64,000 bases of DNA, from contig NZ_JACHGY010000001.1 in the NCBI RefSeq assembly GCF_014207595.1, positions 2,486,836 through 2,550,835 on the forward strand, given 5' to 3'. The DNA is from Algisphaera agarilytica (GTDB lineage: Bacteria > Planctomycetota > Phycisphaerae > Phycisphaerales > Phycisphaeraceae). Both the position numbers and the translations under genes were made by a program. This document shows, one piece after another, positions 1-64,000 of this stretch (position 1 is its first letter; the number at the start of each line of letters is the position of its first letter). The notes beneath the pieces are model-generated. The model saw nothing but the letters and a program-made list of their open reading frames with translations. It did not search any database and was not told the DNA's origin.

Positions 1-1
1 G

Positions 2-1270
2 GATGTCGACGCGGCGGTGGCGGCGGCCCGCCAAGCCTACGACAACGTGTGGTCCAAGATGCCCGCGGCGGACCGCGGCAAGTACCTCTACCGCATCGCA
101 CGCATCCTGCAGGAGCGGGCCCGCGAGTTCGCGGTCATCGAATCGATGGACGGCGGCAAGCCCATCCGCGAGTCGCGCGACATCGATATCCCGCTCGCTG
201 CGGCCCACTTCTTCTACTACGCCGGCTGGGCGGACAAACTCGACTACACCTTCCCCGGCTCGAAGAAGCCCCAGCCCGTCGGCGTCGCGGGGCAGGTCAT
301 CCCTTGGAACTTCCCGCTGCTGATGGCGGCGTGGAAACTCGCCCCCGCCCTGGCGTGCGGCAACACGGTCGTGCTCAAGCCCGCCGAGACCACGCCGCTG
401 ACCGCGCTCAAGCTCGCGGAAGTCATCCGTGATGCCGAGCTGCCCGAGGGTGTGGTCAACATCGTCACCGGCGCGGGCGCGACGGGCGCGGCGCTGGTCG
501 AACACCCCGGCGTGGACAAGGTCGCCTTCACCGGCAGCACCGCGGTGGGTAAACGCATCATGCAGGCCCTGGCTGGCACAAAGAAAAAGTACACGCTCGA
601 GCTCGGCGGCAAAGCGGCGAACATCGTGTTCGACGATGCCCCGATCGATCAGGCGGTGGAAGGCATCGTCAACGGCATTTTCTTCAACCAGGGACACGTC
701 TGCTGCGCCGGCTCGCGTCTGCTGGTGCAGGAGTCCATCGCCGACCGTTTGATCCGCAAGCTGCAGGACCGCATGCAGACGCTGATCGTCGGAGATCCGC
801 TGGACAAGAACACCGACATCGGCGCGATCAACTCCAGCATGCAGCTGGAAAAGATCAACGGCTACCTCGCGCTGGGCAGCGACGACGGGGCCGAGCTCTG
901 GCAGCCCGAGTGTGCGTTGCCTTCGGGGCAGGGCTACTGGTGCAAGCCGTCGCTGTTCCTGGGCGCCTCGCAGTCCAGCCGGGTGGTGCAGGAGGAGATC
1001 TTCGGCCCGGTGCTGGCGGTACAGACCTTCCGCACGGTCGAAGAAGCTGTGACCAAAGCCAACAACACGCCCTACGGCTTGTCGGGCGGCGTGTGGACCG
1101 ACAAGGGTTCGAAGATTTTCAAAGTCACCAGCGCGATCAACGCGGGGGTGGTCTGGGCCAACACCTTCAACAAGTTCGACCCCGGCTCGCCGTTCGGCGG
1201 CGTGAAGGAATCGGGCGTCGGACGCGAGGGCGGGCTGCAGGGGCTAAAAGAGTATTGCGTGTTGAACTAA
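2..1270 (+). CDS. Aldehyde dehydrogenase family protein (5' end outside the window)
   Basis: NAD(P)+-dependent aldehyde oxidation is expected. The frame is open from the first bases of the window, so the start lies upstream; the GTG at 17 is internal. Visible ALDH hallmarks are the cofactor-domain stretch VIPWNFPLLMAAWKLAPALA, the FTGST loop, the general-base Glu in LELGGK and the catalytic Cys in NQGHVCCAGSR, followed by the C-terminal EEIFGPVL, NTFNKFDPGSPFGG and KESGVGREGG motifs. The enzyme therefore looks active. It is followed by an inserted GxxExxY cassette, a catalytically dead ALDH-like gene and a DeoC-like gene, which suggests an original ALDH-ALDH-DeoC gene group. The substrate cannot be read from the sequence. 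Confidence 0.93.
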   Translation, partial: DVDAAVAAARQAYDNVWSKMPAADRGKYLYRIARILQERAREFAVIESMDGGKPIRESRDIDIPLAAAHFFYYAGWADKLDYTFPGSKKPQPVGVAGQVIPWNFPLLMAAWKLAPALACGNTVVLKPAETTPLTALKLAEVIRDAELPEGVVNIVTGAGATGAALVEHPGVDKVAFTGSTAVGKRIMQALAGTKKKYTLELGGKAANIVFDDAPIDQAVEGIVNGIFFNQGHVCCAGSRLLVQESIADRLIRKLQDRMQTLIVGDPLDKNTDIGAINSSMQLEKINGYLALGSDDGAELWQPECALPSGQGYWCKPSLFLGASQSSRVVQEEIFGPVLAVQTFRTVEEAVTKANNTPYGLSGGVWTDKGSKIFKVTSAINAGVVWANTFNKFDPGSPFGGVKESGVGREGGLQGLKEYCVLN

Positions 1271-1276
1271 ACGCTG

Positions 1277-1722
1277 TTTTGCTCGGATGGATCGGATGAT
1301 TTCGGATCAAGGCAAACTTGTTTTGGATACCGATGCGTTGACGCATTCCATCATCGGCTGCGCGTTTCGTGTGGCGAACGAGTTAGGCAGCGGTTTTCTG
1401 GAGAAGGTCTACGAGAACGCGTTGCGCATCGAGTTGGAGGCGGCGGGCCACGAGGTCAAACAGCAAACACCGTTGGTGGTGCGTTACCACGGCGAGACGG
1501 TCGGCGAATATGTGGCGGACTTGTTGGTGGACGGCCAGGTTTTAATCGAACTCAAATCTGTTCAATCCATCAGCCCCGCCCACTATGCTCAATGCAAGAA
1601 TTACCTGGCCGCGACAGAGCTGGATGTATGCCTGTTGCTTAATTTTGGCCCGACCAAACTCGAGCACAAACGCATCCTGCGGAACTCATTATCCGATTAA
1701 ATCCGATTCATCCGAGCTAAAA
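1277..1722 (+). mobile_element. GxxExxY cassette bounded by imperfect terminal inverted repeats
   Basis: The left end (1277-1297) contains GCTCGGATGGATCGGAT. The right end (1701-1722), read on the other strand, contains GCTCGGATGAATCGGAT. The two arms differ at one base plus one indel over about 21 bases. The GxxExxY gene begins inside the left arm and stops right before the right arm, so the arms bound exactly one gene. The insertion splits two ALDH-family genes. A shorter copy with the same ends lies at 9626-9721. Mobility is inferred; no transposase is visible and no target duplication was established. Confidence 0.6.
1287..1700 (+). CDS. GxxExxY family protein
   Basis: The 137-residue protein carries the family signature as GSGFLEKVYENAL near residue 33, then the hydrophobic/acidic core YVADLLVDGQVLIELKSV, which resembles a PDDEXK-type nuclease core (D, then E-x-K), and the C-terminal LLLNFG. 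The family is common in planctomycetes and environmental bacteria. Its role is not established; a nuclease-like fold has been proposed from sequence. The start used (ATG 1287) lies within the left inverted repeat; an alternative is the ATG at 1296. The gene interrupts an ALDH gene group and looks like cargo of a small repeat-bounded element. Confidence 0.85.
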   Translation: MDRMISDQGKLVLDTDALTHSIIGCAFRVANELGSGFLEKVYENALRIELEAAGHEVKQQTPLVVRYHGETVGEYVADLLVDGQVLIELKSVQSISPAHYAQCKNYLAATELDVCLLLNFGPTKLEHKRILRNSLSD

Positions 1723-1733
1723 TCTAATCAATC

Positions 1734-2639
1734 ATGAAACCCACTGAAGAAACCATTGTGGACACCCCCGAAAGCACTGAAGCGCAGCAGCCAGGTTCGC
1801 CGCGGCTGAACGTGCTCAAGACGTACAAGCTGTACATCGGCGGCAAGTTCCCGCGCACCGAGTCGGGCCGGTACTACAAGCTCGAGAGCAACGGCGAGAC
1901 GCTGGCGAACATGTGCCTGTCGTCGCGCAAGGACTTCCGCAACGCGGTGGTCGCGGCGCGGGCGGCGCAGGGCGGCTGGGCCAAGTCGTCGGCGTTTCTG
2001 AAGAGCCAGATCCTGTACCGCATCGCGGAGATGCTGGAGGGCCGGGCGTCGCAGTTCGCCGCCGAGCTGGTGCAGATGGGGGCTGACCCCAGCGAGGCCC
2101 GGGCCGAGGTGACCGCGTCGATCGACTTGCTCGTGTACTACGCCGGCTGGGCGGACAAGTACACGCAGGTGTTCTCGAGCGTGAACCCGGTGGCGAGCAG
2201 CCACTTCAACTTCTCGATTCCCGGCCCGACGGGCGTGGTGGGCGTGATTGCCCCGGAAGGCACGGGTCTGCTGGGCCTCGTGGGCGCGATCGCCCCGGCG
2301 ATCGTCGGCGGCAACAGCGCTGTCGTCCTCGCGTCGCAGAGCAAGGCGCTCTGTGCGGTCACCCTCGCCGAGGTGTTGCACACGTCCGATCTCCCGGGCG
2401 GCGTGGTCAACCTGCTCACCGGCGAACGCGGCGAATTGCTCGAACACTTCGCGTCGCACATGGATGTCAATGCGGTGGTCTACGCGGGTGCCAACGCCGA
2501 GGAACTCGCGGCGTTGCAGTCCGGCGCGACGGGCAACCTCAAGCGCGTCATCTCGCGATCTGATGCGGGCGACACGAGCCCCTACGCCATCCTCGACACG
2601 CAAGAACTCAAGACGACGTGGCACCCGATCGGGCAGTGA
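1734..2639 (+). CDS. Truncated ALDH-like protein without catalytic residues
   Basis: The 301-residue protein resembles only the N-terminal cofactor-binding part of an aldehyde dehydrogenase. It has LYIGGKFPRTESGRYY near the N-terminus, VYYAGWADK, GVIAPEGTGLLGLVGAIAPA and GGVVNLLTG. Where the LELGGK motif should follow, it reads LKRVISRSDAGDTSP and ends shortly after, so the general-base Glu and the catalytic Cys domain are missing. It is about 60% of normal ALDH length but has no internal stops, so a retained structural or pseudo-enzyme subunit is plausible. Its stop overlaps the next start by one base (TGATG). The start follows the right end of the GxxExxY element by 11 bases and has no clear Shine-Dalgarno. 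Confidence 0.8.
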   Translation: MKPTEETIVDTPESTEAQQPGSPRLNVLKTYKLYIGGKFPRTESGRYYKLESNGETLANMCLSSRKDFRNAVVAARAAQGGWAKSSAFLKSQILYRIAEMLEGRASQFAAELVQMGADPSEARAEVTASIDLLVYYAGWADKYTQVFSSVNPVASSHFNFSIPGPTGVVGVIAPEGTGLLGLVGAIAPAIVGGNSAVVLASQSKALCAVTLAEVLHTSDLPGGVVNLLTGERGELLEHFASHMDVNAVVYAGANAEELAALQSGATGNLKRVISRSDAGDTSPYAILDTQELKTTWHPIGQ

Positions 2640-3253
2640 TGGATTTCGCCCAGCATCTTGACATCCACTGCGACCTCGGCCCGTTCCCCACACCCGTAGA
2701 GCACGAATGCGCCGCGGTCTGCGTGGGCGGGCGCTACACCCGTTCGGCGGTGCAGGCCTACGCCAACAGCAAGGCAAAAGTGCACACATTGATCGATTGG
2801 CCCGGTGGTTTGGGCAAGCCGACGGTCCGGCAGATCGGCGCGGTGGCCGCGGCGAAGGACGGCACCCAAGCGGTCGAAGTGATGGCTTGCCCCGAACATG
2901 TGCAGGATGGGAATTTTGCGGCTCTGTGTGATGATGTCATGGGGGTGGTCATCGCGGTGCGTGAAGTCAGCCGTGAGATCGAGGTGCATGTTGCGCTCGA
3001 CACGGCGTGGCTTGGGCCGGAGGCCGAGTCGATCGAATGCCTGTGCTTGGCGGTCCGGGAATCCGGGGGCGATGGTGTGGTATTGGCGTCGCAGGCCCTG
3101 CAGATTGATCCGCAGTACGAGAAACAGGTGGCGAGGTTGGTGCACCACTCGGGTCCGTTGCGGGTGAAAGCGTTGTCGCTGACGATCGAGGCGGGGGTGT
3201 TGCTGGATGCGGGGGTGGATCGGGTGGGCGTGTCGAGCCGTGTGTTGGGGTGA
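2639..3253 (+). CDS. Divergent DeoC (deoxyribose-phosphate aldolase)-like protein
   Basis: The 204-residue protein follows the DeoC pattern: VCVGGRYTRSAV (compare CV-x-P-x-x-V), VHTLIDWPGG (compare V-x-T-V-I-G-F-P-x-G), TQAVEVM (compare EIDMV), GGDGVVLAS, VKALS and GVDRVGVSS. DeoC normally forms a Schiff base through the Lys of F-V-K-T-S; here that region reads VVLAS, so the lysine appears to be lost, while a Lys in VKALS is kept. The protein may therefore be inactive as an aldolase or have changed function. The ATG overlaps the stop of the ALDH-like gene by one base, implying translational coupling. A GTG at 2618 is an alternative start. The family assignment rests on motif spacing only. Confidence 0.55.
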   Translation: MDFAQHLDIHCDLGPFPTPVEHECAAVCVGGRYTRSAVQAYANSKAKVHTLIDWPGGLGKPTVRQIGAVAAAKDGTQAVEVMACPEHVQDGNFAALCDDVMGVVIAVREVSREIEVHVALDTAWLGPEAESIECLCLAVRESGGDGVVLASQALQIDPQYEKQVARLVHHSGPLRVKALSLTIEAGVLLDAGVDRVGVSSRVLG

Positions 3254-3265
3254 AGCGTAGTTCGA

Positions 3266-3422
3266 GGCAGCGCTACGCTTATCGCGGAGCCAAGGAGACG
3301 CAAGGCGCGGAGGCAAGCCTTTGGATTTTGGGGATAAGGCGATGTCTTCTGGATACTTTCTTAAATTGTCTTCCTCCGTGTCTCCGTGCCTCTGCGCTCT
3401 CCGTGGTAAGCGAAGCGCTGCC
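3266..3422. repeat. Imperfect palindromic element, CTCCGTG family, copy 1
   Basis: The gap between the DeoC-like gene and kdsA is filled by a roughly 157-bp imperfect palindrome. The left arm 3266-3289 and the reverse complement of the right arm 3399-3422 match at 21 of 24 positions (arms begin GGCAGCGCT and pass through CGGAG). Inside the right half are tandem CTCCGTG-like heptads. The right end, including AAGCGAAGCGCTGCCTTGCC, recurs at 13135-13154. The longest open frame inside is in the wrong register for any recognisable protein, so it is read as a non-coding repeat. Confidence 0.65.
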
Positions 3423-3466
3423 TTGCCCTCTGCTTTGCAAATCCCGAATTCGATTAACCTGTGCGT

Positions 3467-4288
3467 ATGAACAGCATCCAGATTCAAGACGTGAAGATCG
3501 GGCCGGGCGAGCCGTTGGCGGTGATCGCCGGGCCTTGCCAGGCCGAGTCGTACGACATGTGTGTCGAGGTGGGCACGGCGATGCGGGACCGCTGCGCCGA
3601 GCTGGGGCTGGGATACATCTTCAAGGCGTCGTTCGACAAGGCCAACCGTAGCTCGATCCACACCGAGCGCGGCCCGGGCATCGAAGCGGGTTTGGAATTG
3701 ATCGCCAAGGTCGGCCAGACGCTGGGTGTGCCGGTGACGACCGATGTGCACGAGCCGCACCAGGCCACGGCGGCGGGCGAGGTGATCGACCTGCTCCAGA
3801 TCCCTGCCTTCCTCTGCCGGCAGACCGACCTGCTCGTCGCGGCGGCGAAGACCGGCAAGGCGGTGAACGTGAAGAAGGGCCAGTTCCTTTCGCCCGCCGA
3901 GATGAAGAACGTGGTGACCAAGCTCACCGAGGCGGGCTGCACGAACCAGATGCTGACCGAGCGTGGCACGTTCTTCGGCTATCACCGTTTGGTGAACGAC
4001 TTCGCGGGGTTGTACGACATGTCGCAGCTGGGTTGGCCGGTGTGTTTCGATGTGACCCACAGCACGCAGAACCCCGGCGGGGCGGGCACGAGCACCGGCG
4101 GTCGGCCCGAGTGTGCGCCGACGCTTGCGCGGTGTGCGGTGGCGGCGAGCGTACAGGCGCTGTTCATCGAGACCCATCCCAATCCCAGCGAGGCGATGTC
4201 CGACGCGGCGACCATGCTGCCGGTGCCGCAAGTGGTGGAGCTGTTGGGCGAGTTGGCGAAGCTGCACGCGGTGGTTTCGGGTTCTTAA
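3467..4288 (+). CDS. kdsA: 3-deoxy-8-phosphooctulonate synthase (KDO-8-P synthase)
   Basis: Condenses phosphoenolpyruvate with arabinose-5-phosphate to give KDO-8-P for lipopolysaccharide inner core. The 273-residue protein carries VIAGPCQAES at the N-terminus, FKASFDKANRSS, TDVHEP, IPAFLCRQTDLL, NVKKGQFLSP, ERGTFFGYHRLVNDF and FDVTHSTQ, in family order. The Cys in the GPC motif (residue 24) is where metal-independent KdsA enzymes have Asn, so this should be the metal-dependent class. ATG 3467 is preferred over the GTG two codons earlier. It stands alone between a repeat element and the MoxR cluster and implies an LPS-bearing outer membrane. Confidence 0.95.
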   Translation: MNSIQIQDVKIGPGEPLAVIAGPCQAESYDMCVEVGTAMRDRCAELGLGYIFKASFDKANRSSIHTERGPGIEAGLELIAKVGQTLGVPVTTDVHEPHQATAAGEVIDLLQIPAFLCRQTDLLVAAAKTGKAVNVKKGQFLSPAEMKNVVTKLTEAGCTNQMLTERGTFFGYHRLVNDFAGLYDMSQLGWPVCFDVTHSTQNPGGAGTSTGGRPECAPTLARCAVAASVQALFIETHPNPSEAMSDAATMLPVPQVVELLGELAKLHAVVSGS

Positions 4289-4459
4289 TCTGCGTGTACC
4301 GCTCGTGTAACCCGTGTTGTGGCAAAAAAACGAGATCAGGGCGGAATTTTCGTAACCCTGAAGCGATTTGATGCGTCTTAATACTGTCTCGGGGCGTTTC
4401 GCGCCCGTATCATGTGAGGTGGTCGCGGCATGATGCCGGGCCGCCGGGAGCTTTGACGC

Positions 4460-6286
4460 ATGACCGCAACGCAACGCACCATCGGACGGGCCCGTCGGCG
4501 ACTGGTTGGGCAGACCACCCTGCGCGCCTTGGGCTGGTCGCTGCTGCTGGCCAGCGCCGTCGCGGCGGCGGCGGTGGTGGCCACGCAATCCTTCGGTGTC
4601 CGGCTGGAGTGGTGGGCGTATGCGACGCTCGGCGGGGTCGCGCTGCTCGTGGCGATTCTGGTCGGCGTGATGCGTCGGCCCGAGCCCGATGCGGTGGCGG
4701 TGCTGGTCGACGATCGGCTGAACCTCAAGGACAAACTCGGCACGTCGCTCTACGCCGTGACGCTGGACGACAACGAACTGACCCGCCAGGTGATCGACGA
4801 CGCGGAACGCGCCGCGGCGAGCGCGAACGTCGGCGAGGCGTTCCCCGTGCGTCCCACCAAGGTGTGGGCGTGGGCGCTCGGCGGGGCGGCGGTCGTGGCG
4901 CTCCTGACGCTCGATCCGTTGGGGCTGTACGACAGCGCGCTGCAGCGGGCCGAGGCCGCCAAGGTTCAAGCTGCGGAAGCCCAGGAGCTCGAAGAGCTGC
5001 TCGCCCAGGCCAAAGAAGAGGCCGAGAAGCTCGCCGCGGAAGACGAGCCCGAAGCGCAGGATGAAGACGCCGCCGCGATGGACCCGGCCGAGCTCGAAGA
5101 ACAGCTTGAAGCGCTGCTCACTCAAAAAGACCTGTCCAACCCCGAAGACCAGCGTGAAGCCGCGGCCGAGGTGTCGGACCTGCAAGAGAAGTTTGAGGAA
5201 GCGGTCGCCCAGCAGCAGGCCGCGGTCGAGGCGTTGCAGAACACCATGAGCCAGATCGACCCCGGCGAGACCGGCCCCGCCGACCGTTTCGCCGATGCGC
5301 TGCGTCGCGGCGACTTCTCCCAGGCTCAGGAAGAACTCGCCAAGCTGGCGGATGAGCTGCAGGCCGGTGATCTGTCGGAGAGTCAGCAGGAAGCGTTGGC
5401 CGAGCAGATGTCGCAGCTCTCCGAGCAGTTGGAGCAGCTCGCCGAGCAGCAGCAGGACATGTCTGAGCAGGCCGAGCAAGCGGCGCAGCAGGCGATGGAA
5501 AACGCCGGCATGTCGCAGGAGCAGATGGACCAACTCGCCGAGGACGGCTTCGACCCCGAGGCGGTGCAGCAGGCGTTGCAGCAGGCGCTCGAGCAGATGC
5601 AGGGCATGAGCGCCGAAGAAGCCCAGCAGATGGCCGAGCAGTTGCAGCAGCAGATGGAAAACGCGATGCAGCAGGCGCAGAACAGCGAGAACGCCGGTGA
5701 CGCGGCCGAGCAGTTGTCGCAGGCGATGCAGCAGATGTCGCAGGCGATGCAGGAACAGACCCAGCAGAACCAGCAACTCTCCGATGCGCTGCAGCAGATG
5801 CAGCAGGAACTCAGCGAGTGTGCCGGGGAGCAGGGCGACCTGCAAGACATGCAGAGCGCCAACCAGAAGTTGCAGGAGGCGTTGGAAAAACTCGCCGGCA
5901 ACGGCCAACAACCCGGCGAGGGCGGCCCGGGGCAGAACGGCCAGGGCCAAGGCGGGCAGGGAGGTCAGGCCAACAACGGCGTCGGCCCGGGCTGGGGCCA
6001 CGGCTCAGGCGGCGACCCGCTCGGCGACGAACGCGCTCCCTTGGGCACCGGCAAGCACGCCTCCTCGGATATCCAGGAAGGCAACGGCGGCCGCGTCATC
6101 GCGTCGTGGACCCGCGACGGGCAGATGGCCAAGGGCGAATCGACCGTGACGTTCAACCAGGCGGTGACCGAAGCCAAGGCCGAGGCCGAGCGGGCGGTGA
6201 CCGAAGAGCGTGTGCCCAAGCGTTATCAGAAATCGATCAAGGACTACTTCGGCAACCTGCCGGACTCGCCGGAGGCGGCGGAGTGA
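4460..6286 (+). CDS. Membrane protein with long Gln/Glu-rich coiled coil (MoxR cluster gene 1)
   Basis: The 608-residue protein has two N-terminal membrane segments (about residues 21-45 and 53-72), a third near residues 135-152, then from about 160 to 490 an extremely Gln/Glu/Met-rich heptad region (for example EQLEQLAEQQQDMSEQAEQA). A Gly/Gln-rich linker and a short conserved-looking C-terminal tail with KRYQKSIKDYFG follow. Similar proteins are found at the head of MoxR-DUF58-VWA clusters, where they resemble DUF4175-type membrane proteins. GGGAG nine bases before the ATG is a plausible ribosome site. The function is unknown; a scaffold in the envelope is an inference. Coiled-coil composition limits homology inference. 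Confidence 0.75.
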   Translation: MTATQRTIGRARRRLVGQTTLRALGWSLLLASAVAAAAVVATQSFGVRLEWWAYATLGGVALLVAILVGVMRRPEPDAVAVLVDDRLNLKDKLGTSLYAVTLDDNELTRQVIDDAERAAASANVGEAFPVRPTKVWAWALGGAAVVALLTLDPLGLYDSALQRAEAAKVQAAEAQELEELLAQAKEEAEKLAAEDEPEAQDEDAAAMDPAELEEQLEALLTQKDLSNPEDQREAAAEVSDLQEKFEEAVAQQQAAVEALQNTMSQIDPGETGPADRFADALRRGDFSQAQEELAKLADELQAGDLSESQQEALAEQMSQLSEQLEQLAEQQQDMSEQAEQAAQQAMENAGMSQEQMDQLAEDGFDPEAVQQALQQALEQMQGMSAEEAQQMAEQLQQQMENAMQQAQNSENAGDAAEQLSQAMQQMSQAMQEQTQQNQQLSDALQQMQQELSECAGEQGDLQDMQSANQKLQEALEKLAGNGQQPGEGGPGQNGQGQGGQGGQANNGVGPGWGHGSGGDPLGDERAPLGTGKHASSDIQEGNGGRVIASWTRDGQMAKGESTVTFNQAVTEAKAEAERAVTEERVPKRYQKSIKDYFGNLPDSPEAAE

Positions 6287-6290
6287 TTCC

Positions 6291-6395
6291 GATTTCGGAT
6301 TGGGGATTTCGGATTGCGGAATCTCCGTCCCGGTCGACCGTTGTGGTATTGGGTCTGTGTGTCTTTCCGAAATCCGAAATCTCCAATCCGAAATC
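6291..6395. repeat. Palindromic element, GATTTCGGATT family
   Basis: The left arm 6291-6321 and the reverse complement of the right arm 6365-6395 agree at 29 of 31 positions. Each arm contains two degenerate GATTTCGGAT units. The unrelated spacer is about 43 bases. The element starts five bases after the stop of the preceding gene and ends four bases before the start codon of the next one, so it fills the whole intergenic gap. It could fold into a long hairpin in the polycistronic mRNA. The sequence differs from the CTCCGTG and GCTCGGAT families in this window. Confidence 0.75.
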
Positions 6396-6398
6396 TAG

Positions 6399-9300
6399 TT
6401 GAACTTCCGTCTCGATCATCCCGAACTGCTTCTGCTCTTGCTGCTGGTCTTGCCGATCGGGTGGCTGGGTTGGAAGTATCTGGCGACGGTTGAGCCGATC
6501 CGCCGGGGGTTGGCGATCGGGCTGCGGGTCGGGGTGTTGGTGCTCTTGGTGTTGATGCTGGCGGGGCTTCGGGCCGAGCAACGGCACACGGAGCTGACCG
6601 TGATCGCGGTGGTGGACCAGTCGCCGTCGATGAGCGTGTTTGGCGAGCCGCCCGTGTCGGCTTTCCCGAACCAGCAGCCGATCAATACTTCTGCCAATCG
6701 CAGCATGTCGCAGGCGATCCGCGATTTCCTCGTCGCCGCCTCCGAGGACAAGCAGCCCGACGACCGCTTCGGCGTGGTCACCTACGACAACCGGCCGACC
6801 GTCGTGACCCGCCCCGGCAACGAGGTTCGTCTCGACCCGTCAACGGGCGCTCAGGTCCGCGAGGGCACCGACACCGCGAAAGCGCTCGAATGGGCGATGG
6901 CCGCCAAGAGCGACGCCAACACCGCGCTCCGCCTGGTCCTCGTGACCGACGGCAACGACACGTCCGGCGACACCCTCGCCGCGGCACGCAACGCCGCAGC
7001 GGCGGGCGTGGTGATCGACGTGCTGCCCATCGACTACCGGGTCGGGGAAGAGGTCATGGTCGAAGGCGTGTACACCCCGATCGAGGCCCGCGAAGGGCAG
7101 ACCGTGGCGGTGCGCGTGGTCCTGCGGGGGACCGCGCCGGCCCGCGGCCAGCTCCAGCTCAAACACGACGGCCGGGTCCTCGACCTCAACGGCGCCGCCG
7201 ACGGCAAGGGCATCCCCATCGTGCCGTCGGATTGGTCCGACTCCCGGGCCCTGACCGAGCAGCAGCAGGACGCGCAGGGCAACGAGATCGCGGTCGTGTC
7301 GGAAGTGCAGTCCGAGTCGGGAAGGTATGTGCTGGCCAAGCAGATCGACGTGCCGATCTTTGCCTCCGGGGCCAACCGGTTCGAGGCGGTGTTCGAACCG
7401 GCCGTGATCACGGCTCCCGTCGCCGTGGCGGGAAGCGCGACGGCCTCGTCTGACTCGGTCGTAGTCAACAACAGCGCCGAGTCGTTCACTTTGGTGCAGG
7501 GCCGCGGCCGGGTGTTGCTGGTGGACAACGTCGGCGGCGCTCCCGGGAGCATCCTGCCCGAGGCGTTGCAGCAGCGCCAGATCAACCTCGACGTGATCCC
7601 GCCCGGCGACTTCCCCCGCGACACCGCGGCGCTGACCCGCTACGACGCGGTGATCTTTCAGAACGTCCCGGCCGAGGCGATCACCGGCCAGCAGCAGACC
7701 ATGCTCGCCCGCTACGTGAACGACCTGGGCGGCGGGTTCATCATGCTCGGCGGGCCCGACAGCTTCGGCGCGGGCGGCTGGACCAACTCGATCATCGACC
7801 AGAGCATCCTGCCGGTCGATTGCGAAATCCCCTCGCAGACCGTGCTGCCCTCGGGTGCGTTGGCGATCGTGATCGACCGCTCCGGGTCGATGGGCGCGCC
7901 CGTCGGCAACTCCGGGAAGACCCAGCAGGAGATCGCCAGCGAGGCCGCGGCGCTCGCGGTGCAGACGCTCTACCAGCACGACATGATCGGCGTCGTCGCG
8001 TTCGACAGCTTCTCGCAATGGGTCGTCCCCATGCAACGCAACCGCAACCCCCAAGCGGTCATGCGGACGCTGCGCTCGATTAACCCCGGCGGGGGCACGT
8101 CCATCCTCGCGGGCCTCGAGCGGGCCTACGAAGGACTCATCCAAAACACGCAGGACCTGCGCGAGTCGTCGATCAAACACATCATCCTGCTCTCCGACGG
8201 CGGGGCGGATGAGAACTTCCTGCCTATCATCAACAAGCTCAACCGCGCCAACATCAGCGTCTCGACGATCGGCGTAGGTGATGGGCATCGAGCCGACATC
8301 CTCGAAGCCTTAGCGCTTGCAGGCGGGGGTGAGTACCACCCGGTGCTCGACCCCAACGACCTACCGCAGGTGTTCGTCAAAGAGGCACGCACGATCCGCA
8401 AGAACCTGATCAAAGAGATCGAGTTCACCCCGCAGCGTCGCAACACCGGCTCGCCGATCATGGCAAACCTGCCTTCGACCCCGTCGCTCAACGGCCTCGT
8501 GCTCACCGGGCCCAAGTACGACCGCCGCATCGACATGCCGCTACTCGGCCCCGAGGGCGAACCGCTCTTCGCCCACTGGCAAGTCGGCCTGGGCAAGTCC
8601 GCGGCGTGGACCAGCGACGCGACCAACAAGTGGGCCACCCCTTGGCTGAACTGGGGTGGCTACGGCGACTTCTGGGCCCGCACCGTCCGCTACGTCAGCC
8701 GGCCCAGCGCCAGCCAGCAGGCCGAGCTCACCGCGACTGTAGAAGGCGACCAACTCCGCGTCCGTCTCGATGTCCCCGTTGACGCCGAAGCTGAGCAAAG
8801 CGCAGGGGCTGGTGCGGCCGCTCAGGTCATCCAGGGCAAAGTCCTCCGCCCCGACGGCAACATCACCGACATCGATCTCAAGCAGGTCGGCCCCGGCCTC
8901 TACGAAGCCCTCGCCCCCGCCACCGAAACCGGCAGCTATATCCTCAACCTCTTCATGGGTACGCCCGGCGGCGAACAAACCTTCATCGCAGGCGGCGCGA
9001 CCCGCGCGGCGGGCGAAGAGCTCCGCAAGTTCAAGCCCAACACCCAGCTGCTCCGCGAGATCGCCGCGACCACCGGCGGGCGTGTGCTCGACCCGGCCGA
9101 CCCGGTGGCGGCAAGTCTGTTCGATCGCACGCACCGTTTCGAGTCGGTCTCCACCCGGCCGCTGCGTTGGACGCTGCTGCCGTGGCTGCTCGGCTTGTTG
9201 TTGCTAGACGTGGCCAACCGCCGGATCGCCTGGGACCACCGCGCGATCGCCGCGTGGGCCAAGCAGAAGATGTCGGTGCAGCGACGCACCGCCACCGAGA

Positions 9301-9608
9301 CCAAGCAGACGATGTCCGCCCTCAAGAAACGCCGCAAGTCCGTGCAGCACAGCGGGGCCGAGGGCGCACAAGCAAGCAACGGCGACGCGTTTGTCCCCGT
9401 TCCCGAAAAGAAGAAAAAGTTCGAGGCCGCCGCGGGTACGAAGGTGTCCGCCGACTTCGCCGACGCCGTGGGCGGCGCGAAAGCCGCCAGCGAGTCTTCC
9501 TCGTTCGCCTCGCAAGCCAAACCCCAATCCGAAACCCCACCGGAAGAAGCCACCACCGCCAACCGCCTGCTCGCCGCCAAACGCCGAGCGAGGGAGAAGA
9601 ACCAATGA
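6399..9608 (+). CDS. Large membrane protein with two VWA domains and a glutamine-amidotransferase-like domain
   Basis: The 1069-residue protein has two N-terminal membrane helices (about 8-28 and 38-57). A first VWA domain begins at VIAVVDQSPSMS (MIDAS-like D-x-S-x-S, residue 73 onward). A class-I glutamine-amidotransferase-like domain covers about 367-465 (RVLLVDNVGG to GGGFIMLGGPDSFG). A second VWA domain begins near residue 487 with IDRSGSMG, and a final membrane helix is at about 924-942, followed by a charged tail. This architecture is typical of VWA proteins beside MoxR ATPases. The start is TTG 6399, the first possible start after an in-frame stop; it directly abuts a palindromic repeat and has no visible ribosome site. 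Expected to act in the envelope as a metal-dependent adhesion or assembly factor. Confidence 0.85.
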   Translation: MNFRLDHPELLLLLLLVLPIGWLGWKYLATVEPIRRGLAIGLRVGVLVLLVLMLAGLRAEQRHTELTVIAVVDQSPSMSVFGEPPVSAFPNQQPINTSANRSMSQAIRDFLVAASEDKQPDDRFGVVTYDNRPTVVTRPGNEVRLDPSTGAQVREGTDTAKALEWAMAAKSDANTALRLVLVTDGNDTSGDTLAAARNAAAAGVVIDVLPIDYRVGEEVMVEGVYTPIEAREGQTVAVRVVLRGTAPARGQLQLKHDGRVLDLNGAADGKGIPIVPSDWSDSRALTEQQQDAQGNEIAVVSEVQSESGRYVLAKQIDVPIFASGANRFEAVFEPAVITAPVAVAGSATASSDSVVVNNSAESFTLVQGRGRVLLVDNVGGAPGSILPEALQQRQINLDVIPPGDFPRDTAALTRYDAVIFQNVPAEAITGQQQTMLARYVNDLGGGFIMLGGPDSFGAGGWTNSIIDQSILPVDCEIPSQTVLPSGALAIVIDRSGSMGAPVGNSGKTQQEIASEAAALAVQTLYQHDMIGVVAFDSFSQWVVPMQRNRNPQAVMRTLRSINPGGGTSILAGLERAYEGLIQNTQDLRESSIKHIILLSDGGADENFLPIINKLNRANISVSTIGVGDGHRADILEALALAGGGEYHPVLDPNDLPQVFVKEARTIRKNLIKEIEFTPQRRNTGSPIMANLPSTPSLNGLVLTGPKYDRRIDMPLLGPEGEPLFAHWQVGLGKSAAWTSDATNKWATPWLNWGGYGDFWARTVRYVSRPSASQQAELTATVEGDQLRVRLDVPVDAEAEQSAGAGAAAQVIQGKVLRPDGNITDIDLKQVGPGLYEALAPATETGSYILNLFMGTPGGEQTFIAGGATRAAGEELRKFKPNTQLLREIAATTGGRVLDPADPVAASLFDRTHRFESVSTRPLRWTLLPWLLGLLLLDVANRRIAWDHRAIAAWAKQKMSVQRRTATETKQTMSALKKRRKSVQHSGAEGAQASNGDAFVPVPEKKKKFEAAAGTKVSADFADAVGGAKAASESSSFASQAKPQSETPPEEATTANRLLAAKRRAREKNQ

Positions 9609-9625
9609 TGAAATTCAACAGAATC

Positions 9626-9721
9626 TGCTCGGATTATTCGGATGTTGCGGATTCAAGGCCGAATGAAGCGAACTCCCCCGCGTCTTGCCCTTCTCCGACC
9701 GATCCGATCTATCCGAGCTAA
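9626..9721. repeat. Short copy of the GCTCGGAT inverted-repeat element (no gene inside)
   Basis: The left end TGCTCGGAT at 9626 continues through CGGATTCAAGGC, as in the GxxExxY cassette at 1280-1312. The right end reads ATCCGATCTATCCGAGCTAA, closely matching ATCCGATTCATCCGAGCTAA at 1701-1720. About 96 bases long, it has the termini of the cassette but not its gene, as expected for an internal deletion derivative. It lies between the double-VWA gene and the MoxR gene, both on the plus strand. Confidence 0.65.
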
Positions 9722-9758
9722 GACACGCCCAATCAATACTCCACCGAAAGGCTAAGCC

Positions 9759-10796
<1,038 letters not shown>

Positions 10797-10824
10797 ACCG
10801 ACACCATCCGACAAGGGGTACACC

Positions 10825-12099
10825 ATGAAACGATTCACATCCATCCTGACCACACTACTCATCACTGCTTTGCCGGTTGGCACCACTGTGGCGGAGACGC
10901 CGGACGTACAGCCGCTGCTTGACCGGGGGCAGTTTGGCGAGGCGAAGGCGGTTCTGCTCGGCCACCTCGAACAGCAGCCCGGCGATCACGATGCGCGGCT
11001 GGCGCTCGGCGTGACGACTTTTCTCGATGGCATCGAGGAGTTTGCGCAGACGACCTACTCGTATGGCGTGCGCAACTTCGGGGAAGACTTTGGCATGATG
11101 ATGCCGCTGCTGGCGGTGCCCGTGCGGCGCAACCCCGACCCGCAGCCGGTCTCGGCCGACGACGTGGTGGCGATGCTCGAGCGGTTCGAAGAAGCGCTGG
11201 CGGAGGTTGATGACATCCTCGCTCCCATCGGCGATGAAGCGGCGCAGATGCCGCTGCGCATCGGCACGGTGCACATGGACCTCAACGGCGACGGCGAGCT
11301 CGCCGACGACGAAGGGCTCTGGCGTTTCTACGACGCGTTGACCGGCCGGCAACGCCGGTGGCAGCAACCCGATGAGAACGACCCGGGGGTGCAGGCGAAG
11401 GCTGAAAATTTTGTCCTGGGCCTCGACACCGCCGACGCGTACTGGCTCCGCGGCTACTGCCAGGTGATGAGCGGCGTGGTGGATGTGGTCTTGGCCTACG
11501 ACGGCACCGAGCTGTTCAACCGTACGGCCCATCTGTTCTTTGAGAAGCCCGAGACGCCGTACCCCTGGCTGCTCGAGAACGTGCAGGACGAGTACGGCGG
11601 CTTCGACCAAATGCTCTTTCTCGACCTGATTGCGGCGCTGCACCTCATCAACCAGCCGCTGCGTGACGCCGAGCGGATGCCCGCGGCCCACGCGCACTTC
11701 ATGCAGGTCATCGAGTTCAGCCGGCTGAGCTGGAACTCGATCCTCGCCGAGACCGACAACCAGAACGAGTGGGTGCCGGGGCCCGACCAAACGGGCGCGA
11801 TCGGCATCAATCTGACGCAGGAGCAGATCGACTCGTGGCTGAGTTTCCTCGACGAGGCCGAGGCGATCCTGGAAGGCGAGACGTTGCTTCCGTTCTGGCG
11901 TGGCACCAACGAGAAGCGGGGCATCAACGTGCAGAAGGTCTTTACCGAGCCGACGACGCTGGACCTGATCCTCTGGGTCCAGGGCACCGCGGCCCACCCG
12001 TACCTTGAAGAAGGCAAACTGACCGACCCCGGCTTCTGGCGAAAGCTCAACAACGACTTCGGCCGAAACTTCCCGGGCTTCGCGTTCTGGATCAACTGA
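10825..12099 (+). CDS. Secreted hypothetical protein with TPR-like N-terminus
   Basis: The 424-residue protein starts with a signal peptide (KRFTSILTTLLITALPVGTT, cleavage expected after VAE or TVA). Residues 30-65 resemble a TPR unit (LLDRGQFGEAKAVLLGHLEQ, DHDARLALGV). An acidic EF-hand-like segment, DLNGDGELADDEG, is near residue 152, and an aromatic C-terminal half follows. It lies between the MoxR and DUF58 genes, 28 bases after moxR and one base before the DUF58 gene, with AAGGGG ahead of its ATG, so it belongs to the cluster. No enzymatic motif is recognised. A periplasmic partner of the VWA machinery is possible. Confidence 0.7.
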   Translation: MKRFTSILTTLLITALPVGTTVAETPDVQPLLDRGQFGEAKAVLLGHLEQQPGDHDARLALGVTTFLDGIEEFAQTTYSYGVRNFGEDFGMMMPLLAVPVRRNPDPQPVSADDVVAMLERFEEALAEVDDILAPIGDEAAQMPLRIGTVHMDLNGDGELADDEGLWRFYDALTGRQRRWQQPDENDPGVQAKAENFVLGLDTADAYWLRGYCQVMSGVVDVVLAYDGTELFNRTAHLFFEKPETPYPWLLENVQDEYGGFDQMLFLDLIAALHLINQPLRDAERMPAAHAHFMQVIEFSRLSWNSILAETDNQNEWVPGPDQTGAIGINLTQEQIDSWLSFLDEAEAILEGETLLPFWRGTNEKRGINVQKVFTEPTTLDLILWVQGTAAHPYLEEGKLTDPGFWRKLNNDFGRNFPGFAFWIN

Positions 12100-12100
12100 T

Positions 12101-13012
12101 ATGGCAGACACCGCCCTCAATCCCGACACCCTGCTTACCCCCGAGTTCATGCGCCAGCTTGATCGGCTGGACGTGCGCTCGCGGAAGATGCTGCGCGGGA
12201 CGGTGCAGGGCGAGCGGCGATCCAAGAAGCGGGGCGCCTCGGTCGAGTTTGCCGACTACCGCAACTACGTCGTCGGGGACGACCTGCGGCGGATCGACTG
12301 GAACCTCTACGCCCGGCTGGACAAGCTGTTCCTCCGGCTGTTTATGGAAGAGGAAGACCTTTCGGTGTCGCTGGTGATCGATACGACCGTGAGCATGGAC
12401 TACGGCGAGCCGAACAAGCTGCTCTACGCCAAGCAGATGGTCGCGGCGCTGGGTTATATCGCACTGACCCACTACAACCGGCTGAACCTCTACAGCTTCA
12501 CCGACACCGTCGCCGGCACGGCCGAGGGTATGCGCGGGCGTCGCCCCATCCCGCGGATGGTCGATTGGCTCAACCAGCAACAACCCACGCCCGGGGAAGG
12601 CAACCTCGCGGCGGTCTGCAAGAAGCTGGCGATGCTCAACCAACGCCCCGGCGTGGTCGTGCTGGTCAGCGACTTCTTCGACAAGGGCGACCTCTCCGCG
12701 GCGCTGCGCTACCTAGCGGGCGATCGCTACGACGCCTACGCGATCCAATTGCTCTCGCCCCAGGAAGTCGACCCGGCCAAAGGCGGCGTGGTGGGTGATC
12801 TCAAACTCACGGATATGGAAGACGGCGATCTGGCCGAGGTGTCGGTGAGCAAGGCGTTGCTTGAGAAGTACCAGGCCAACCTGCAGGCGTATTGCCAGCA
12901 CGTCCGCGACACCTGCACCAAACGCGGGATGTCATACATGACCGCGACAACTGACCTCGCAGTTGAGTTGGTGGTCCTGAAGTACCTGCGTGAGAGGGGG
13001 TTGCTGGGATGA
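12101..13012 (+). CDS. DUF58 domain-containing protein
   Basis: The 303-residue protein has the DUF58 hallmark GDDLRRIDWNLYAR around residues 55-68 and a following VWA-like fold (LVIDTTVSMDYG, about residue 92; VVVLVSDFFD, about 186). The second MIDAS position reads D-T-T-V-S, which departs from a strict D-x-S-x-S. DUF58 proteins are constant companions of MoxR ATPases. There is no membrane segment, so a cytoplasmic or peripheral location is likely. The start ATG is one base after the stop of the upstream gene. Confidence 0.92.
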   Translation: MADTALNPDTLLTPEFMRQLDRLDVRSRKMLRGTVQGERRSKKRGASVEFADYRNYVVGDDLRRIDWNLYARLDKLFLRLFMEEEDLSVSLVIDTTVSMDYGEPNKLLYAKQMVAALGYIALTHYNRLNLYSFTDTVAGTAEGMRGRRPIPRMVDWLNQQQPTPGEGNLAAVCKKLAMLNQRPGVVVLVSDFFDKGDLSAALRYLAGDRYDAYAIQLLSPQEVDPAKGGVVGDLKLTDMEDGDLAEVSVSKALLEKYQANLQAYCQHVRDTCTKRGMSYMTATTDLAVELVVLKYLRERGLLG

Positions 13013-13026
13013 CCCGAACGATCCAC

Positions 13027-13131
13027 CACGGAGTACGCGGAGGCACGGAGGCACGGAGGAAGGCATCCTTCGGGGTGACCCTTCGTCTATCTGCCTTGGC
13101 TCCGTGCCTCCGTGTCTCCGCGCTCTCCGTG
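13027..13131. repeat. Palindromic element, CTCCGTG family, copy 2
   Basis: The left arm 13027-13058 and the reverse complement of the right arm 13100-13131 match at 29 of 32 positions and consist of degenerate CACGGAG heptads. The sequence after the right arm (13135-13154) repeats that at 3408-3427 in copy 1, including AAGCGAAGCGCTGCCTTGCC. Copy 2 lacks the outer GGCAGCGCT end on its left side, next to the DUF58 stop, so it may be truncated there. It fills the gap between the DUF58 gene and the BatA-like gene. Confidence 0.7.
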
Positions 13132-13169
13132 ATTAAGCGAAGCGCTGCCTTGCCGATTGGAGGAAACCC

Positions 13170-15176
13170 ATGAGTTTTCTCAACCCCGTAACTGCACTGA
13201 TCGCGGCGGGGATCACGATTCCGCTTCTGGTGTCGCTGTATTTCCTGAAGCTGCGGCGTAAGCCGATGGTGGTACCATCCACGCTGCTGTGGAAGCGGGC
13301 GGTGCAGGACCTGCAGGTGAATGCGCCGTTCCAGCGGATCCGCAACAACCTGTTGCTGTGGTTGCAGCTGTTGCTGTTGGCGTTGCTCTTGCTGGCGATG
13401 GCCCGGCCGACGCAGCGGGCGACGGTGGCACCCGGCGAGCGGGTGGTGATCGTGGTCGACCAATCCGGATCGATGGCCACGGAGATGGCCGGCGGCAAGA
13501 CACGGCTCGACGAAGCCAAAGACCGGGCGTTGCAGTTGATCGACAACCTCGACGCGTCGTCGGGCGGGGCGATGGTGGTGAGCTTTGCCGAACGGGCGCA
13601 GGTGCTGCAGTCGTTCACGAACGACCGGGGCCTGCTGCGGACCGCGGTGCGTAGCATCGGGGTGACGGACCAGCGCAGCCGGATCGAGCCGGCGTTGGGT
13701 CTGATCGAACCGCACACGGCGGGCCCCGGCGGTGACGCCGCCGACGCCGAGGGCCTCACGGTGTATGTGTTCAGCGACGGCCGGGTCCACCGCGACGGGG
13801 CGGAGCCGCTGGCTTTGCCGGGCGCGACGCTGGCGTTTGAACGCATCGGCGAAGTGATCGAAACCAACGTCGGGATCGTCTCGGCCTCGGCCCGGCGCGA
13901 CTACGACCAGCCCTCGCTGGTGCGCGTCTTCGCCCGGCTGACCAATACCGGTTTGGCGACCCGCACGAACGTGACGCTGATGGTTGACGGCCGAGTGGTG
14001 CGGACCCGGGCGTTGTCGTTGCCCGCAGCAGATGCGCCGACGGTGGACGATCAGGGCAACACCACGCCGGGCGCGACCGGCGAGGCGTCGGTGACGTTTG
14101 AGGTGCCGCTGTCGGGCAGCGCGACGATCGAGCTGGTGCACGACCACAACGACGGGCTGCTCGCGGACAACGCGGTGCGGCTGCAGCTGCTTCCCGCTCA
14201 GCGGCTGGGCGTGCTGCTGGTCACCGAGGGCAACCGCTATCTGCGTGAGGCGATCCGTGCTGCGGGGGCGCGTCGGCTGGAGCTGCGGACCCCCGAAGAG
14301 TACGAGGCGATGACGCCTGCCGAGCTACGCAGCGACGGGGCGGCGGACGGCTCGGGGGTGGACTCGGGGTACGACGTGATCGTGTTCGATCGGTATTCGC
14401 CGACGGCGGTTCCCCCGGTAAGCAGCCTGGCGTTTGGCGGGGCGGTGCCGGTGCCGGGGCTGTCGGTGCGGGCGTCGGCGGAGGATGCGCCGGTGATGCA
14501 GTCGGTGTTGACCTGGTCGCGGGACCACCCGTTGATGCAGTACGTCGTGCTGGACGATGTGACGCTGCGTCGCCCGGGTCGGCTGACGGTGCCGCTCAAC
14601 GCGAAGGTGTTGGCGGTGGGTTTGGCGGGGCCGTTGATCGCCGAGACGCGTGATGCGCAGCAGCGGCACGTGGCGGTGAGCTTCGATGTGCTCGAGAGCC
14701 GGTGGCCGCACCACTGGAGCTTCCAGATCTTCATGGTCAACGCGCTCGAGACGCTCGGCCTGAGTCAGACCGCCAGCGCGTCGAGCGGCGAGGCGGCGCT
14801 GTCGTTCCGCTCGGGCGAGTCGGCGACGGTGACGGTACCCGGCGGCGAAACCACGGTGGGCTATAACGGCCCGGTGCGGTTGTCGGCGACGACACGGGAA
14901 GGCCGGGCAACGCTGCCGGCGTTCACCCGCGTGGGCTTCTACGACGCGGACGGCACCACGGTGTCGGCCCCGATGGACCGGCTGGCGGTGAACCTGCTTG
15001 ATGAGTTGGAGAGTGACACCCGGCCCGTCGAACGGCTGGAGGTCGGCACGGGCGTGGTTCAGGCCACGGCCGAGTCGTCGCTGATCCGCCGCGAGGTGTG
15101 GCAGTGGTTCGCGTGGGCGGCGCTGGGGATGCTGGTCATCGAGTGGCTGGTGTACACGCGGCGGATGCGGGTTTAG
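13170..15176 (+). CDS. BatA-like VWA membrane protein
   Basis: The 668-residue protein has an N-terminal double membrane segment (about 6-27 and 60-80, separated by basic KLRRKP) as in the BatA domain. A VWA domain follows, starting at VIVVDQSGSMATEM (residue 93 onward), then a long extracytoplasmic part and a C-terminal membrane helix (about 643-660, AWAALGMLVIEWLVY). A GGAGG ribosome site precedes ATG 13170. The gene ends the MoxR-DUF58-VWA cluster. The family is linked to envelope stress, protein assembly or metal insertion; the precise role here is unknown. Confidence 0.88.
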   Translation: MSFLNPVTALIAAGITIPLLVSLYFLKLRRKPMVVPSTLLWKRAVQDLQVNAPFQRIRNNLLLWLQLLLLALLLLAMARPTQRATVAPGERVVIVVDQSGSMATEMAGGKTRLDEAKDRALQLIDNLDASSGGAMVVSFAERAQVLQSFTNDRGLLRTAVRSIGVTDQRSRIEPALGLIEPHTAGPGGDAADAEGLTVYVFSDGRVHRDGAEPLALPGATLAFERIGEVIETNVGIVSASARRDYDQPSLVRVFARLTNTGLATRTNVTLMVDGRVVRTRALSLPAADAPTVDDQGNTTPGATGEASVTFEVPLSGSATIELVHDHNDGLLADNAVRLQLLPAQRLGVLLVTEGNRYLREAIRAAGARRLELRTPEEYEAMTPAELRSDGAADGSGVDSGYDVIVFDRYSPTAVPPVSSLAFGGAVPVPGLSVRASAEDAPVMQSVLTWSRDHPLMQYVVLDDVTLRRPGRLTVPLNAKVLAVGLAGPLIAETRDAQQRHVAVSFDVLESRWPHHWSFQIFMVNALETLGLSQTASASSGEAALSFRSGESATVTVPGGETTVGYNGPVRLSATTREGRATLPAFTRVGFYDADGTTVSAPMDRLAVNLLDELESDTRPVERLEVGTGVVQATAESSLIRREVWQWFAWAALGMLVIEWLVYTRRMRV

Positions 15177-15177
15177 C

Positions 15178-15282
15178 AACGCAGAACAGCTCAAAAGCAG
15201 CAAAGTAGAAAATCAAACACGCCAGATCCGGGCGGTTTAGAGGTCCATTTGTTGCTTTTCGGGTTTGCTATTTTTCTGCGTT
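15178..15282. repeat. Decayed palindromic element, AACGCAGAA family
   Basis: The left part has AACGCAGAA (15178-15186) and CAAAAGCAGCAAA (15192-15204). The right part has TTTGTTGCTTTT (15248-15259) and TTCTGCGTT (15274-15282), which are their near reverse complements with a difference of several bases in arm length. It occupies the gap between the BatA-like gene and purM and looks like another intergenic palindrome, more degraded than the others. Confidence 0.45.
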
Positions 15283-15309
15283 TCGCTCCCCCGCTACACT
15301 GTGCGCCCC

Positions 15310-16416
15310 ATGGCCAAGACTTCCAAATCCAAGAAATCCCTCACCTACGCCGACACTGGCGTCTCGATCGAGGCCGGCGACGCGATGGTCGGCCGGATCC
15401 AGCAGCACCTGCGCAAGACCCACGGCCCCCGCGTCCTGGGCAAGCACGGCGCGTTTGCGGGCATGTTCCGGCTGGACTTCAACGAGAAGTTGTTCAAACG
15501 CAACTACAAAGACCCCGTCCTCGTGAGCTGCACCGACGGCGTGGGCACGAAGGTGTTGCTGGCGATCCAGCTCGGCAAGCACGACACGATCGGGCAGGAC
15601 TGCGTGGCGATGAACGTCAACGACATGATCGTCCAGGGGGCCGAGCCGTTGTTCTTCCTAGACTACATCGGCACGCACTCGGTGGACCCGGTCCATATGG
15701 AGCGGATCGTCAAGGGCGTCGCGGACGGGTGCTCGCTGGCGGGTTGTGCGCTGATTGGCGGTGAGACGGCGGAGATGCCGGATGTGTATGGCAAGGGCGA
15801 TTACGACCTGGCGGGTTTCTCGGTGGGCGTGGTGGAGCTCAGCCGGATTGTCGAGGGCGACCAGCGCGTCGAGAAAGGCGATGTGATCCTGGGCCTGGCG
15901 TCCAGCGGCGTGCACAGCAACGGCTACACGCTGGTGCGGGCGATCGTGAAGCAGGCGAAGCTCGACCTAAACAAGGTGTACAAGGATTTCGACGACGACC
16001 CGCAGTTTGCCGGCAAGACGCTGGGCGAGATTCTGCTCGAGCCCACGCGGATCTACGTCAAGCCGATCGTGCGGCTGCTGGCGGGTTACAAGCGGAAACG
16101 CCCGATCAGCGGCATGGCTCACATCACCGGTGGCGGTTTGCCGGGCAACGTGAACCGGGCTTTGCCGGAGAATCTGGACGCGAAGATCAGCCGCAAGAGC
16201 TGGGAGGTGCCGGCGCTGTTCAAGTTCCTGCAGAAGCACGGCAACGTCGACGAGGACGAGATGCTGCGGGTGTTCAACATGGGCATCGGCTACACGCTGA
16301 TCGTCCGGCCGCACTTCGCCGAGGCGATCGCCGAGAAGCTGACCAAGGCGGGCGAGCAGGTGTTCACCCTCGGCAAGATCACGGCGGGCAGCGGCAAAGT
16401 CGTCTTCACCAAGTGA
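15310..16416 (+). CDS. purM: Phosphoribosylformylglycinamidine cyclo-ligase (AIR synthase)
   Basis: ATP-dependent closure of the imidazole ring in purine synthesis (FGAM to AIR). The 368-residue protein has YADTGVSIEAGDAMV near the N-terminus, SCTDGVGTK, DCVAMNVNDM, GAEPLFFLDY, GCALIGGETAEMPD, SSGVHSNGYTLVR and HITGGGLPGN, then GIGYTLIV. All are in the usual order, and length is standard. ATG 15310 (MAKTSK) is preferred; an upstream in-frame start at 15265 would add 15 residues. It stands alone and is preceded by a decayed palindromic repeat. Confidence 0.96.
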   Translation: MAKTSKSKKSLTYADTGVSIEAGDAMVGRIQQHLRKTHGPRVLGKHGAFAGMFRLDFNEKLFKRNYKDPVLVSCTDGVGTKVLLAIQLGKHDTIGQDCVAMNVNDMIVQGAEPLFFLDYIGTHSVDPVHMERIVKGVADGCSLAGCALIGGETAEMPDVYGKGDYDLAGFSVGVVELSRIVEGDQRVEKGDVILGLASSGVHSNGYTLVRAIVKQAKLDLNKVYKDFDDDPQFAGKTLGEILLEPTRIYVKPIVRLLAGYKRKRPISGMAHITGGGLPGNVNRALPENLDAKISRKSWEVPALFKFLQKHGNVDEDEMLRVFNMGIGYTLIVRPHFAEAIAEKLTKAGEQVFTLGKITAGSGKVVFTK

Positions 16417-16576
16417 TCCGGGCCGGGGATGTCGCGTTTGGGCAACATCCGGTTTGACCGCTGCAGACTACGGCGGGGCTTTTTACTGGGCAATATTTCT
16501 CAAGTCATTGAAAAATATAGATTTGAATAAATTTAGAATCGATGTTTCGCTTCTCTTTCGCTCGCTCGGGGGCCCG

Positions 16577-16585
16577 TGCTATAAC
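16577..16585 (+). promoter_or_regulatory. Extended -10 promoter candidate
   Basis: TGCTATAAC is an extended -10 (TG-n-TATAAC) in an AT-rich leader about 60 bases before the start of the small coiled-coil gene. No good -35 is present at the expected distance. Confidence 0.35.
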
Positions 16586-16646
16586 TGCATAGCGGCCTGC
16601 ACCTGGCCCGCCGCTTCCCCGCAATCTGTATCTGGAGCCCCCGGAG

Positions 16647-17003
16647 ATGAACGAACACGACTTCCAAAAGAAACTCGGCGACCTGATGGGTGAGATCAGC
16701 ACCCTGCCCAAGGCCGAGCGCGAAAAGCTGGAAGCCCTCGCCCAGCAAACCAAGGAACGCCACGGCAAGCTGAAGAAGACCGTCGGCGAGCTCCAGGAGT
16801 CGCTGGACTACCTGCGTCTGTCGATCAAGTACCTGGTCTTCGACCTCGAGGCCACCCGCCGGGAGAACGGCTACCTCCGCAAGATGCTCGAGGAGTCCAG
16901 CCAGGCTCCCAAGCCCGATAGTGCCGCTGACTTCGGCCCCGAGGACGTGGATTTCGATCTCGACCTCGACGACGACCACGACGACCTGCAAGACTCGCTC
17001 TAA
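16647..17003 (+). CDS. Small acidic coiled-coil protein
   Basis: The 118-residue protein is helical and heptad-rich (KLEALAQQTKERHGKLKKTV, SLDYLRLSIKYLVFDLEA, RENGYLRKMLEES) with a strongly acidic C-terminus (EDVDFDLDLDDDHDD). No signal peptide or membrane segment is present. GGAG lies seven bases before the ATG. It is transcribed alone, with an extended -10 upstream and a strong hairpin downstream. The function is not recognised; a small dimeric cytoplasmic protein that binds basic partners is possible but unsupported. Confidence 0.75.
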   Translation: MNEHDFQKKLGDLMGEISTLPKAEREKLEALAQQTKERHGKLKKTVGELQESLDYLRLSIKYLVFDLEATRRENGYLRKMLEESSQAPKPDSAADFGPEDVDFDLDLDDDHDDLQDSL

Positions 17004-17061
17004 ATCGATCTCGCCGCAGCTCGGCTGCCCCCCTTGATTACACAATCGAAGACCCGATCCA

Positions 17062-17103
17062 CCGCACCCCGGAAACCGTCGATAGACGCCTTCCGGGGTG
17101 CGG
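17062..17103 (+). terminator. Strong stem-loop, probable terminator
   Basis: A perfect 13-bp stem, CCGCACCCCGGAA paired with TTCCGGGGTGCGG, with a 16-base loop, lies 59 bases after the stop of the coiled-coil gene. It is followed by CTTTGCT rather than a clean T-run. Confidence 0.65.
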
Positions 17104-17106
17104 CTT

Positions 17107-17115
17107 TGCTATGAT
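17107..17115 (+). promoter_or_regulatory. Extended -10 promoter candidate for clpP
   Basis: TGCTATGAT (TG-n-TATGAT) follows the terminator stem at once and lies 85 bases before the clpP ATG. The -35 region is covered by the hairpin and is not a good match. Confidence 0.4.
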
Positions 17116-17199
17116 TCGGTACTTCATGGAAGAAGCCCCACGCCAGGGCACCGCCCCGGATTTTGATTCCCGCCCACACGGCCCCGAAAAGGATTCGCA

Positions 17200-17883
17200 A
17201 TGGACCCGACGTTCAACCCCCTCGCCCTGATGCCCCAAGCGATGGCCCAAGGCCTCGACGCCAAGGCCATGGCCAATCCGTACCCCAACCCCCAGCTCGC
17301 CCCGCCCATCGGCCGCTACCGCGAGATGACCATCGACGAGATGCTGCTCGAAAACCGGGTGGTCTTCCTCATCGGCGAGATCAACCACGCCAGTGCCATG
17401 GGCGTCGTGATGCGGCTCCTGCACCTGCAGAACCAGAAGCCCGGCCAAGACATCAACCTCTACATCAACTCGCCAGGCGGCAGCGTCGACGACACGCTGG
17501 CCATGATCGACACGATGGACTTCATCAGCTCCGACGTGAACACCTACTGCATCGGCAAGGCGATGTCCGGCGGCGCCCTCACCCTCGCCGCGGGCACCAA
17601 GGGCAAACGCTACTGCCTGCCCCACGCCAAGGTCATGATCCACCAGCCCTACGGCGGGATCTACGGCCAAGCCTCGGACGTCAAGATCCAGGCCGACGAA
17701 ATCCTCAAGACCAAGAATGAGCTCAACGAGCTGCTCGCGGGCTACACCGGCCAATCGGTCGAGCAGATCGCCAAGGACGCCGAACGCGACAAGTTCTTCG
17801 GTGCCCAGGAAGCCAAGGACTACGGCCTCGTCGACGAAGTCATCGAGAAGCCCGCCAAGAAAGATTCGGACGACGCGTCCTGA
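17200..17883 (+). CDS. clpP: ATP-dependent Clp protease proteolytic subunit
   Basis: Serine peptidase subunit of the Clp complex. The 227-residue protein has the oxyanion region YINSPGG, the catalytic Ser at 123 in AMSGGA, His at 148 in MIHQP and Asp at 197 in ERDKFF, with the family ending EAKDYGLVDEVI. The nucleophile elbow reads M-S-G-G rather than the usual A-S-M-G, a mild variation. An N-terminal extension of about 35 residues rich in Met, Ala and Pro precedes the core. There is no adjacent clpX or second clpP. A Rho-independent terminator follows the stop, so the gene is monocistronic. Confidence 0.94.
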   Translation: MDPTFNPLALMPQAMAQGLDAKAMANPYPNPQLAPPIGRYREMTIDEMLLENRVVFLIGEINHASAMGVVMRLLHLQNQKPGQDINLYINSPGGSVDDTLAMIDTMDFISSDVNTYCIGKAMSGGALTLAAGTKGKRYCLPHAKVMIHQPYGGIYGQASDVKIQADEILKTKNELNELLAGYTGQSVEQIAKDAERDKFFGAQEAKDYGLVDEVIEKPAKKDSDDAS

Positions 17884-17912
17884 TCTGAAACGCCTCCCCA
17901 AGAAATTAGAAG

Positions 17913-17942
17913 CCCACGGTCATCTTGGCCGTGGGTTTTTTT
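17913..17942 (+). terminator. Rho-independent terminator after clpP
   Basis: Stem CCCACGG (17913-17919) pairs with CCGTGGG (17929-17935) and is followed by seven T residues, 30 bases after the clpP stop. Confidence 0.85.
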
Positions 17943-18084
17943 GTGTGATTTGCCCCAGCACATACGACGCAGATTTCCAATACCGCTGCGCAGGACAACG
18001 GCGGTTTTGGGGTTTCTAGGTTGAGCCGAGCCAAGGCATACGCCTCCGCTCGGCATTCGATCAGAAACACCACGGAGTCACGCG

Positions 18085-18684
18085 ATGAAATGGTTCAACG
18101 TTGGAACCCGCTACGTCTTTACGATTGCGCTGTTTGCTTCGATTTCCTGCGGAGCATATGGCAACGTTCTGGTCAACGGCGGCTTCGAGACCGGCGACCT
18201 CACCGGCTGGGACGAGCCGGACGTGAACAACAACCCCTGGTCGGTCCTCGGCTTCGCCCGCACGGGCAGCCACTCGGCGTATAGCGCGCCGATGCCCACC
18301 GCCGGGCCGAGCAATCTCTACCAGAGTTTTGATCCGATCCCTGTCAGCCAGATCACCGAAGCGGGTTATTGGTATTTCCATATGGGGGGTACTGGAAGCG
18401 TCGGCTCAGCCGTGACGCTGACGTTTTCCGACGCCAGCCAGGTGCAGGACACCCTGTTTGCCGAGGACCCCGAATACGTCCAATTCGAGTGGGCCTACCG
18501 CGACCTGACCCCGACGCTTGCAGGCTATGCCGACAAGTCCCTCACGCAGATCAGCTTCTTCACCGGTGTGAACAAAGCCAAGTACATCGACGACGTGGTG
18601 ATCGTCCCCGAACCCTCCTCGCTGCTGCTGATCGGCCTGGGAGGCGTGGCGATCTGCACGCGGTCGCGACGGGCTCAGGGTTAG
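18085..18684 (+). CDS. PEP-CTERM sorting domain protein
   Basis: The 199-residue secreted protein has an N-terminal signal peptide (about 1-28), then NVLVNGGFETGDLTGW at the mature N-terminus, a beta-rich carbohydrate-binding-like or lectin-like domain, and the C-terminal sorting signal VPEPSSLLLIGLGGVA followed by a basic tail. PEP-CTERM proteins are processed by an exosortase and often end up in the exopolysaccharide matrix or at the outer surface. It is followed by a second PEP-CTERM gene about 170 bases downstream of its stop; neither lies beside an exosortase in this window. Confidence 0.88.
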   Translation: MKWFNVGTRYVFTIALFASISCGAYGNVLVNGGFETGDLTGWDEPDVNNNPWSVLGFARTGSHSAYSAPMPTAGPSNLYQSFDPIPVSQITEAGYWYFHMGGTGSVGSAVTLTFSDASQVQDTLFAEDPEYVQFEWAYRDLTPTLAGYADKSLTQISFFTGVNKAKYIDDVVIVPEPSSLLLIGLGGVAICTRSRRAQG

Positions 18685-18892
18685 GCTGAGATCAAAATCA
18701 GGGGCGGATTTGGGGAGATATGAGCGTTGAATCTTGGTGCGAAGCGCTTCCAGCGATACACTGGGAGTGTCTTTGCGTTTTTGTCTCTTTGTTCTTGTTT
18801 CAAACTTCGTTCCTAAATCTTGTCTGCCTTGATTAATTTCACCCCCGGGGAACTTGAGGGTGTTTCCTTTGAATCATTTGTTACAGCAGGGT

Positions 18893-20470
18893 ATGAGTCG
18901 CCGGGGACGGGTTGCTAGGAGCTACGGTACTGCGCTATTGGTTGGGGCGTTGGGAGCACAGGCCTCGGCATTGACGATCGAGGGTGTTCAGGTTGCGGCT
19001 GTGGAGATCCCGCAGATCAACGCGGCGATTACGTTGCCTAGCGATCCGACTTCGCCGTTGACCACCGAGGGCTTGCTTGGTCCGACGTTCACGATTAAAG
19101 CGTTCTACGACAGTGGGGCGAGCGGTGTCTTGCTGGCAAAAGAAACCGCAGACGCCCTGGGTGTCCCGCTTGCTTCAGGGGTTGAATTTGGTGATGTCGG
19201 TGTGGGTGGCATCGACTATTTCAATGTGTCCGAGAACATTAATATCCACCTCGCACCTTTTCTCGCGCCGTTTGGTGTGGGTGCGGATATCGATAATCCT
19301 GCGACCTTTACCCAAACCTACAACCAAGTCTTTACCAACATCCGGGCCCAGGTCGCTCAGCAAAACAGCGACACCTTTATTGGCGGCCTCGATGTGTTTG
19401 GCATGCCTCTGTTCCAGGGCAAGACGGTGACCATGGACTCTCGCAGGTTTAACGGCGGCGAGATCGAGGTCACCGATGTCAATGTCTATAACTCGGGACA
19501 GCTTCCCAACAGCGTGCCTGATGCGGATTTTCATATCCAAACGACCTATGCGGACTTCTCGCGTTTCACTCAGACCACCGGCGGCGAGGGGCCAACCTTC
19601 AGCGAAAACCCTTTTATTGGCGGAGACCCGCTTGACGCGTTGATCCCTGGTGGCGGTGTTGCGGCAGCCAATACGCTTAGCTCAATACCATTGGATACCC
19701 AGGTGGTGGCCAGCTACGGCGGGACCTCATCCGGCGGGAGTTGGCTCTATGACATGGGGGCAATGACCTCGATTATCTCCGAGCAGCAGGCTGCGCTGAT
19801 GGGGGTGACATATAGCGAAGACACGCTCCCCGATGGCACACCGTTCCTCGAAGGTGCTCCGTTGGAAGATCAATTCCAGCTTCAGGTCGGCGGCGTCGGC
19901 GGCACGACCACCGTTGCAGGGTTCCTGCTCGACACGCTCACGCTGCCCACCGTTGAGGGCGAGCCGATCACCTACACCAAGGCACCGGTCCTGGTTTTGG
20001 ATATCGCGGTGGAGGACCCCGACACCGGTGATCAGCTCACACTTGCGGGCATCCTCGGCATGAACTTGATCCTGCCCAACTTCGAAATCAACACGCTCGA
20101 TCTCCGGGCGAGTGCCTTTGATTTCATTACCTTCGACGAGCCTTCGGGTTTGCTCGGCCTGACGCTCAACCCCGACGTCGTCGACATCACCCTCCCCGGC
20201 GACTACAACGGCAACGGCGTCGTCGACGCAGCGGACTACACCATCTGGCAAGACAGCTTCGGCTCGATGGACGATCTGGCCGCCGACGGCAACGGCAACG
20301 GTATCGTGGACGCGGCCGACTACACTATCTGGCAAGACAACTTCGGCAACACCAGCGCCGCCAGCGGTCTGTCCAATTTCACCATCATCCCCGAACCCGC
20401 ATCCCTCCTGATGGTTTCGGGGCTGGGCGTTTTGATGGCTTCGCGGCGTCGCAACCCAATTACTTGCTGA
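18893..20470 (+). CDS. PEP-CTERM protein with duplicated retropepsin-like domain and dockerin-like repeats
   Basis: The protein is about 525 residues and has a signal peptide (to about residue 30, ending QASA). The first half carries AFYDSGASGVLLA near residue 75, an aspartyl-protease-like D-S-G-A-S site. A second copy around residue 286 reads YDMGAMTSII, where the canonical D-[ST]-G is D-M-G. Two half-sites in one chain would mimic a retropepsin dimer. Residues about 436-485 hold two dockerin type-I-like calcium loops (NGNGVVDAADYTIWQDSFG and NGNGIVDAADYTIWQDNFG), then the signal IPEPASLLMVSGLGVL and RRR. ATG 18893 with an upstream AGG is preferred over TTG 18854. Codon bias in the first half is less GC-rich than in neighbouring genes. 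Confidence 0.75.
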   Translation: MSRRGRVARSYGTALLVGALGAQASALTIEGVQVAAVEIPQINAAITLPSDPTSPLTTEGLLGPTFTIKAFYDSGASGVLLAKETADALGVPLASGVEFGDVGVGGIDYFNVSENINIHLAPFLAPFGVGADIDNPATFTQTYNQVFTNIRAQVAQQNSDTFIGGLDVFGMPLFQGKTVTMDSRRFNGGEIEVTDVNVYNSGQLPNSVPDADFHIQTTYADFSRFTQTTGGEGPTFSENPFIGGDPLDALIPGGGVAAANTLSSIPLDTQVVASYGGTSSGGSWLYDMGAMTSIISEQQAALMGVTYSEDTLPDGTPFLEGAPLEDQFQLQVGGVGGTTTVAGFLLDTLTLPTVEGEPITYTKAPVLVLDIAVEDPDTGDQLTLAGILGMNLILPNFEINTLDLRASAFDFITFDEPSGLLGLTLNPDVVDITLPGDYNGNGVVDAADYTIWQDSFGSMDDLAADGNGNGIVDAADYTIWQDNFGNTSAASGLSNFTIIPEPASLLMVSGLGVLMASRRRNPITC

Positions 20471-20515
20471 AATTGTGAATCCCACTGAGAAGCGGGTTCT
20501 TGCGGCTCTTGGTAT

Positions 20516-21325
20516 TCACCGTGCGGCCAGCCATGTCTGCATGGTGTTGACCACTTCGGCGCACAGCTTGGGTTGGGTTGCGTCGCGGTGGGGTGAAGCG
20601 AATCGACCGGAGTCGTTGTCGAAGTACTTGCCGTTGGCGTGGGCGAATTCTTCGGACAGCGCGGCGCGGGTGAGGATGTCGGCACCGATCTTCAGGTCGC
20701 CGCCCGCCATGCCGTAGGCGTCGCGGACCATCTTGCTGCCCAGCAGTGACCCGGGGTTGACCGCGACGAAGAGCGGGCCGTCGTCCTGGTAGAGCGCTGC
20801 GAGGTGGTTGGTCCACATGGTGATCGCGAGTTTGCTCTGGGCGTAGGCGGTCTTGTCGGGGAGCGGCCGTGAGTTTTGGCCGGCCAACGCTTGAAGGTCG
20901 ACCTTCGCTTGCGCGGCGGAGGACAGGTTCACCACCCGGCCGCCCGGTCCCATGAGCAAAGTCAAACGGGTTGCGAGTAGGTACGGCGCGACCGTGTTCA
21001 CCGCAAAGCGGATGTCCAGGCCGTCGGGCGTGACGGGGGTCGGGGTCATGAAGACGCCTGCGTTGTTGATCAGCACATCCAGCTTCTCATGCTTGCTGGA
21101 AACCTCGGCGGCGAGCGCTTCGACCTGCTTCATGTCCGACAGGTCGGCGGCGTAGGTTTCAACCGGCCCTGCACCGGGCAGTGAGGCGACTTGGCTCTTG
21201 GTTTGTTCGAGTTTGGCGGCGCTTCGGCCGTGCAGCAGCAGGTGGTGGCCCAGGGGCGCGAGCATCTTCGCGGTTTCGAGGCCGATGCCGTCGGTCGCGC
21301 CGGTGAGGAGGATGGTTTTGGGCAT
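20516..21325 (-). CDS. SDR family oxidoreductase
   Basis: The 269-residue short-chain dehydrogenase has the NAD(P)-binding TGATDGIG at residues 8-15, NNAGVF near 90, a serine in VVNLSSAAQ and the catalytic YAQSK, then PGSLLGSKM. An Arg in LHGRSAAKL after beta-2 suggests NADPH preference. It is the last gene of a five-gene minus-strand operon and ends 45 bases from the convergent PEP-CTERM gene. The substrate is unknown; the operon context suggests reactive carbonyl or quinone metabolism. Confidence 0.9.
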   Translation of the reverse strand: MPKTILLTGATDGIGLETAKMLAPLGHHLLLHGRSAAKLEQTKSQVASLPGAGPVETYAADLSDMKQVEALAAEVSSKHEKLDVLINNAGVFMTPTPVTPDGLDIRFAVNTVAPYLLATRLTLLMGPGGRVVNLSSAAQAKVDLQALAGQNSRPLPDKTAYAQSKLAITMWTNHLAALYQDDGPLFVAVNPGSLLGSKMVRDAYGMAGGDLKIGADILTRAALSEEFAHANGKYFDNDSGRFASPHRDATQPKLCAEVVNTMQTWLAAR

Positions 21326-21347
21326 AGCGGGGCTCGCGGTCTTGGGG

Positions 21348-22319
21348 TTAGTCGTGGAAGTGGGGCAGCAAATCGTCGGCCAGGCGGTGGAGCGTTTGGT
21401 CGATGTCGGCCTGGTTGAAACGCAGGTTGAGCGCCAGGTGATTCACGCCGATGGCTTCGAGCGATTTCACGTAGTCGAGCAGGTGGTTCATCCCCAGCCG
21501 CATGCCGAGGTGGATCGGCTGGGGCGGCGTGTCGGGGTTCTCGGCAAGATCGATATACACCGTTTGCAGCACGGGCTGCGGCGCTCGGCCTGCGGCTTCG
21601 ACGCGTTGCTGCCAGTCCTGGATGACGTGGGCCTGGGCGTCGAGGTTACGCGGGTAGGTCATCCAGCCGTCGCCGTGCTGGGCGACCCAGTCGGGGTTTT
21701 GTTGGCTGCCGCCGGTGACGAGCATCGGGATCGAGCCGGCGGTGGGTTTGGGCAGCATGTCGATGCCGCCCAGCGAGCTGCCGAAATCGTTGTCGAACGG
21801 CGGGGCGGTCTCGCTCATCGTGCGGATGTATTCAAAGCTCTCGCGGAAGCGTTGGCCACGCGAGTCGTAGGGGATGTTGAGCGCGGGGTATTCGTCCGGC
21901 CGATCGCCCGACGCCACGCCGAGGATCAACCGACCCCCCGACAACGCATCCACACTCGCCGCCGCTTTGGCGACGTGGGCGGGGTGGCGCAGCGGCAGGA
22001 TGATGCTCGCCACGCCGAGTGCGATCTTTTCGGTCTGGCCCGCAAGTAGGCCTAGGTAGACAAACGGGTCGTACAGCTGCCCCGCGTCGCCGAACGAAGG
22101 CACATCAAACGGCACATCGCGCAGCCACACCGCCGAGAAACCCAAGGTCTCGGCGAGCTTGATCCGACGGGCCTGGTCGTGCATGTCCGGCACCCGGGAT
22201 TGGGTGTACTCCGTGACGGGCACGACCAGGCCGAGGGACAGCTTCCCCGCGCGGAATACGCTGTTGTATCCGCGGTTGAGGCTGGGGAATGGGGTGGTTG
22301 ACGCGGCGGCCGTGGTCAT
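21348..22319 (-). CDS. LLM class flavin-dependent oxidoreductase
   Basis: The 323-residue luciferase-like (TIM-barrel, F420 or FMN dependent) protein shows SLGLVVPVTEY, the repeated barrel features FSAVWLRDVPF and ALGVASIILPLRHPAHVAKAA, then GGRLILGVASGD, characteristic of TIGR03571-like LLM oxidoreductases. The start ATG lies four bases after the stop of the preceding quinone-reductase gene and the stop is 22 bases before the SDR start, so it sits tightly within the operon. The substrate cannot be stated. Confidence 0.88.
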   Translation of the reverse strand: MTTAAASTTPFPSLNRGYNSVFRAGKLSLGLVVPVTEYTQSRVPDMHDQARRIKLAETLGFSAVWLRDVPFDVPSFGDAGQLYDPFVYLGLLAGQTEKIALGVASIILPLRHPAHVAKAAASVDALSGGRLILGVASGDRPDEYPALNIPYDSRGQRFRESFEYIRTMSETAPPFDNDFGSSLGGIDMLPKPTAGSIPMLVTGGSQQNPDWVAQHGDGWMTYPRNLDAQAHVIQDWQQRVEAAGRAPQPVLQTVYIDLAENPDTPPQPIHLGMRLGMNHLLDYVKSLEAIGVNHLALNLRFNQADIDQTLHRLADDLLPHFHD

Positions 22320-22322
22320 GGC

Positions 22323-23309
22323 TTAGTTCTCAACAACAACTTTGCCCATACCTTGCTTGCTCTCCAGGCGGGCGTGGGCTTCGCCAGCCTGATCCAGGGT
22401 GAACTTGTTTTCATCGAGCACGGGCTTGAGTCCGCCGGCCTCGGCGATAGTCGTCACGTCGCTCAAGATCGCGGCGTGCTCTTCACGCTTGAAGTTGTGC
22501 AGCATCGGGATCAGCATGAACACGACGTGCAGCGACAGGCCCTTGAAGTGGGCGGTGGTCAGGTCGAGCTCGCACATCGAGACGGTCGAGGCGACGTGGC
22601 CGTTGAGGGCCGCGGCCTCGAAGGAGTTGGCCATGTTGGCCCCGCCCACCGAGTCGTAGACGATGTCGAAGCCCGCGCCGCCGGTGTGATTGGCGACGTA
22701 GTCTTCCACCGTTTCGGTCTTGTAGTTGATGGGGGTCGCGCCGAGCTGCTGGATGAGTTCGAGCTGCTTGTCGCCGCCGCCGGTCGCGTAGACGTCGGCA
22801 CCCCAGTGTTTGGCGAGTTGCAGGGCGACGTGGCCCACGCCACCCGAGCCGCCGTGGACCAGGACTTTTTGTCCTGCGGTGATACCCGCACGCTTGAGGC
22901 CTTCGTAGGCGGTGATCACCACCAGAGGCAGTGCCGCGGCCTCGGCCATCGACAGGTTCTTGGGCTTGTGCGCGATCAGCTTGCTGTCCGCGGCGATGTA
23001 CTCGGCCAACGTGCCGGGCAGGTCAGCCAGGCCGCCGGCACATCCGTATACCTCATCGCCCACGGCGTAGCCTTCGACGCCTTCACCCACCGCTTCGACC
23101 GTGCCGGCGAAGTCCATCCCCAGGATCGCGGGGGCGGCGGGCGACAACGGCAGCGCTTCGCCCATCGTGCGGATCATCGTGTCGACGGTGTTGACGCTCG
23201 ACGCGGCGATCTTCACCAGCACTTCGCCGGCCTTGGCTTCGGGGGTGGCGACCTCGGCGGCCTCGAACACGGAGTCGGGGCCGTAGGATTTAACGAGCAT
23301 GGCTTTCAT
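22323..23309 (-). CDS. Zinc-independent quinone oxidoreductase / alcohol dehydrogenase family (MDR) protein
   Basis: The roughly 328-residue MDR protein has an N-terminal GroES-like domain (VLVKIAASSVNTVD, GMDFAGTVEAVG) and a Rossmann domain with VLVHGGSGGVGHVALQLAKH, then VYATGGGDKQLELIQQLGA and DIVYDSVGG. Catalytic zinc ligands (Cys at the start of the catalytic domain) are not evident, as in QOR-type NADPH:quinone reductases. ATG 23309 is used; an in-frame TTG one codon earlier is less likely. It is the third gene of the operon divergent from the HxlR regulator. Confidence 0.9.
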   Translation of the reverse strand: MKAMLVKSYGPDSVFEAAEVATPEAKAGEVLVKIAASSVNTVDTMIRTMGEALPLSPAAPAILGMDFAGTVEAVGEGVEGYAVGDEVYGCAGGLADLPGTLAEYIAADSKLIAHKPKNLSMAEAAALPLVVITAYEGLKRAGITAGQKVLVHGGSGGVGHVALQLAKHWGADVYATGGGDKQLELIQQLGATPINYKTETVEDYVANHTGGAGFDIVYDSVGGANMANSFEAAALNGHVASTVSMCELDLTTAHFKGLSLHVVFMLIPMLHNFKREEHAAILSDVTTIAEAGGLKPVLDENKFTLDQAGEAHARLESKQGMGKVVVEN

Positions 23310-23361
23310 CAATGAATTTCCTTAAAGCAATTGAAACGGGGATCAGGTTTGGGTTGGGAAG

Positions 23362-24207
23362 TTACTGGATTTCCTGGACGCCCATGACCAGGTCGTTCCA
23401 GTTGCGTTGGTTCTCGATGTCGTGCTCCAGGCCCTTGTCGTCGGCGATCTGGAAACGCTTGACCGCGGGGGTTTTGCTGGTCGCCTGGTAGAGCCAGTAG
23501 GCCTCGGCCTTGAGGGCTTCGTCGATCGGCTTGTCGATCGATTCGTAGACCATGCTCTTGCAGGCGCTGATCGACTCGGCGGGGAACTTCGAAATCCGCT
23601 TGGCGAGGTCGTCGACGTACTCGCCGATCTCGTCGGGCTCGAGGACTTTGTTGACGGTGCCGTAGGCTTCGGCTTCCTCGGCGGTGAAGTCACGGGCGCT
23701 GAGAATGATCTCGAGTGCCCGGCCCAGGCCGCATTGGCGGGCCATCCGCGAAGCACCACCGCCGCAGGGCAGGATGCCCATGCCGACTTCCATCTGCATG
23801 AACTTGAACTTACCGCGAGCAGCAAAGCGCATATCCAACGCGAGGGCGAGCTCGTGGCCGCCGCCGCGGGCGAAGCCTTCGAGCTTGGCGATGGTGGCCT
23901 GGGGCAGCTTGCTGATGCGTTCGCAGACCGATTGCAGGTCGAGCAGATTCGCTTCGTCACGCGACACCGCCTCGGTGGACATGTCTTTGAGCAGGTTGGT
24001 GTCGTAGTGGCAGACCCAGATCTCGGGGTTGGCCGACTGGAAGACGACGACCTTGATGTCGCGGTCGCGCTCCAGCCGAAGGGCGAGGCTGTTGAGGTCG
24101 GCCAGCATCTCCTGGCCCTGGACGTTGACGGGCGGGAAGTCGAAGGTGACCCACATCACGGCGTCTTCGATGTCGGTTTTGAACGTGGTGAATTTGTCGT
24201 AGCTCAT
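23362..24207 (-). CDS. Enoyl-CoA hydratase/isomerase (crotonase) family protein
   Basis: The 281-residue crotonase-fold protein has VTFDFPPVNV at the N-terminus, the catalytic region GFARGGGHELALALD (first Glu) and MEVGMGILPCGGG (second Glu), and ARDFTAEEAEAYGTVNKV. The oxyanion segment that usually reads A-G-A-D is replaced by VCHYDTNLL, so substrate or reaction may differ from standard enoyl-CoA hydratases. It is the second gene of the operon, between the ABM monooxygenase and the MDR reductase. Confidence 0.85.
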   Translation of the reverse strand: MSYDKFTTFKTDIEDAVMWVTFDFPPVNVQGQEMLADLNSLALRLERDRDIKVVVFQSANPEIWVCHYDTNLLKDMSTEAVSRDEANLLDLQSVCERISKLPQATIAKLEGFARGGGHELALALDMRFAARGKFKFMQMEVGMGILPCGGGASRMARQCGLGRALEIILSARDFTAEEAEAYGTVNKVLEPDEIGEYVDDLAKRISKFPAESISACKSMVYESIDKPIDEALKAEAYWLYQATSKTPAVKRFQIADDKGLEHDIENQRNWNDLVMGVQEIQ

Positions 24208-24257
24208 GTCTGAATTCCTTGTCCTTGGGGTACTAAGTGGAGGGAGGTAACGGAGGG

Positions 24258-24548
24258 TCAGTCGACCTGAGTCATTTCGTCCACGGTGAACTCGGCCACC
24301 GCGCCTTCGGTCGCTTCGAGGTAGGCGGCGAGGTGAGGGGCGTTCATGTGGTGCTGCCAGAGCTCGCGGGACTCCCAGTTCTCGAAGAACAGGAAGTGGG
24401 CGGGGTCGTCGTTGTCCTGGTGCAGGTCGTACTGCAGGCAGCCCGCCTCGGCCCGGGTGATCGGGATGAGCTTCTCCAGCTCGGCCTTGACCCGATCGAT
24501 CTGGTCAGGAATGGCGTGGATGTTGGCGACGATGGTGAGCTTGGGCAT
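24258..24548 (-). CDS. Putative quinol monooxygenase (ABM domain)
   Basis: The 96-residue antibiotic-biosynthesis-monooxygenase-type protein is in the YgiN style: LTIVANIHAIPDQIDRVKAE, then EAGCLQYDLHQDNDDPAHFLFFENW with the family's Y-D-L-H and F-x-E-x-W pattern, and HMNAPHLAAYL. Members act on quinols or other aromatic compounds without added cofactors. It is the first gene of the minus-strand operon, 145 bases from the divergent HxlR regulator and behind a well-formed promoter. Confidence 0.92.
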   Translation of the reverse strand: MPKLTIVANIHAIPDQIDRVKAELEKLIPITRAEAGCLQYDLHQDNDDPAHFLFFENWESRELWQHHMNAPHLAAYLEATEGAVAEFTVDEMTQVD

Positions 24549-24612
24549 GGCGGGTTCCGTGTTGGGGGCGGCCGGGGGTGGCCGCTAGGGGCAGGCTTTC
24601 GATGTTGGTCGG

Positions 24613-24641
24613 AAGATATGAGGCAACATTGGTCTTGACAA
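24613..24641 (-). promoter_or_regulatory. Promoter of the minus-strand redox operon
   Basis: On the minus strand, TTGTCA (24641-24636) and TATCTT (24618-24613) are separated by 17 bases. The -35 overlaps that of the divergent HxlR promoter, so one bound repressor could control both. Confidence 0.6.
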
Positions 24642-24662
24642 GTACCCACATTTTTGTAAGTA
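24635..24662 (+). promoter_or_regulatory. hxlR-type gene promoter and probable operator
   Basis: A consensus -35 TTGACA (24635-24640) is followed 16 bases later by TAAGTA (24657-24662). The spacer has a TAC-N10-GTA pattern (24643-24658) flanked by AAGTA repeats 18 bases apart (24640, 24658), a layout like operators of YodB/HxlR repressors. The operator assignment is an inference. Confidence 0.5.
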
Positions 24663-24693
24663 TTGAAAAAGTTTCTTGTCCAGGATCATGCAT

Positions 24694-25086
24694 ATGACGC
24701 GAAAGTATTGTTGGAAAACAGGTTGTGACGTTGAGGCCTCGCTCAGCGTCATCGGAGGAAAATGGAAGCCGGTGCTTTTATGCCACCTGATGCAGGGGCC
24801 CAAACGCTTCGGCGAGCTCCGTCGGCTCGTTCCGAACGCCACCGAACGCATGATCACCCTCCAGCTCCGTGAGCTGGAAGCGGACGGTGTGGTGCATCGC
24901 GAGGTCTTCCCGGAGGTCCCGCCGCGGGTGGAGTACACGATCACCGAGTTCGGCCGAACGCTCGAGCCGATCCTGGTGCAGATGCAGCAGTGGGGCTGTG
25001 ATTTCAAGGTCCGTCGATTGGCGGAAGAGGCGCAACATGCGCGAGAAGCGCATGAGGCGTCCGAGATTCAGAGTGAATCAGCCTGA
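24694..25086 (+). CDS. HxlR family winged-helix transcriptional regulator
   Basis: The roughly 130-residue protein carries the HxlR core: CWKTGCDVEASLSVIGGKWKP (quoted in part: CDVEASLSVIGGKWKP), LLCHLMQGPKRFGELRRL, RMITLQLRELEADGVV and VEYTITEFGRTLEPIL. Two N-terminal cysteines (Cys in YCWKTGC) are present; in redox-sensing members such as YodB a conserved N-terminal Cys detects quinones and electrophiles. ATG 24694 is chosen because AGGA lies eight bases upstream; ATG 24688 is too close to it. It is divergent from the quinone/aldehyde-type redox operon, which it probably represses. Confidence 0.93.
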   Translation: MTRKYCWKTGCDVEASLSVIGGKWKPVLLCHLMQGPKRFGELRRLVPNATERMITLQLRELEADGVVHREVFPEVPPRVEYTITEFGRTLEPILVQMQQWGCDFKVRRLAEEAQHAREAHEASEIQSESA

Positions 25087-25124
25087 TTCGTGAAATCGCG
25101 TGTCGGTGATTAGCAACCCAAGCG

Positions 25125-27182
25125 TTACACCCACGCGGCGTGGTGCAGGCGGCGCAGGGCGTGGGGGTTGGAGAGGATGGCGACCTGTTCGGGGCGTTCG
25201 AGTTCCGGGAGGCCGTCCTGTGCAGCTTGTTCCAAAGCGGCGGCGACGTTGACCGTGGACTCGAAGGGCTCACGGTTGCTGGCGAGCGCGGCGAGGTGGA
25301 AGCGGTTGAACGCGGGGTCGCGGACGACACGGTCCATGGGGTGCTGGTCCGCCACGGCGTCGGCGACGGCTTGGGTGCGCTCAAGTGCGGTCGCGTGCAG
25401 GCGCAGCACTTTCGGGGTGTCGTGTTCCTCGGGGATCATGAGCAGGCGGTGCTCACGCAACCAGGTGCCCACGCCGACGCTCGAGAGCATGACCGACACG
25501 GGGATCGACACGACCAGCCCGACGAGGACGGGCAGCGCCCAGAAGAACAGGGACGGCGCGAGCCAGGCGATCACGGCGATGGAGACGATCCCGCCGACGG
25601 TGTGCCGCCAGTGGTTGCGGGCGGCGTCGCCCCAGCCCACGGCCGACTCGTCACGCTGCTGGGCGTTCCACTTGACCGTTCGGCCGATGAGCGTGTTGAT
25701 CACGAACATCGTGTGGTAGACCATCATGAGCGGGGCGATCAGGATGGAGATGCCCACCTCGATCATCGCGCCGAGCACGGCCTGCAATTCGCCGCCGTGG
25801 GCGCGCATGACGTCCGGGCGTTGCAGCACCAGACACACCGCGTAGAACTTGGGGATCAGCAGCATCGCCATGACCACGGCGAACAGCGTGATACCGATGA
25901 GGAACGGGCCGAAGGGCTCGTACGGATCGGCGGCGGTACCCCCGGCGATGACCACCGCCATCAGCCCCAGCAGCATGAACGCGAGCCACAACGGCGAGGC
26001 GAGGTACGACATCACGCCCATGCCCAGATGGATGCGCGACATCCATTTGTAGCCGCGGGTGAACACGAGGCGGATGTGCTGCATGTTGCCCTGGCACCAG
26101 CGCTGGTCGCGGATGGCGTAATCGACGAGCGTCGTCGGGCATTCTTCGTAGCTGCCGTCGAGGTCGAAGGCGATCTGGACCTTGTAGCCCGCCTTGCGGA
26201 TGAGCGCGGCCTCGACGAAGTCGTGCGAGAGGATCTCGCCGCCGAGGGGCGCTTTGCCCGGGAGCAGCGGGAGGCCGCAGTGGTCGATGAACGGCTGGAC
26301 GCGGATGAGCGCGTTGTGGCCGTAGTAGTTGCCATCGAGGTGGGTCCAGTGCCCGAAGCCGACGTTGAAGACTTCACCGTAGACGCTGGCGGCGTACTGC
26401 TGGCAGCGGGCGAAGAGGGAGTTGCGGTTGACCGGCTGCGGGGGGACCTGGAGGATGCCGATGTCGTCCTGCGCGCTTGCACGGTGGACCATCTCCACGA
26501 TGGTGCCGCCGTCCATGACGCTGTCGGCGTCGAGGGTGAGCATGAAGTTGTAGGCGCTGCCGAAGCGTTCGCAGAAGTCTTCGATGTTGCCGGACTTCCG
26601 CGCCTTGTTCTTGTGACGGCGGCGGTAGTAGATGTTGACGTCGACGCCTTCGTCGGCGAACTGGTCGAGGATCGCGGCGAGCTGGGTTTCTTCTTCCAGC
26701 CAGACGGTGGGGTCGGTGGTGTCCGAGAGGATGTAGTGATCGAAGGCCGAGGTGTAGCCCTGGGCGTGGATCGAGCGGATGATCGCTTCGACGCCGGCGA
26801 AGACGCGGATGCTGTCTTCGTTGTAGATCGGCATCAGGATCGCGGTGCGGGGGAGCTTCTCCGGGGCCATCCACGGCTGGGTCTCCACCTTGACCTTGAA
26901 CACCGCGTTGGGTGAACGGCGGAGCATCTGCAGCAGCCCGATGGTGGCGGTCCAGAACCCCTGCGCGACCCAGAGAAACAGCACGCAGAACAACAGCCAC
27001 AACGCGATGGTCACGGGGTTCACGCCGTTGCCGTCGTCGCCGAAGACGACGTGGCCGAAGGCGTACGAGGCGAGATACGTGCTCGCGACCGTCGCCAGCA
27101 GAAGGCTGAAGCGAGAGAAGAGCGCCCCGCTGGTCGTGCGGAGCATGCGGGGGACGGGGCTGTTGGGGACGATGTCACTCAC
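25125..27182 (-). CDS. opgH: Osmoregulated periplasmic glucan glucosyltransferase OpgH (MdoH)
   Basis: Inner-membrane GT2 glucosyltransferase that makes the beta-1,2-linked OPG backbone from UDP-glucose. The roughly 685-residue protein has N-terminal membrane segments, the GT2 core with LDADSVMDGG (D-x-D), the acceptor-site HDFVEAALIRKAGY and the processivity motif QRWCQGN, then a bundle of C-terminal membrane helices. GTG 27182 is favoured: AAGGGGA lies about nine bases upstream and the start overlaps the previous stop (GTGAGTGA). Starting at 27245 would create a long overlap. It is the last gene of the opgG-orf-opgH operon. Confidence 0.93.
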   Translation of the reverse strand: MSDIVPNSPVPRMLRTTSGALFSRFSLLLATVASTYLASYAFGHVVFGDDGNGVNPVTIALWLLFCVLFLWVAQGFWTATIGLLQMLRRSPNAVFKVKVETQPWMAPEKLPRTAILMPIYNEDSIRVFAGVEAIIRSIHAQGYTSAFDHYILSDTTDPTVWLEEETQLAAILDQFADEGVDVNIYYRRRHKNKARKSGNIEDFCERFGSAYNFMLTLDADSVMDGGTIVEMVHRASAQDDIGILQVPPQPVNRNSLFARCQQYAASVYGEVFNVGFGHWTHLDGNYYGHNALIRVQPFIDHCGLPLLPGKAPLGGEILSHDFVEAALIRKAGYKVQIAFDLDGSYEECPTTLVDYAIRDQRWCQGNMQHIRLVFTRGYKWMSRIHLGMGVMSYLASPLWLAFMLLGLMAVVIAGGTAADPYEPFGPFLIGITLFAVVMAMLLIPKFYAVCLVLQRPDVMRAHGGELQAVLGAMIEVGISILIAPLMMVYHTMFVINTLIGRTVKWNAQQRDESAVGWGDAARNHWRHTVGGIVSIAVIAWLAPSLFFWALPVLVGLVVSIPVSVMLSSVGVGTWLREHRLLMIPEEHDTPKVLRLHATALERTQAVADAVADQHPMDRVVRDPAFNRFHLAALASNREPFESTVNVAAALEQAAQDGLPELERPEQVAILSNPHALRRLHHAAWV

Positions 27183-27852
27183 CGGATTCGGTCCCCTTCG
27201 AAACGCTGGGACTGTCGGTGCCGTTCGATTGTTTTTTTCCGCCACTCAACATGCGCTTGGTGCTCGCGCCGACGGGCGCGACCCAGCGGTACGTGCCGCT
27301 CCAGAACTCGCCCTGCAATACCGAGGGGAGATCGCCCAGCGGCTGGCGGTGCATCTCCTGGCGGGGCAGGTTGGGCAGGATGCCGTGGGGGCGATCGTCC
27401 AGCAGGGGCTGCATGGCCTGGATCAGTTCGTCGGGGTCATCCAGCGCGTCCGGGTGTTGGTTGAGCAGCCGGCCCAGATGGTTGGCCAGGGTGAACGCCA
27501 CGCGGTCGGCTTGTTCTCCCATGCCCATGAGGGCCGGGAGTTCATCGGTCCAGCGGTCGAAGGCTTCGAGGATGAGCTCGGCCCGCCGGGCGGGGGTGCT
27601 TTCGGTGGGGTCGATCCGTTGGTCCAGCGTGTTGGTCAGGCTCAGCGCCGTTTCGCCCCCGACGCCCAACGCCACGAAATACGCGACGACGCGTTCGACG
27701 GCGTTACGCGTGTCGCCGGCGGAAACCTCGGCCGTTTCAACGTCGGCGGGGGTGTCCGCCGGTTCGTGGGTCGGGGTGGGTTCGTTCGCGTCCGTCATGG
27801 GCGTAGCGGATTGCGGCGCGGTGGCGAGTTCGGGGAGGTCGGAGGCGGTCAT
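27175..27852 (-). CDS. Uncharacterised protein encoded between opgG and opgH
   Basis: The roughly 225-residue soluble protein has an acidic, Pro/Thr-rich N-terminal third and a helical middle (RNAVERVVAYFVALGVGGET, VAFTLANHLGRLLNQHPDAL). Its C-terminal part holds LQGEFWSGTYRWVAPVGAST. There is no signal peptide or membrane segment. Its start overlaps the opgG stop (ATGA) and its stop overlaps the preferred opgH start, so the three products are probably made in fixed proportion. It is not an OpgC or OpgD homologue by eye. A cytoplasmic partner or regulator of OpgH is an inference. Confidence 0.75.
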   Translation of the reverse strand: MTASDLPELATAPQSATPMTDANEPTPTHEPADTPADVETAEVSAGDTRNAVERVVAYFVALGVGGETALSLTNTLDQRIDPTESTPARRAELILEAFDRWTDELPALMGMGEQADRVAFTLANHLGRLLNQHPDALDDPDELIQAMQPLLDDRPHGILPNLPRQEMHRQPLGDLPSVLQGEFWSGTYRWVAPVGASTKRMLSGGKKQSNGTDSPSVSKGTESGE

Positions 27853-29645
27853 GGCTGGGGGTCCCACCGGTAGAGCCAGGTTTCGCTGAGCGGCGGGCCC
27901 GTGTCGGGATCGACCACGTCGTCGTAGGTGCCTTCGGGGGCCTGTTCTTTCTTGCGGTCCAGCGCGGTCGCGCCGCGGAGGGTCGCGCGGAGTTCGACGG
28001 GGGCGGTGCCGTCGGCGATGACGTCGAAGAACAGGCGGTAGGCGTGGTCGAACTTGTTGTATTGGATGACCGGCTCGCCGGCGAGCTTGCCGTTGGACAC
28101 GCCCACGTCGCTGCGGACGATCGTGCCGCTGGGCAGGGCGGTCTGCGGCGCGGTGTCGAGGATGAACCGGGCGACCGCTTTGCCCGCGGCGTCTTCGCTC
28201 ACGGCGGTGCGGACCAGGCTCTTGGCGTTGGCTTCTTCATCGCCGCCGTCGCCGAGCATCGCCCGGGTGTCGACCCAGGGCATCGCCTGCCCGTCTGCGG
28301 GGCGGACTTCCTGCGTGAATTCAAGCTTGTACGACAATGTGAGTTCATCGCCGGCGGCCAGTTCGGTCTCGTTGGCGGGGACCCAGTAAGCCCCGATGTT
28401 GTCGATGCCTTCGTCGTCGGAAGCGATCTCGAGGAGCTCGACCCAACCCTGGCCCCACTCGCCCTTGGGCTCGACCCAGATCGACGGGCGGATCTGCATC
28501 TCGGTTTCGAGGTCTTCGTAGTGGTTGAAGTCGCGGTCGCGTTGGATGAGGCCGAACCCCTTGGGGTTGGTCATCGCGAATCGGCTGACGCGGGTGTGGT
28601 GCGGGTTGCGCAGGGGCCGCCAGTTGAGCTCGCCGTTTGCGTGCTGCATGAGCAGGCCGTCGGCATCATGGACTTCGGGGCGGTAGTCGCCGAACCGGGC
28701 AGGGGACTCTTCGCCGAAAAGGAACATGCCGGTGATCGGCGCAATGCCGAGCTTGCGGACCGACTGGCGGAAGAACACGTGCGAGGTGATGTCCATCGAC
28801 GTGGTGGTGTCGGGGGTGATCACGAAGCGGTAGGCCCCGGTGACGCTCGGCCCGTTGAGCAGGCCGTAGAGGGTCAGCGACGTGTCGCCGGGCGCGGGCT
28901 GCTTGACCCAGAGCTCGGCCCAACGGGGGAACTCTTCGGGTTCGGGCAGGCCGGTGTTGATCGCGATGCCGCGGGCGGACGAGCCCCAATGCTGGCCGAA
29001 GCCGATGGCCCGGAAGTAGCAGCCGCCCTGGATGGACATGAACTCGTTGAAGGTTTCTTTGACGAGTTGGCCGTCTTTTTCGATTGCGCCCTCTAACATT
29101 GTGGCTACGGCTTCATCCGTATCGATGTCAGAGCCGACTTCCAAAGCGTCGAGCTCGAACTTTTCGAACTCGACCTTGTGCAGCGCGAGCCCGGCGTAGC
29201 CCATGTCGCCGGGCAGCGATTCGGGGTCGACGGTTTCCGAGGCGATCTTGCCGTAGGTGAAACGCTCGGCCGAGAAGGGCAGGGGTTGGACCTGCGACCC
29301 GTCGCCCTCAACGGTCGACAGGCGGACGTCTTCTTTAAACAGCCAGCCGCGGTGGCGGAACTGGACGCGGAACGGCTCGGGCCCGCCGTACCACAGGAAG
29401 TTCTCCGGCAGGCAGCGGATGTCGCGGTGGCCGTCGTAGTCGAGCGCGGCGATGGCTTCGGGCAGGGGGGCGGCCTCGTTCGAGTAGGGCTCGGTGGAGA
29501 GGGTGCGGGCGCGGTCCACCAGTACCTCGAACGCTAGGTCGGGCGCGTCGGCATGAACCGGGGTCACCGCCTGGAGCAGGCACGCCCCGGCGACCAATGC
29601 CGACGCCACACCGACTCTGTCGTAGCCAGAGAACCATTCTTTCAT
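27849..29645 (-). CDS. opgG: Glucan biosynthesis protein OpgG (MdoG)
   Basis: Periplasmic OPG backbone-processing protein. The roughly 598-residue protein has a signal peptide (residues 1 to about 33, ending VHA), then FEVLVDRARTL, LDYDGHRDIRCLPE, WLFKEDVRL, the region FMSIQGGCYFRAIGFGQ and HWGSSARGIAINT, and GEWGQGWVELLEI. These match the MdoG/MdoD family (usually 500-550 residues). ATG 29645 (MKEWFS) is preferred over the upstream TTG. It starts the operon with opgH; a -35/-10 pair lies about 90 bases upstream. Confidence 0.93.
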   Translation of the reverse strand: MKEWFSGYDRVGVASALVAGACLLQAVTPVHADAPDLAFEVLVDRARTLSTEPYSNEAAPLPEAIAALDYDGHRDIRCLPENFLWYGGPEPFRVQFRHRGWLFKEDVRLSTVEGDGSQVQPLPFSAERFTYGKIASETVDPESLPGDMGYAGLALHKVEFEKFELDALEVGSDIDTDEAVATMLEGAIEKDGQLVKETFNEFMSIQGGCYFRAIGFGQHWGSSARGIAINTGLPEPEEFPRWAELWVKQPAPGDTSLTLYGLLNGPSVTGAYRFVITPDTTTSMDITSHVFFRQSVRKLGIAPITGMFLFGEESPARFGDYRPEVHDADGLLMQHANGELNWRPLRNPHHTRVSRFAMTNPKGFGLIQRDRDFNHYEDLETEMQIRPSIWVEPKGEWGQGWVELLEIASDDEGIDNIGAYWVPANETELAAGDELTLSYKLEFTQEVRPADGQAMPWVDTRAMLGDGGDEEANAKSLVRTAVSEDAAGKAVARFILDTAPQTALPSGTIVRSDVGVSNGKLAGEPVIQYNKFDHAYRLFFDVIADGTAPVELRATLRGATALDRKKEQAPEGTYDDVVDPDTGPPLSETWLYRWDPQP

Positions 29646-29941
29646 ACGATAATTCAAGGAGTTATCTTGCTTGGGCCTTCGCCGGGGGGGACGGCTGGCC
29701 GTGTTCTGTACTGCCCACCTCTTATCGGGTCAGTATATCGAGTTGGGCTCTGCCAGCCAAGATCGAACGAAGTTCAGGATTAGCCCTAGAGGCGGCTCGA
29801 AGGGCGTGGAGAACCCGCCCGGCGACAAATTCGATGTGGGGTGTTCGCACTGGTCGATAGGTCTCCAAGGCCTCCGTTCACCGGCCAGGCAATCGCGGTG
29901 CGACGCACCGTCCGCCGGCCCCTCCGTAATTAGTTTCCCCG
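29646..29941. other. Divergent intergenic region between opgG and ftsW
   Basis: This 296-base gap, one of the longest here, holds no convincing gene. It contains the opgG promoter (29732-29760) and, near ftsW, a nested hairpin: CGGTGC/GCACCG (29896-29910) inside CCGGC/GCCGG (29881-29918). It lies 24 bases before the ftsW start and has no T-run. A leader RNA function is possible but unsupported; no known RNA family was recognised. Confidence 0.4.
29732..29760 (-). promoter_or_regulatory. Promoter candidate for the opgG operon
   Basis: On the minus strand, TTGGCT (29760-29755), a 17-base spacer and TATACT (29737-29732) form a sigma-70-like promoter about 87 bases upstream of the opgG ATG. Confidence 0.55.
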
Positions 29942-31168
29942 ATGCCCCGACCCACCCATATCCTGCTGACCTGCGTGCTGGCCCTCTTGGGCATTGGCGT
30001 GGTCATGGTCCACTCGGCGGGCGTGAGCGTGGCCTCGGCCGACATCGACGCCAACACCTACGACCCGAGCATCACGGCAAGTGGTGTGCTCGCGCCGCTG
30101 CTCAGCAAGAACCTGGTCTATGCCGTGATGGCGGTCGGGGCGATGCTGCTGGGCTCGCGGGTCGACCTGCAGGGCATCTTCAGCTCTCGGGGCTGGTGGA
30201 ACCCGGTGTGGTTCGCCGTGATCATCTCGCTGATCCTTTGCGGCATGACCCTCATGCCGGGCGTGGGCAAGAGCGTCAACGGTGCTTCGCGCTGGCTGGT
30301 CATCGGCCCGGCGGGCAGCGGCATCAGCTTCCAGCCCAGCGAACTCATGAAGTGGACCCTCGTGGTCGGGCTGGCGTGGTACTGCGCCCGGCGTCGCGGG
30401 GTGATGCACCGGTTCTGGTGGGGCCTGATGCCCGGCCTGCTGCTGGTGGGCTTGGCCTGCGGGCTGATCGTGATTGAAGACCTGGGCACGGCGGCGCTCA
30501 TCGGCGCGGTGGCGATGTGTGTGTTGATCGCGGGCGGTGCACGGCTGTGGCAGCTGGCGCTCATGCTACCGTTCGCGGTGGGCGCGATTGTCGCGGCGAT
30601 CATCCACAGCCCGTACCGCGTCAAACGCCTCACCGCGTTCATGGACCCCTGGGCCGACTCGCAGGGCACCGGCTACCACCCGATCCAATCGATGCTCGCC
30701 TTCGCCCAGGGCGGCGTGGAAGGCAACGGCTTGGGGCAATCGATCCAGAAGTACTACATCCCCGAAGATACGACCGACTTCGTCTTCCCCATCATCGCAG
30801 AGGAACTCGGCTTCGGCGGGGCGGTGCTGGTCGTGGGCCTCTTCCTCACCATCCTCTGGGTCGGCCTGGGCATCGCCAAGGACACGCCGCACACATTCGG
30901 CCGACTGGTTGCGCTCGGCGTGCTGCTCACCGTCGGCCTGCAAGCCGTGATCAACATCGCGGTCGTCACCGTGGTCGTCCCGACCAAAGGCATCGCCCTC
31001 CCGCTCATCTCGGCGGGCGGCACGGGGTGGATCTTCACCGCCTTTGCGATTGGCCTGGTTGCTTCGCTGGATAACGCCAAGGCGTTGCGCGAAGTGGAAG
31101 AGGGTGAAGAGGAAGCCCCGCCGACTGATGTGGCCAACTGGGCCACCCCATCCTCCCCCACGGCCTAG
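29942..31168 (+). CDS. ftsW: FtsW/RodA/SpoVE family cell-shape or division protein
   Basis: Polytopic SEDS-family lipid II polymerase, normally working with a class B penicillin-binding protein. The 408-residue protein has about ten hydrophobic segments and the family motifs GASRWLVIGP, FQPSELMKW, YHPIQSMLAFAQGGVEGNGLGQS, PEDTTDFVFPIIAEELGF and LPLISAGGTGW (where many bacteria have ISYGGSS). An acidic cytoplasmic tail ends the protein. The proximity of murG supports the FtsW assignment over RodA. The ribosome site before ATG 29942 is weak. It is notable in a planctomycete, where division genes are often missing. Confidence 0.93.
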   Translation: MPRPTHILLTCVLALLGIGVVMVHSAGVSVASADIDANTYDPSITASGVLAPLLSKNLVYAVMAVGAMLLGSRVDLQGIFSSRGWWNPVWFAVIISLILCGMTLMPGVGKSVNGASRWLVIGPAGSGISFQPSELMKWTLVVGLAWYCARRRGVMHRFWWGLMPGLLLVGLACGLIVIEDLGTAALIGAVAMCVLIAGGARLWQLALMLPFAVGAIVAAIIHSPYRVKRLTAFMDPWADSQGTGYHPIQSMLAFAQGGVEGNGLGQSIQKYYIPEDTTDFVFPIIAEELGFGGAVLVVGLFLTILWVGLGIAKDTPHTFGRLVALGVLLTVGLQAVINIAVVTVVVPTKGIALPLISAGGTGWIFTAFAIGLVASLDNAKALREVEEGEEEAPPTDVANWATPSSPTA

Positions 31169-31299
31169 CGACTCAACGAACGGGGGAATCATAAGAATTT
31201 TCACTTCGGGGTTGAAATCCCGCCCGCGCTGCCGTCATCCTGACGGAGCCGGCTTTCTTTGTGCTTGGGTCGGCCCACCTCGTTTCTCGTGAGTTTGCC

Positions 31300-32997
31300 A
31301 TGACCGACACCGACGCCCTCCACGCCTACGTCCACCGCCGCGACCCCGACGCCTTTGCGCATCTCGTGCAGACGTATCAGGGCCTGGTGTACAGCGCCTG
31401 CCGTCGGCAGCTCGACGACCCGGCCGACATCGACGACGCCGTGCAGGCCACGTTCATCAAGCTCGCGGAGAAGGCCCAGACCATCCGCACCAGCGTGGGG
31501 TCGTGGCTGTACCGCTGTGCGCTCAACGCCTCGACCGACATCGGCCGGAGCACGACCCGTCGGCGGAAGCGCGAATCGGTTTACGCCGAGCAGCGTGATG
31601 TTTCCGACGACCAGCAGGCCCGCCACGAATTGCAGATGCACATCGACGAGGCGTTGCTGGCGGTCTCCGAAGAGCACCGCCAACTGATTGTCGAGCACTT
31701 TTTCCAGGGGCGGACGCAGACAGACCTCGCCGGTGAAGCGGGCGTCAGCGTCGCTGCGATGAGCCGACGGGTCGCCGCGGCGGTCGACGCGGTGCGTGGG
31801 CGACTCAAGACCCCGGCCGTGGCGATGCCCGCGGCGATCGTCACCGGGTTCCTCACCGAACAAGGCGCCGCCGCCGCGGTGCCCAGCGCACTCACCACCT
31901 CGTTGGTCAAGCTGGGCGTTGCGGGCATCGGGCCGGCGACGACCACCTCAACCACTTCCCTGTCTCTCAGCAAAATCGGAGCATTCCTCGTGACCACCGC
32001 GAAAACCAAACCGTTGCTTTCTTCTCTCATCGTTCTGGGCATGATGCTCGCGGGCAGCGGCGTTGTGCTTGCGCTCAACCAGCCGAGCGGCGCTGCGCCG
32101 CCTTCGACCTCGCCGCCGCCCGTCGGCACGCCGCCAGCCACGCCCACGCCGCCCTTGAGCCTGGGCGTGGTGATCAGCCGGGCGGCGGTCGATGCCGAGA
32201 TCGGAATCTTCGCCGGCGAGTACGCCAAGGATTCTGAAACAGCCGAGGAATCTGAGAAACGTTTCGCCTTCGCCTGGCACAGCCGGGTGGCCGACCACGT
32301 CCGCGAAGAAGTGGAAGTGCCCTACGAATTAATCGCGGTGATCGACCCCGGCACGGCCGAGGACAAGCTGATCCAGCAACGCATGGATACGCTGGGCATC
32401 ACGCGCACCGTCCTTGGAACCGACGCCGAGGCGATCGCCGAGCTCGATGTGGTGCTGATGACGTCGACCGCAGAGCTCGGCGAGGGGCAGGTCCAGGCGT
32501 TGCTGGAAGCGGTGCGCGGGGGCACGGGGCTGCTGGCCATCGGCTGGATGCCTGCCGGCGGCACCGAACTTCTGACCGAGGGCGAGACGGGTTATGTGGT
32601 CACCTTCGGTGCTCACCCGGCCGAGCTCGTGATCAATCACGACGTCTTCCCCGGGTTCGAGGTCGGCGACTCGTTTGTGGTCAACCCCAACGGCACCGTG
32701 GTGAACCCCTCGGATGTGACGCCGCTGCTTCAGCTCTCGGCCGAGGAGACGCTGCGTTTGGAAGAAGGGCAGCGTTTCGATATGCACGACTTCCCCCCAG
32801 GTTTCCGGTTTACGCCGTTGTTTGTGAATGAGATCGGGCAGGGCCGTGTGATGTACAGCGCGACCGCGGGGCACATGATGGGTGGCCGGATGCCGACCCC
32901 GATCATGGAAGCCACCGACGGCGGCATCATCGCCGACGGCATCGCCTGGCTCGCTGAGGGCAAGAAACTTGCCGAGGCCGCGGCGGTGAGTGAGTGA
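31300..32997 (+). CDS. ECF sigma factor fused to a transmembrane and ThuA-like domain
   Basis: The roughly 565-residue fusion begins with an ECF sigma factor. Region 2 is at about 10-80 (FAHLVQTYQGLVYSACRRQL, DIDDAVQATFIKLAEKA). Region 4 is at about 115-165 (HRQLIVEHFFQGRTQTDLA, GVSVAAMSRRVAAAV). A single membrane helix lies near 237-257 (LLSSLIVLGMMLAGSGVVLA), then a Pro-rich linker. The roughly 270-residue outer domain resembles ThuA/GATase-like proteins: ALLEAVRGGTGLLAIGW, ELVINHDVFPGFEVGD, and GQGRVMYSATAGHMMGG near the end. The domain could sense a carbohydrate or envelope ligand and release or control sigma activity. ATG 31300 is preferred to GTG 31261. Confidence 0.8.
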   Translation: MTDTDALHAYVHRRDPDAFAHLVQTYQGLVYSACRRQLDDPADIDDAVQATFIKLAEKAQTIRTSVGSWLYRCALNASTDIGRSTTRRRKRESVYAEQRDVSDDQQARHELQMHIDEALLAVSEEHRQLIVEHFFQGRTQTDLAGEAGVSVAAMSRRVAAAVDAVRGRLKTPAVAMPAAIVTGFLTEQGAAAAVPSALTTSLVKLGVAGIGPATTTSTTSLSLSKIGAFLVTTAKTKPLLSSLIVLGMMLAGSGVVLALNQPSGAAPPSTSPPPVGTPPATPTPPLSLGVVISRAAVDAEIGIFAGEYAKDSETAEESEKRFAFAWHSRVADHVREEVEVPYELIAVIDPGTAEDKLIQQRMDTLGITRTVLGTDAEAIAELDVVLMTSTAELGEGQVQALLEAVRGGTGLLAIGWMPAGGTELLTEGETGYVVTFGAHPAELVINHDVFPGFEVGDSFVVNPNGTVVNPSDVTPLLQLSAEETLRLEEGQRFDMHDFPPGFRFTPLFVNEIGQGRVMYSATAGHMMGGRMPTPIMEATDGGIIADGIAWLAEGKKLAEAAAVSE

Positions 32998-33037
32998 TGT
33001 TGTCGATGCATCGCTTTGCTCGGCACCACCGACAAGC

Positions 33038-33069
33038 CATCTGCGTTAATCTGCGTCCATCAGCGGTTC
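33038..33069 (+). repeat. TCTGCGT-repeat stretch upstream of murG
   Basis: CATCTGCGTTAATCTGCGTC followed by CATCAGCGGTTC forms a pair of TCTGCGT direct repeats, a type of intergenic repeat widespread in environmental bacteria. It covers the place where the start region of murG should be. The wider nature of this repeat is recalled, not shown here. Confidence 0.3.
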
Positions 33070-34171
33070 CCAATCTCCATCCCGAACCATCCTCCTTGTC
33101 GGCGGCGGAAGCGGGGGGCACATCTACCCCAACCTCGCGGTGGTCGAACGGCTACCCCGGAACGTGAAGCCGCATCTGGTCGTGTCGCAACGGCCGCTCG
33201 ACGCCCAGATCGCCCGTGACTCGGGTCTGGGCTTCACCGCCATCCCCGCGGCCCCGTTGAGTGTTCGGCCCAAAGCGGGGCTGAAGTTCCTTAGCGCTTA
33301 CCGCAAGGGGAAGTCGGCCACGCTGAAGCTGATCGAAGAGACGGACGCCCAAGCGATGATCGCCACCGGGGGTTTCGTCAGCGGCCCGGCGGTCGCGGCG
33401 GCCCGCAAGGCGGGGACCCCCGTATCGTTGGTCAGCCTGGACGCGGTTCCGGGCCGGGCAAATCGGTTCACGGCCAAGAAAGCCAGTGATGTGTTCAGCG
33501 CGTTTCCGACGCACGCCGAGGCGAAGCCGTTGCCGGATGCCGAGGTGATCGGTTTCCCGCTGCGTCGCGCGGCGGTCGCGCCGGAGAGTGCGAAGCCGCA
33601 AGCGGCCCGCGAATACTTCGGGTTGGAACCGGGGCGCAAGACGCTGCTGATCTTCGCGGGGTCGCAGGGGGCGCGGACGATCAACCAGGCGATCGCCCGG
33701 CTGTACGAACGCGGCGTGCTCGGGGATTGGCAGGTGCTGCACGTTACGGGGCCCAGCGCGGAAGGCTTGGGGCCCGAAGGCATCCCGCAGGGTGCGGGGG
33801 TCGCGCTGCCGTTTTGCGACCGGATGGACCTGGCGTGGCGGGCGGCGGATACGGCGTTGACACGGGCCGGCGCGGGCACGGTGGGCGAGGCGTGGGCCAA
33901 CGCGGTGCCGAGCGTGATGCTGCCGTACCCGTTCCACAATGACGAGCATCAGAAGCACAACGCCGCGCCGCTGGTCGACCTGGGCGGGGCGGTGGTTGTG
34001 AAAGACCTCATCGACCCGGCGGAGAACGCGCAGCAGTTGGCCCAAGTGTTTGCATCCATCCTGGGCGACGATGCGAAACGACAGCAGATGGCACAAGCGA
34101 TGCGGGACCACCGCCCGCCGGACGGAGCACAACGGCTCGCGGACTGGGTCACGGCTCAAGTGGGTGCCTAA
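33059..34171 (+). CDS. murG: UDP-GlcNAc:lipid I N-acetylglucosaminyltransferase (start uncertain)
   Basis: GT28 enzyme converting lipid I to lipid II at the inner membrane. Motifs are TILLVGGGSGGHIYPNLAVV (N-terminal glycine loop), ATGGFVSGPA, LIFAGSQGARTINQA, TRAGAGTVGEAWANAVPSV and PYPFHNDEHQKHNA. The glycine loop is encoded upstream of the first GTG (33140), so that GTG cannot be the true start. The frame is open only back to 33050 and has no ATG, GTG or TTG there. An ATC at 33059 is shown as a rare-start candidate. A repeat covers the region and may have displaced the original start. Length otherwise matches MurG. Confidence 0.8.
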   Translation: MSGSQSPSRTILLVGGGSGGHIYPNLAVVERLPRNVKPHLVVSQRPLDAQIARDSGLGFTAIPAAPLSVRPKAGLKFLSAYRKGKSATLKLIEETDAQAMIATGGFVSGPAVAAARKAGTPVSLVSLDAVPGRANRFTAKKASDVFSAFPTHAEAKPLPDAEVIGFPLRRAAVAPESAKPQAAREYFGLEPGRKTLLIFAGSQGARTINQAIARLYERGVLGDWQVLHVTGPSAEGLGPEGIPQGAGVALPFCDRMDLAWRAADTALTRAGAGTVGEAWANAVPSVMLPYPFHNDEHQKHNAAPLVDLGGAVVVKDLIDPAENAQQLAQVFASILGDDAKRQQMAQAMRDHRPPDGAQRLADWVTAQVGA

Positions 34172-34202
34172 CATCGGTATCCTATTGATTGGGCCAAGAT
34201 TT

Positions 34203-35111
34203 ATGAATACCGACACCTCGTCCCAGATCGGCATGCCGCAAGACCAGCTCGTCGTTGAGATCAACGCGAAGCTGCGTGACTATGTCGCTCAGCGTGGCCT
34301 GCCACGCAACCTGGCCGACGCCCTTCTGTACTCGGGGCTGGGGCCGGGCAAGCGTGTGCGGCCGACGCTGGTGGTGCGCAGCTACGAGGCGGTTCACGGC
34401 CCGCTCACCGACGGCCCGATGCCCGAGGCGTTGCTCGCCGCGGCGGTCGGGATCGAGATGGTCCACGCCTTCAGCCTGGTGCACGACGACCTGCCGGCGA
34501 TGGACGACGATGACCTGCGTCGCGGTCGGCCAACGCTGCACAAACACACCAACGAGGCGATGGCGATCCTCGCCGGGGACGGCCTCTTAGCCTTGAGCTT
34601 CGAGTTGGTGACCCGGAACGTGAACGACCCAGCTCTCGGGCTGGCGCTGGTCGGTGAACTGGCCACAGCGACCAACGACATGATCGCCGGCCAGGTGTAC
34701 GACACATTGCCCGAGGACGACGGCGTCGAGGGGATCGATCGCCTGATCCGCATCCACCGCAACAAGACCGGGGCCCTGCTCCGCGGCTCGGCCCGGATGG
34801 GTGGGCGGTGTGCGGGGGCCGATGCATCGCAGATCGAGGCTTTGACACGCTACGCCGATACGGTGGGGCTGATGTTCCAGGTGGTGGACGACTTGCTGGA
34901 TATCACCTCGGACGCCGCGTCGATGGGCAAGGCGACCCAGAAAGACGCCGAGGCGGGGAAACTGACCTACCCGGGCCTGATGGGGGTGGAGGGTGCTCAG
35001 GCGGAGGTTCAGCGGCTGCAGGCCGAGGCCCACGAGGCCCTGGAGCCCCTGGGGGCGGCTGCGGAGCCGTTGCGCAGATTGGCGGATGACCTGGCGGTGC
35101 GTCGAAAGTAA
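34203..35111 (+). CDS. Polyprenyl (farnesyl/geranylgeranyl) diphosphate synthase
   Basis: Class I prenyltransferase of about 302 residues that elongates DMAPP with IPP. It shows GPGKRVRPTL, VHDDLPAMDDDDLRRGRPT (first Asp-rich motif, bacterial DDxxxxD form, near residues 94-104), AGQVYD, HRNKTGALL and FQVVDDLLDITSD (second Asp-rich motif near 229). ATG 34203 is used; an upstream in-frame start would overlap murG. The gene sits between murG and dxs, so it may supply C15/C20 precursors for undecaprenyl phosphate and other isoprenoids. Confidence 0.92.
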   Translation: MNTDTSSQIGMPQDQLVVEINAKLRDYVAQRGLPRNLADALLYSGLGPGKRVRPTLVVRSYEAVHGPLTDGPMPEALLAAAVGIEMVHAFSLVHDDLPAMDDDDLRRGRPTLHKHTNEAMAILAGDGLLALSFELVTRNVNDPALGLALVGELATATNDMIAGQVYDTLPEDDGVEGIDRLIRIHRNKTGALLRGSARMGGRCAGADASQIEALTRYADTVGLMFQVVDDLLDITSDAASMGKATQKDAEAGKLTYPGLMGVEGAQAEVQRLQAEAHEALEPLGAAAEPLRRLADDLAVRRK

Positions 35112-35254
35112 AATGACGGCGTCACCCGGGGGATGGGTGGCTCCGGGTTGTTCCAGGATTGCCCAAACCCGCCGGCTTTGGCGGCGTAGGATTCATCAAG
35201 GATGATACGCAGGCGTGCCCGCGGCCCTGCCTGGCCAGAGAGACCCGTAAGCCC

Positions 35255-37207
35255 ATGCCCGAAGCCCTCTTACCCACGATTCACGGCCCGCGTGACCTCA
35301 AAAAGCTCGCGCCCGATCAGCTCCCCCAGCTGGCCAGCGAGATCCGCCACGAGATCTGCGAGCAGGTCTCCAAGACCGGCGGCCACCTCGCGCCCAACCT
35401 CGGCGTGGTCGAGCTGACCATCGCTCTGCATTACGTCTTCGATTTCGGGCACGACCGGCTGCTGTTCGACGTCGGCCACCAGTGCTACCCCCACAAGCTG
35501 CTCACCGGCCGGCTGGGCCTGCTCGACAAGCTGCGTCAGAAAGACGGAATGTCCGGCTTCCCCGAGCCCAAGGAATCCGAGTTCGACCTGTTCAGCGTCG
35601 GCCACGCCGGCACCGCGATCAGCACGGCCGTGGGCATGGCCCGCGGCGACGATGTTCTGGCGGGTGGCAAAGGCGAATCCGATCGCAGTGTGGTCTCGCT
35701 CATCGGCGACGCTTCGATCGTCAACGGCCTGGCGCTCGAAGGCCTCAACAACGCCGGCACGCTGCACCGCCAGTTCCTCACCGTCCTCAACGACAACGGC
35801 ATGTCCATCAGCCAGCCCCAGGGCGCGATGGCCGGCTACTTCGACCGGGTCCGCGTCAGCCCGACGTACCACGACCTGAAGCGTCGCGGCAAGGAAGTCC
35901 TCGACCGCATCCCCGGCGGCTCGATCCTCGAAGAGGTCTACCACCGCGGCGGCGAGATGCTCAAGGCGATGATCTCCGACGGGCACATGTTCGAGCACTT
36001 CGGCCACATCTGTATCGGCCCGGTGGACGGCCACGACTTCCCGACGCTGATCCCCACGCTCGCCGAGATCAAAGACATCGACCGCCCGGTGCTCCTGCAC
36101 GTCAAGACGATCAAGGGCAAAGGCTACGAGTTTGCCGAGGGCGACGCGACCAAGTTCCACTCGCCCAAGCCGTTCAAGCGCGAGGGCTGCCGGGTCGAGA
36201 TCGACAGCGGCGGGCGGTCGTTCACCGCGGCTTATGCGGACGCGATGCTGGACGTGATGGCGAACGATGAGAAGGTCTACGCCGTCACCGCGGCGATGGG
36301 GCCGGGCACGGGCGTCGACAAGCTGATCGAAAAATTCCCCGAACGCACCCTCGACACCGGCATCTGCGAATCGCACGCGATGGACATGTGTGCGGGCCTC
36401 GCCAAGAGCGGGCTCAAGCCGTTCTTCGCGGTGTACTCAACGTTTTCGCAGCGGGCGCTCGACCAGGTGTTCCAGGAAGTCGCGCTGCAGGGCTTGCCGG
36501 TCCGGGTCTGCATGGACCGGGCGGGCTACGTCGGCGGCGACGGTGCGGTGCACCACGGCTTCATGGATATCGCGATGTTCCGCACTTTCCCCGATGTGGT
36601 CCTGATGGCGGCTTCAGATGAAGATTCGCTTCGGGGCGCGTTGGCGTTCATGAGAGACCACGACGCGGGAGCGAGCTTCCTGCGTTACCCCCGGGCCAAT
36701 GTCGCCGAGCAGCCGGTGGAAGAAAACACCACGCCGTTTGAACTGGGCAAGGCGGTTTGCATCCAGCCGGCGAAGACCGACAAGCCGGACCTGGCCATCC
36801 TTGCCTACGGCACCACGGTGATCGACGCACGCTCGGCCCTCCCGATGCTGCGTGAACACGAACTCGATGTCGCGATCTACGACGCCCGCTTCGCCAAGCC
36901 CGTGGATATCGCTTTGGTCACGACGTTGCTCGAGGCCGGCACGCCGATCCTCACCGTCGAAGACCACCTGGTCGACGGCGGCTTCGGCAGCGCGGTCCTC
37001 GAAGCCGCCAACGCCGCAAGCCTCGACACCCGGCTGATCCACCGCCACGGCATGCCCGCCACCTGGGTCGGCCCCGACAGCCGAACGAACCAGCTTGCCG
37101 GCGCGAATCTCGACGCGGCGGGCATCGCCCAGCGTGCTCGGTCGGTGATCCAGTCGGCCAAGTCGTTGCGCGCCACCATGCCGGGGGTTTCGGTTGAGCG
37201 TGGCTGA
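35255..37207 (+). CDS. dxs: 1-deoxy-D-xylulose-5-phosphate synthase
   Basis: First step of the MEP isoprenoid pathway (pyruvate plus glyceraldehyde-3-phosphate), TPP dependent. The roughly 650-residue protein has GGHLAPNLGVVELTIALHYV, FDVGHQCYPHKLLTGR, SVGHAGTAIS, the TPP motif IGDASIVNGLALEGLNNAG, HVKTIKGKGYE, AVTAAMGPGTG, YSTFSQRALDQ, DRAGYVGGDG with HHGFMDI, and EDHLVDGGFG. ATG 35255 is preferred to 35159. It overlaps the next gene start by about 14 bases and follows the prenyl synthase gene. Confidence 0.95.
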   Translation: MPEALLPTIHGPRDLKKLAPDQLPQLASEIRHEICEQVSKTGGHLAPNLGVVELTIALHYVFDFGHDRLLFDVGHQCYPHKLLTGRLGLLDKLRQKDGMSGFPEPKESEFDLFSVGHAGTAISTAVGMARGDDVLAGGKGESDRSVVSLIGDASIVNGLALEGLNNAGTLHRQFLTVLNDNGMSISQPQGAMAGYFDRVRVSPTYHDLKRRGKEVLDRIPGGSILEEVYHRGGEMLKAMISDGHMFEHFGHICIGPVDGHDFPTLIPTLAEIKDIDRPVLLHVKTIKGKGYEFAEGDATKFHSPKPFKREGCRVEIDSGGRSFTAAYADAMLDVMANDEKVYAVTAAMGPGTGVDKLIEKFPERTLDTGICESHAMDMCAGLAKSGLKPFFAVYSTFSQRALDQVFQEVALQGLPVRVCMDRAGYVGGDGAVHHGFMDIAMFRTFPDVVLMAASDEDSLRGALAFMRDHDAGASFLRYPRANVAEQPVEENTTPFELGKAVCIQPAKTDKPDLAILAYGTTVIDARSALPMLREHELDVAIYDARFAKPVDIALVTTLLEAGTPILTVEDHLVDGGFGSAVLEAANAASLDTRLIHRHGMPATWVGPDSRTNQLAGANLDAAGIAQRARSVIQSAKSLRATMPGVSVERG

Positions 37208-37883
37208 ATCCCACGACGAAGCCGGCACCGAAGAATCATCGGACAGCAAAACGAAAACACCTTCGAAACACGGCTGGCTCCACTGGGTCTGGCCGGTAGT
37301 TTTGATTGCGTCGCTCTGGGGTGTTTGGCATGAGTTTCACGAGCAGTGGTTCCCGCGCAACCTCGGCCCAATCGCCGAAGGCGTGGTGTATCGCAGCGGC
37401 CAGATCGACCGCCGCTTGATCTATGGCTTTCTTGAAGACCACGGGATCGAACGAATCGTCGTGATGAGTAACTACGAATACGACGACCCCGACCACGTTG
37501 CGGAGAAAGAGGCTGCGGAGTCGTTGGGGATCGAGGTCGTCCGCCACTCGATGCGTGGCAATGGCGTAGGTACGCCCGAAAGTTACGCGGCGGTGGTGGC
37601 ATTGATCGACGACGCGGTGCGAAACGATATTCCGACCTTGGTGCACTGCAGTGCCGGCGCACAGCGGACCGGCGGGACGGTCGCCGCCTACCGCTTGCTG
37701 GTTGAGCAAGCTGATCCTGCTGAGGTGTACGACGAAGCCAGGTCATACGGGTGGGACACCGACGACGACCACACCTGGCCCGCTTTTCTGAACGACAACA
37801 TGCAGTCCATCGCAGTTTTGCTGGCTGAGCAAGGTGTATTGGAACAGGTGCCCGATCCACTGCCGGCCTTCGGCCCAGGTTGA
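37194..37883 (+). CDS. Membrane-anchored protein tyrosine/dual-specificity phosphatase, copy 1
   Basis: The 229-residue protein has one N-terminal membrane helix (about 28-44) and a phosphatase domain with the P-loop VHCSAGAQRTGG (C-x5-R, followed by T), preceded by VVYRSGQIDRRLI. The family resembles DSP-type phosphatases with a RSGQ motif. The upstream Asp in YEYDDPDH could be the general acid. The start is TTG 37194 with GGGGG upstream, overlapping the end of dxs; GTG 37200 is an alternative. A tandem paralogue follows. Predicted outside or at the membrane; the substrate is unknown. Confidence 0.85.
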   Translation: MSVAESHDEAGTEESSDSKTKTPSKHGWLHWVWPVVLIASLWGVWHEFHEQWFPRNLGPIAEGVVYRSGQIDRRLIYGFLEDHGIERIVVMSNYEYDDPDHVAEKEAAESLGIEVVRHSMRGNGVGTPESYAAVVALIDDAVRNDIPTLVHCSAGAQRTGGTVAAYRLLVEQADPAEVYDEARSYGWDTDDDHTWPAFLNDNMQSIAVLLAEQGVLEQVPDPLPAFGPG

Positions 37884-38005
37884 GACGGTCGGGCACTGTG
37901 CCCGAATGCGAGGCGGGGCCCGCACATCAAATCCACACAGTAAATTCATAGAGTCCACACTCGCCGCTAACGGGAATCGCCTGTTGAGACGCCACACTGT
38001 CTCGC

Positions 38006-38647
38006 ATGACTGAAGCTATTCAACGTCGTCCGCTCCGTGCAGTGGTGATTGGTGTGTTGATCTGTTTGGGCTTGGCGGGCGGCGCGGTCGCGGCGCTTGA
38101 AGACCAGCTGATCCCCCGCCGGCTCGGCACTGTGGTCGAGGGCAAGGTCTACCGCAGCGGTCAGATCGATCGCCGCCTGATCCGCAACGTACTCGAAGGC
38201 CACAACATCGAACGCGTCGTGCTCTTGCACGGCTACGCCACGCACAACCCCGATCACGTCGCCGAGATACAGGCGATCAAAGCCCTGAGCATCGACTACG
38301 AACGCTTCCCTATGAGCGGCAACGGCCTGGGTACCCCCGAGCAGTACGCCGGCGTGGTCGAGCTGTTGCACGACGCGGTGCAGAACGATGTCATCACCCT
38401 GGTCCACTGCGGGGCGGGCACCCAACGCACCGGGGGCACCGTTGCGGCCTACCGTCTGCTGGTGGAGAAGGCTGATCCTTTCGAAGTCACCCGTGAGTCG
38501 ATGCGGTATGACTGGAGCCCCAGCGACCCCGATTCTTTGTGGCCGGAGTTCCTCAACGAGAACATGGGCGTGATCGCTCAACACCTCGTGGATGCGGGCG
38601 TGATCGATGAAGTCCCCGATCCGCTGCCGATCTTCGGGCTGCGTTGA
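38006..38647 (+). CDS. Membrane-anchored protein tyrosine/dual-specificity phosphatase, copy 2
   Basis: The 213-residue paralogue of the preceding gene shares the same layout: an N-terminal helix (about 11-30), KVYRSGQIDRRLIRNVLEGH, the P-loop VHCGAGTQRTGG and the C-terminal VPDPLPIFG (copy 1 has VPDPLPAFG). The acidic loop that reads YEYDDPDH in copy 1 is HGYATHNPDH here, so the general acid may differ and the two copies may have different activities. They are separated by 122 bases. A recent local duplication with divergence is likely. Confidence 0.85.
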   Translation: MTEAIQRRPLRAVVIGVLICLGLAGGAVAALEDQLIPRRLGTVVEGKVYRSGQIDRRLIRNVLEGHNIERVVLLHGYATHNPDHVAEIQAIKALSIDYERFPMSGNGLGTPEQYAGVVELLHDAVQNDVITLVHCGAGTQRTGGTVAAYRLLVEKADPFEVTRESMRYDWSPSDPDSLWPEFLNENMGVIAQHLVDAGVIDEVPDPLPIFGLR

Positions 38648-38685
38648 GCCGGGAATACATCGATCGGTTTCCGGGTTTGTGAGGT

Positions 38686-40197
38686 ATGGATCAATCCACA
38701 TCTCACCGGTTCAGCTACGGCTTGATAGTACTGACCCTCGTTGTGGCCGTCGCCGCGTTCTACGGCGGTTGGTGGGCAAAAGGGTATGTCGTCGATCCCC
38801 CGGAGATCGACGTGACGCCGCTCTTTGCTGAAGGCGAGATTCCCGATGCGCCCGAGGTCACGATCCTGGTGGCCGATGCGCCCGAGCTAGCGGAAGGCGA
38901 GTTGCCGCTCGACGCGATCTTCGCTTTGCAGACCAACAATTCAAAGGGATTCGAGCAGGCGGTGGAGGTGGTCCGCGACGGGTGGCGGCCCGGCTACCTG
39001 CCCATGCTGCTCGAGACCGCCCGGTTCAGTCGGCATTACCACCGGCAATGGATGAGCCGGGTGATCGACGACCTCAGCGGGCAGAACTTCGAAGGGGATT
39101 CGGACCGGGCCTGGCGCTGGGCGTGGGCTCAGGACTACGAGCCCCACCCGCACTACGGCCTGTTCAAAGCGCGTCTGTACCAAGAGCTCGACCCGCGCTT
39201 CGCCGCGTACTTCGAAGACGACACCCAGTCCGCCACCATCCGTCTGGACGAGGTCCGTTGGGGCGGGGTGCAGCGGGATGGCATCCCGCCGCTCAAGAAC
39301 CCCGAGATGGTGACCGCCGATGCAAAAGACGCTGCCTATCTCGATGACGACAACGTCGTCTTCGGCATCGAGCTCAACGGCGACGCCCGGGCCTACCCCA
39401 AACGTATCCTCGCCTGGCACGAGATGTTCAAGGACACGTTCGGGCCCGAGGACAACCCGGTCTCGATCAACGGCGTGTACTGCACGCTCTGCGGCTCGAT
39501 GATCGTTTACGACACCGTGGTCGACGGCACCCACCACGAACTCGGCACCTCCGGCTTCCTCTACCGCTCCAACAAACTCATGTACGACCACGCCACCGAG
39601 TCGATGTGGTCCACCCTCACCGGCGAACCCGTCATCGGCCCGCTCGTCGGCCAAGGTATAAAACTCAAACCCCTCCACGTGGTCACCACCACCTGGGGCG
39701 TGTGGAAGAAGAAGCACCCCGACACCACCGTCCTCACCCTCAACACCGGCCACCGCCGGGACTACGGCGAGGGCGTCGCCTACCGAAGCTACTTCGCCAC
39801 CGACCGCCTGATGTTCACGGTCCCCCAGACCGACAACCGCTTGTTCAACAAAGACGAAATCCTCGCCCTCCGCTTCGGCGGCGACGACGCCCCGCCCACC
39901 GCCGTCGACACCTTGATGCTGGCGGATACCCCCGTCTTCCAAGGCACGCTCGGCGACACCGAATACGTCGTGCTAACCGATCCGTCGGGCGCCAACCGTG
40001 TGTACGAAAGCGGCGGATTGATCTTCGAGCAATACAGCGCTAACGACACCGCGACCACCCGCGACGGCCGTGTCTGGCAAGTCACCGAAGACGCGCTCAC
40101 CACTGCCGATGGTCAAACCCTGAGCCGCCTCGCCGCCCACCGCGCTTTTTGGTTTGGGTGGTACTCGGCCCACCCCGATACAGAATTGATTCAATAA
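38686..40197 (+). CDS. DUF3179 domain-containing protein
   Basis: The 503-residue protein has an N-terminal membrane anchor (about 11-29). The C-terminal two thirds match DUF3179: DDDNVVFGIELNGDARAYPKRILAWHE (in part: FGIELNGDARAYPKRIL), YCTLCGSMIVYD with a CxxC, TSGFLYRSNKLMYDHATESM, FATDRLM. A cysteine pair in YCTLCGS suggests a metal or redox site. The family function is unknown. It may be co-transcribed with the phosphatases. Confidence 0.85.
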   Translation: MDQSTSHRFSYGLIVLTLVVAVAAFYGGWWAKGYVVDPPEIDVTPLFAEGEIPDAPEVTILVADAPELAEGELPLDAIFALQTNNSKGFEQAVEVVRDGWRPGYLPMLLETARFSRHYHRQWMSRVIDDLSGQNFEGDSDRAWRWAWAQDYEPHPHYGLFKARLYQELDPRFAAYFEDDTQSATIRLDEVRWGGVQRDGIPPLKNPEMVTADAKDAAYLDDDNVVFGIELNGDARAYPKRILAWHEMFKDTFGPEDNPVSINGVYCTLCGSMIVYDTVVDGTHHELGTSGFLYRSNKLMYDHATESMWSTLTGEPVIGPLVGQGIKLKPLHVVTTTWGVWKKKHPDTTVLTLNTGHRRDYGEGVAYRSYFATDRLMFTVPQTDNRLFNKDEILALRFGGDDAPPTAVDTLMLADTPVFQGTLGDTEYVVLTDPSGANRVYESGGLIFEQYSANDTATTRDGRVWQVTEDALTTADGQTLSRLAAHRAFWFGWYSAHPDTELIQ

Positions 40198-40536
40198 TCA
40201 CTTGGTCCCGCTGGGCCCGCCGTCTTTGAAGTACTTGTCGCGGATGGCCTGTTCCAGGTCGACGTTGTTGATGTTCGCCAGGGTACAGAGCCAGGCGAGG
40301 ACGTCTGCGAATTCGCCGGCCGGGTCGTCGTCGCCCGAGGTGTCGCCGCCTTCGCCGACAGACTTGTGCAGGGCGGTGGCGAGCTCGCCGACTTCTTCGA
40401 CCAACCACATGAAGGTCCCGGCGGTGCCGCGGGCGCTGTCGGTGGCGTGGTACTTGTCGTAGATGTGCTGCTGAAAGTCGCGGAAGGTCAGCGGCGGGTG
40501 TTGAGCGTCGTTGGGCTGGTCGGGAGAGGCGTTCAT
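40198..40536 (-). CDS. MazG-like nucleotide pyrophosphohydrolase
   Basis: The 112-residue all-alpha NTP pyrophosphatase-like protein has WLVEEVGELATAL (EExxE) and EFADVLAWLCTLAN (ExxD), the metal-binding signature of the MazG/HisE/dUTPase-2 group. The start ATG overlaps the stop of the upstream permease gene by four bases (ATGA), so translation is coupled. It ends right at the convergent DUF3179 gene. The house-cleaning substrate is not predictable. Confidence 0.9.
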   Translation of the reverse strand: MNASPDQPNDAQHPPLTFRDFQQHIYDKYHATDSARGTAGTFMWLVEEVGELATALHKSVGEGGDTSGDDDPAGEFADVLAWLCTLANINNVDLEQAIRDKYFKDGGPSGTK

Positions 40537-41729
40537 GCGGGTGATTGTAAAGCCGGGGGCGTCGGGGCGAAGCGGGGTTTGATGGATTTTCCGTACACGG
40601 CCGGGAGCACCAGTGCGAGCAGCGCCGCGGCGGCGAGGTGATCAAACACGCTCAGCCCGTGTTCGTGGGCGGCCAGGGCGTGGCCCGGGATGAACAGTTG
40701 ATCCAGGGAGAACAACGCATCGAGCAGCAGCCCCGCGACGACCGCGGTTGTGATTACGCTCAGCAGGTACAACACGCCGGTGCGTCGCCCCAGCAGGTTC
40801 CAGGTCACCGAGATGGTCGCGGCGTTGGTCGCAGGGCCGGCGATCAGGAACGCCAGCACGGCGCCCGGTGAAGCGCCGGCCACGAGCAGCCCCATGCCAA
40901 TCGGAATCGAGGCGGTCGCGCAGACGTATAACGGTGCCCCGACCAACACCGCAGCAAACATCGCCAATACCCCGCCGCCGAGGTACGGGGCCAACGCAGC
41001 TTCGGGGACCAACGCGGTGAGCAACGCTGCGACGACCAGGCCCACCACCAATGCTCCGGCGATGTCGGTCGGCAGCGTGACCAGGCTGTAACGTGTCGCT
41101 TGTTTCAGCTTCATGCCCAGCGTGGGTGTTTCGGGTTGGGTTGACGAGCAGCAAGTCGATTCCGCTTTCGGCTCTGAACCGCAGCATGACGATTCGGCTT
41201 TCGGTTTTGATCCGCAGCACGAGGACTCGGAGGGTTCGGGTTCGCTGCAGCACGACTTCTTTGACGAACAGCAAGACGTGGTCTTCTCGGGTTCAGTTGA
41301 GGGTGCGGCGGTATCGGCCTTGGATGCCACATCGATCAGTAGCCCACCGAAGATGCCGTTGATCAACGCCACCACCGGCCGCACCACCGCGAACACCGGC
41401 CCCATCAACGCGTAGGTCGCCGCGATCGAGTCCACGCCGGTCTGCGGGGTGGACAGCAGAAACGAAGACGTCGCGCCCCGGCTCGCGCCCTGGCGATACA
41501 GCGAGGCCCCCAGCGGGATCACCCCGCAGGAACAAAGCGGGAGCGGCGCACCCAGCACGGCCGCCTTCACCACCGAGCCCAGACCTTTGCCGCCCAGGTG
41601 CCGCTCGATGAAGGCCGAGGAGAAAAATACCGACAACACCCCCGCGGCGACGAAGCCGAGGATCAGCCACGGCGCCATCTCGGCGAGGGTGCCCCAGAAA
41701 GCGATCGCGATGCGGGTGAGGGTGTCCAT
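40533..41729 (-). CDS. SO_0444-like permease with cysteine-pair repeats
   Basis: The 398-residue membrane protein has two bundles of four helices, as in the SO_0444 family of Cu/Zn efflux permeases. The first bundle carries PLPLCSCGVIPLG (residues 61-73). The cytoplasmic linker (about 150-195) holds five Cys-Cys pairs at about 153, 160, 171, 182 and 193, the last three spaced 11 residues apart in a CCGSKPKAESS-like unit. These pairs are an obvious soft-metal binding site. The gene is coupled to the mazG-like gene. Function in metal or metalloid export is inferred from family and motif. Confidence 0.82.
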   Translation of the reverse strand: MDTLTRIAIAFWGTLAEMAPWLILGFVAAGVLSVFFSSAFIERHLGGKGLGSVVKAAVLGAPLPLCSCGVIPLGASLYRQGASRGATSSFLLSTPQTGVDSIAATYALMGPVFAVVRPVVALINGIFGGLLIDVASKADTAAPSTEPEKTTSCCSSKKSCCSEPEPSESSCCGSKPKAESSCCGSEPKAESTCCSSTQPETPTLGMKLKQATRYSLVTLPTDIAGALVVGLVVAALLTALVPEAALAPYLGGGVLAMFAAVLVGAPLYVCATASIPIGMGLLVAGASPGAVLAFLIAGPATNAATISVTWNLLGRRTGVLYLLSVITTAVVAGLLLDALFSLDQLFIPGHALAAHEHGLSVFDHLAAAALLALVLPAVYGKSIKPRFAPTPPALQSPA

Positions 41730-41746
41730 GCCACCACCATCATAGG

Positions 41747-42640
41747 TCAGCCGTTGGCCGATCGATCGCCCACCAGATCAAGCCACGCTTCGGGCAGGAC
41801 TTCGAGCCAGTACCGGCCGTGGCGTTTCTGGACGTAGACCTTGCAGCCGAACGTTGCGGTGAGCGATTCGGGGGTGATGATCTGGTCGGCCGGGCCCTCG
41901 GCGACGATGCGTCCCTTTTGCATCAGGCAGACCTTCGCGGTCATCGGCGAGAGTTCTTCGACGTGGTGCGTGATCATCAGCACCGCCGGCGGGTGGGGCG
42001 ACCGGAGGATGTGATCCACCGTGGCCAGGACCTGCTCGCGCCCCGCGAGGTCGAGCCCGGCGGTGGGTTCGTCGAGGATGAGTAGTTCAGGCCGATGCAC
42101 CAGGGCCCGGGCAATGAGGGCACGGCGTTGTTCCCCGGTCGAGAGCACGCCGAAGCGGTGGTCCAGGCGGTGCCCCAGGCCGACGTGCTGGAGGGTGGCG
42201 CGGGCGTGTTCGCGTTGTCCTTGGGTGGGGCGGTCGTAGAGCCCGACGGTGGCGAAGTATCCGGTGCAAACCGCTTCGGTGACCGAGAGCGAGGCGTCGA
42301 CCACGGCGCCGTTGATATGGAAACTGCCGGGGCCGGGCGTGGAATCGGTGGTGGGGTTGACGACGCCAATGTGTTGGCGGAGTTCGCGGACGTCGGTTTG
42401 CCCGAGCGTTCGGCCGAGCACGGTGACCCGCCCGCTCGTTGGGTAGAGCTGGCCCAGCAGCAGGCGTGACAACGAAGTCTTACCGCAGCCGTTGGGCCCC
42501 AAGAGCGCAACGCACTGGCCGCGGTCGATGGACAGCGACACGCCGTCGAGGATCGTGGTGGCCCCGCGTTTGAGCACCGCGTCGCGCACCTCCACGGCGA
42601 GGGCTCCGGTTTTGAAGGGTTCGTTCGATTCCGTCGTCAT
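41747..42640 (-). CDS. ABC transporter ATP-binding protein
   Basis: The 297-residue ATPase has Walker A LLGPNGCGKTS, the signature LSTGEQRRALIARAL, Walker B LLILDEPTAGLDL, and the switch His in MITHHVEEL. In place of the usual C-motif start there is STGEQ, a common variation in the ModF/YlmA-type ATPases. A C-terminal extension after VAEGPADQ has VYVQKRHGRYWLEV. No permease gene adjoins it apart from the upstream SO_0444-like gene, which has a different family. It is 17 bases from the permease gene stop. Confidence 0.9.
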   Translation of the reverse strand: MTTESNEPFKTGALAVEVRDAVLKRGATTILDGVSLSIDRGQCVALLGPNGCGKTSLSRLLLGQLYPTSGRVTVLGRTLGQTDVRELRQHIGVVNPTTDSTPGPGSFHINGAVVDASLSVTEAVCTGYFATVGLYDRPTQGQREHARATLQHVGLGHRLDHRFGVLSTGEQRRALIARALVHRPELLILDEPTAGLDLAGREQVLATVDHILRSPHPPAVLMITHHVEELSPMTAKVCLMQKGRIVAEGPADQIITPESLTATFGCKVYVQKRHGRYWLEVLPEAWLDLVGDRSANG

Positions 42641-42663
42641 GCGAGCAGGGTACCATCGTCGGC

Positions 42664-43779
42664 ATGAACGCCACGACCCGAGCCCGACACGAGCGCGACT
42701 TGATTGAACTTACCGGCCTGCCCACCGCCACCGCCAAGGAGGACCGCGTTATCGCCTGGGTCGAACGCTGGGCCAAAAGGCGCAAAAACGTCGAGCTCAG
42801 CCGCGACCGCTACGGCAACCTGATGCTCATACGCACTGGCGTCGAATCCAAGTCGCCGATCATTTTTACCGCCCACCTTGATCACCCCGCGTTCGTGGTG
42901 ACCGGGGTGGATGGCAAAACAGTCACCGCTGAATTCCGCGGCGGCGTGCAGGATGCGTTCTTCGTCGGGACGAAGGTCCGGTTGTACCGTGGTGAATCTT
43001 CGGTGAAACCTAGTCCGCCCGGCACGATCCGTGAGCTGCGGCCCGCGAAGAAGGGCGGATTTAAAACGGTGGATGTGCAATTCCGCCAGCGGATCGAGGC
43101 CCAGCCGGGCGACATCCTGACCTGGGATGTCGGGTCGGCGCAGATCAAGTCGGGCCGACTCCACGCCCCCGCATGCGACGACCTCGCGGGGGCGGCGGCG
43201 ATGTTCGCGGCGTTTGGTGAGCTGCTGAAGATCCGCAAAGACCCGCCGGATGTGCGTCTGCTGTGCACCCGGGCGGAAGAAATCGGATTCGTCGGGGCGA
43301 TCGCGGCATGCAAGTCCGGCATCATCCCCAAGAAGGCCCGCCTGATCGCGCTGGAGAACAGCAAGAGCTTCGCGGATTCGCCGCTGGGCGGCGGCCCAAT
43401 CGTCCGGGTGGGCGACCGCACCAGTACCTTCGACCCCGGGCTGACGTTCGCGGTGGGGCAGGTGGCCCAGTCGATCGCGGCGGAAGACGAAGGGCTCAAG
43501 TGGCAACGCAAACTTATGACCGGCGGCACCTGCGAGGCCTCGGCCTACCAAGCGCTCGGCTACACCGCGACGTGTGTCTGTCTGCCGCTGGGCAACTACC
43601 ACAACATGGACGAGCAGGCGGGCAAGATCGATCGCGAGGTCATCCACCTCGACGATTACCACGGCCTGGTCCGCCTCCTGATGGGCATCGGCCGATCGCT
43701 CGACGACCCGGAGACCGCCAAGCCCCTTACCTCTCGGCTCAACCAGCTCTTCGCTGACCATCGATCACTTTTAAGCTGA
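42664..43779 (+). CDS. M42 family metallopeptidase (glutamyl aminopeptidase-like)
   Basis: The 371-residue M42/M20-fold protein has YGNLMLIR, FTAHLDHPAFVV (metal His and Asp), APACDDLAGAAAM (bridging Asp), TRAEEIGFVGA (catalytic Glu pair), ALENSKSFAD and CLPLGNYHNMDE (third metal His). The usual bulge region is present. Members form tetrahedral aminopeptidases that degrade peptides. It is divergent from the ABC gene by 23 bases and monocistronic. Confidence 0.9.
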   Translation: MNATTRARHERDLIELTGLPTATAKEDRVIAWVERWAKRRKNVELSRDRYGNLMLIRTGVESKSPIIFTAHLDHPAFVVTGVDGKTVTAEFRGGVQDAFFVGTKVRLYRGESSVKPSPPGTIRELRPAKKGGFKTVDVQFRQRIEAQPGDILTWDVGSAQIKSGRLHAPACDDLAGAAAMFAAFGELLKIRKDPPDVRLLCTRAEEIGFVGAIAACKSGIIPKKARLIALENSKSFADSPLGGGPIVRVGDRTSTFDPGLTFAVGQVAQSIAAEDEGLKWQRKLMTGGTCEASAYQALGYTATCVCLPLGNYHNMDEQAGKIDREVIHLDDYHGLVRLLMGIGRSLDDPETAKPLTSRLNQLFADHRSLLS

Positions 43780-43994
43780 ACCGCAGTCATTTTGAAGCTG
43801 CGCAGATACGGCCCGCCGCGCAGGGGTTGCGCCGTATCGCAGGTGTTGCGCGAAGGTGACCGTAGTTCAGGTCGGGAGCGGGTCAACTTCGTGTGATTTA
43901 AAAATAAATCGATCGTGTAAATACTCTTGAAAATGAAGGGTTTTATACGTTATGGCGTGGGCTGATGACCGCAGTTCGTACGGTTTGGCACGGG

Positions 43995-44010
43995 TGGCAC
44001 CGGGCTTGCG
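43995..44010 (+). promoter_or_regulatory. Sigma-54 (RpoN) promoter of the flagellar run
   Basis: TGGCACCGGGCTTGCG matches the -24/-12 consensus TGGCACG-N4-TTGC well: GG at 43996-43997 and GC at 44008-44009 are 10 bases apart. It lies 294 bases before flgF and just upstream of a small coupled ORF, with the flagellar rod, ring and hook-associated genes all downstream on the same strand. Confidence 0.8.
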
Positions 44011-44051
44011 ATTTACACGGGGACACCGTTTCCCCTTTTTGTGAGCCCGAC

Positions 44052-44306
44052 TTGAGCCAAGCCCTGCACAATACCACGACCGGCAACACCCAGATCAACT
44101 GGCTCGAACTCGCCCGCTTCGCCGCGGACGGGCAGGGTCACAGCGATCTGGGCCGGGGCATTCAACGGCTGGCCACGCTGGCCGCCGCGGTTCACCGTCA
44201 GACGGTGGCACAACCTTCATCAACGGTAAGGACGGAGAAAGACACTCAGTGGGTTCAGGGAAGAACCCTGCAGGCTGACCCCTCGGTCACGGAGGACCGA
44301 TCATGA
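44052..44306 (+). CDS. Small protein translationally coupled to flgF
   Basis: The 84-residue open frame starts with TTG 44052 after the sigma-54 promoter, the first candidate start downstream of the predicted transcription start. It ends ATGA-overlapped with flgF. Features are INWLELARFAADG and IQRLATLAAAVHR, a helical core. No similarity is recognised; a FlgM-like regulator or an export chaperone is a possibility only. There is no clear ribosome site, so expression is uncertain. Confidence 0.45.
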   Translation: MSQALHNTTTGNTQINWLELARFAADGQGHSDLGRGIQRLATLAAAVHRQTVAQPSSTVRTEKDTQWVQGRTLQADPSVTEDRS

Positions 44307-45082
44307 ACTACGGCCTGTACCTCTCCGCATCAGGCGTCCTGACGAACTCGTATCGTCAGGACGTCTTCGCAAACAACCTGGCGAACGTGAACACCGTCGG
44401 CTTCAAGCCCGACCTGCCCACGATCACGCCACGCCAAGCCGAAGCCCAGGAAGACGCCACCCCCTTGGGCACCTCGCAGGACCTGCTCGACCGCCTCGGC
44501 GGCGGTGTCCTGGCGGGCACGCAGCGCACCAGCTTCTCGGCAGGCCCCATCGAGCAGACCGGGCGGGACCTGGACGTCGCGCTGACCGATGAAAGCAGCT
44601 TCTTCGCGGTGCAACAAGTCAACCCGCAGACTGGCGAAACCGCCGTCCGGCTGACCCGCGACGGCCGACTGGCGATCGACAGCCAGGGCTACGTCGTCAC
44701 CGCCACCGGACACCGCGTGCTCAACGGAAGCGACCAGCCCATCGCGGTCGAGCCCGGCGTGAAGGTGACCATCAGCCCCGACGGCCGGCTGCAGCAAAAT
44801 GGCGCCGAGGTCGGCCAGCTCCAGGTCGCCACCGTGAACAACACCGATCAACTCCAGAAAGCAGGCGGCAACCTGTTTGCCTTCGGCAGCAACGACCCCC
44901 GCGTCATCACGGACACCCCGAACGTGCGCGTGGGGGCGTTGGAATCCTCCGGCACCAACCCCATCAGCGCCATGATGGCGGTCATGGCCAGCGGTAAAGC
45001 CGCCCAGAGCAACGCACGCTTGATCCAGTACCACGACCAACTCATGGATAAAGCGGTCAACACGCTAGGAAGAGTCGCGTAA
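44303..45082 (+). CDS. flgF: Flagellar rod protein (FlgF-type hook-basal body protein)
   Basis: The 259-residue rod protein has the N-terminal rod/hook motif LYLSASGVLTNSYRQDVFANNLANVNTVGFK (in part: VFANNLANVNTVGFK), the middle FSAGPIEQTGRDLDVAL, GYVVTATGHRVLNG, and the C-terminal SSGTNPISAMMAVMASGKAA. It is the first assigned flagellar gene of the run. It overlaps the small ORF before it (ATGA). A palindromic repeat separates it from flgG. Confidence 0.88.
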   Translation: MNYGLYLSASGVLTNSYRQDVFANNLANVNTVGFKPDLPTITPRQAEAQEDATPLGTSQDLLDRLGGGVLAGTQRTSFSAGPIEQTGRDLDVALTDESSFFAVQQVNPQTGETAVRLTRDGRLAIDSQGYVVTATGHRVLNGSDQPIAVEPGVKVTISPDGRLQQNGAEVGQLQVATVNNTDQLQKAGGNLFAFGSNDPRVITDTPNVRVGALESSGTNPISAMMAVMASGKAAQSNARLIQYHDQLMDKAVNTLGRVA

Positions 45083-45096
45083 ACGCGACAGTTATG

Positions 45097-45164
45097 AGTG
45101 ATCAGTGAACAGTGATGAGTTCATAGATCACCCGATTCAAACTCATCACTGTTCACTGAATACT
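45097..45164. repeat. Palindromic element, CAGTGAACAGTGAT family
   Basis: The left arm 45097-45121 and the reverse complement of the right arm 45140-45164 agree at 23 of 25 positions. Both contain CAGTGAACAGTGATGAGTT. It ends 12 bases before the flgG ATG, where no Shine-Dalgarno is then visible, and splits the otherwise tight flgF-flgG pair. It differs from the other repeat families in this window. Confidence 0.75.
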
Positions 45165-45176
45165 GAGAACTAAACT

Positions 45177-45980
45177 ATGGCAGTCCTCGCCCTCCACTCT
45201 GCATCCACCGGCCTCAACGCTCTCTCGACCGAGCTGGACGTGATCGCCAACAACCTCGCCAACGTGAACACCACCGGGTTCAAGACCCAACGCGTGAACT
45301 TCGAAGACTTGATCTACCAGCAGAAGAAGCAGCCCGGCGTCGAAAACGCCAACGGCGACCACAGCCCCGCGGGCCTGCAAGTGGGCCTGGGTACGCAAAT
45401 CAGCAACACTCAATACAATTTTGAGCTCGGCTCGGCCGTGACCACCGGCCGTGAACTCGACGTCTACATCGAAGGCGACGGCTTCTTCGAGGTCCAAATC
45501 CTCAGCGAACAGGGCGGCGGCGTCGGCTACACCCGGGCGGGCAACTTCTTCACCAACCGCGATGGGGAATTGGTGCTGGGTAACTCGCAAGGCCCGCGTG
45601 TCCAACCCGGTATCACCATCCCGGACGACGCGGTGAACATCAGCATCTCGGCCGACGGCACCGTGGCGGTGACAAATCCGGACGGAACAAATTCGGATGT
45701 TGGCCAACTCCAGCTTTCGACCTTTGTAAACAAAGAAGGACTTAAGTCCATCGGCGGAAACATCTACGTGGAGTCCGATGCCTCGGGCCCACCGATCCAG
45801 GGCAACCCCGGTGAGGGCAGCTTCGGCACCATCCTGCAGGGCCACCTCGAGAACTCGAACGTCGACCCGGTGACCGAACTGGTCTCGCTGATCAAGACCC
45901 AGCGGGCGTTTGAGATGAACAGCCAGACCATCCAGGCTGCGGACGAAGTGCTGCAGGTCGTGGGCAACCTCCGCCGGTAA
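45177..45980 (+). CDS. flgG: Flagellar distal rod protein
   Basis: The 267-residue distal rod protein has LHSASTGLNALSTELDVIANNLANVNTTGFK-type start (in part: DVIANNLANVNTTGFK), the region IEGDGFFEVQIL, YTRAGNFFTNRDGELVLGN, and the C-terminal SNVDPVTELVSLIKTQRAFEMNSQ and IQAADEVLQVVGNLRR. Length is standard (about 260). It lacks a Shine-Dalgarno because of the palindromic repeat just upstream. Confidence 0.94.
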   Translation: MAVLALHSASTGLNALSTELDVIANNLANVNTTGFKTQRVNFEDLIYQQKKQPGVENANGDHSPAGLQVGLGTQISNTQYNFELGSAVTTGRELDVYIEGDGFFEVQILSEQGGGVGYTRAGNFFTNRDGELVLGNSQGPRVQPGITIPDDAVNISISADGTVAVTNPDGTNSDVGQLQLSTFVNKEGLKSIGGNIYVESDASGPPIQGNPGEGSFGTILQGHLENSNVDPVTELVSLIKTQRAFEMNSQTIQAADEVLQVVGNLRR

Positions 45981-46023
45981 GAACGTAGCCCGTTGAGATT
46001 CGCTTGAGTTAAGTAAACTGAAA

Positions 46024-47085
46024 ATGAAGCCAATTGTAACCATTCTGAGCCTTGCCCTCGCGTCGACCGCCGCGGCCGACTCGGTGCGTCTGCACGAGCA
46101 GGCCGGCACCACTGGGCCCGCGGTTCGGCTGATGGAGATCGCCGAACTCGAAGGCGAATACGCCCAGACCCTGGGCGAGCTGGTGGTGGGGCGCTTCGCT
46201 GAGGGTCAGGATGAGCTGACGGTTCAACTCGCCACGGTCCGCCGGGTCTTGAGCGAATCGCAGGTGAACTGGTCGGATCTATCTTTGCGGGGTCGCTCGG
46301 TCAGTGTGGTCACGCGTCTGGTTGATGAAGACGTGTTGCCTGCCCCCGCGGTGGTGAATGACCGGGCGGTTGTTACCAATAACAAGTTGGCGGTGGACCA
46401 GGTCAATGCGGCCATGACGGTTAGCGGCTTGTTGATCCAGGAGATCGAGAAGCTCAATAACGCGACCTCCGAAGAACTAGAGATCACCTTCCGTGGCGAC
46501 GCCGATGCGGCGGCCTGGTTGAACCGCAGCGCGGCGGTGGGGCGGTACGAGATCGAGAGCATGAGCCGCAGCGGGTTAGGCCGGGTACCCATGAAGGTCC
46601 GTCGGTACGACGCCGCCGGCACGGTCGAAGAAGCGACACTCACCGCCGATGTTTCCCGCCGGGTGACGGCCGTGGTTGCGACCAAACAGATCCGCCGAGG
46701 CGAAGTGTTTTCCCGGGAAAACACCGAATTGCGCGAAGTGTTCATCACCTCCAAACTAGGCGAGACGTTGGACTCGCCGAACCTCGTGCTGGGTCAGCGC
46801 TCAGCGTCGGCTCTCCGTGAAGGAAGCGTGCTGTTGGTGGACCACGTTGCGCCGGACGTACTGGTGAAGCGTGGCGACCTGGTGACCGTGGCCTGCGTCA
46901 GCGGGTCGCTGGTGGTGCGGACCGTTGGCCGGGCTTCCGAGGAGGGGGCGATGGGCGACATCATCGCGATCAAGAATCCGCAGACCCGTGAAACGGTCTA
47001 CGCCACCGTTTCGGGCAAGCGTCAGACGACGATTAAAACTTACGATTCGGCGCAAGTCGAGAAAACTGAAGAAGGGGCGTGGTAA
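46024..47085 (+). CDS. flgA: Flagellar P-ring chaperone FlgA
   Basis: The 353-residue periplasmic chaperone for P-ring assembly has a signal peptide (1-19, ending AAA) and is larger than usual (E. coli about 219) owing to an N-terminal part of about 200 residues. The C-terminal SAF-like region has VVATKQIRRGEVFSRENTELR, LVLGQRSASALREGSVLLVDHV and VLVKRGDLVTVACVSGSLVVRTVGRA, and ends NPQTRETVYATVSGK, the FlgA hallmark. It overlaps the flgH start (TAATG). Confidence 0.88.
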   Translation: MKPIVTILSLALASTAAADSVRLHEQAGTTGPAVRLMEIAELEGEYAQTLGELVVGRFAEGQDELTVQLATVRRVLSESQVNWSDLSLRGRSVSVVTRLVDEDVLPAPAVVNDRAVVTNNKLAVDQVNAAMTVSGLLIQEIEKLNNATSEELEITFRGDADAAAWLNRSAAVGRYEIESMSRSGLGRVPMKVRRYDAAGTVEEATLTADVSRRVTAVVATKQIRRGEVFSRENTELREVFITSKLGETLDSPNLVLGQRSASALREGSVLLVDHVAPDVLVKRGDLVTVACVSGSLVVRTVGRASEEGAMGDIIAIKNPQTRETVYATVSGKRQTTIKTYDSAQVEKTEEGAW

Positions 47086-47843
47086 TGCATAAGTCGACTT
47101 TACTTTCCGTTGCGATCCTGAGTGGCGTGGCCGGCAATACGCTGGGCCAGGAGCTCAGCTCATCCCTGTACAGCACCGGCGATGAGTTCTTTGCTGACCC
47201 GTTCGCAGACGAGATGCTGACCGAAGGCGTGGTGCCGGCACCGGGTATGCAGACCGACGACCGGACTTTGTCCCCTGCGATCGCGGCGACGAGCTTCATG
47301 GCTGTGACCGCGCCCGAGCCCCGCACCTTCGCGGTCAACGACCTGATCACCATCATCGTCCGTGAAGACACGCAGACGACGTTCTCTTCGTCGCTGGAAA
47401 CGGAAAAAGCTTCGGAATGGACCGGCGAGATTGCTGAGTTCCCGCGGTTCAACCTCAACGACCTGCTGGACCTGACCATCGTGCCCAACACGTTCCCGAA
47501 CGGCACCGTGAAGGTGGATGTCTCGGCCGACAGTAATTTCGAGGGTGAGGGTGATTACGAGAACACCCAATCGATGACCGCTCGTATCCAGGCCACGATC
47601 ATCGACGTGAAGCCCAACGGCAACGTCGTGCTTGAGGCCCGCAAGACGATCCGCAGCGACGACGAGCAGTACACCCTGGTCGCGACGGGTATCTGCCGGG
47701 TGGACGACATCACGGTGGACAACACCGTCCTGTCAACCGAGATCGCGGATTTGTTCATCGACAAGCAGCATGAAGGTCATCTCAAGAAAGCGGCCGACAA
47801 GGGCCTGCTGACCGAGATCATGGACTTCATCTTCCCCTGGTAA
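47085..47843 (+). CDS. flgH: Flagellar L-ring protein without a lipobox
   Basis: The roughly 252-residue protein forms the outer-membrane L-ring. It has FAVNDLITIIVREDTQTTF and SQSMTARIQATI (seen as TQSMTARIQATIIDVKPNGN), VLEARKTI and TVDNTVLSTEIADLFI. FlgH is usually a lipoprotein; here the N-terminus (MHKSTLLSVAILSGVAGNTL) has no cysteine and looks like an ordinary signal peptide. ATG 47085 overlaps the flgA stop by one base and is preceded by GAAGGGG. Confidence 0.9.
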   Translation: MHKSTLLSVAILSGVAGNTLGQELSSSLYSTGDEFFADPFADEMLTEGVVPAPGMQTDDRTLSPAIAATSFMAVTAPEPRTFAVNDLITIIVREDTQTTFSSSLETEKASEWTGEIAEFPRFNLNDLLDLTIVPNTFPNGTVKVDVSADSNFEGEGDYENTQSMTARIQATIIDVKPNGNVVLEARKTIRSDDEQYTLVATGICRVDDITVDNTVLSTEIADLFIDKQHEGHLKKAADKGLLTEIMDFIFPW

Positions 47844-47898
47844 GGCTTTGAGGGAATTGGTTTTGACTATCCGAACGCAATCAACTGAACGAAGCACC

Positions 47899-49002
47899 AT
47901 GAAGCAGTCGCAAACCTCTCGAGCCAACCTGATCTGGATTCTCGCGGTGCTCGGCTCGCTGCTGATCGGCACGCAAGCCATCGCCCTCGAGGTCGGCAGC
48001 ATCGTGCGGATCAAGGGTTCGGAGACCTCCACCCTCGTCGGCATGGGCCTGGTGGTTGGGCTCGACGGCACGGGCGACGGCGGCGACTTCGCCCCGGCCC
48101 ACCGCCCGCTGGTCGAGGTGATCTCGCGGCTGATGGACGACCAGACCAGCCTGCGTGAACTGGAAAACAGCAAGTCGGTCGCGCTGGTTGCGATCGAGGC
48201 GACGGTGCCCGCCGCGGGTGTCCGCGAGGGCGACCTGCTGGATGTGTATGTGTCGTGTGTCGGCCCGGCCAATTCGCTGGCGGGCGGACGCCTGTTTCTG
48301 ATCCCGATGGTCGGCGAACACGTTGACTCGGACATCATGGCCCTGGCTCGCGGTGCGGTGAAACTCGAAGACCCCAACACCCCGCGCACCGGCAAGATCG
48401 AGAGCGGGGCCAAGATGACCAAGTCCATCCGGGCCCGCTACATCAACGAGCGTGGTTACATCCAACTGGTCGTCAACGAAGCCAACGCTTCGTGGACCAC
48501 GACCAACAATCTCGCCGCTCTGATCAACGGTCTGGTCTCGCCCGACGGCCCCGAGGCCGCGCGGGCGATCGACGCGAAGAACGTGTTCATCCGTGTCCCC
48601 GAGTATGAACGCTCCAACCCCGCGTCGTTCATCGCCAACATCCTCGAGGCCTACATCGATGGCTCTCAGGTCACCGGCTCGGCTCGCGTGGTCGTGAACG
48701 AACGCACCGGCACGATCGTGATGTCCGGCGATGTCGAGATCAGCCCGACGATCATCAGCCACGACGGCCTGACCATCACGATGCTCAAGCCCGAGCCCCA
48801 ACCCGAGCCCGGCGAGGAACTGCCCCCGCAAGAAGTCACCGAAGACTTCATCTCGCTCGACCCCAACAACCGCGGCGGGGCACGTCTGGGTGATCTGCTC
48901 GCGGCATTCAACCAACTTAAAGTTCCCGCCGAGGACCGCATCCAGATCGTCAAGCAGATGCACGAAGCGGGGCAACTCCACGCGGAGCTGGTGATCCAAT
49001 GA
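47899..49002 (+). CDS. flgI: Flagellar P-ring protein
   Basis: The 367-residue P-ring subunit has a signal peptide (to about residue 30). Family motifs are LVGMGLVVGLDGTGD, SKSVALVAIEATVPAAGVREGDLLDV, VSCVGPANSLAGGRL and the C-terminal VVNERTGTIVMSGDVEISP and LGDLLAAFNQLKVPAEDRI. ATG 47899 (MKQSQ) is preferred over TTG 47848. It overlaps the next gene by four bases (ATGA). Confidence 0.95.
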   Translation: MKQSQTSRANLIWILAVLGSLLIGTQAIALEVGSIVRIKGSETSTLVGMGLVVGLDGTGDGGDFAPAHRPLVEVISRLMDDQTSLRELENSKSVALVAIEATVPAAGVREGDLLDVYVSCVGPANSLAGGRLFLIPMVGEHVDSDIMALARGAVKLEDPNTPRTGKIESGAKMTKSIRARYINERGYIQLVVNEANASWTTTNNLAALINGLVSPDGPEAARAIDAKNVFIRVPEYERSNPASFIANILEAYIDGSQVTGSARVVVNERTGTIVMSGDVEISPTIISHDGLTITMLKPEPQPEPGEELPPQEVTEDFISLDPNNRGGARLGDLLAAFNQLKVPAEDRIQIVKQMHEAGQLHAELVIQ

Positions 49003-49403
49003 TGCTGACGCCCCCCCCGAGTTTGGACAGCCTGAGCGCCCCGGCGATTTACACCGAAGGGCGTGAGTCCCGCTACACCGGTAGCCGGGATTTCGCGGCG
49101 GAGTTGGACCGGGCTGCGAAAACCAGCGGCGAAGTCGAGAACCCCGAGCTGCGTGAAGCGGCCGAGCAGCTTGTTGCCACCGCGTTCATCCTCCCGTTGC
49201 TGGAGCAGGCCCGTCAAGACCCGTTCAAGAGTGATCTGTTCCACGGCGGCCAGGGCGAAGAAGTCTTCGGTCAGCAGTTGGACGTGATCTACGCCGAGAA
49301 CATCACGCAATCGGCCAACTTCGGGATCAGCGACGCGCTGGTCCGCCGCTTCGAAACCACTTTGAACCATGACCCCGAATCGCAGGTGAACCTCCGTGGA
49401 TAA
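48999..49403 (+). CDS. Rod-binding protein (FlgJ N-terminal domain type)
   Basis: The 134-residue protein corresponds to the N-terminal rod-scaffold domain of FlgJ: LREAAEQLVATAFILPLLEQ, FHGGQGEEVFGQQLDVIYAE and GISDALVRRF. The muramidase domain of enterobacterial FlgJ is absent, as in many bacteria with a stand-alone FlgJ-type protein. It overlaps flgI (ATGA) and the following flgN-like gene by eight bases. Confidence 0.85.
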   Translation: MMLTPPPSLDSLSAPAIYTEGRESRYTGSRDFAAELDRAAKTSGEVENPELREAAEQLVATAFILPLLEQARQDPFKSDLFHGGQGEEVFGQQLDVIYAENITQSANFGISDALVRRFETTLNHDPESQVNLRG

Positions 49404-49911
49404 AACGCTCCGCCTCAATCTCGATCACCTCGAAGCGGTGCTGGCCCAGGCGCTGGAGCGTCAGCGTCAGATGCTTTCGCTGCTTGAGCGCAAGCGGGTC
49501 GCGCTGCGTCAGGGCAAGGACCAGGACATGGTCGACCTGACCCGGCTAGAGCACGCCACGGTGCAGACGATCAGCGAGGTCGAAAAGCGTCGGCTGCAAC
49601 TGGTGGCGGACCTGACGTTGGCGATTGATCCGGCGGCAAAAGAACCGCTGAAGATGAAAGAGCTGGCCGAGCGTTTGCCGGAGCCCTACCGCGGACGCTT
49701 GCTGGTGATGCGGGCCAAGCTCGTCGAAGCTATCACGCAGGTGGCCGAGCAGACCTCGGTGGTCCGCCGGGCCAGCGAATCTTTGATGAAACACGTCAAC
49801 GGCCTGATCCGGACGATCGGGGTCGTTTCCAACGGCGGGGCGGCTTACGGCCAAACCGGCCGGATCAACAACGAACCCGCTCGCATGAGCTCGATCAACC
49901 TGACTGCTTAA
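49396..49911 (+). CDS. flgN: FlgN-like flagellar chaperone
   Basis: The 171-residue helical protein has the layout of FlgN, the export chaperone for FlgK and FlgL: LNLDHLEAVLAQALERQRQM, LLERKRVALRQGKDQDMVDL and a C-terminal helix with VVRRASESLMKHVNGLIRTI. The GTG 49396 start overlaps the upstream gene by eight bases. Its position immediately before flgK and flgL fits the role. Confidence 0.82.
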   Translation: MDKTLRLNLDHLEAVLAQALERQRQMLSLLERKRVALRQGKDQDMVDLTRLEHATVQTISEVEKRRLQLVADLTLAIDPAAKEPLKMKELAERLPEPYRGRLLVMRAKLVEAITQVAEQTSVVRRASESLMKHVNGLIRTIGVVSNGGAAYGQTGRINNEPARMSSINLTA

Positions 49912-49926
49912 CACCTCACCGAAACC

Positions 49927-51636
49927 ATGGGACTCTCCTCTTCCCTCAATATTGGACGCACCGGCCTCCTCGCCCAACAGACGGCGATTGAAGTCACCGG
50001 TAACAACCTCGCGAACCTGGCGACGCCGGGTTACAAGGTGCAGCGCGTCGACCTCTCGGCGATCGGCGACCGCCGGGTGGCGGGGGACCAATACGTCGGG
50101 CAGGGTGTCCAGATCGAGGCGATCACGCGTCAGGTCAGCGAAGCGGTCGAGGCACGGCTGCGCACCGCGATCGCAGACCAATCTGCGGCATCCGCAACCG
50201 CGGACCAGATCTCGCGTCTCGAAGCGGTACAGAACGAACTCACCGGCCGCGACCTGACCACGCGTTTGGGCGAGTACTTCAACGCCTGGTCGCAGCTCAC
50301 GACCAATCCCCAGGACCCGTCGCTGCGGACGCTGGTGACCGCGGAAGGAACCTCGCTCGCATCGTTCATCCAGGACCTGCGCAGCGGGTACAACGACATC
50401 ACGGCCGAATCGACCACGGCACTCGAAGAAGCGGTAGCTTCGGCAGACAGCATCCTGGACCGCATCGAGTCGGTGAACCAGGCGATTGCGGGGAAAGAGG
50501 GCGGGGCCGGCCAAGCCTCGGCGCTGCGTGACCAGCGTGACCAGCTGCTGGCGGAGCTGGCACAATTCCTAGATGTCTCGACGGTTGAACAAAACAACGG
50601 CAGCATCGACGTGTACGTCGGGTCGCTGCCGATCATCCTCAACGGCCAGTCGCGTGGCGTCGAGCTGCGTACCCGCACCGTGGATGATGAGGTGCTGACC
50701 GAGGTGGTCATCAAGGCCGACGGCAGCGCTCTGGATGTGTCCAGCGGCGAGCTCGGCGCACGGATCGAGTTCATCAACGGCGACCTGAAGGAAGCCGTCG
50801 AGTCGCTCGACCTGATCACGGGTCAGTTGATCTTTGAGACCAACCGCATCCACAGCCAAGGCCAGGGCACCGAGCTGATCCGAGACGTGACCGCGACCAA
50901 TGCGGTGACCGATGTCACCGCGGCGCTCAACGACCTGACCCTGACCGAGCTGCCGTTCACCGCGACCAACGGTTCGTTCGAGATTAGCGTGGTGTCCGAA
51001 GCCACCGGCCAGGCGACGACCACGGTGATCGATGTCGACCTGGACGGCATCAACCCCGCGACGGACACGACGCTCACATCGCTGGCCGCGGCGCTGAACG
51101 CGGTGACCGGGGTCAACGCCTCGATCTCGCCGACGGGCAAACTGCAGATCAGCAGCGATTCGGCAAACAACCGCTTGTCGTTTTCCAACGACACCTCGGG
51201 TGTCCTGGCGGCGCTCGGCGTCAACAGCTTCTTCACCGGGGAAGATGCGTTCGACATCGCGGTGAACCAGACGGTGCTTTCGGACCCGTCGCTCCTCGCG
51301 GCCGGCCAGGAACGCCTGGCGGGCGACAACCGCAACGCGTTGGCGTTGGCGGCGCTGCGTGACGAGCCATTGACGGCCCTCAACGGGTTGTCGGTGACGC
51401 GGGCGTGGTCGCGGCAGGTCGAAGAGGTGGGGACCAACCTCGCCCAGGCCCGTGACGACCAGGAAGCGTTCGGCGTGGTGCGTGAGAACCTTCAGGGCCG
51501 ACAGGCCGCGATCTCCGGCGTGAACGCGGACGAAGAAACCATCAACCTCCTCGCCTACCAGCGGGCTTATCAGGCCAGCGCCCGGTTCATCACCGTGGTG
51601 GACGAACTGACCCAGACCCTACTCAACCTCGTGTGA
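49927..51636 (+). CDS. flgK: Hook-associated protein 1 (hook-filament junction)
   Basis: The 569-residue protein has LNIGRTGLLAQQTAIEVTGNNLAN at the N-terminus (in part), LGEYFNAWSQLTTNPQDPSLR and the C-terminal INLLAYQRAYQASARFITVVDELTQTLL, typical of FlgK. The middle has an insertion with a flagellin-IN-like repeat (about residues 340-440: NGSFEISVVSEATGQ, SLAAALNAVTGVNASISPTG). FlgK connects hook and filament. A repeat of this type is expanded in the neighbouring FlgL. Confidence 0.92.
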   Translation: MGLSSSLNIGRTGLLAQQTAIEVTGNNLANLATPGYKVQRVDLSAIGDRRVAGDQYVGQGVQIEAITRQVSEAVEARLRTAIADQSAASATADQISRLEAVQNELTGRDLTTRLGEYFNAWSQLTTNPQDPSLRTLVTAEGTSLASFIQDLRSGYNDITAESTTALEEAVASADSILDRIESVNQAIAGKEGGAGQASALRDQRDQLLAELAQFLDVSTVEQNNGSIDVYVGSLPIILNGQSRGVELRTRTVDDEVLTEVVIKADGSALDVSSGELGARIEFINGDLKEAVESLDLITGQLIFETNRIHSQGQGTELIRDVTATNAVTDVTAALNDLTLTELPFTATNGSFEISVVSEATGQATTTVIDVDLDGINPATDTTLTSLAAALNAVTGVNASISPTGKLQISSDSANNRLSFSNDTSGVLAALGVNSFFTGEDAFDIAVNQTVLSDPSLLAAGQERLAGDNRNALALAALRDEPLTALNGLSVTRAWSRQVEEVGTNLAQARDDQEAFGVVRENLQGRQAAISGVNADEETINLLAYQRAYQASARFITVVDELTQTLLNLV

Positions 51637-51644
51637 CCTAAGCC

Positions 51645-53597
51645 ATGTCCTCGATCTCCTCCCTCAGCAACCGAACGTCGAGCCTGTTCAGCAGCCAACA
51701 GGCGCTTGACCGTTTGCAGCAGACCCAGCGGTCGCTCGCTGAGGCGCAGGAACAGATCTCGACGGGGCAGGCGATCAACCGTGTCTCGGATGATCCTTCG
51801 CAGGTGGCGTCGGTCTTGCTGATCGAACGCCGACTGCTCGAGCGGGAGCAAGAGGCACGCAACCTCGATCTGGCGTCGCAGACCCTGAACACCGCCGACC
51901 AGGCGCTGGGCGAGGCGACCAACACGCTCATCGAAGCCAAGACCATCGCGCTCTCGCAGATCGGCGTGGGCTCGGATGCGGACACGCGCAACGCGCAGTC
52001 GCTGGTGATCGATGCCCAGCTCTCGTCGCTGGTCGACATCGCCAACACCCAGTTCAACGGCGTGTCCGTCTTCGGCGGCAACAACGGTGCGCAGCTGGAT
52101 GGTCAGGTATTCGAGAAGTTCCTCGGCGGCGTGCGTTACATCGGGACCGGGTCCAACCTGCAGACCGATGTCGGGGCATTCAGCAGCCAGGACTTCACCA
52201 GCCAGGGGCGGACCGCATTCGGCCTGTTCGAGGCGGAAGTGAACAACAACCGTGACCTCGACCCGCAGGCCACCGGGGCCACCCCGCTCAGCGCGATCAC
52301 CGGCGGCACCAACAGCGGTTTTGTGCCCGGCTCCTTGAACGTGACGGTCAACGCGACGACGGTTTCGGTCGATCTCAGCGAGGCCGACTCGTTGGACGAC
52401 GTCGCCACGATCCTGACCGATTCGATCACCAACATCGTGCCCGGCGGCGGTGCGGTGACGGTGGGCCCGGTGGGCCTGGTCGTCACGGGCAACGGTGGCA
52501 ACACGGTGACCATTTCCGATCCGCCCGGCACGCGTACGGCTCAGTCGCTCGGGCTGGAAGGCGTTAGCAGCACCGGCGGTGTCCCCACGGCGGGCGTTGA
52601 CGTTGGCGTGCAACTGACGCCGTTGACGGCGCTGGCCAGCCTCGGCACCGCGGTCGACTTCGCCTCGGGCCTGGTCATTACTCAGGGCCAGCAAACGGTC
52701 ACGGTTGATCTTTCGACCGCCACCACGATCCAGGACCTGCAGAACACGATTGCGGACCTGGACCTCGGTTTGCGTTTGGACATTGCGGAGGGCGGGCAAG
52801 AGCTGGCGATCGTCAGCACCGTGGCGGGCCTGGAGTTCTCCGTCGGCGAGAACGGTGGAAGCACCGCGACCGACCTGGGCATCCACAGCTTCAACGGCGA
52901 CACCCGGCTTACCGACCTTCGCCAAGGTATTGGCCTGATCACGCAGGAAGGCGAGGACGACCTGTCGATCGCGCTGCACGACGGCACGACCTTCTCGGTC
53001 AACCTCGACACCGCGACCACGGTCGCCGAGGCCATCACTCTGATCGATGCCGCTGCGGGCGCCGCGGGCGTGGCCCCGGGCGATTTCACGGTCGCCGTCG
53101 CCGCCACCGGCACGGGCCTGGTCGCCACCGACAACACCGTCGGGGGCAGCGACTTTGCGATTACCAACTTCGGCCAGTCCCATGTTGCCGAGCACCTTGG
53201 CCTTCTTGAGAACGCCGGGGCGGCCACCACGATCAACGGCGAAGACACCGCGACCCGCCGGGTCGACAACGCTTTTACCGATCTCATAATTTTGCGCGAT
53301 TCTTTGAAAAATAATGACGAGTCTGGCATCACGCTTGCTTCTACTCAATTAGAAGACGACATCGATTCAGTCGTCAGTGCCCGCGCCATCGTCGGCGTGC
53401 AGGCCCAACGCCTCGAAGAGACCCGTTTACGCAACGAGGATCAAACCTTGCAGGAACAAAGCGTGCTCTCCAGCCTGAAAGACGCGGATTTGACCGAGGT
53501 CATCTCCCGATACCAGCAGTTGCAGCTGCAGCTCCAGGCGTCGCTTCAGACCAGTGCGCAAATTCAGCAACTTTCACTCTTGGATTTCTTGCGCTAG
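51645..53597 (+). CDS. flgL: Hook-associated protein 3 with tandem insertion repeats
   Basis: The 650-residue FlgL is about twice the usual length (about 300-320). The N-terminus (LFSSQQALDRLQQTQRSLAE, ISTGQAINRVSDDPS) and the C-terminus (AIVGVQAQRLEETRLRNEDQ, SRYQQLQLQLQASLQT) are canonical D0/D1 helices. The extra length is about 300 residues made of three related beta-rich units, each with an alternating V-x-V-D-L-S-x-A-x-S/T start (TVSVDLSEADSLDD, TVTVDLSTATTIQD, TFSVNLDTATTVAE), like flagellin-IN domains, ending in SLGLEG, LGIHSF and LGLLEN. The surface-exposed part of the junction is therefore enlarged. Confidence 0.88.
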   Translation: MSSISSLSNRTSSLFSSQQALDRLQQTQRSLAEAQEQISTGQAINRVSDDPSQVASVLLIERRLLEREQEARNLDLASQTLNTADQALGEATNTLIEAKTIALSQIGVGSDADTRNAQSLVIDAQLSSLVDIANTQFNGVSVFGGNNGAQLDGQVFEKFLGGVRYIGTGSNLQTDVGAFSSQDFTSQGRTAFGLFEAEVNNNRDLDPQATGATPLSAITGGTNSGFVPGSLNVTVNATTVSVDLSEADSLDDVATILTDSITNIVPGGGAVTVGPVGLVVTGNGGNTVTISDPPGTRTAQSLGLEGVSSTGGVPTAGVDVGVQLTPLTALASLGTAVDFASGLVITQGQQTVTVDLSTATTIQDLQNTIADLDLGLRLDIAEGGQELAIVSTVAGLEFSVGENGGSTATDLGIHSFNGDTRLTDLRQGIGLITQEGEDDLSIALHDGTTFSVNLDTATTVAEAITLIDAAAGAAGVAPGDFTVAVAATGTGLVATDNTVGGSDFAITNFGQSHVAEHLGLLENAGAATTINGEDTATRRVDNAFTDLIILRDSLKNNDESGITLASTQLEDDIDSVVSARAIVGVQAQRLEETRLRNEDQTLQEQSVLSSLKDADLTEVISRYQQLQLQLQASLQTSAQIQQLSLLDFLR

Positions 53598-53752
53598 TGG
53601 CGCAAAACATGCGCGGCGGTTCGGTTCCACGGCTAACCGAGCTGATCGCAGAAATACAAGCGGCAGGACGCCGCGACCGCAAACCGGATCGATCTCAACA
53701 AACCGATGATCCAAACCACGCGGGAAACTCAGAAGCAGGACGCCAGCCGTGA
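53597..53752 (+). CDS. Possible small ORF between flgL and fliW
   Basis: A 51-residue open frame starts with GTG overlapping the flgL stop by one base (TAGTG) and ends just upstream of fliW. It contains PRLTELIAEIQAAGRRDRK, a helix with a basic end. It could be a FlgM-type fragment or non-coding; there is no clear ribosome site. Low confidence. Confidence 0.3.
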   Translation: MAQNMRGGSVPRLTELIAEIQAAGRRDRKPDRSQQTDDPNHAGNSEAGRQP

Positions 53753-53765
53753 AGGACCCCAGACG

Positions 53766-54233
53766 ATGAAGATTCAGACCACACGTTTCGGAGAAGTCGA
53801 AGTCGAGGACACCCGGGTGCTCAACTTCCCCAAAGGGTTGTTGGGTTTCCCCAAGTACCAGGACTATGTGCTGATCGAATCGGGCGACCAGAGTCGGCCC
53901 AACGAAGAGAGCAACTTCTGGTGGCTGCAATCGATCGACCTGCCCGAGTTGGCGTTCGTCGTCACCGACCCCACCCTGTTCGTCTCGACCTACAAGGTGC
54001 CGATCCACCCCGAGCAGATGCTGGGCCTGGGCCTGAGCTCGATCGACGACGCCCAGGTGTTCGTCATCGTCAACAAACGCGGCAACGTGCTCACCGGCAA
54101 CCTCCAGGGCCCGCTGGTGATCAACGTCGCCAGCCGGTGCGGCGAGCAGCTCGTGCTCAGCGACCGCCGGTTCACCACCCGCGTGCCGCTCATCGAGCTG
54201 CACCAGGAAGCGCCCACGGCGATGTCCGCCTGA
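53766..54233 (+). CDS. fliW: Flagellar assembly factor FliW
   Basis: The 155-residue FliW has TTRFGEVEVEDTRVLNFPKG, GLLGFPKYQDYVLIES, FWWLQSIDLPELAFVVTDP and GNVLTGNLQGPLVIN, all typical. FliW binds flagellin and also CsrA, relieving CsrA repression of flagellin translation. csrA and fliC follow on the same strand, so the full partner-switch module is present. ATG 53766 is preferred to an upstream in-frame ATG at 53706. Confidence 0.95.
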   Translation: MKIQTTRFGEVEVEDTRVLNFPKGLLGFPKYQDYVLIESGDQSRPNEESNFWWLQSIDLPELAFVVTDPTLFVSTYKVPIHPEQMLGLGLSSIDDAQVFVIVNKRGNVLTGNLQGPLVINVASRCGEQLVLSDRRFTTRVPLIELHQEAPTAMSA

Positions 54234-54393
54234 GACCCAGGCAGACGGGGAGTTTGCACGCAGTACTCCTCCGATTGGAAACGACGTTTTGAAGTCATGG
54301 ACAACCTAAACGTTAAATCCCGACTCTTGATTCAACCCTCCCCCGCGACACACGGACGTGTCGCGTCACGGCCCACGGAAGGAGCCAAACCCT

Positions 54394-54636
54394 ATGCTGG
54401 TGCTATCCCGGCAACGCGACGAAACCATCATGATCGGCGACGAGGTGGAGATCACCGTCGTCGACATCCGCGGCGACAAGGTCCGCTTGGGGATCAACGC
54501 CCCGCGGACCATCCAGGTCCACCGCAAAGAAGTCTACGAAGCGATCCAACGCGAGAACGCCGAGGCCGCCAACGTCCAGCTCGACGACATCAACGGCCTG
54601 GACCAACACATCAAACGCAAGCAGCGCCCCGCGTGA
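54394..54636 (+). CDS. csrA: Carbon storage regulator CsrA
   Basis: The 80-residue RNA-binding dimer has [20 protein letters not shown] and [26 protein letters not shown], the complete CsrA core including the GDxVxLGI-like strand and the RNA-binding Arg. AAGGAG lies nine bases before ATG 54394. The C-terminal tail after EN ([19 protein letters not shown]) is longer than in E. coli and could be the FliW-binding extension, as in Gram-positive CsrA proteins; this is an inference. It is followed by fliC. Confidence 0.95.
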
Positions 54637-54812
54637 ACCAACACTCGGCCCATCCCGTCAACAGTTCGGCTCGTCCCTCGAGCCGCCCCGCGCGTCGCGG
54701 GCAACACGGCCAGGCCTGGAGTCTTTCGGAACCGGATCAGCACAAACTCACCCTCACGGGTCAGGGCGACAGGGAAGTTCAGCCCACGGTAGCCACGCCA
54801 AACCGGCGATGA
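54633..54812 (+). CDS. Possible small ORF between csrA and fliC
   Basis: A 59-residue open frame starts at a GTG overlapping the csrA stop (GTGA) and is rich in Ser, Pro, Arg and Gln ([17 protein letters not shown]). It is not recognised, has no clear ribosome site and has a composition that could arise from the GC-rich leader of fliC. Listed because of the coupled start only. Confidence 0.2.
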
Positions 54813-54832
54813 CACCAACCCGGTAGACAATC

Positions 54833-54839
54833 AAGGAGG
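54833..54839 (+). promoter_or_regulatory. Strong Shine-Dalgarno of fliC, possible CsrA site
   Basis: AAGGAGG lies seven bases before ATG 54847 and fixes the start. The AGGAGGA stretch contains GGA motifs of the kind CsrA binds, in a gene that follows fliW and csrA. The CsrA site is inferred; a second upstream GGA occurs at 54772-54774. Confidence 0.5.
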
Positions 54840-54846
54840 ATTGTCG

Positions 54847-56310
54847 ATGTCTCGGATTAACACCAACGTTTCTTCGCTCATTGCTCAGAACAACCTCGCG
54901 CGGACCAACCGCGACCTGGAAACCAGCCTGCAACGGCTCAGCACCGGGTTGCAGATCAACCGCGGGGCCGACAACCCCGCCGGCCTGATCGTGTCCGAGC
55001 GGTTGCGGAGCGAGATCCAAGGCGCCACGCAGGCCATCGATAACGCCGAGCGGGCCACCAACGTCATCGCCACCACCGAAGGCGCGTTGCAAGAGATCAG
55101 CACGCTGCTCACCCAGATCAAGGCGTTGACCATCGAGGCCGCCAACACCGGGGCCTTCAGCCCCGAAGAGATCGAGGCCAACCAGCTCGAGATCGACTCG
55201 GCCGTCGAGTCCATCACCCGCATCAGCAACACCACCAGTTTCGCCGGCCTCAAGCTGCTCAACGGCAGCCTCGACTACCTCGACTCGGGCGTGGTCACCA
55301 GCCAGATCAGCGACATCAACGTCTTCGGGGCCAACTTCGGGCTGGACGACAACATCAACGTCCAGGTCGAAGTCATCAACTCCGCCGAGAAGGGCACCCT
55401 GTTCCTCTCGGGCAACACCGCCGGTGCTCCCGGGGCACTGCTCTCCAGCGTCAGCTTCGAACTTCAAGGCAGCCGCGGCGTGCAGGTGTTCAACTTCGCT
55501 TCGGGCACGGCCCTCTCGGCCGTGGCCGCCGCGGTCAATAATGTCCGCGACGCGACGGGTGTTACCGCTCGCCTCGCTTCGGCGACCAACCAGACCTCCG
55601 GCCTGCTCTTCGAATCTGAAGGCTACGGCACCAGTTCGTTCGTCTCGGTCCGCAAGCTCGACGACGGCGACTTCTTCGACACCTTCGACGCTCAGGGCGG
55701 CAGCCAGATCAACCGTGACGAGGGCGCAGACGTCCTGTCCCTGGTCAACGGCAACCTCGCCCTCGGCGACGGCCTGGACATCACCCTCAACACCAATACC
55801 ATCAACCTCGGCCTGACGCTGACCTCCGGCGCCGCCCAGGTCACCGGCACGCCCTACAGCTTCACCGTCACCGGCGGCGGGGCCAACTTCCAGATCGGCC
55901 CGCAGGTCAACTCCCTGCAACAGGTCGGTTTCGGCATCCAATCCGTCGCCGCCAGCAACCTGGGCGACACCGCCTCGGGCTTCCTCAACTCGATCTCCAC
56001 CGGCGGCGACAACTCGCTGGTCGCGGGCAAGACCCGCGAAGCCTCGGAGATCATCGACAAGTCCATCGACCAGATCGCTCAACTCCGCGGTCGGCTCGGG
56101 GCCTTCGAACGCAACACCCTGCAGACCGCCGTACGGTCCACCGCGATCACGCTCGAAAACCTCACTGCTTCGGAGAGCTCGATCCGCGACACCGACTTCG
56201 CCCAGCAGACCGCCGAGCTCACCCGGGCCCAGATCCTGCAACAGGCCGGCACCTCGACCCTGGGTATCGCCAACAGCAACGCCCAGAACGTGCTCTCGCT
56301 GCTCGGCTAA
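54847..56310 (+). CDS. fliC: Flagellin
   Basis: The 487-residue flagellin has the N-terminal D0/D1 stretch INTNVSSLIAQNNLARTN and LSTGLQINRGADNPAGLIVSE, and the C-terminal LRGRLGAFERNTLQTAVRST with SSIRDTDFAQQTAELTRAQI and QNVLSLLG. A central variable region is Ser/Thr/Gly-rich. It is the only flagellin in the window. The strong ribosome site with GGA elements and the fliW-csrA neighbours indicate post-transcriptional control by CsrA. A hairpin terminator follows the stop. Confidence 0.96.
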   Translation: MSRINTNVSSLIAQNNLARTNRDLETSLQRLSTGLQINRGADNPAGLIVSERLRSEIQGATQAIDNAERATNVIATTEGALQEISTLLTQIKALTIEAANTGAFSPEEIEANQLEIDSAVESITRISNTTSFAGLKLLNGSLDYLDSGVVTSQISDINVFGANFGLDDNINVQVEVINSAEKGTLFLSGNTAGAPGALLSSVSFELQGSRGVQVFNFASGTALSAVAAAVNNVRDATGVTARLASATNQTSGLLFESEGYGTSSFVSVRKLDDGDFFDTFDAQGGSQINRDEGADVLSLVNGNLALGDGLDITLNTNTINLGLTLTSGAAQVTGTPYSFTVTGGGANFQIGPQVNSLQQVGFGIQSVAASNLGDTASGFLNSISTGGDNSLVAGKTREASEIIDKSIDQIAQLRGRLGAFERNTLQTAVRSTAITLENLTASESSIRDTDFAQQTAELTRAQILQQAGTSTLGIANSNAQNVLSLLG

Positions 56311-56329
56311 GCCGAAGGCTTAACTTTAA

Positions 56330-56350
56330 CCCCGGGCCAATGACCCGGGG
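56330..56350 (+). terminator. Hairpin after fliC
   Basis: CCCCGGG (56330-56336) pairs with CCCGGGG (56344-56350) across a seven-base loop, 20 bases after the fliC stop, followed by CCCCTTTGGGG. The T-run is short, so termination may be partial. Confidence 0.55.
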
Positions 56351-56367
56351 CCCCTTTGGGGTTACCC

Positions 56368-56886
56368 ATGTCCGAACCCTTCACCGCCCCGACCCTCGTC
56401 CCCGACGCCGTGCGCAACGCCGGCGACGGGGTTTTGTTTGAGGCGGCCCGGGCGTTGGAAGCCAAGAAGTGGCGAAAGGCCGAACGCCTCTGCAGGCAGG
56501 TCCTGCGCATCGACCCGAACCACCCAACCGCGGTCCACCTGCTGGGCCTCGCCGCCCACCGCGGCGGGCATGTGTTCGATGCGTTGTCGCTGCTGCGTCG
56601 GTCGATCGAGTTGGACGACACCCAGCCGATCTGGTGGTTCAACCTCGGCGTCTCCTGCGCCGCCGGCGACCGCCACGCCGAGGCCAGCGAGTGCTACCGC
56701 GCGGCGCTACGCCTCCAGCCCTACCTCGTCCCCGCCCTCTACATGCTCGGCCGTTCGCTCCAGACCATGGGCCTGCTCGACGACGCTGCCGCAGCGTTGG
56801 CCCAGGCCCTGCGGATTGAGCCGGGTCACGAAGAAGCGTCCGACCTGCTCCAATCCATCACCCGCGACCTCCGCGACGCGGCTTAA
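56368..56886 (+). CDS. Tetratricopeptide repeat protein
   Basis: The roughly 172-residue protein has about four TPR units (EAARALEAKKWRKAERLCRQVLRIDPNHPTAVHLLG in parts, RRSIELDDTQPIWWFNLGVS, YRAALRLQPYLVPALYMLGR, AQALRIEPGHEEASDLL). No signal peptide is present, so it is cytoplasmic. It is downstream of fliC; TPR proteins in this position often take part in flagellin glycosylation or export, but this is an inference. ATG 56368 is preferred to TTG 56356. Confidence 0.85.
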   Translation: MSEPFTAPTLVPDAVRNAGDGVLFEAARALEAKKWRKAERLCRQVLRIDPNHPTAVHLLGLAAHRGGHVFDALSLLRRSIELDDTQPIWWFNLGVSCAAGDRHAEASECYRAALRLQPYLVPALYMLGRSLQTMGLLDDAAAALAQALRIEPGHEEASDLLQSITRDLRDAA

Positions 56887-56914
56887 AGTCGTATAGGCAC
56901 TTGATAAGAGATCG

Positions 56915-57394
56915 CTAATCAAAAGGAAACATCAATAAGATGTTCCAAAGTGCGAAACATGGAGGCCCCTTTGGGCTCCAGACTGTGATGCTTCTTGAGT
57001 CGGGGGCGACAAGAGTGAGAAACTGAAGCTTAAGTTTTGCGTTTGAAATCTCGTGTTGTGGAAGTTCCTTGAGATGACTATTGATATTAAAGCCGTTGTG
57101 GATGTTCATTGCCTGAGTTTCACCTGAGTGGTGAGATGCGATCAGCTCTGTAGTCAAGACAGTCCACCGATTTTGTTCAGAGAAAGCTATTACCGGGCGG
57201 CCTATCTGTAATTCTGGGAAACGGATTGAGACCTCGGATACAAGATCGAACGGGATAGAGCCTGTGATTATGGATGGGTGTTCAGCTAAGTTATTTTTTC
57301 CCAGACGCCAAAGAATACGATTCTCAATCCAATCGTCTCTTGTTGAATTCATAAAAGTGTTCCAAATAGAAATGGCGTTATGGACTGATTCCAA
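56915..57394 (-). CDS. Hypothetical protein in AT-rich island
   Basis: The roughly 159-residue open frame (TTG 57394, or ATG 57352 giving about 145 residues) encodes DDWIENRILWRLGKNNLAEH, FPELQIGRPVIAFSEQNRW and LWNILLMFPFD. No family is recognised. Base composition (about 43% GC by eye) is far lower than in the neighbours, so it was probably acquired by transfer. It lies after the nitroreductase on the same strand; no obvious promoter. It may be an orphan or immunity-like protein. Confidence 0.5.
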   Translation of the reverse strand: MESVHNAISIWNTFMNSTRDDWIENRILWRLGKNNLAEHPSIITGSIPFDLVSEVSIRFPELQIGRPVIAFSEQNRWTVLTTELIASHHSGETQAMNIHNGFNINSHLKELPQHEISNAKLKLQFLTLVAPDSRSITVWSPKGPPCFALWNILLMFPFD

Positions 57395-57412
57395 TGATCG
57401 GTATGAGATACG

Positions 57413-58075
57413 TTAGACGGTGACTTCTCGTATCCACCCATCCGACCGCCGGTCGCGGTGCTTGCCGGGCTTGCGGGGTTTATCGTCGTTGAGCGTTTCG
57501 GGGTACTCGATAAATACCGCGGCGAGAAGTTTTTCGTTGCTACCCGCGCCGATGGTTTCGAGGAACTTCGCCGAGCCGAGTTGACCGCCGCTGGACCAGT
57601 AGGTACCCATGCCGTGGGCGGTGAGCAGCAAAAGCAGGTTCTGAACCATCGCCCCGGTGGCCGCGATGTGTTCCTCATCGATCGCACGCTGCGCGGGGGC
57701 GGGGTTGTCGCCCGCCTGCGGCAGCCAAGTCACCAGCACTAACGCCCCACACCCGTACATCATCGGCGGGATCTTGTTGGTCGGCTTCATCTCCGGGAAC
57801 CAGTCCCGCATTTTCGGTGCAAATTGCTGGCACTGCTCATGCCACAACACATGCGCCCGCCAGGGCTCCGCCAACCCGTCCACCTCCCGCGCATGATGAA
57901 ACGGTGCCCAACCCGCGGTGCGAAGCGAATCCAATACGGCGGTGTTGTTACGCTCGGCCGCTTCTGTTGAGAATTGAATCGGGTTGGCGGGGTCGCCGAA
58001 GACTTTGAATGTGGCTCTCGAGCGTATCGTTGAGCCAACGATTTCGGGGGCGTTATTTTCGGCTTCGTTATTCAT
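57413..58075 (-). CDS. Nitroreductase family protein
   Basis: The roughly 220-residue FMN-dependent nitroreductase-type protein has TIRSRATFKVF, LDSLRTAGWAPFHHAREVDG, AAGAMVQNLLLLLTAHGMGTYWSSGG (quoted as AMVQNLLLLLTAHGMGTYW) and EKLLAAVFIEYPE. The FMN-contact Arg (SRATFK) is in place. ATG 58075 is preferred to an upstream start at 58135. Substrate unknown; it probably has its own promoter. Confidence 0.88.
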   Translation of the reverse strand: MNNEAENNAPEIVGSTIRSRATFKVFGDPANPIQFSTEAAERNNTAVLDSLRTAGWAPFHHAREVDGLAEPWRAHVLWHEQCQQFAPKMRDWFPEMKPTNKIPPMMYGCGALVLVTWLPQAGDNPAPAQRAIDEEHIAATGAMVQNLLLLLTAHGMGTYWSSGGQLGSAKFLETIGAGSNEKLLAAVFIEYPETLNDDKPRKPGKHRDRRSDGWIREVTV

Positions 58076-58147
58076 GGTTATCAGAAATCGGCTACACGAT
58101 ACGGCGGGGATCGGTGTCGGTGGTGAGTCATCCACGGTTGGATTTTG

Positions 58148-59806
58148 TCACCGATCCCAGTGCTCCGTGATGATAGCTTTGATTCGAGGGTTCTCGGCAT
58201 CTGTGTCCCCGATGGCTTGGCGTTCGGTCTTGAGTTGAGCTTTTAGTTCATGGATCACCTCACGATAGGCCGGGTCGTCGTAGCGGTTATCCATCTCATG
58301 AGGATCATTGAGTAAGTCGTAAAACTCCCAGGCGGCGGGCGTGTTCGCCCAGTAGCGATTGCCTTCACGCCCTTCGACCTGCTTGCCGTTGTGGGTGTCG
58401 GTGTAGTCCATGCCATAGAAGAAGATGAGTTTGTAGCGCTCGGTGCGGATGCCGAAGTGGGCGGGGTTGTTGTGGCCGTGGGCCATGTGCATCCAGTAAC
58501 GGTAGTAGGTGCCTGTGCGCCAGTCGTCTGGCTTGGGCTTGTTTTCCAACGCGTCGGCGAAGCTTCGGCCCTGCATCTTTTGAGGCTTGGCGATGCCCGC
58601 GATATCCAGCAGCGTTACTGCGTAATCCGTGTTGTTGATCAGCCAATCGTTCGTACTGCCCGGTTGCACCACGCCCGGCCAACGCACGATCAACGGCATC
58701 CGGATCGATTCCTCGTACATCCACCGCTTATCAATAAAGTCGTGCTCCCCCAACAGCATCCCCTGGTCGCTGGTGTAGATCACGATCGTGTTGTCGGCGA
58801 GGCCGTTGTCTTCGAGGTAATCCAAGAGCCGTTTGAGGTTGTCGTCGATCCCTTTGACACAACGCAGGTACTCGCGGACGTATCGCTGATGGGTCTCGCG
58901 GGTCATTTCCGCGTCAGTCAGGTCCGTTCGCCCGAGGTCTTCTTCGATCTGTTTACGGTAGTGCCGGGCTAAGTTTCGTTTTGTGGGCGAAGGCGAAACG
59001 GTCGATCCGATGACGCCGACCAGTTCGTCGTCGACTCCGCGAGTGGCGACCGAGCCAAAATTTGGCCCCGGCTGGTCGTAGAGGTTGTCGGGTTCGGGTA
59101 TATGGGTGTCCCCGAGATACGGTTCGTATCTCGGGGCATAGATGAATTTGTCGTGGGGTGCCTTGAAATGATGCATCAGAAAGAACGGCTTGGTCTTGTC
59201 ACGCTTTTGATCGAGCCATTCCAGCGACAAATCGGTCAGCACGTCGGACGAATGGCCCTGGGTGTCGACCACCGCCACTTCTCGTGACAGGGTGCTGTCG
59301 TATCGGATCGTGCGGAGCTCGCCGCCTTCGCTGACGTGCAGCGTGGGGTTCATGTATCGGCCCTGGCCCGCGATCACGCCGAAGTAATCAAAGTGGTTCG
59401 GCGACGACTTGAGGTGCCACTTTCCGATCACGGCCGTGGTGTAGCCGGCGGCCCTCATGTCTCGCGGAAGGGTGTGCTGCTCGCCGGGCAGGACGTCGTA
59501 AAGATCGTAAACCCCGTTGGTGTGGGAGTATTGCCCGGTCAAGATCGTCGCGCGGCTGGGCGTGCAGATCGAGTTGGTACAGAACACGCGATCGAATCGC
59601 ATGCCTTCTGCAGCCAGCGCGTCGAGGGTGGGCGTCGGGTTGAGCGGTGCGAGCCGCCCCTGATAAGCACCGATCGCCCGAGCGCAGTGGTCGTCGCTCA
59701 TGATGAAAAGGATGTTGGGCGGGTCGCTCGCGCCATCGGCAAAAGCTGGAGCTTGGGCGGCAAGTGAAAACGCGATCAAGCATAGGACATAGCTGCAGAC
59801 TCGCAT
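58148..59806 (-). CDS. Sulfatase (type I, FGly-dependent)
   Basis: The 552-residue secreted sulfatase has a signal peptide (residues 1-23, ending AFA). The catalytic formylglycine site is C-T-P-S-R-A-T at Cys81, and the metal-binding NILFIMSDDH is near residue 31. Later motifs are GKWHLKSS, HHFKAPHDKFIYAPRYE and YTSDQGMLLGEHDFIDKRW. It resembles the S1 sulfatases abundant in planctomycetes for breaking down sulfated polysaccharides. No sulfatase-maturating enzyme lies nearby. Confidence 0.93.
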   Translation of the reverse strand: MRVCSYVLCLIAFSLAAQAPAFADGASDPPNILFIMSDDHCARAIGAYQGRLAPLNPTPTLDALAAEGMRFDRVFCTNSICTPSRATILTGQYSHTNGVYDLYDVLPGEQHTLPRDMRAAGYTTAVIGKWHLKSSPNHFDYFGVIAGQGRYMNPTLHVSEGGELRTIRYDSTLSREVAVVDTQGHSSDVLTDLSLEWLDQKRDKTKPFFLMHHFKAPHDKFIYAPRYEPYLGDTHIPEPDNLYDQPGPNFGSVATRGVDDELVGVIGSTVSPSPTKRNLARHYRKQIEEDLGRTDLTDAEMTRETHQRYVREYLRCVKGIDDNLKRLLDYLEDNGLADNTIVIYTSDQGMLLGEHDFIDKRWMYEESIRMPLIVRWPGVVQPGSTNDWLINNTDYAVTLLDIAGIAKPQKMQGRSFADALENKPKPDDWRTGTYYRYWMHMAHGHNNPAHFGIRTERYKLIFFYGMDYTDTHNGKQVEGREGNRYWANTPAAWEFYDLLNDPHEMDNRYDDPAYREVIHELKAQLKTERQAIGDTDAENPRIKAIITEHWDR

Positions 59807-59889
59807 TTTCTGCTCCAGTAATCGACTTGTTGCTCAATTTGAACGCCGTGATGTTGAGGCGGGACAAGATTTGCCAGCGAAGGCTGGGG

Positions 59890-60516
59890 TTAGGCCTGCG
59901 AAAGTTCGGGCGCCTTCATTTCCAGGAAATTCGTCAGCAACTGCGGCCCTTCGACGGTGAGGAAACTTTCGGGGTGGAACTGCACGCCTTCGAGCGGGGC
60001 GTCGCCGTGGGGGAGGCTGCCGGGCTTGGCACGCAGACCCATGATGACGTTCTGGCCGTCGTCTTCGCACCAGGCGGTGATGTCGAAGTGGTCGGAATCG
60101 AAGGTGTCTTTGAGGATGACCAGGCTGTGGTAGCGGGTGGCGGTGAAGGGGTTGGAGAGGCCGGCGAAGAGGCCCTGCCCGTCGTGTTGGATGGGGCTGG
60201 TCTTGCCGTGCATGAGCTTGGTGTGGCGGTCGACGGTCATGCCGAACTTGTGGCCAATGGACTGGTGCCCGAGGCAGACGCCCATCAGTGGAACACGGCC
60301 GGCGAAGGCGTCGATGATGTCGCAGCTCACCCCAGCCTCACGCGGTGTGCACGGCCCGGGCGAGATGATCACGTGGTCCGGGTTCATCTCGAGCGCTTCT
60401 TCCGGCGTGATCTTGTCGTTGCGGACCACGCGGAGGTCCAGCGACGCGTCGATCTCGCCGAGGCGCTGGACGAGGTTGTAGGTGAAGCTGTCGTAGTTGT
60501 CGATGAGGAGGATCAT
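59890..60516 (-). CDS. Anthranilate/aminodeoxychorismate synthase glutamine amidotransferase subunit
   Basis: The 208-residue class I glutamine amidotransferase has MILLIDNYDSFTYNLVQRLG, ISPGPCTPREAG, the catalytic Cys81 in GVCLGHQ and His/Glu in VQFHPESF. It supplies ammonia to anthranilate synthase (TrpE) or aminodeoxychorismate synthase (PabB); the partner is not in the window, so TrpG or PabA is not resolved. ATG 60516 is preferred to 60561. Confidence 0.92.
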   Translation of the reverse strand: MILLIDNYDSFTYNLVQRLGEIDASLDLRVVRNDKITPEEALEMNPDHVIISPGPCTPREAGVSCDIIDAFAGRVPLMGVCLGHQSIGHKFGMTVDRHTKLMHGKTSPIQHDGQGLFAGLSNPFTATRYHSLVILKDTFDSDHFDITAWCEDDGQNVIMGLRAKPGSLPHGDAPLEGVQFHPESFLTVEGPQLLTNFLEMKAPELSQA

Positions 60517-60536
60517 GAGGGGATTATACGGAGGCA

Positions 60537-61139
60537 TCAGGTCTGTTGGTGGGCCCGCCACAGACCCGCTGGGAGGCCGACCACGATCCCAAGCGCCAAG
60601 ACGAGAGGGCTGAAGCCGGCAATTAGAATCAACTGTCCCGCCATGAGTACGCCGCCGAATAAGGCTCCAGCCAAAATGTTCGCTGCGACACCATTAATCC
60701 GCTGTGGCATCAGTGCATTAAGCATGCAGACCGTGGCAACCACTATGGTTACCGGGTCGAAAACGATGTAAAGGCAGCAGCCCATTTCCACAAGATCGTT
60801 TGGCGATGATGATGTCGAGGGGCTGAATCCCAATGCAATGAGGAAGCCGAGCCCGTATGGCACGATCCAGGCTAAGGCGATTGATCCCAGGAAATTCCAG
60901 GCCCGATGAGTGGGCACTGCTTTGTTGAGCTTGTTCTGTCCGAGTTGATCCGAGGTCAGATACGTCCGGGGATTTGTCAGGCTGAACGGTAAGCCGCATT
61001 CCGGGCACTCGCCACTCATAAGCCCCCGAAGGTTGTAACCACAGCCTTTGCAATATTTGTCACGGACCTCAGCCCCACGCTGATAGTCAGAGAACGAGGC
61101 GTCTTTGCTTGGGTGCGGGCGGTCTTCCCGGATTGGCAT
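60537..61139 (-). CDS. Zinc-ribbon membrane protein A
   Basis: The 200-residue protein has an N-terminal zinc ribbon (CKGCGYNLRGLMSGECPECG) and four hydrophobic segments (about 85-105, 115-140, 150-170, 172-192). It ends 20 bases before the TrpG/PabA gene on the same strand. Domain layout resembles the zinc-ribbon membrane protein B at 62440. The family function is unknown. A SPFH- or rhomboid-type partner was not seen. Confidence 0.8.
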   Translation of the reverse strand: MPIREDRPHPSKDASFSDYQRGAEVRDKYCKGCGYNLRGLMSGECPECGLPFSLTNPRTYLTSDQLGQNKLNKAVPTHRAWNFLGSIALAWIVPYGLGFLIALGFSPSTSSSPNDLVEMGCCLYIVFDPVTIVVATVCMLNALMPQRINGVAANILAGALFGGVLMAGQLILIAGFSPLVLALGIVVGLPAGLWRAHQQT

Positions 61140-61252
61140 AAGAACCGAAGATAACTCAAGCCGGTTGTGTAGTCACGGAATGATCTAGAGTCGACAAGCT
61201 TGGAGTATCTGGCAATTCTGATGCGCAGCGAAAATAGGTGTCGCTCGAAAAA

Positions 61253-62362
61253 CTACGCGTTCGCCGCGTCCATCGTCGGGTAATCGGTGTATCCGCGCTC
61301 GCCCGCATCGACGTTGTAGAGCGTGTACGGATCGGCCAACTCGTTGAGCGGGTGGCCGAGGCGGAGGCGTTCGGGGAGATCGGGGTTGGCGATGTAGGGC
61401 TTGCCGAAGCTGATGAGGTCGCAGGCGTTGGCGGCCAGTTCGTCGTGGGCGCGCTGGGCGTCGTAGGCGTGGTTGAAGATCAAGGTGTTGGAGAAGTTGG
61501 CGCGGGCGGCGGCGTTGACCTGGTCGTTCTTTTCGCCGGTCCAGGGGGCTCCGAGGACTTCGAGGTGGCCCAGGTTCTTGGCGTCGAGGGCCTGGAAGAT
61601 CTCGGTGAAGTGTCCGAGGATGTCCGAGTCGCGGATGCCGTTGTGTTCGCCCAGGGGGGAGAGGCGGATGCCGACGCGTTCGGGGCCGAAGACGTCGATG
61701 AGCTGATCGAGCACGGCCATCGGGAAACGCATGCGTTTTTCGAGGGTGCCGCCGTAGGCGTCGGTGCGCTGGTTGGAGGCGTCTTTGAGGAAGTCGTTGA
61801 TGATGAAGCCGTTGGCGCCGTGGAGCTGGACGCCGTCAAAGCCCGCGGCTTTGGCGATCTCGGCGGCGTGGCGGTGGTCGACGACAAGCTGCTCGATCTC
61901 CTCGGGCGTCAGTTCGTGGGGCGTGGGCATGGGCTTTTTGCCCTGCGGAGTGTGGCGTTCGCCGTTGGGGATGGGGATCGGCGAGGGGCCGACGGGGCCC
62001 ATCCCTTCGGGCAATAGCTCGGGCACGGTGGCTCGGCCGGCGTGGAAGAGCTGGGCGAAGATGAGGCTGCCCGCTTCGTGGACCGCGTCGGTGACGAGCT
62101 TCCAGCCGTCGCGCTGGGCGTCGGAGTAGATGCCGGGCATGGCGTGGTAGCCGAGGCCGCCGGGGTTGATGTGGGTCGCTTCGCTGATGATCAGGCCGGC
62201 GGTGCTGCGCTGGGCGTAGTAGGTGGCGTTGAGGGCGTTGGGGATCTCGCCGGGGAGGGTGGATCGGCAGCGGGTCATGGGGGCCATGACGACACGGTTT
62301 TTGAGCGTCATCGGGCCAAGTTGGTAAGACGAGAACAGCGGCGGATCGGACGGCGAGGCCAT
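61253..62362 (-). CDS. Alkene reductase (Old Yellow Enzyme family)
   Basis: The 369-residue FMN-dependent OYE has LKNRVVMAPMTRCRS, LISEATHINPGGLGY, LFHAGRATVPELLP, HGANGFIINDFLKDASNQRTD (in part) and the FMN site ISFGKPYIANPDLPERL. Family members reduce alpha,beta-unsaturated carbonyls and nitro compounds. ATG 62362 (MASPSD) with CGGAG upstream is preferred over an in-frame ATG at 62419. Confidence 0.94.
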   Translation of the reverse strand: MASPSDPPLFSSYQLGPMTLKNRVVMAPMTRCRSTLPGEIPNALNATYYAQRSTAGLIISEATHINPGGLGYHAMPGIYSDAQRDGWKLVTDAVHEAGSLIFAQLFHAGRATVPELLPEGMGPVGPSPIPIPNGERHTPQGKKPMPTPHELTPEEIEQLVVDHRHAAEIAKAAGFDGVQLHGANGFIINDFLKDASNQRTDAYGGTLEKRMRFPMAVLDQLIDVFGPERVGIRLSPLGEHNGIRDSDILGHFTEIFQALDAKNLGHLEVLGAPWTGEKNDQVNAAARANFSNTLIFNHAYDAQRAHDELAANACDLISFGKPYIANPDLPERLRLGHPLNELADPYTLYNVDAGERGYTDYPTMDAANA

Positions 62363-62439
62363 GGTGAATCTCCGGGAAAGGACGCGGCCATGGTAGGCAG
62401 GGGCCTCGGAATTTTCCATACATTTAACAACACGGGCGG

Positions 62440-63048
62440 TCAGGCCTCACGCCACGTGCGGATGAACCCCGCAAACGCCCCGACGATCGCCCCGATCAGG
62501 ATGATCGCGGGGTGGAGGCCGACGGTGAGCAGGATGCCGAAGGCGGCGCCGAGGGGGAGCGTGACTACGAGCTTGGGGTTGTGGTGTTCCTCGATCGTTT
62601 CGAGGGCGAGCACCACGCCGATGAGGATCCACGGCGTGAGGGCGAGAATGCCGAAGGCGAGGACGACATCGGCGAAGCGTCCGCCGAGGCTGTCGCCGAC
62701 GAAGTGGATGATCGGCCGGCCAAGGATGAACCAGGCGAGCAGGCCGTAGCCGGCGACGCGGGGTTTCTGGAGGAAGAAGTTGTCCTGCGTGGGCAGGGGG
62801 GTGTCGCGGGTGGTGGAGTCGTCGTTCGGGTCGAACTCTTTTTCGCAGCCGGGGCAGGGGCTGACCTCAACGAGGGTGAGATCGAACCCGCACGCACGGC
62901 AATAGCGGGCGGGGTGCATGATGATCTCGAGGTCGCCGCGGGGCGGGTTGTCGGAGACTTCGCCGAGCTCGTACTCGCCCGAGGCGGACGGGGTGTCGTC
63001 GAGCGCATCTTCTTCGCTGAGTTCGTAGATGTCTTCGTCTTCACGCAT
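62440..63048 (-). CDS. Zinc-ribbon membrane protein B
   Basis: The roughly 202-residue protein has an acidic N-terminus, a zinc ribbon (CRACGFDLTLVEVSPCPGC) and about four hydrophobic segments ending in RTWREA. It shares layout with the zinc-ribbon membrane protein A at 60537 (CxxCG...CPxC then membrane helices and a short basic end). The two may be paralogues in different loci. ATG 63048 (MREDED) is used. Confidence 0.8.
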   Translation of the reverse strand: MREDEDIYELSEEDALDDTPSASGEYELGEVSDNPPRGDLEIIMHPARYCRACGFDLTLVEVSPCPGCEKEFDPNDDSTTRDTPLPTQDNFFLQKPRVAGYGLLAWFILGRPIIHFVGDSLGGRFADVVLAFGILALTPWILIGVVLALETIEEHHNPKLVVTLPLGAAFGILLTVGLHPAIILIGAIVGAFAGFIRTWREA

Positions 63049-63128
63049 GGGACATCTCTGCAGTTGAAGGACATGTGGCACACTGATCATAGCCGCGGCG
63101 CTACGTATCGCTGGTCGCGGCATGGGAT

Positions 63129-63155
63129 GGCCGGGGACGCGTAGCGTCCCGGCTA
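63129..63155. repeat. REP-like palindrome downstream of leuS
   Basis: GGGACGC GTA GCGTCCC with CCG/CGG flanks is a near-perfect hairpin (63129-63155), 42 bases after the leuS stop on the minus strand. It could act as a terminator; there is no T-run. Confidence 0.45.
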
Positions 63156-63196
63156 TTGAGTTACGACCTAGACGATCGCAAGGAATTTTACGCGGA

Positions 63197-64000
63197 TCAG
63201 TTGGCGATCAGGTTCACCATGCGGCCGGGGACGACGATGACCTTGCGGATTGTTTTGCCCTCGAGGTGGACCGCGACGTTCTCCTCGGCCTTCGCGGCTT
63301 CGACGATGGCGTCTTCGTCGGCGTCGGCGGGGACGGTGACTTTGCCCCGCATCTTGCCCATGACCTGCACGGGGTATTCGATGGTGTCTTCGACGAGCAG
63401 GCTCTCGGAGTACAGGGGCCAGCCGGCGTCGGCGATGGTGTCCTTGGGCGTGTGGTCTGTGGCGTGGGGCAGCCGCTCCCAGAGTTCCTCGGCGACGTGC
63501 GGCGCCATGGGGGCGAGCATCTGCAGCATCGCCGCGGCGGTGAACCGCGGCACGCGCTCGAGCGGCACCAGCGCGTTGTTGAGCTCAATCAGCGCCGCGA
63601 TGGCGACGTTGAAGCTCATCGACTCCATCGCGTCGGTGACACGCTTGATGGTCTTGTGGGTCAGACGCAGCAGGTCGTCCGGGGCGTCGTGGTTGTCGAT
63701 CAGCGACTCGCCGGTGTCTTCGTTGACGAAGTTGCGCCAGAGGCGGTTGAGGAAGCGGTGGACGCCGACCATGTCTTGGGTGTTCCAGGGCTTGGACTGC
63801 TCCAGCGGCCCCATATACATCTCATACAAGCGAAGCGTATCCGCGCCGTACTCTTCGCAGACATCGTCTGGGGCAATCGCATTTTTCAGTGATTTACCCA
63901 TTTTTCCGTAGACCCGTTTCACAGGCTTGCCATCGAAGAAGAATTTCGCGGATTCTCGTTCGCGGCGGTCGAGATCGAAGGCCTTTTTGCCGTTTTCATC
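63197..64000 (-). CDS. leuS: Leucyl-tRNA synthetase, C-terminal part (5' end outside the window)
   Basis: The frame is open to the window edge, so the start lies beyond base 64000. The visible 267 residues include the class I signature KMGKSLKN (the second motif, KMSKS variant), ADTLRLYEMYMGPLEQSKPW, the anticodon-binding domain and the ending APMAPHVAEELWERL and VQVMGKMRGKVTVPADA. The M-G-K variation of KMSKS is tolerated in other LeuRS enzymes. It charges tRNA-Leu. Confidence 0.95.
   Translation of the reverse strand, partial: DENGKKAFDLDRRERESAKFFFDGKPVKRVYGKMGKSLKNAIAPDDVCEEYGADTLRLYEMYMGPLEQSKPWNTQDMVGVHRFLNRLWRNFVNEDTGESLIDNHDAPDDLLRLTHKTIKRVTDAMESMSFNVAIAALIELNNALVPLERVPRFTAAAMLQMLAPMAPHVAEELWERLPHATDHTPKDTIADAGWPLYSESLLVEDTIEYPVQVMGKMRGKVTVPADADEDAIVEAAKAEENVAVHLEGKTIRKVIVVPGRMVNLIAN

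Follow-up and report, generated by a model that had tools for sequence, protein, structure and literature searches.

GxxExxY genes framed by inverted rows of short words: a putative class of small mobile DNA element

Introduction

Between two aldehyde dehydrogenase (ALDH) genes of the planctomycete Algisphaera agarilytica lies a short gene of the GxxExxY family, framed by inverted repeats. Do gene and repeats together form a small mobile element and, if so, is the GxxExxY protein its cargo or the enzyme that moves it? We found no role for this widespread family in the open-access literature, and the available portions of PMC8934634 and PMC12085832 state neither a function of GxxExxY nor such an element. 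Here we analyse the locus within a window of 64,000 nt, the whole stretch of DNA under study, together with GxxExxY loci of other genomes.

Results

The GxxExxY gene (1287-1700, + strand) encodes 137 amino acids with a predicted PD-(D/E)XK fold and lies between ALDH1 (2-1270, +), an aldehyde dehydrogenase gene truncated by the window edge whose family was read from the sequence, and ALDH2 (1734-2639, +), a short ALDH-like gene of 301 amino acids that we used as the probe for this junction in relatives. The initial annotation had named the family correctly: the window protein matches TIGR04256 (137.4 bits, 2.6e-40, passing the curated cut-off of 35 bits) and PF13366 (PDDEXK_3; 137.3 bits, 3.8e-40), and a Pfam and NCBIfam scan of it returned nothing besides these two models, with no transposase family. 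The end of ALDH1 (1270) is separated by 6 nt from the left arm (1277-1307, +), a unit row of CTCGGATGG / ATCGGATGA / TTTCGGAT, and the right arm (1691-1721, − strand) is an inverted copy of it built from the same unit. Direct reading of the shorter arms first described, 1277-1297 (TTTTGCTCGGATGGATCGGAT) and the reverse complement of 1701-1722 (TTTTAGCTCGGATGAATCGGAT), bears out a difference of one mismatch and one indel, and a repeat search extends them to 31 nt at 81% complementarity, 383 nt apart. The gene had been placed exactly between the arms; it is indeed framed by them, but its ends overlap both, the left arm containing the ATG (1287) and the extended right arm the stop codon (1698-1700). 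Local alignment of the flanks gives a score of 19, reached by 1 of 3000 dinucleotide shuffles, and the window copy's arms are among the weaker ones, the median over 84 loci being 29.25. All three GxxExxY genes of the host genome (4.17 Mb) are framed by inverted arms, those of the other two measuring 41 nt (88%) and 45 nt (91%).

Next, we examined the protein. The predicted structure (pLDDT 90.2) has a PD-(D/E)XK fold, and its nearest solved structure is SSO0001 (Z 10.0 over 102 residues, 3.7 Å), which we take to be a Cas4 protein; its Foldseek neighbours are lambda-type exonucleases, with restriction enzymes also near. The catalytic residues are almost invariant (Asp in 121 of 122, Glu in 121 of 122, Lys in 122 of 122), as is the GxxExxY motif itself (Glu 120/122, Tyr 121/122). 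The protein is thus a predicted PD-(D/E)XK nuclease whose active site is intact, and such conservation in a patchily distributed gene suggests that the predicted cutting activity matters for its persistence. At one locus (L041, at the ALDH junction of genome G024) the catalytic Asp is missing (VADLL to IPGVI) and the arms are intact; judged from its sequence, this may be either a dead copy or a binding-only protein. A Holliday-junction resolvase was considered and rejected, Hjc (Z 7.3) ranking below SSO0001 and not above restriction enzymes. Additionally, PADLOC anti-phage defence models matched 0 families at E up to 0.1, and the family profile, searched against PDB sequences, retrieved a single meaningless match (E 0.36).

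We then determined how general the layout of gene plus arms is. In the taxonomic family of the host, GxxExxY matches are present in 33 of 51 genomes, a patchy distribution. The 91 matches yielded 88 fetched loci, 87 of them recognised by our script and 84 with complete flanks; the set omits G003 (stops), a contig-end fragment in G026, L096 (unrecognised), and L040, L078 and L097 (short flank). Arms scoring at least 18 occur at 79 of the 84 loci, compared to 9.4% in a control in which flanks were exchanged between loci, and arms scoring at least 22 occur at 72 of the 84 (swapped flanks, 3.3%). Among 370 ORFs in 464 kb of the host genome, five reach a score of 18, of which two are GxxExxY genes, including the window copy; the remaining three (of 368 other ORFs) are a DUF2780 gene beside REP-like palindromes (L215), L223 and L230 (score 18.0). 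These frequencies, together with the shuffles, reject a chance origin of the window arms. The L223 ORF (8076-8783, − strand; 708 nt) is framed by 41-nt inverted arms; it has no Pfam match and, by eye, resembles a Y1-type REP transposase.

Beyond the family, a multi-phylum set (genome_contigs) was built from the best 80 of at least 577 candidates, all of one subfamily (A2, GFLEKVYE type), so that other arm classes are under-represented in it. By record title, these 80 loci come from Planctomycetota, Acidobacteriota, Cyanobacteria, several proteobacterial groups, Chloroflexi, Armatimonadota, a Lewinellaceae bacterium, Methanosarcinales archaea and others. Seven of the 80 were short of flank, and of the 73 scored, 59 reach 18 (swapped flanks, 23%), 49 reach 22 (11%) and 39 reach 25 (5%), the high swapped values arising because one word recurs across phyla. 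With the window protein as sole query, 8 of 72,556 plasmid records match; three of these copies have arms scoring at least 18 (Bacteroides, Sphingomonas, Bernardetia) and the other five score under 18. PHROGs gave one weak match to GxxExxY (E 0.038). It is well supported that the gene is inherited together with its two arms as a single unit.

Upon closer examination of the arms, we observe that each consists of about three consecutive units, 8-11 nt long, with a core word common to both arms of an element, and that the units differ between elements of one genome. The core words are C[AG]GAG, CCAAG, C[AG]AAG, C.GAT, AGGAT and rarer ones, and several arm classes tend to carry TTTAACC upstream of the first unit. 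In most elements the purine-rich strand forms the left arm, immediately ahead of the start codon (e.g. L003, 1417-1461), so that the units of this arm could double as a ribosome-binding sequence, and in a minority of elements the arms have the opposite orientation. In G002 (C12:4340-4458), 14 overlapping CGCCAAG-pair matches in 8-nt steps form 15 consecutive units, which suggests that the number of units can expand as in slippage.

We compared arms and proteins at 122 of 157 flanked loci (score at least 18, arm at most 80 nt, protein at least 90 aa). Protein identity correlates with the similarity of the 3' (right) arm, which can extend into the final codons of the gene and is therefore not wholly non-coding (Mantel r = 0.34, 0 of 300 permutations as high); the correlation is 0.38 in the family set (68 loci, 0/1000) and 0.370 in the multi-phylum set (54 loci, 0/1000), where it barely exceeds the best permutation (0.366). 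When arm classes were assigned by our own regular expressions, which left 8 of the 122 loci unlabelled, the nearest protein neighbour had the matching arm class in 93 of 114 cases (expected 31%). For the 66 labelled loci of the family set, 15 class changes are needed on the protein tree, against a mean of 36.7 after shuffling (0 of 200 as low), and the nearest protein in another genome has the matching class in 50 of the 66; pairs of loci from the same genome share a class no more often (12/60) than pairs from different genomes (485/2085). Arm words track the subfamily of the protein and not the genome, a pattern more in keeping with an enzyme or arm-binding protein than with neutral cargo. 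Furthermore, 54 of 78 comparisons among loci with similar flanks place an arm closer to its own opposite arm than to its counterpart in the other genome (the comparisons overlap, making the p value indicative only, and arms above 65 nt were dropped), which suggests that the two arms undergo concerted change or replacement.

The arms also exist without the gene, a possibility that the initial annotation had proposed to check. In the window, gene-less hairpins lie at 3253-3435, with arms partly of CGGAG-type units, the class of the genome's GxxExxY copy L003; at 13027-13131, with CACGGAG-type unit arms; at 6291-6395, with GATTTCGGATTGGGG-type / GATTTCGGATTGGG arms, possibly of the four-helix-bundle lineage; and at 45090-45171, with CAGTGATGAG-type / CAGTGATGAGTGA-type arms like those of the four-helix-bundle gene L116 of the same genome. 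The words at 6291-6395 and 45090-45171 are closer to S23-type arms (e.g. L116) than to those of GxxExxY genes. A single CNGAT-type unit pair lies at 33049-33065 (− strand; G000:C1:2519884-2519900) and is perhaps a solo arm lacking its partner. A census of hairpins with arms of at least 24 nt at 82% or more, gene-bearing ones included, found 30 in 464 kb of the host genome and 1 in a codon-shuffled control; by our reading, about ten of the 30 have unit arms and no gene, and most others are REP-like palindromes. Two palindrome families were seen in this genome, one at L212, L216, L220, L222 and L227 (GTAGGTCAGGC...) and another at L215, L226 and L227 (CCCCGGGCTCTGCCCGGGG). The first contains GTAG, comparable to the GTAG-tagged REPs in the available part of PMC3733652.

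Across many genomes, the unit patterns have tens to hundreds of matches, and the reversed pattern 0-2 per strand. CCAAG unit pairs have a median of 43 in 11 genomes with a CCAAG-class gene (range 7-88) and of 0 in 22 genomes with only other GxxExxY classes (range 0-35; p-value = 2.8e-5), CNGAT matches have a median of 43 in 13 genomes with a gene of that class and 8 in 20 with only other GxxExxY classes (p-value = 0.003), and the class-specific contrast between hairpin abundance and cognate gene gives a Spearman correlation of 0.69; these genome-level tests ignore shared ancestry, use hand-listed cognate-gene genomes and count in the matches of gene-bearing elements. Gene-less hairpins are dispersed and commonest where the cognate gene exists. 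Exceptions are G038, with 317 CNGAT matches and no GxxExxY match, and G010, G011 and G031, with 135, 64 and 45 CNGAT matches and no gene assigned to the CNGAT class. In 18 cases with convergent unit arrays, whose interiors span 31-159 nt, the gene-less hairpins contain no GxxExxY remnant (a further 43 cases lacked a partner within 900 nt, and since the loci overlap some cases are one hairpin), which argues against internal deletion of the gene as their origin in these cases.

Comparison of the same junctions across relatives revealed that they are found empty, with a hairpin or with a gene. ALDH2 loci were examined in 31 relatives, 19 of which have ALDH1 directly upstream; among these 19, the junction has a short or no spacer in 7, a GxxExxY gene in 2, a gene-less hairpin in 3 (G008, G150 and G121) and other DNA in 7, where, as at the two junctions below, hairpins were recognised by reading the printed spacers (the automatic score is 7 for L359 and 16 for L361) and zero-length spacers are mechanical. 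The locus without the cassette therefore exists, and in G007, congeneric with the hairpin-bearing G008, the spacer is 13 nt. The two GxxExxY genes are in G024, with the word of the window, and in G383, from another family, with CGCCGAG arms. The G024 protein is 48% identical to the window protein and has an almost identical right arm, which speaks for an old resident or a recurrent target and not for a fresh jump.

At the M16-RibB junction, 46 genomes have a RibB match and 27 of 30 fetched loci keep the upstream neighbour; these 27 comprise 4 GxxExxY genes, 7 gene-less unit hairpins of different classes (by our reading), 5 spacers of 31-55 nt and 11 others, and the members of one genus (G047, G048 and G050) carry three different words. 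At the lysS-lolE junction, 39 genomes matched and 26 of 30 fetched loci keep lolE, with 6 GxxExxY genes and, by our reading, 3 gene-less hairpins; GxxExxY is also present here in further genomes, and the proteins are not one clade in a weakly resolved tree. Taken together, the three states and the unlike classes suggest that the same gaps have been filled repeatedly and independently. Hairpins of different word classes are also nested in one another, at L334 (lysS-lolE, G035; three hairpins by our reading), L244 (RibB, G017) and L099 (ALDH, G008), and an element's loop may offer the next one a favoured or safe insertion site. No relative is close enough to define a target-site duplication or exact element ends at the three junctions, and neither movement nor an exact empty site in a near-identical genome was observed. 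The initial annotation had named two outcomes that would speak against mobility, GxxExxY genes of relatives without flanking repeats and a locus occupied identically in all relatives, and neither occurred; its proposal of a small mobile element is supported by the junctions lacking the cassette and by the other copies of the arms, short of movement itself being seen.

With respect to insertion context, both flanking genes were called by mechanical ORF calling at 63 of 87 family loci, and both are co-directed with GxxExxY in 40 of the 63 and both against it in 4, with a further 15 elements following a co-directed gene and facing a convergent neighbour and 4 lying between divergent genes. Among ordinary genes of the host genome, both neighbours are co-directed in 77 of 272. 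The left arm starts within 30 nt of the upstream stop codon at 45 of 54 loci with arms and a co-directed upstream gene. The element lies mostly in short intergenic gaps and mostly along transcription, and this bias could come from selection for expression from host operons or from a transcription-linked mechanism.

Finally, a second protein family shares the layout. Genes for four-helix-bundle proteins (TIGR02436, S23 type) are present in 36 of the 51 family genomes, and arms scoring at least 18 flank 21 of 30 such loci (swapped flanks, 2.6%), with words mostly different from those of GxxExxY. Here too the arm follows the protein (r = 0.40, 0/1000, n = 19). S23 four-helix-bundle proteins are not known to be nucleases, and their sharing of the layout means that a third-party mover common to both families is possible.

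Discussion

The element class described here is very probably real and mobile. Whether GxxExxY is its cargo or its enzyme we can only infer, and we lean towards the mobilising enzyme. Our preferred reading, held with moderate confidence, is that of a small mobile element with a nuclease that recognises the element's arms and spreads gene-less copies as well. Under this model, an element of about 450 nt with its gene would encode a GxxExxY protein that recognises the unit words in the arms around its gene and introduces a nick or cut at them, either in the duplex or in an extruded cruciform. The segment bounded by the arms would then be transferred, by copying or by relocation, to another intergenic gap, with host repair completing the reaction, and gene-less hairpins with cognate words would be non-autonomous passengers spread in trans. 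Several observations weigh against it: co-inheritance of gene and arms alone could yield the protein-arm correlation, S23 genes sit in the same arm architecture so that neither protein alone need be the mover, and some genomes, such as G038, are rich in hairpins and lack the cognate gene. Additionally, gene-less hairpins hold no GxxExxY remnant, L041 has kept its arms despite losing the catalytic Asp, most plasmid copies score under 18, and no target-site duplication or movement was seen.

A different reading, which we consider unlikely but the strongest of the competitors, treats the hairpins as a separate class of mobile repeats that host factors or an unknown transposase would move, with GxxExxY and S23 genes as cargo or homing genes lodged in loops of the matching class. 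It accommodates the two unrelated protein families in one arm architecture, the excess of gene-less over gene-bearing hairpins, the nesting of hairpins within hairpins and the genomes with hairpins and no cognate gene. Arm classes that track the protein subfamily and class-specific hairpin abundance are not expected of neutral cargo; a class-specific homing gene would yield both, and lodging in the manner of a homing endonuclease inside matching hairpins is conceivable.

It is improbable that the arms act chiefly in RNA, pairing in the transcript so that RNase III or another host enzyme excises the stem and insertion into an operon is tolerated, with a separate role for GxxExxY. The excess of sense over antisense insertion (40 to 4) within co-directed gene pairs would suit such an element, as would the 23S rRNA intervening sequence (IVS) of Coxiella, which has the same anatomy: in the available part of PMC4990558, it is about 430 nt long, holds an S23 ORF within an inverted-repeat stem that includes tandem heptamers, is cut out by RNase III and is of unresolved origin. 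A stem selected in RNA should favour G.U pairs, whereas the sense-strand arm mismatches at 125 loci are symmetric (161 G.U versus 177 A.C, besides 406 transversions, in a comparison run without a positive control), so that the arms behave as DNA repeats and an RNA stem as the primary constraint is unsupported by this comparison. Furthermore, a stem needs no rows of identical words in both arms, and Rfam has no match within the window at gathering thresholds. Least probable of all is an ordinary, vertically inherited host gene beside a local stem-loop acting as terminator or regulator, for although the same GxxExxY type occupies the ALDH junction in the distant genomes G000 and G024 and GxxExxY recurs at M16-RibB and lysS-lolE, the same junctions are also empty or gene-less with different arm classes, the lysS-lolE proteins are not one clade, gene-less copies are dispersed in class-specific numbers and the gene is patchily present.

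Returning to the preferred reading of a nuclease-driven element, it is quite possible, if short of probable, that these loci represent a new class of bacterial and archaeal mobile DNA, made of inverted word rows and served by word-specific PD-(D/E)XK nucleases as RAYT-like transposases, with a sister S23 lineage that includes the 23S rRNA IVSs. The elements measure about 450 nt with a gene and about 80-200 nt without. In searches that covered one open-access library, we found no description of them, and none of six arm sequences sought there was found in print. The arm code matched to the protein gives GxxExxY a testable substrate, each subfamily predicting a DNA word and its spacing, and if the proposal is true, the variation among words would amount to a DNA-recognition code diversified in nature. 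It would also account for the tandem-word hairpins dispersed through many genomes, place the 23S rRNA intervening sequences in a broader group, and make a compact nuclease family a further route, besides the few already known, by which miniature inverted repeats spread.

Among known systems, the 23S rRNA IVS shares with the element a single ORF in an inverted-repeat stem, and S23 genes outside rRNA are armed here as well; by this analogy, the Coxiella IVS looks like a member of the S23 lineage that landed in rRNA. GxxExxY differs from it in fold (PD-(D/E)XK, not the S23 four-helix bundle), in its place between two ALDH genes and not in an rRNA gene, and in arms that show no sign of RNA selection. 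With MITEs and REPINs, the gene-less copies have in common that they are short inverted-repeat elements between genes, commonest with a matching resident gene; in contrast, the partner protein has no transposase match, no target duplication was found, the arms consist of repeated words and the hairpins examined are not internally deleted versions of the gene. The closest parallel in layout is the REPtron or TIRtron, in which, according to the available part of PMC3733652, RAYT genes are flanked by REPs or TIRs, further REPs are dispersed, and several repeat types have their repeat-specific REPtrons. Both systems place a small gene within inverted repeats and disperse gene-less repeats of the same type between genes, whereas GxxExxY belongs to a PD-(D/E)XK nuclease family, not to the HUH (Y1 tyrosine) transposases, and its arms are rows of 8-11-nt units. 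Having no HUH transposase, the GxxExxY element would work like the RAYT/REP system without being a member of it.
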